From NCBI GenBank assembly GCA_934273135.1, contig CAKQSU010000092.1:1-5385 (forward strand): DNA of 5,385 nt. The letters run 5' to 3'. Under the pieces are notes generated by a model, which was not told the origin of the DNA, made no database searches, and was given only the letters and a program-made list of their open reading frames with translations. The position numbers and the translations under genes were made by a program. Position 1 is the stretch's first letter. Each line of letters starts with the position of its first letter. This document shows positions 1 through 5,385 of the stretch, piece by piece. This DNA comes from an uncultured Clostridia bacterium (GTDB lineage Bacteria; Bacillota; Clostridia; Christensenellales; Borkfalkiaceae).

Positions 1-414
1 TTACCCGTTAAAATCAAAGCTTACGGCGAGGAAAAAGCCGCAAAGGATACGGGACTTGGCGTTCTTACGATGCGCGACATCGTTTCGGAACTTTTAAAAC
101 CGGGCAGAGACGTTCGCGACAGCTTGCCCAAGCCCATGCTCCGCTCCGACATCATGGACATAAAAGACCTTAAACCGGGAATGAAGATTACGGGAACGGT
201 AAGGAACGTTATAGACTTCGGCGCGTTCGTCGATATCGGCGTTCATCAGGACGGGCTTGTGCATATCTCGGAGATTTCCGACAACTATATCCGTCACCCC
301 AACGAGGCGTTGAAGGTGGGGCAAATCGTCACCGTAACGGTTATCGGCGTAGACGTTAAAAAGAACAGAATCTCTCTTTCCCTGCGCAAAAACCCCAAGC
401 TTTCGGCTTCCTAA
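1..414 (+). CDS. tex: Tex family S1 RNA-binding protein, C-terminal part (5' truncated)
   Basis: Frame 1 is open from the first base to a TAA at 412-414, giving the last 137 residues of the protein; the start lies outside the window. Visible residues 32-50 carry the linker motif typical of Tex/YhgF (KPGRD, then a LPKP and RSD run) between the helix-hairpin-helix region and the S1 domain. Residues 57-130 form an S1 domain (LKPGM, GTVRNVIDFGAFVDIG, QDGLVHISEIS, and a closing RISLSLR). Tex proteins are usually a little over 700 residues, so about a fifth is seen here. Tex is a conserved cytoplasmic nucleic-acid-binding protein, linked in other bacteria to transcription and RNA metabolism; its exact role in this organism is not known. 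The protein ends soon after the S1 domain, without a long charged tail. No convincing terminator follows: only a weak hairpin at about 436-449 lacking a T tract, so read-through towards acpP is possible. Confidence 0.5.
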   Translation, partial: LPVKIKAYGEEKAAKDTGLGVLTMRDIVSELLKPGRDVRDSLPKPMLRSDIMDIKDLKPGMKITGTVRNVIDFGAFVDIGVHQDGLVHISEISDNYIRHPNEALKVGQIVTVTVIGVDVKKNRISLSLRKNPKLSAS

Positions 415-490
415 GAAAAAAGAGCGAAGCTTTGCCCCTTTTAAGAGGGATAAAGAGGCGACCGAAATATTTCAAAGACTTAAAATATCG

Positions 491-519
491 TTGACAAAGC
501 GAATAATTTAATGTATAAT
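491..519 (+). promoter_or_regulatory. Perfect-consensus sigma-A promoter for acpP
   Basis: TTGACA at 491-496 and TATAAT at 514-519 are separated by exactly 17 bases, so both hexamers match the housekeeping consensus fully. Transcription would start near 526, leaving a leader of about 39 bases before the acpP ATG. A 10-bp palindrome (GAAATATTTC, 464-473) lies just upstream of the -35. GTATAA occurs twice (513-518 and 521-526), so the second copy could act as a shifted -10. I do not see the known Bacillus FapR operator here. Confidence 0.5.
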
Positions 520-532
520 CGTATAAACGCTT

Positions 533-556
533 CGCCGTTTACGGCGGGTATGGAGG
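533..556 (+). promoter_or_regulatory. acpP leader hairpin and ribosome binding site
   Basis: CGCCG (533-537) can pair with CGGCG (542-546) across a TTTA loop, giving a 5-bp all-GC stem close to the expected 5' end of the acpP transcript. GGAGG follows at 552-556, eight bases before the ATG, which is strong and well placed. The hairpin sits just upstream of the ribosome binding site and would not cover it. It may protect the 5' end of the messenger (inference). Confidence 0.5.
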
Positions 557-564
557 ATTAAAAA

Positions 565-795
565 ATGACTATTGATAAAATAATCGACGCGCTTTCCGAG
601 CAACTCGGTATCCCGCGTGAAAAGATTACCGCAAACAGCCGCATTATAGAGGACCTCGGAGCCGATTCTCTCGACGTTGTAGAACTCATCATGAACATCG
701 AGGAAGAATACGGCGTATCGATTTCCGATGCCGAAGCCGCCAAAATGTCCACCGTGGGCGACGTTTTCAAGGTTCTTCAAAAGAAGGTCGGCTGA
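565..795 (+). CDS. acpP: Acyl carrier protein
   Basis: A 76-residue acidic protein of normal ACP length. The phosphopantetheine attachment motif GADSLD is at residues 32-37, with Ser35 the residue modified by holo-ACP synthase. Helix II follows (VVELIMNIEEEYGVSIS), then a typical C-terminal helix region (STVGDVFKVL). ACP carries growing acyl chains as thioesters for the cytoplasmic type II fatty acid synthase and for phospholipid acyltransferases. The start is set by the GGAGG at 552-556. Its context is odd: acpP in Bacillota usually sits with plsX, fabD and fabG or next to rnc, whereas here it stands alone between tex and ftsK with its own consensus promoter and a strong terminator. Helix II and the loop after it differ mildly from the usual form (SISDAEA where many ACPs have IPDEEA). 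A housekeeping ACP is most likely; a second, specialised ACP cannot be excluded from this window. Confidence 0.5.
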   Translation: MTIDKIIDALSEQLGIPREKITANSRIIEDLGADSLDVVELIMNIEEEYGVSISDAEAAKMSTVGDVFKVLQKKVG

Positions 796-797
796 AT

Positions 798-817
798 TTC
801 GATTAAATTCGATTAAA
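798..817 (+). repeat. Perfect tandem duplication of a 10-bp unit after acpP
   Basis: TTCGATTAAA occurs twice head to tail, at 798-807 and 808-817, starting two bases after the acpP stop codon. It lies in the transcribed 3' region before the terminator. A slippage duplication is the simplest explanation; no function is evident. Confidence 0.5.
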
Positions 818-839
818 GAAACTTAATTCTTGTTTTTCC

Positions 840-873
840 AAAAAAGCGACGGTTTTGTTCCGTCGCTTTTTTT
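840..873 (+). terminator. Intrinsic terminator of acpP
   Basis: GCGACGG (846-852) pairs perfectly with CCGTCGC (860-866) around a 7-base loop. A run of A (840-845) precedes the stem and a run of seven T (867-873) follows it, so the helix can extend by A-T pairs to about 13 bp. This is a textbook rho-independent terminator for the + strand. Because of the A run it could also stop transcription from the opposite direction. It ends the acpP unit at about 350 bases and separates it from ftsK. Confidence 0.5.
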
Positions 874-952
874 CTCGGTTCGATTTCTGACAACAACGCA
901 AAATTCTCACAAAATTTTAATAAAAAGTCTACGCCGTGTGCCGTTAAAAAAG

Positions 953-981
953 TTGCGTTAAAACTCTTAACATGTTATACT
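953..981 (+). promoter_or_regulatory. Extended -10 sigma-A promoter for ftsK, with overlapping palindrome
   Basis: TTGCGT (953-958) and TATACT (976-981) are 17 bases apart, and TG at 973-974 supplies the extended -10 element (TGTTATACT). Transcription would begin near 988, leaving a leader of about 32 bases. A perfect 10-bp palindrome, TAACATGTTA (968-977), overlaps the extended -10 and could be an operator. Its half-site spacing is too short for the Bacillus LexA box (GAAC-N4-GTTC), so I do not assign it to LexA. Confidence 0.5.
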
Positions 982-1003
982 TATACGGAATATAAATCTA
1001 TAT

Positions 1004-1022
1004 AAGGCGGAATGTAATCTTG
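1004..1022 (+). promoter_or_regulatory. Ribosome binding site deciding the TTG start of ftsK
   Basis: AAGGCGG (1004-1010) lies nine bases before a TTG at 1020-1022, a good Shine-Dalgarno distance. The frame is closed upstream by TAA at 993-995 and offers no ATG or GTG between that stop and 1020. An ATG at 1012-1014 is in another frame, is followed immediately by TAA, and is only one base from the Shine-Dalgarno sequence, so it is unlikely to be used efficiently. The next in-frame residues (GKGVSSKNGKKAG) form a plausible basic cytoplasmic N-terminus ahead of the first membrane segment. Confidence 0.5.
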
Positions 1023-4000
1023 GGTAAAGGGGTAAGCTCTAAAAACGGGAAAAAAGCGGGTTCGTTTGCGAAAGAAGTTTTCGGAATGGCTCTCATATTG
1101 TTTGCCGTGCTGGCATTTTTGTGCCTTGTCACGGGCAACGCTCTCGTGTATCCGCTGGGCGGCGGCGTTCAGTCGTTTCTGCTCGGCTCTTTCGGCGTGT
1201 ACTCTTTTATTTTTCTTCTGCATACGGGGCTTTTCGGGTTTGCCCTCGTATCGGGGCGCAGCGCGATTCCCGAAGATAAGCGGCTCACGTCGTTTTTAAT
1301 CTCGCTTGCCGTCGCCGTTATTTTTCTCATAGTCCATCTTGCCGTCGGCTTTGACAATTCCTTGTCCGTCGGCGAACATATGTCGTCCTCCTTTGCTAAG
1401 GGCGAAGGCGGTTTTTCGACGACTACCCCGGGCGGCGCGATAGCTACTCTTCTTACCGCTCCCGTTGCGAAAATCGCTTCGTACGCCGGCGCGTTCGTTA
1501 TATTTTCGATAGCTTTACTCGTCGTCGTCGCGATTTTGTTCAGGGGCAAATTCAATTTCGAAAAAAAGGAAGCTAAGCCCAAAATCCCCGCGCCCGAAAA
1601 GCAAAGGGCAGACAAAGGCTCGTTTACGGGCGCAGACACGGCGGAAGAAGCAAAAGTCGAAAAGACCGCAAAAACTGCGAAAAACGAGGAAAAAGAAGTC
1701 CCTCCTCACGGCTACTTTTTAGACGAGGAATCCCCGTTTACGTTTAAAACCAAGCGTGAAGCCGCAAGCGGCGTTCCGTCGAGGCTCAGCGTTTTCGACG
1801 GCAGATTCGAATTTAAGAATCCCGCGCAAAACGGTTTGTCGAGCCGCGAACCCGTTCGCCCGGACGTGAAAAGAAGTTATTCCGAAGATTACACGGGCAA
1901 AAAAGGCGAAGCTTCGTCTTATACGCCGCCTAAATCGGCATTGGGCAGGAGCGGCGCGGACGTTTCGGACGTTATCCGCGACGGCAAACCCGTCGGCAAA
2001 GTCAACCTTGACAACATAGGCGTTTCGCCCATTTTCGGCGACACGACCAAGGACCGTTCGCGCGAGAGCGAGGATATCGATTTTTCCCGCCGCTCGGCTT
2101 ACGTCGTCAACGAAACTTCCCGCGGGGTACCCGTAGTGGACAGAACGGCGCGAGATAATTACGGAAAAGAGTCCGACGCGCGTTCCGCCGATTACGGCGT
2201 TTACGACAGAACAAGAGATGGCTCGGCGAAAAGAACGCCAGAAGCTTCCTCGTATTCCCGCACATCTTCTTTCGATACCGATACTCGTCGCGATTTTACT
2301 CGCCCCGCAGCGGACGAGAGAGTGGGCGAAACGAGAACGACTCGCTCCGTCGAACGCGAAACCACGGAAATTAAAACGCCGGAGGACGATTTTTCTTCTA
2401 CGAGAAAGCCCGTCACGCCGAGCTTTTCTTCGCCTGCTCGCGATACTTCCGCTTTAAGGGCCGATACGCATGTCGCGACAAGCAGAACTTCTTTCACGGA
2501 AAGCGCGCCGACGGAAGAAAAAAAGGAACCGTCTTTTACGCCGAGAGTGGAAACTTCGCCGATGGGCGGGGCTTCTTCGGCTTCTCCCGCAAGACCCGTT
2601 CAGCCCGCCGCTCCGTCGCGCCCGGCGGCAACGAACGTCGCAAACGGCGTCGCTGCTTCGGCTAAACCTAAATATACAATCCCGGACGACGGCTCGCTTT
2701 CTATCGAGGACATGCCCGTCAATTATAGGTACAAGGCTCCGCCGCTCGACTTGTTGAAAGAATACGGCGCAGACCCGCAGGCTTTGCTTGTCGAAAACGA
2801 AAAACGCAAAGCCAATGCCGAAACGATAGTCAGGGTTATCAAGCAGTCTACGGGCATTGACGTTACCGTCGAAAACATAATCGCGGGACCTTCCGTTACT
2901 CGTTACGACATTGCTATCCCGGACGACGTAAGCCCGAAGGACGTGTTCCACGCGAAAGGCGATTTGGCGTTCCGTCTGAAGGTTTCGGACCTTAGAATGT
3001 ACAACGTTCCTAACGAATCGCTTATCGGTATAGAAGTCGCAAACAAAGTCGTTTCTATCGTCGGCTTAAAGTCCGTGCTTTCTTCTCCCGAATACAAGAC
3101 TTTAAAGAAGAAAGGCTTGCAGTTCGTTTTAGGCAAAAACATTCTCGGCAAATCGGTTGTTTTAGACCTTGCCAGAATGCCGCACCTTTTGGTGAGCGGC
3201 GCAACCGGTATGGGTAAGTCCGTATGCCTAAGTTCGCTTTTAATCAGCCTTTTGTATCGCTACTCTCCCGAAGAAATGCGCCTTATCATAATCGACCCTA
3301 AGGTCGTTGAATTCAATATGTACAAGGGCATACCGCACCTTGTGTTCAACGACATAATCGGTATAGACAAGCGCGCGCTCGCCGTTCTCGAATGGGCGGT
3401 CGGCGAAATGGAAACAAGATATCAATTCCTTGCCGAAAACGGTTGCAAGGATATCGGCGAATACAACGCCATGATAGACACCACCAAGGTTAAGCGCGTG
3501 CCGTATATCGTTATCTTGATAGACGAGTTTGCCGACCTTGTAATGGCGGACGAAAAGAACAAAAAGAAGATTGAAAACTACATCGGCAGAATCGCGCAAA
3601 AGGCGCGCGCCGCGGGTATTTCGCTTATACTTGCCACTCAACGCCCGTCGGTCAACGTCATCTCCGGTTCCATCAAAACCAACGTTCCGTCGCGTATCTG
3701 CTTCAAAACGGCAACTTCTATGGACAGCCGAGTCGTTATCGACGAAAACGGCGCGGAAAAGCTCGTTTGCAAGGGCGATTGCTTCTACAAAACGAGCGAC
3801 GAGGGCTTTTTACAGCGCGCGCAAGGCGCGTTTGTCGACAACCCCGAAATCCGTTCCGTTCTCGACTATATAAGAAAGAACAACAAGAGTTACTATGACA
3901 ATAAGGTCCTCGAACTCATCAACGCTTACGCTACGGCGGACGAGGGCGGCGACGACGAAGATTCCGCGCCGCAAACCCCGGGCGGCGAAGTGGACGAGGT

Positions 4001-4220
4001 TATGAAAAAGGCTTTGCGCATAGTAATCGACCAACGCCGCGTTTCCAACTCCGCATTAAGAACAAAGCTCGCTATCGGTTACAACCGCGCCGCGACTATC
4101 GTCGAATGGATGGCGAAAATGAAGTATGTTTCCGCTTCCTTAGACAATAAAGACCGCACCGTTTTGATAACTCGCGAACAGTATGAGGAGTTGTACGGCG
4201 AATTTGTCGAAGATTTTTGA
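1020..4220 (+). CDS. ftsK: FtsK/SpoIIIE family DNA translocase
   Basis: A 1066-residue membrane-anchored, hexameric ATP-driven pump that moves chromosomal DNA through the division or sporulation septum. Four hydrophobic segments lie at about residues 22-44, 50-78, 89-110 and 139-174. Residues 175 to about 555 are a charged, Ser/Thr/Pro/Arg-rich linker with little predicted fold. The alpha domain begins near 560. The motor has Walker A GATGMGKS (727-734), Walker B IVILIDE (830-836, acidic D835 and E836) and the family motif ATQRPSVNVISG (872-883). The C-terminal gamma winged helix occupies about 990-1055 (IGYNRAAT at 1019-1026). B. subtilis SpoIIIE is under 800 residues; the excess here is mostly linker. 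Odd points are Met731 in the P-loop, ENGAEKLVCKGDCF (909-922) where relatives usually have a GGAE-LLG-GDM pattern, and lost arginines in gamma. Whether it serves division, sporulation or both cannot be told. The family assignment is secure. Confidence 0.5.
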   Translation: MGKGVSSKNGKKAGSFAKEVFGMALILFAVLAFLCLVTGNALVYPLGGGVQSFLLGSFGVYSFIFLLHTGLFGFALVSGRSAIPEDKRLTSFLISLAVAVIFLIVHLAVGFDNSLSVGEHMSSSFAKGEGGFSTTTPGGAIATLLTAPVAKIASYAGAFVIFSIALLVVVAILFRGKFNFEKKEAKPKIPAPEKQRADKGSFTGADTAEEAKVEKTAKTAKNEEKEVPPHGYFLDEESPFTFKTKREAASGVPSRLSVFDGRFEFKNPAQNGLSSREPVRPDVKRSYSEDYTGKKGEASSYTPPKSALGRSGADVSDVIRDGKPVGKVNLDNIGVSPIFGDTTKDRSRESEDIDFSRRSAYVVNETSRGVPVVDRTARDNYGKESDARSADYGVYDRTRDGSAKRTPEASSYSRTSSFDTDTRRDFTRPAADERVGETRTTRSVERETTEIKTPEDDFSSTRKPVTPSFSSPARDTSALRADTHVATSRTSFTESAPTEEKKEPSFTPRVETSPMGGASSASPARPVQPAAPSRPAATNVANGVAASAKPKYTIPDDGSLSIEDMPVNYRYKAPPLDLLKEYGADPQALLVENEKRKANAETIVRVIKQSTGIDVTVENIIAGPSVTRYDIAIPDDVSPKDVFHAKGDLAFRLKVSDLRMYNVPNESLIGIEVANKVVSIVGLKSVLSSPEYKTLKKKGLQFVLGKNILGKSVVLDLARMPHLLVSGATGMGKSVCLSSLLISLLYRYSPEEMRLIIIDPKVVEFNMYKGIPHLVFNDIIGIDKRALAVLEWAVGEMETRYQFLAENGCKDIGEYNAMIDTTKVKRVPYIVILIDEFADLVMADEKNKKKIENYIGRIAQKARAAGISLILATQRPSVNVISGSIKTNVPSRICFKTATSMDSRVVIDENGAEKLVCKGDCFYKTSDEGFLQRAQGAFVDNPEIRSVLDYIRKNNKSYYDNKVLELINAYATADEGGDDEDSAPQTPGGEVDEVMKKALRIVIDQRRVSNSALRTKLAIGYNRAATIVEWMAKMKYVSASLDNKDRTVLITREQYEELYGEFVEDF

Positions 4221-4352
4221 TTTTTAAGGCGTATAGCGGCACATATACGGGCTACGTGCTTAAACGCCGCTTTAGTTACGTACGTTAGAGTACGCGCCCT
4301 TCGACACTCACAGCCCTGTTGCGGCAATGCTACGCACTCTGAAGCCTAAAAA
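4221..4352. repeat. Putative ~130-bp non-coding repeat element with imperfect terminal inverted repeats
   Basis: Directly after the ftsK stop, TTTTTAAGGC (4221-4230) can pair with GCCTAAAAA (4344-4352): nine base pairs with one bulged A. Inside are further local pairings: GTATA with TATAC (4231-4235/4244-4248), AGCGGC with GCCGCT (4235-4240/4266-4271), and CGTAC with GTACG (4279-4283/4290-4294). Some of these exclude each other. No credible gene lies here on either strand. The shape fits a small MITE-like element or a structured RNA, and the sequence looks like dispersed repeats I associate with Clostridia, but this is inference from one copy. Its position abutting the stop codon suggests either insertion there or use as the 3' end of the ftsK transcript. 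Confidence 0.5.
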
Positions 4353-4371
4353 GGAAAGTCGTCGCACCGCG

Positions 4372-4398
4372 CCATCCCACCCACACCAACCTTCCCCC
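4372..4398 (-). other. G-rich run with G-quadruplex potential on the minus strand
   Basis: Read on the minus strand, this C-rich stretch has successive G tracts (GGGGG, GG, GG, GGG, GGG, GG) separated by one to three bases. The segment at 4377-4391 reads GGTTGGTGTGGGTGG, one base different from the well-known thrombin-binding aptamer, GGTTGGTGTGGTTGG, which folds as a two-tetrad quadruplex. The structure could form in single-stranded DNA or in a minus-strand transcript. Its right edge overlaps the left arm of the following hairpin. Confidence 0.5.
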
Positions 4399-4454
4399 GT
4401 TTGCGAAGCAAGGTGGGGAAGGGGGACCGCCGTCGCGTCGGCGGTGGATGAGGG
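4390..4454. repeat. GC-rich double-hairpin (REP-like) element ending in GGATGAGGG
   Basis: The first hairpin pairs CCTTCCCC (4390-4397) with GGGGAAGG (4415-4422), with an inner TTGC/GCAA stem (4401-4404/4408-4411) closed by a GAA loop. The second pairs ACCGCCG (4426-4432) with CGGCGGT (4439-4445) around a 6-base loop. GGATGAGGG (4446-4454) follows immediately. A CCTTCCCC-type hairpin, a variable GC hairpin and a GGATGAGG tail form an architecture I recall from dispersed intergenic repeats of Clostridia. I cannot confirm copy number from one window. There is no T tract, so it is not a standard terminator. Confidence 0.5.
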
Positions 4455-4557
4455 GATATTGAAGTAAATCGATATTTGCGCCAAAGGCGCAATCGATATG
4501 CCGCAAAGCGGCGTGATATTTGCCTATCGGCAATCGATATTCGCACATAAAGTGCGA
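4455..4557. repeat. Tandem array of four short hairpins separated by YGATAT linkers
   Basis: Five GATAT copies start at 4455, 4471, 4495, 4515 and 4536. The last four are each followed by a perfect stem: TTGCGCC/GGCGCAA (4476-4482/4486-4492, loop AAA); GCCGC/GCGGC (4500-4504/4508-4512, loop AAA, extendable by an A-T and a T-G pair); TTGCC/GGCAA (4520-4524/4529-4533, loop TATC); TCGCAC/GTGCGA (4541-4546/4552-4557, loop ATAAA). The unit spacing is 20-24 bases. The linkers read CGATAT or TGATAT. The stems differ in sequence and length, yet each is self-complementary. There is no coding signal and no promoter I can support. The array would be present in any ftsK-rimO read-through transcript. Confidence 0.5.
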
Positions 4558-4606
4558 GCGAAAGCGGATGAGGGAATAATAAAAATCCAAAATAAAAAAA
4601 CAGTAA

Positions 4607-4624
4607 AGCGTGAAAAAACACGCT
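4607..4624. promoter_or_regulatory. Hairpin with A6 loop in the rimO leader
   Basis: AGCGTG (4607-4612) pairs perfectly with CACGCT (4619-4624) around a loop of six A, ending 17 bases before the rimO ATG. On the + strand no T tract follows, so it is not a terminator in that direction. On the minus strand it is followed by a T-rich run, giving a weak terminator-like shape, but no minus-strand gene is present. It may influence translation of rimO or protect its messenger; this is inference. Confidence 0.5.
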
Positions 4625-4641
4625 GAACAGACCACAAACAC

Positions 4642-5385
4642 ATGACTACACACAAAAAAAAGGTCGGACTCGTGTCGCTCGGTTGCGACAAAAACAGGGT
4701 TGACGGCGAAAAACTTTTATATGAGGTTGCAAAGCACTACGACATAACTTCTTCGATAGAGGACGCAAACGTGCTTATTGTGAACACTTGCGCGTTTTTA
4801 GGCTCTGCGCGAGAAGAGGCGATAAACACCGTTTTCGAGTATTTGCCGTACAAGCAAGACGGCAACCTTGAAAAAATAATAATGACGGGTTGCCTTCCGC
4901 AAAAATTCGTCGGCGACATGTTCGACGATTTTACCGAGGTGGACGCGTTTTTAGGCACTAAGGACGGCTCGCTCATCACGCAGGCTATCGACGAAGTTTA
5001 TAAGGGCAAAAGACTAAACCTCGTCGGCAAAGGGAAAGAACTCGGCTGTTCGAGGATAGTCACCACCCCGGGGCATTTTGCTTATCTTAAAATTTCCGAC
5101 GGTTGCAACAACCACTGTACATACTGCCTTATCCCTAAAATTCGAGGGAAATTCGTTTCCCGCCCGATAGAGAGCCTCCTAGATGAGGCAAAGGATTTGG
5201 GCGAGGTGGAAGAACTTATTCTCGTCGCGCAGGACACCACTCGTTACGGCGAGGATTTGTACGGCGAAATAAGGCTCGTTGAACTTATCCGCGCGCTTTC
5301 CGCGCTCGAAACGGTCAAACATATTCGCTTAATGTACTGTTATCCCGAGCTTATCGACGATAAGCTTATCGCAGAGATAAGGGAC
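4642..5385 (+). CDS. rimO: Ribosomal protein uS12 methylthiotransferase RimO, N-terminal 248 residues (3' truncated)
   Basis: The frame opens at ATG 4642 and stays open to the window end. RimO is a cytoplasmic radical-SAM enzyme that adds a methylthio group to an aspartate of ribosomal protein S12. The N-terminal UPF0004 domain shows the family start VSLGCDKNRVD and its three cluster cysteines, Cys15, Cys50 (NTCAF) and Cys84 (GCLPQ). The radical-SAM motif is CNNHCTYC, with Cys155, Cys159 and Cys162, followed by IRGKFVSRPIE. LVAQDTTRYGEDLYG and MYCYPE are RimO-like rather than MiaB-like. The full protein should be about 430-450 residues, so the end of the radical-SAM domain and the TRAM domain are missing. 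The start is the first ATG after an in-frame TGA at 4624-4626. The leader has no Shine-Dalgarno sequence but is A-rich. Placement downstream of ftsK is common in Bacillota, usually with a shorter gap. Confidence 0.5.
   Translation, partial: MTTHKKKVGLVSLGCDKNRVDGEKLLYEVAKHYDITSSIEDANVLIVNTCAFLGSAREEAINTVFEYLPYKQDGNLEKIIMTGCLPQKFVGDMFDDFTEVDAFLGTKDGSLITQAIDEVYKGKRLNLVGKGKELGCSRIVTTPGHFAYLKISDGCNNHCTYCLIPKIRGKFVSRPIESLLDEAKDLGEVEELILVAQDTTRYGEDLYGEIRLVELIRALSALETVKHIRLMYCYPELIDDKLIAEIRD

Follow-up and report, generated by a model that had tools for sequence, protein, structure and literature searches.

Proteins of the S23 family (23S-rRNA-IVP, PF05635) and the intervening sequences of 23S rRNA that carry their genes have been known for more than 25 years with no agreed function or origin, and both are called unclear in one account of them (PMC4990558). 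The intervening sequences are presented as short selfish elements with inverted repeats (PMC4990558, PMC11270868). S23/IVP genes have also been listed near cas genes and CRISPR arrays (PMC3936711, PMC10910872). S23 genes outside rRNA have been described as encoding Avd-like proteins, and the resemblance of PF05635 to Avd is noted in the same source (PMC10053308). A search of the open-access literature turned up no paper that connects hairpin arrays with S23 genes lying outside rRNA. Avd works on nucleic acid in diversity-generating retroelements (DGRs), and we know of no cleavage activity of S23 proteins.

Two further systems share features with the DNA described here. Gut-1 (Rfam RF01706) is a curated non-coding RNA family, an orphan RNA in which three hairpins stand in a row with a GUGAAAU linker, and its description assigns it to the human gut only (Weinberg et al. 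2010, PMC2864571). REP/BIME elements combine a GTAG or CGTC tag with a hairpin. They are dispersed, intergenic and present as inverted pairs, and their gene-bearing form, the REPtron, has inverted copies (PMC3733652, PMC2817692). Frequent GT pairing is reported for GTAG REPs (PMC3733652).

The hairpin array between ftsK and rimO

The window, a stretch of 5,385 nt from an uncultured Clostridia bacterium, contains two forward-strand ORFs which we take to be ftsK (1020–4220) and the 5′ part of rimO (4642–5385, running off the window end). The spacer between them is 421 nt long (4221–4641) and harbors an array of four perfect hairpins on the forward strand (4470–4557), each directly 3′ of a YGATAT tag. 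Tag 1 (CGATAT, 4470–4475) precedes the 7-bp stem TTGCGCC/GGCGCAA with the loop AAA (4476–4492), and tag 2 (CGATAT, 4494–4499) precedes the 5-bp stem GCCGC/GCGGC, also with the loop AAA (4500–4512). Tag 3 (TGATAT, 4514–4519) is followed by the 5-bp stem TTGCC/GGCAA with the loop TATC (4520–4533) and tag 4 (CGATAT, 4535–4540) by the 6-bp stem TCGCAC/GTGCGA with the loop ATAAA (4541–4557). All four tags are exact matches. Arrays were recognised by at least three hairpins behind one constant tag. The segment 4301–4700 scored 4 with the tag GATAT, whereas 2000 dinucleotide shuffles of it scored 0–3, with 3 reached twice. In segments of 400 nt stepped along the whole window, a score of at least 3 occurred in 3/50, the three lying over the array. 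The four hairpins, with their tags, stems and loops, are thus confirmed as an earlier note on this DNA had read them.

The span given in that note, 4455–4557, includes the array proper; its first part has to be set aside, as the GATAT at 4455 belongs to a GGATAT that ends a different repeat and has no local hairpin behind it. This repeat, of the form CCTCATCC–variable hairpin–CCCCCTTCCCC, occupies 4390–4455 on the minus strand, and a like pattern is present in 16 copies in 480 kb of G001, the nearest relative. Its end, GGATGAGGG, is met again past the array, at 4566–4574, and the array may therefore lie within a copy of this second repeat or between two of them. When the flanks were checked for a target-site duplication, GGATGAGGG was found on both sides, yet it belongs to this other repeat. 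The flank GATATTGA (4454–4463) can pair with the fourth tag (4533–4543), enclosing hairpins 1–3, and this pairing resembles the centre-first tag pairing of the S23 elements described below.

The window array has a single arm, the inverted second arm being absent between 4221 and 4641. Single-arm copies are known too from locus L147 of genome G051, where a single-arm TGATAT array occurs twice at 7750–8700, about 600 nt apart, within a larger repeat. No S23 gene was found in the window, and two long minus-strand ORFs over the array had no NCBIfam match. The full-length Gut-1 model matched 4467–4545 on the forward strand with 30.9 bits, below the gathering score of 50 (E 1.3e-4 in a 181-nt search). 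The earlier note knew of no named family of this form, which was nearly right, Gut-1 being the nearest. A CRISPR array was rejected in view of the self-complementary variable parts and of a constant part about 6 nt long.

Dispersal in relatives and sites of insertion

A RimO search returned 153 related stretches, and 80 loci were fetched and searched by tblastn with FtsK and RimO. FtsK lies upstream of RimO on the same strand in 65/80 loci; in 50 of these, the two genes overlap or are separated by at most 100 nt, compared with 421 nt in the window. The YGATAT tag was absent from the relatives' ftsK–rimO spacers of 1–699 nt. By this sequence comparison, the window spacer is an insertion relative to related bacteria. 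Searched with blastn against the fetched loci of relatives, the spacer 4221–4641 gave no match at E ≤ 0.01, so the kinship of the window array with the arrays described next rests on tag, architecture and covariance model.

RimO of G001 is 68% identical to that of the window. The pattern YGATAT-N-YGATAT-N-YGATAT gave 57 partly overlapping matches in G001, a few of them other repeats or chance; the reversed control gave 0. The 480 kb examined in this genome are the regions fetched around these matches and are not a random sample; they contain 39 arrays with 94 internal units, and a copy at the ends of two contigs (L117, L129) may have entered the count twice. Perfect stems of 4 bp or more are present in 87/94 units, compared with 7.2% for shuffled letters (1351/18800). 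When whole regions were searched on both strands with a looser tag, 82/209 intervals remained unfolded; as these intervals include chance tag pairs outside arrays, the stricter count was used. The earlier note held that the stems are maintained or regenerated as pairs, and named an array occurring only here, or stems decaying without compensation, as outcomes that would speak against it. The first of these is excluded by the matches in G001, and the second is not the rule there, 7/94 units being broken. As judged from tag and architecture, the window array is one copy of a dispersed family, and the note's view of stems kept or remade as pairs is borne out.

The G001 arrays contain 27 distinct stems, several of which reappear in new orders. 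In many copies one end is conserved and an inverted second arm is present, with tags that are the reverse complement of GTGAAAT, ATGATTT and similar sequences. Across 34 copies, one homologous pair is GC in 19, TA in 13 and broken in 2, and at the next hairpin whole stems are swapped between constant flanks. ORFs of at least 80 aa are not overlapped by 35/41 clusters examined, and two of the six overlapping clusters were chance matches in coding sequence, dropped later. By eye, G001 copies show a T-rich left flank. Other dispersed repeats, GTCATTCTGAGCG-like and GACTTAGAAACAAG-like, occur near arrays at L119, L130 and L123 of this genome.

A second site of insertion is the 3′ end of a gene that is presumably rlmD. 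A GCGATAT array is found there in G073, with an S23 gene, and in G001, without one; the two arrays have the same tag and a like right end. In G035, the site is occupied by a GTGATAT array with S23. Among 55 genomes with an rlmD match, 30 loci were fetched and read by eye, and the site is occupied in 3/30 (3/28 readable). Of the remaining loci, one has a short run of two hairpins, two are at a contig edge and one shows about 90 nt, while the others look empty. Presence and absence at the same site were thus found among relatives for both ftsK–rimO and rlmD, the relatives compared being distant ones. In the outer hairpin at rlmD, the final codons of the gene form the first arm, and the reverse complement of these codons forms the second. 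The host sequence is not the same in G001 and G073, and each has a second arm to match; the match is imperfect in G035. Either the target serves as template for an inverted copy, or the element brings both arms and restores the gene end.

Arrays upstream of one clade of S23 genes

The first lead to S23 was an S23-like gene beside an array in three genomes. PF05635 matches are present in 15/61 genomes around G001 and in 112/391 genomes of its class. GATAT-array counts, with the control subtracted, are higher in the 15 genomes with S23 than in the 46 without (one-sided p = 0.006). Arrays without an S23 match occur in several draft genomes (G031, G038, G051, G059); named records are for the most part MAGs, and completeness figures are lacking for the G genomes.

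Arrays were scored in the 400 nt upstream of S23 genes as hairpins behind one 5-mer tag, with a strict hairpin detector that at times picked a wrong tag. Set A comprised 28 S23 genes of near relatives, set C 40 S23 genes sampled class-wide as consecutive rows of the PF05635 listing, and set B the 30 loci of the best class-wide PF05635 matches. A score of at least 3 was obtained for 22/28 genes in A, 23/40 in C and 1/30 in B, compared with 13/524 control ORFs, 5/56 intergenic gaps of at least 250 nt and 1/340 shuffles. At a score of at least 4, the values were 17/28, 12/40 and 0/30, compared with 1/524, 1/56 and 0/340, respectively. In sets A and C together, 23/68 genes fell below the score. 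The low array count of set B first seemed to break the link; 28/30 of its genes lie outside the array clade described below.

The usual organisation, read by eye, starts with a long outer hairpin followed by three to four tagged hairpins and a centre able to base-pair with the first tag and stem. Next come about three hairpins with reverse-complement tags, and then a promoter-like site, a ribosome site and the S23 gene. In L248, the promoter-like site is TTGAAA-17-TATAAT, with the arrays upstream of it. GATAT tags are present in the S23-bearing elements of G033, G035 and G073. The 700 nt upstream of S23 include a tRNA gene on the same strand in 12/28 genes of set A, 5/40 of set C and 0/30 of set B (0/624 control ORFs, taken from rimO neighbourhoods only and therefore narrow). 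Of the 17/68 tRNA-adjacent genes in A and C, L223 and L247 are array-less and outside the clade. At L142 (G033, 9500–10800), the S23 gene stands between two array blocks, and the 3′ end of tRNA-Glu together with its terminator is repeated on both sides.

In a tree of 98 S23 proteins, built on 122 columns with many forks consequently unresolved, arrays by score belong to 46/54 proteins of one clade (SH-aLRT 89) and to 0/44 outside it. The array label changes 7 times on the tree, compared with 33 in shuffles. All eight low-scoring clade members show tagged hairpins by eye. The clade boundary is imperfect, since L166, inside it, owes its score to tRNA arms and is array-less by eye, and L178, outside it on a long branch, has an apparent tagged array. 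Tags go with sub-clades as read by eye (TTAGC, TGATG/TGAAG, TACAT, ATATCAC).

All three S23 proteins tested matched TIGR02436, and a profile of eight S23 proteins matched PDB 2rld. The AlphaFold model (pLDDT 94.6) superposed on 2rld with a TM score of up to 0.87, on 2gsc with 0.81–0.88 and on Avd (4dwl) with 0.80, though with E 0.39 for the latter. The protein is predicted to be a four-helix bundle resembling Avd. A DGR-like scheme, prompted by the Avd fold, was rejected: G001 has no reverse transcriptase match, and only 10/61 genomes have one. The S23/IVP family, as PF05635 and TIGR02436, is common to these elements and the intervening sequences of 23S rRNA. The elements differ from the latter in that they carry tagged hairpins and lie between protein genes, as the window array does between ftsK and rimO, or next to tRNA genes, rather than inside rRNA.

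Upkeep of the stems and nature of the element

Among arrays of relatives, those upstream of S23 in L161 and L167 score above the Gut-1 gathering threshold. In 20 S23 loci scanned, two matches were above and seven below the gathering score, and 11 loci had nothing at E ≤ 0.1. Counted by genome, matches above the gathering score were found in 9/14 genomes chosen as array-rich or near G001 and in 0/14 control genomes. Base pairing was assessed in 303 tag-linked stems of relatives, some perhaps counted under two tags, with each mismatch allowed in turn. GT accounted for 17/1820 pairs, AC for 44, TC for 44 and GA for 27, while 48 tRNAs of the same loci had GT in 53/576 pairs and AC in 6. As array stems were admitted only if they fold without wobble, their GT count is biased downward against that of tRNA; mismatch classes compared with one another are treated symmetrically and are unaffected by this. 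No G-U excess was found in array stems on either strand. Near-perfect stems with no such excess suggest upkeep as DNA and not as RNA, though few G-U pairs could also reflect young stems.

These data bear most directly on the possibility that the hairpins act as RNA, as a Gut-1-like structured ncRNA or mRNA element serving in stability, read-through or as a protein sponge. The membership of Gut-1 in a curated family, its sub-threshold match in the window and the many relatives above threshold speak for it, as do RNA folds more stable than shuffles (−49.2 kcal/mol for 4440–4570, z −3.83). We nevertheless hold it to be unlikely, given the missing G-U excess and the replacement of whole stems at a fixed homologous position. 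Orientation is not biased either: at 26 sites in G001 with co-directional neighbours, 15 arrays are antisense and 11 sense (p = 0.56). Where the promoter-like site stands between the arrays and S23, as in L248, an mRNA starting there would not include the arrays. Selection on the RNA, which the earlier note had offered as one candidate, is disfavoured accordingly; the Gut-1-like portion belongs here to arrays that are longer, inverted and variable in tag, and that are tied to S23. Another candidate of that note, template switching in which one arm is rewritten from its partner, would fit both the near-perfect Watson-Crick stems and the outer hairpin at rlmD. Such switching between quasi-palindrome arms, together with unequal recombination at tags, might even suffice as a passive mutational process with no dedicated protein or transposition. 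It would account for near-perfect Watson-Crick stems, for stems recurring in new orders and for the outer hairpin at rlmD, whose second arm in G001 and G073 is reverse-complementary to the host sequence although that sequence differs between the two. It leaves unexplained the constant tags, the concentration of arrays in one S23 clade and their spread to about 39 places in the G001 regions fetched, and as a sufficient explanation it appears improbable.

Dispersal could instead be due to a RAYT (HUH Y1) transposase acting on a REP/BIME element, as the earlier note had proposed among its candidates. A tag joined to a hairpin, dispersal in intergenic regions, inverted pairs and a gene-bearing form all follow the logic of REPtrons. 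This explanation has already been largely refuted and is very improbable. G001 is the relative richest in arrays and has no match to Pfam Y1_Tnp (PF01797); across 61 genomes, the GATAT-array counts are not higher in the 20 with a match (one-sided p = 0.74). The tags are GATAT, GAAAT, GCTAAAT and others, YGATAT in the window, and not GTAG or CGTC; many unrelated stems occur per genome; and most S23 forms seen have arrays 5′ of the gene and not on both sides as in REPtrons. GT pairing, frequent in GTAG REPs according to PMC3733652, is not in excess in the arrays. The arrays could also be independent selfish repeats with S23 as cargo, or sequences upstream of S23 that control it. Arrays without S23 and S23 genes without arrays both exist, and the arrays stand just 5′ of the S23 promoter-like site. 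The association is, however, nearly confined to one clade and nearly complete inside it despite different tags, and elsewhere S23 is carried by selfish intervening sequences (PMC4990558), which makes a cargo or control relationship decidedly unlikely.

With moderate confidence, the window array is probably a gene-less, one-armed copy of an S23-associated and probably mobile hairpin-array element. The array itself, its dispersal in relatives and its absence from the same spacer there were observed directly. The same is true of the link, both physical and phylogenetic, between such arrays and one S23 clade, and of the shared tags, the shared covariance model (Gut-1) and the near-perfect Watson-Crick stems. 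Fuller arrays adjoin S23 genes in relatives, so the row in the window is likely a gene-less copy; it is classed as no more than likely because the window has no S23 gene. The interpretation in the earlier note is partly supported, the S23 link not being visible from the window sequence. In the gene-carrying form, seen in related bacteria, two inverted hairpin arrays stand immediately 5′ of an S23-family gene (23S-rRNA-IVP, Avd fold). The unit of recognition may be the constant tag, GATAT or a variant, together with an extruded single-strand hairpin, and its binder, by analogy to Avd, may be an S23 oligomer. Gene-less arrays might be used by the S23 protein in trans. The element would move, and its stems would be renewed as DNA, either by copying one arm from the other or by exchanging whole hairpin units at tags.

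A wider reading is possible but doubtful, namely an undescribed class of mobile DNA in which S23/Avd-fold proteins with no nuclease or polymerase of their own spread tagged-hairpin arrays and the stems are re-made as DNA. Such elements would enter next to tRNA genes, at the 3′ ends of genes and in further spacers. Each stem would be re-made by copying one arm, even from target sequence, and could thus change freely yet stay perfectly paired. The intervening sequences of 23S rRNA would then be an offshoot of the same principle.

One S23 clade is now tied to a defined candidate substrate, namely hairpins that follow a constant tag, with different tags in different sub-clades. This offers a direct binding assay and a predicted element with gene-carrying and gene-less forms. 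Stems that are seemingly renewed as DNA in nature are also a warning for covariation-based RNA discovery.

Some S23 genes of the neighbouring, array-less clades have features of their own. Short direct repeats, AATGCAAAATGCAGA-like or AATTGAAAATGGAAAGTTGAA-like, are often found upstream of them (L156, L162, L215, L216, L217, L221, L235, L242); they recall the heptamer repeats reported before S23 in an rRNA intervening sequence (PMC4990558). The only rRNA-borne S23 gene sampled, L203 of G308, has an upstream sequence resembling 23S rRNA and lies outside the array clade. Seven S23 copies are listed for G308, four of them with equal score, as expected for copies of rRNA operons.
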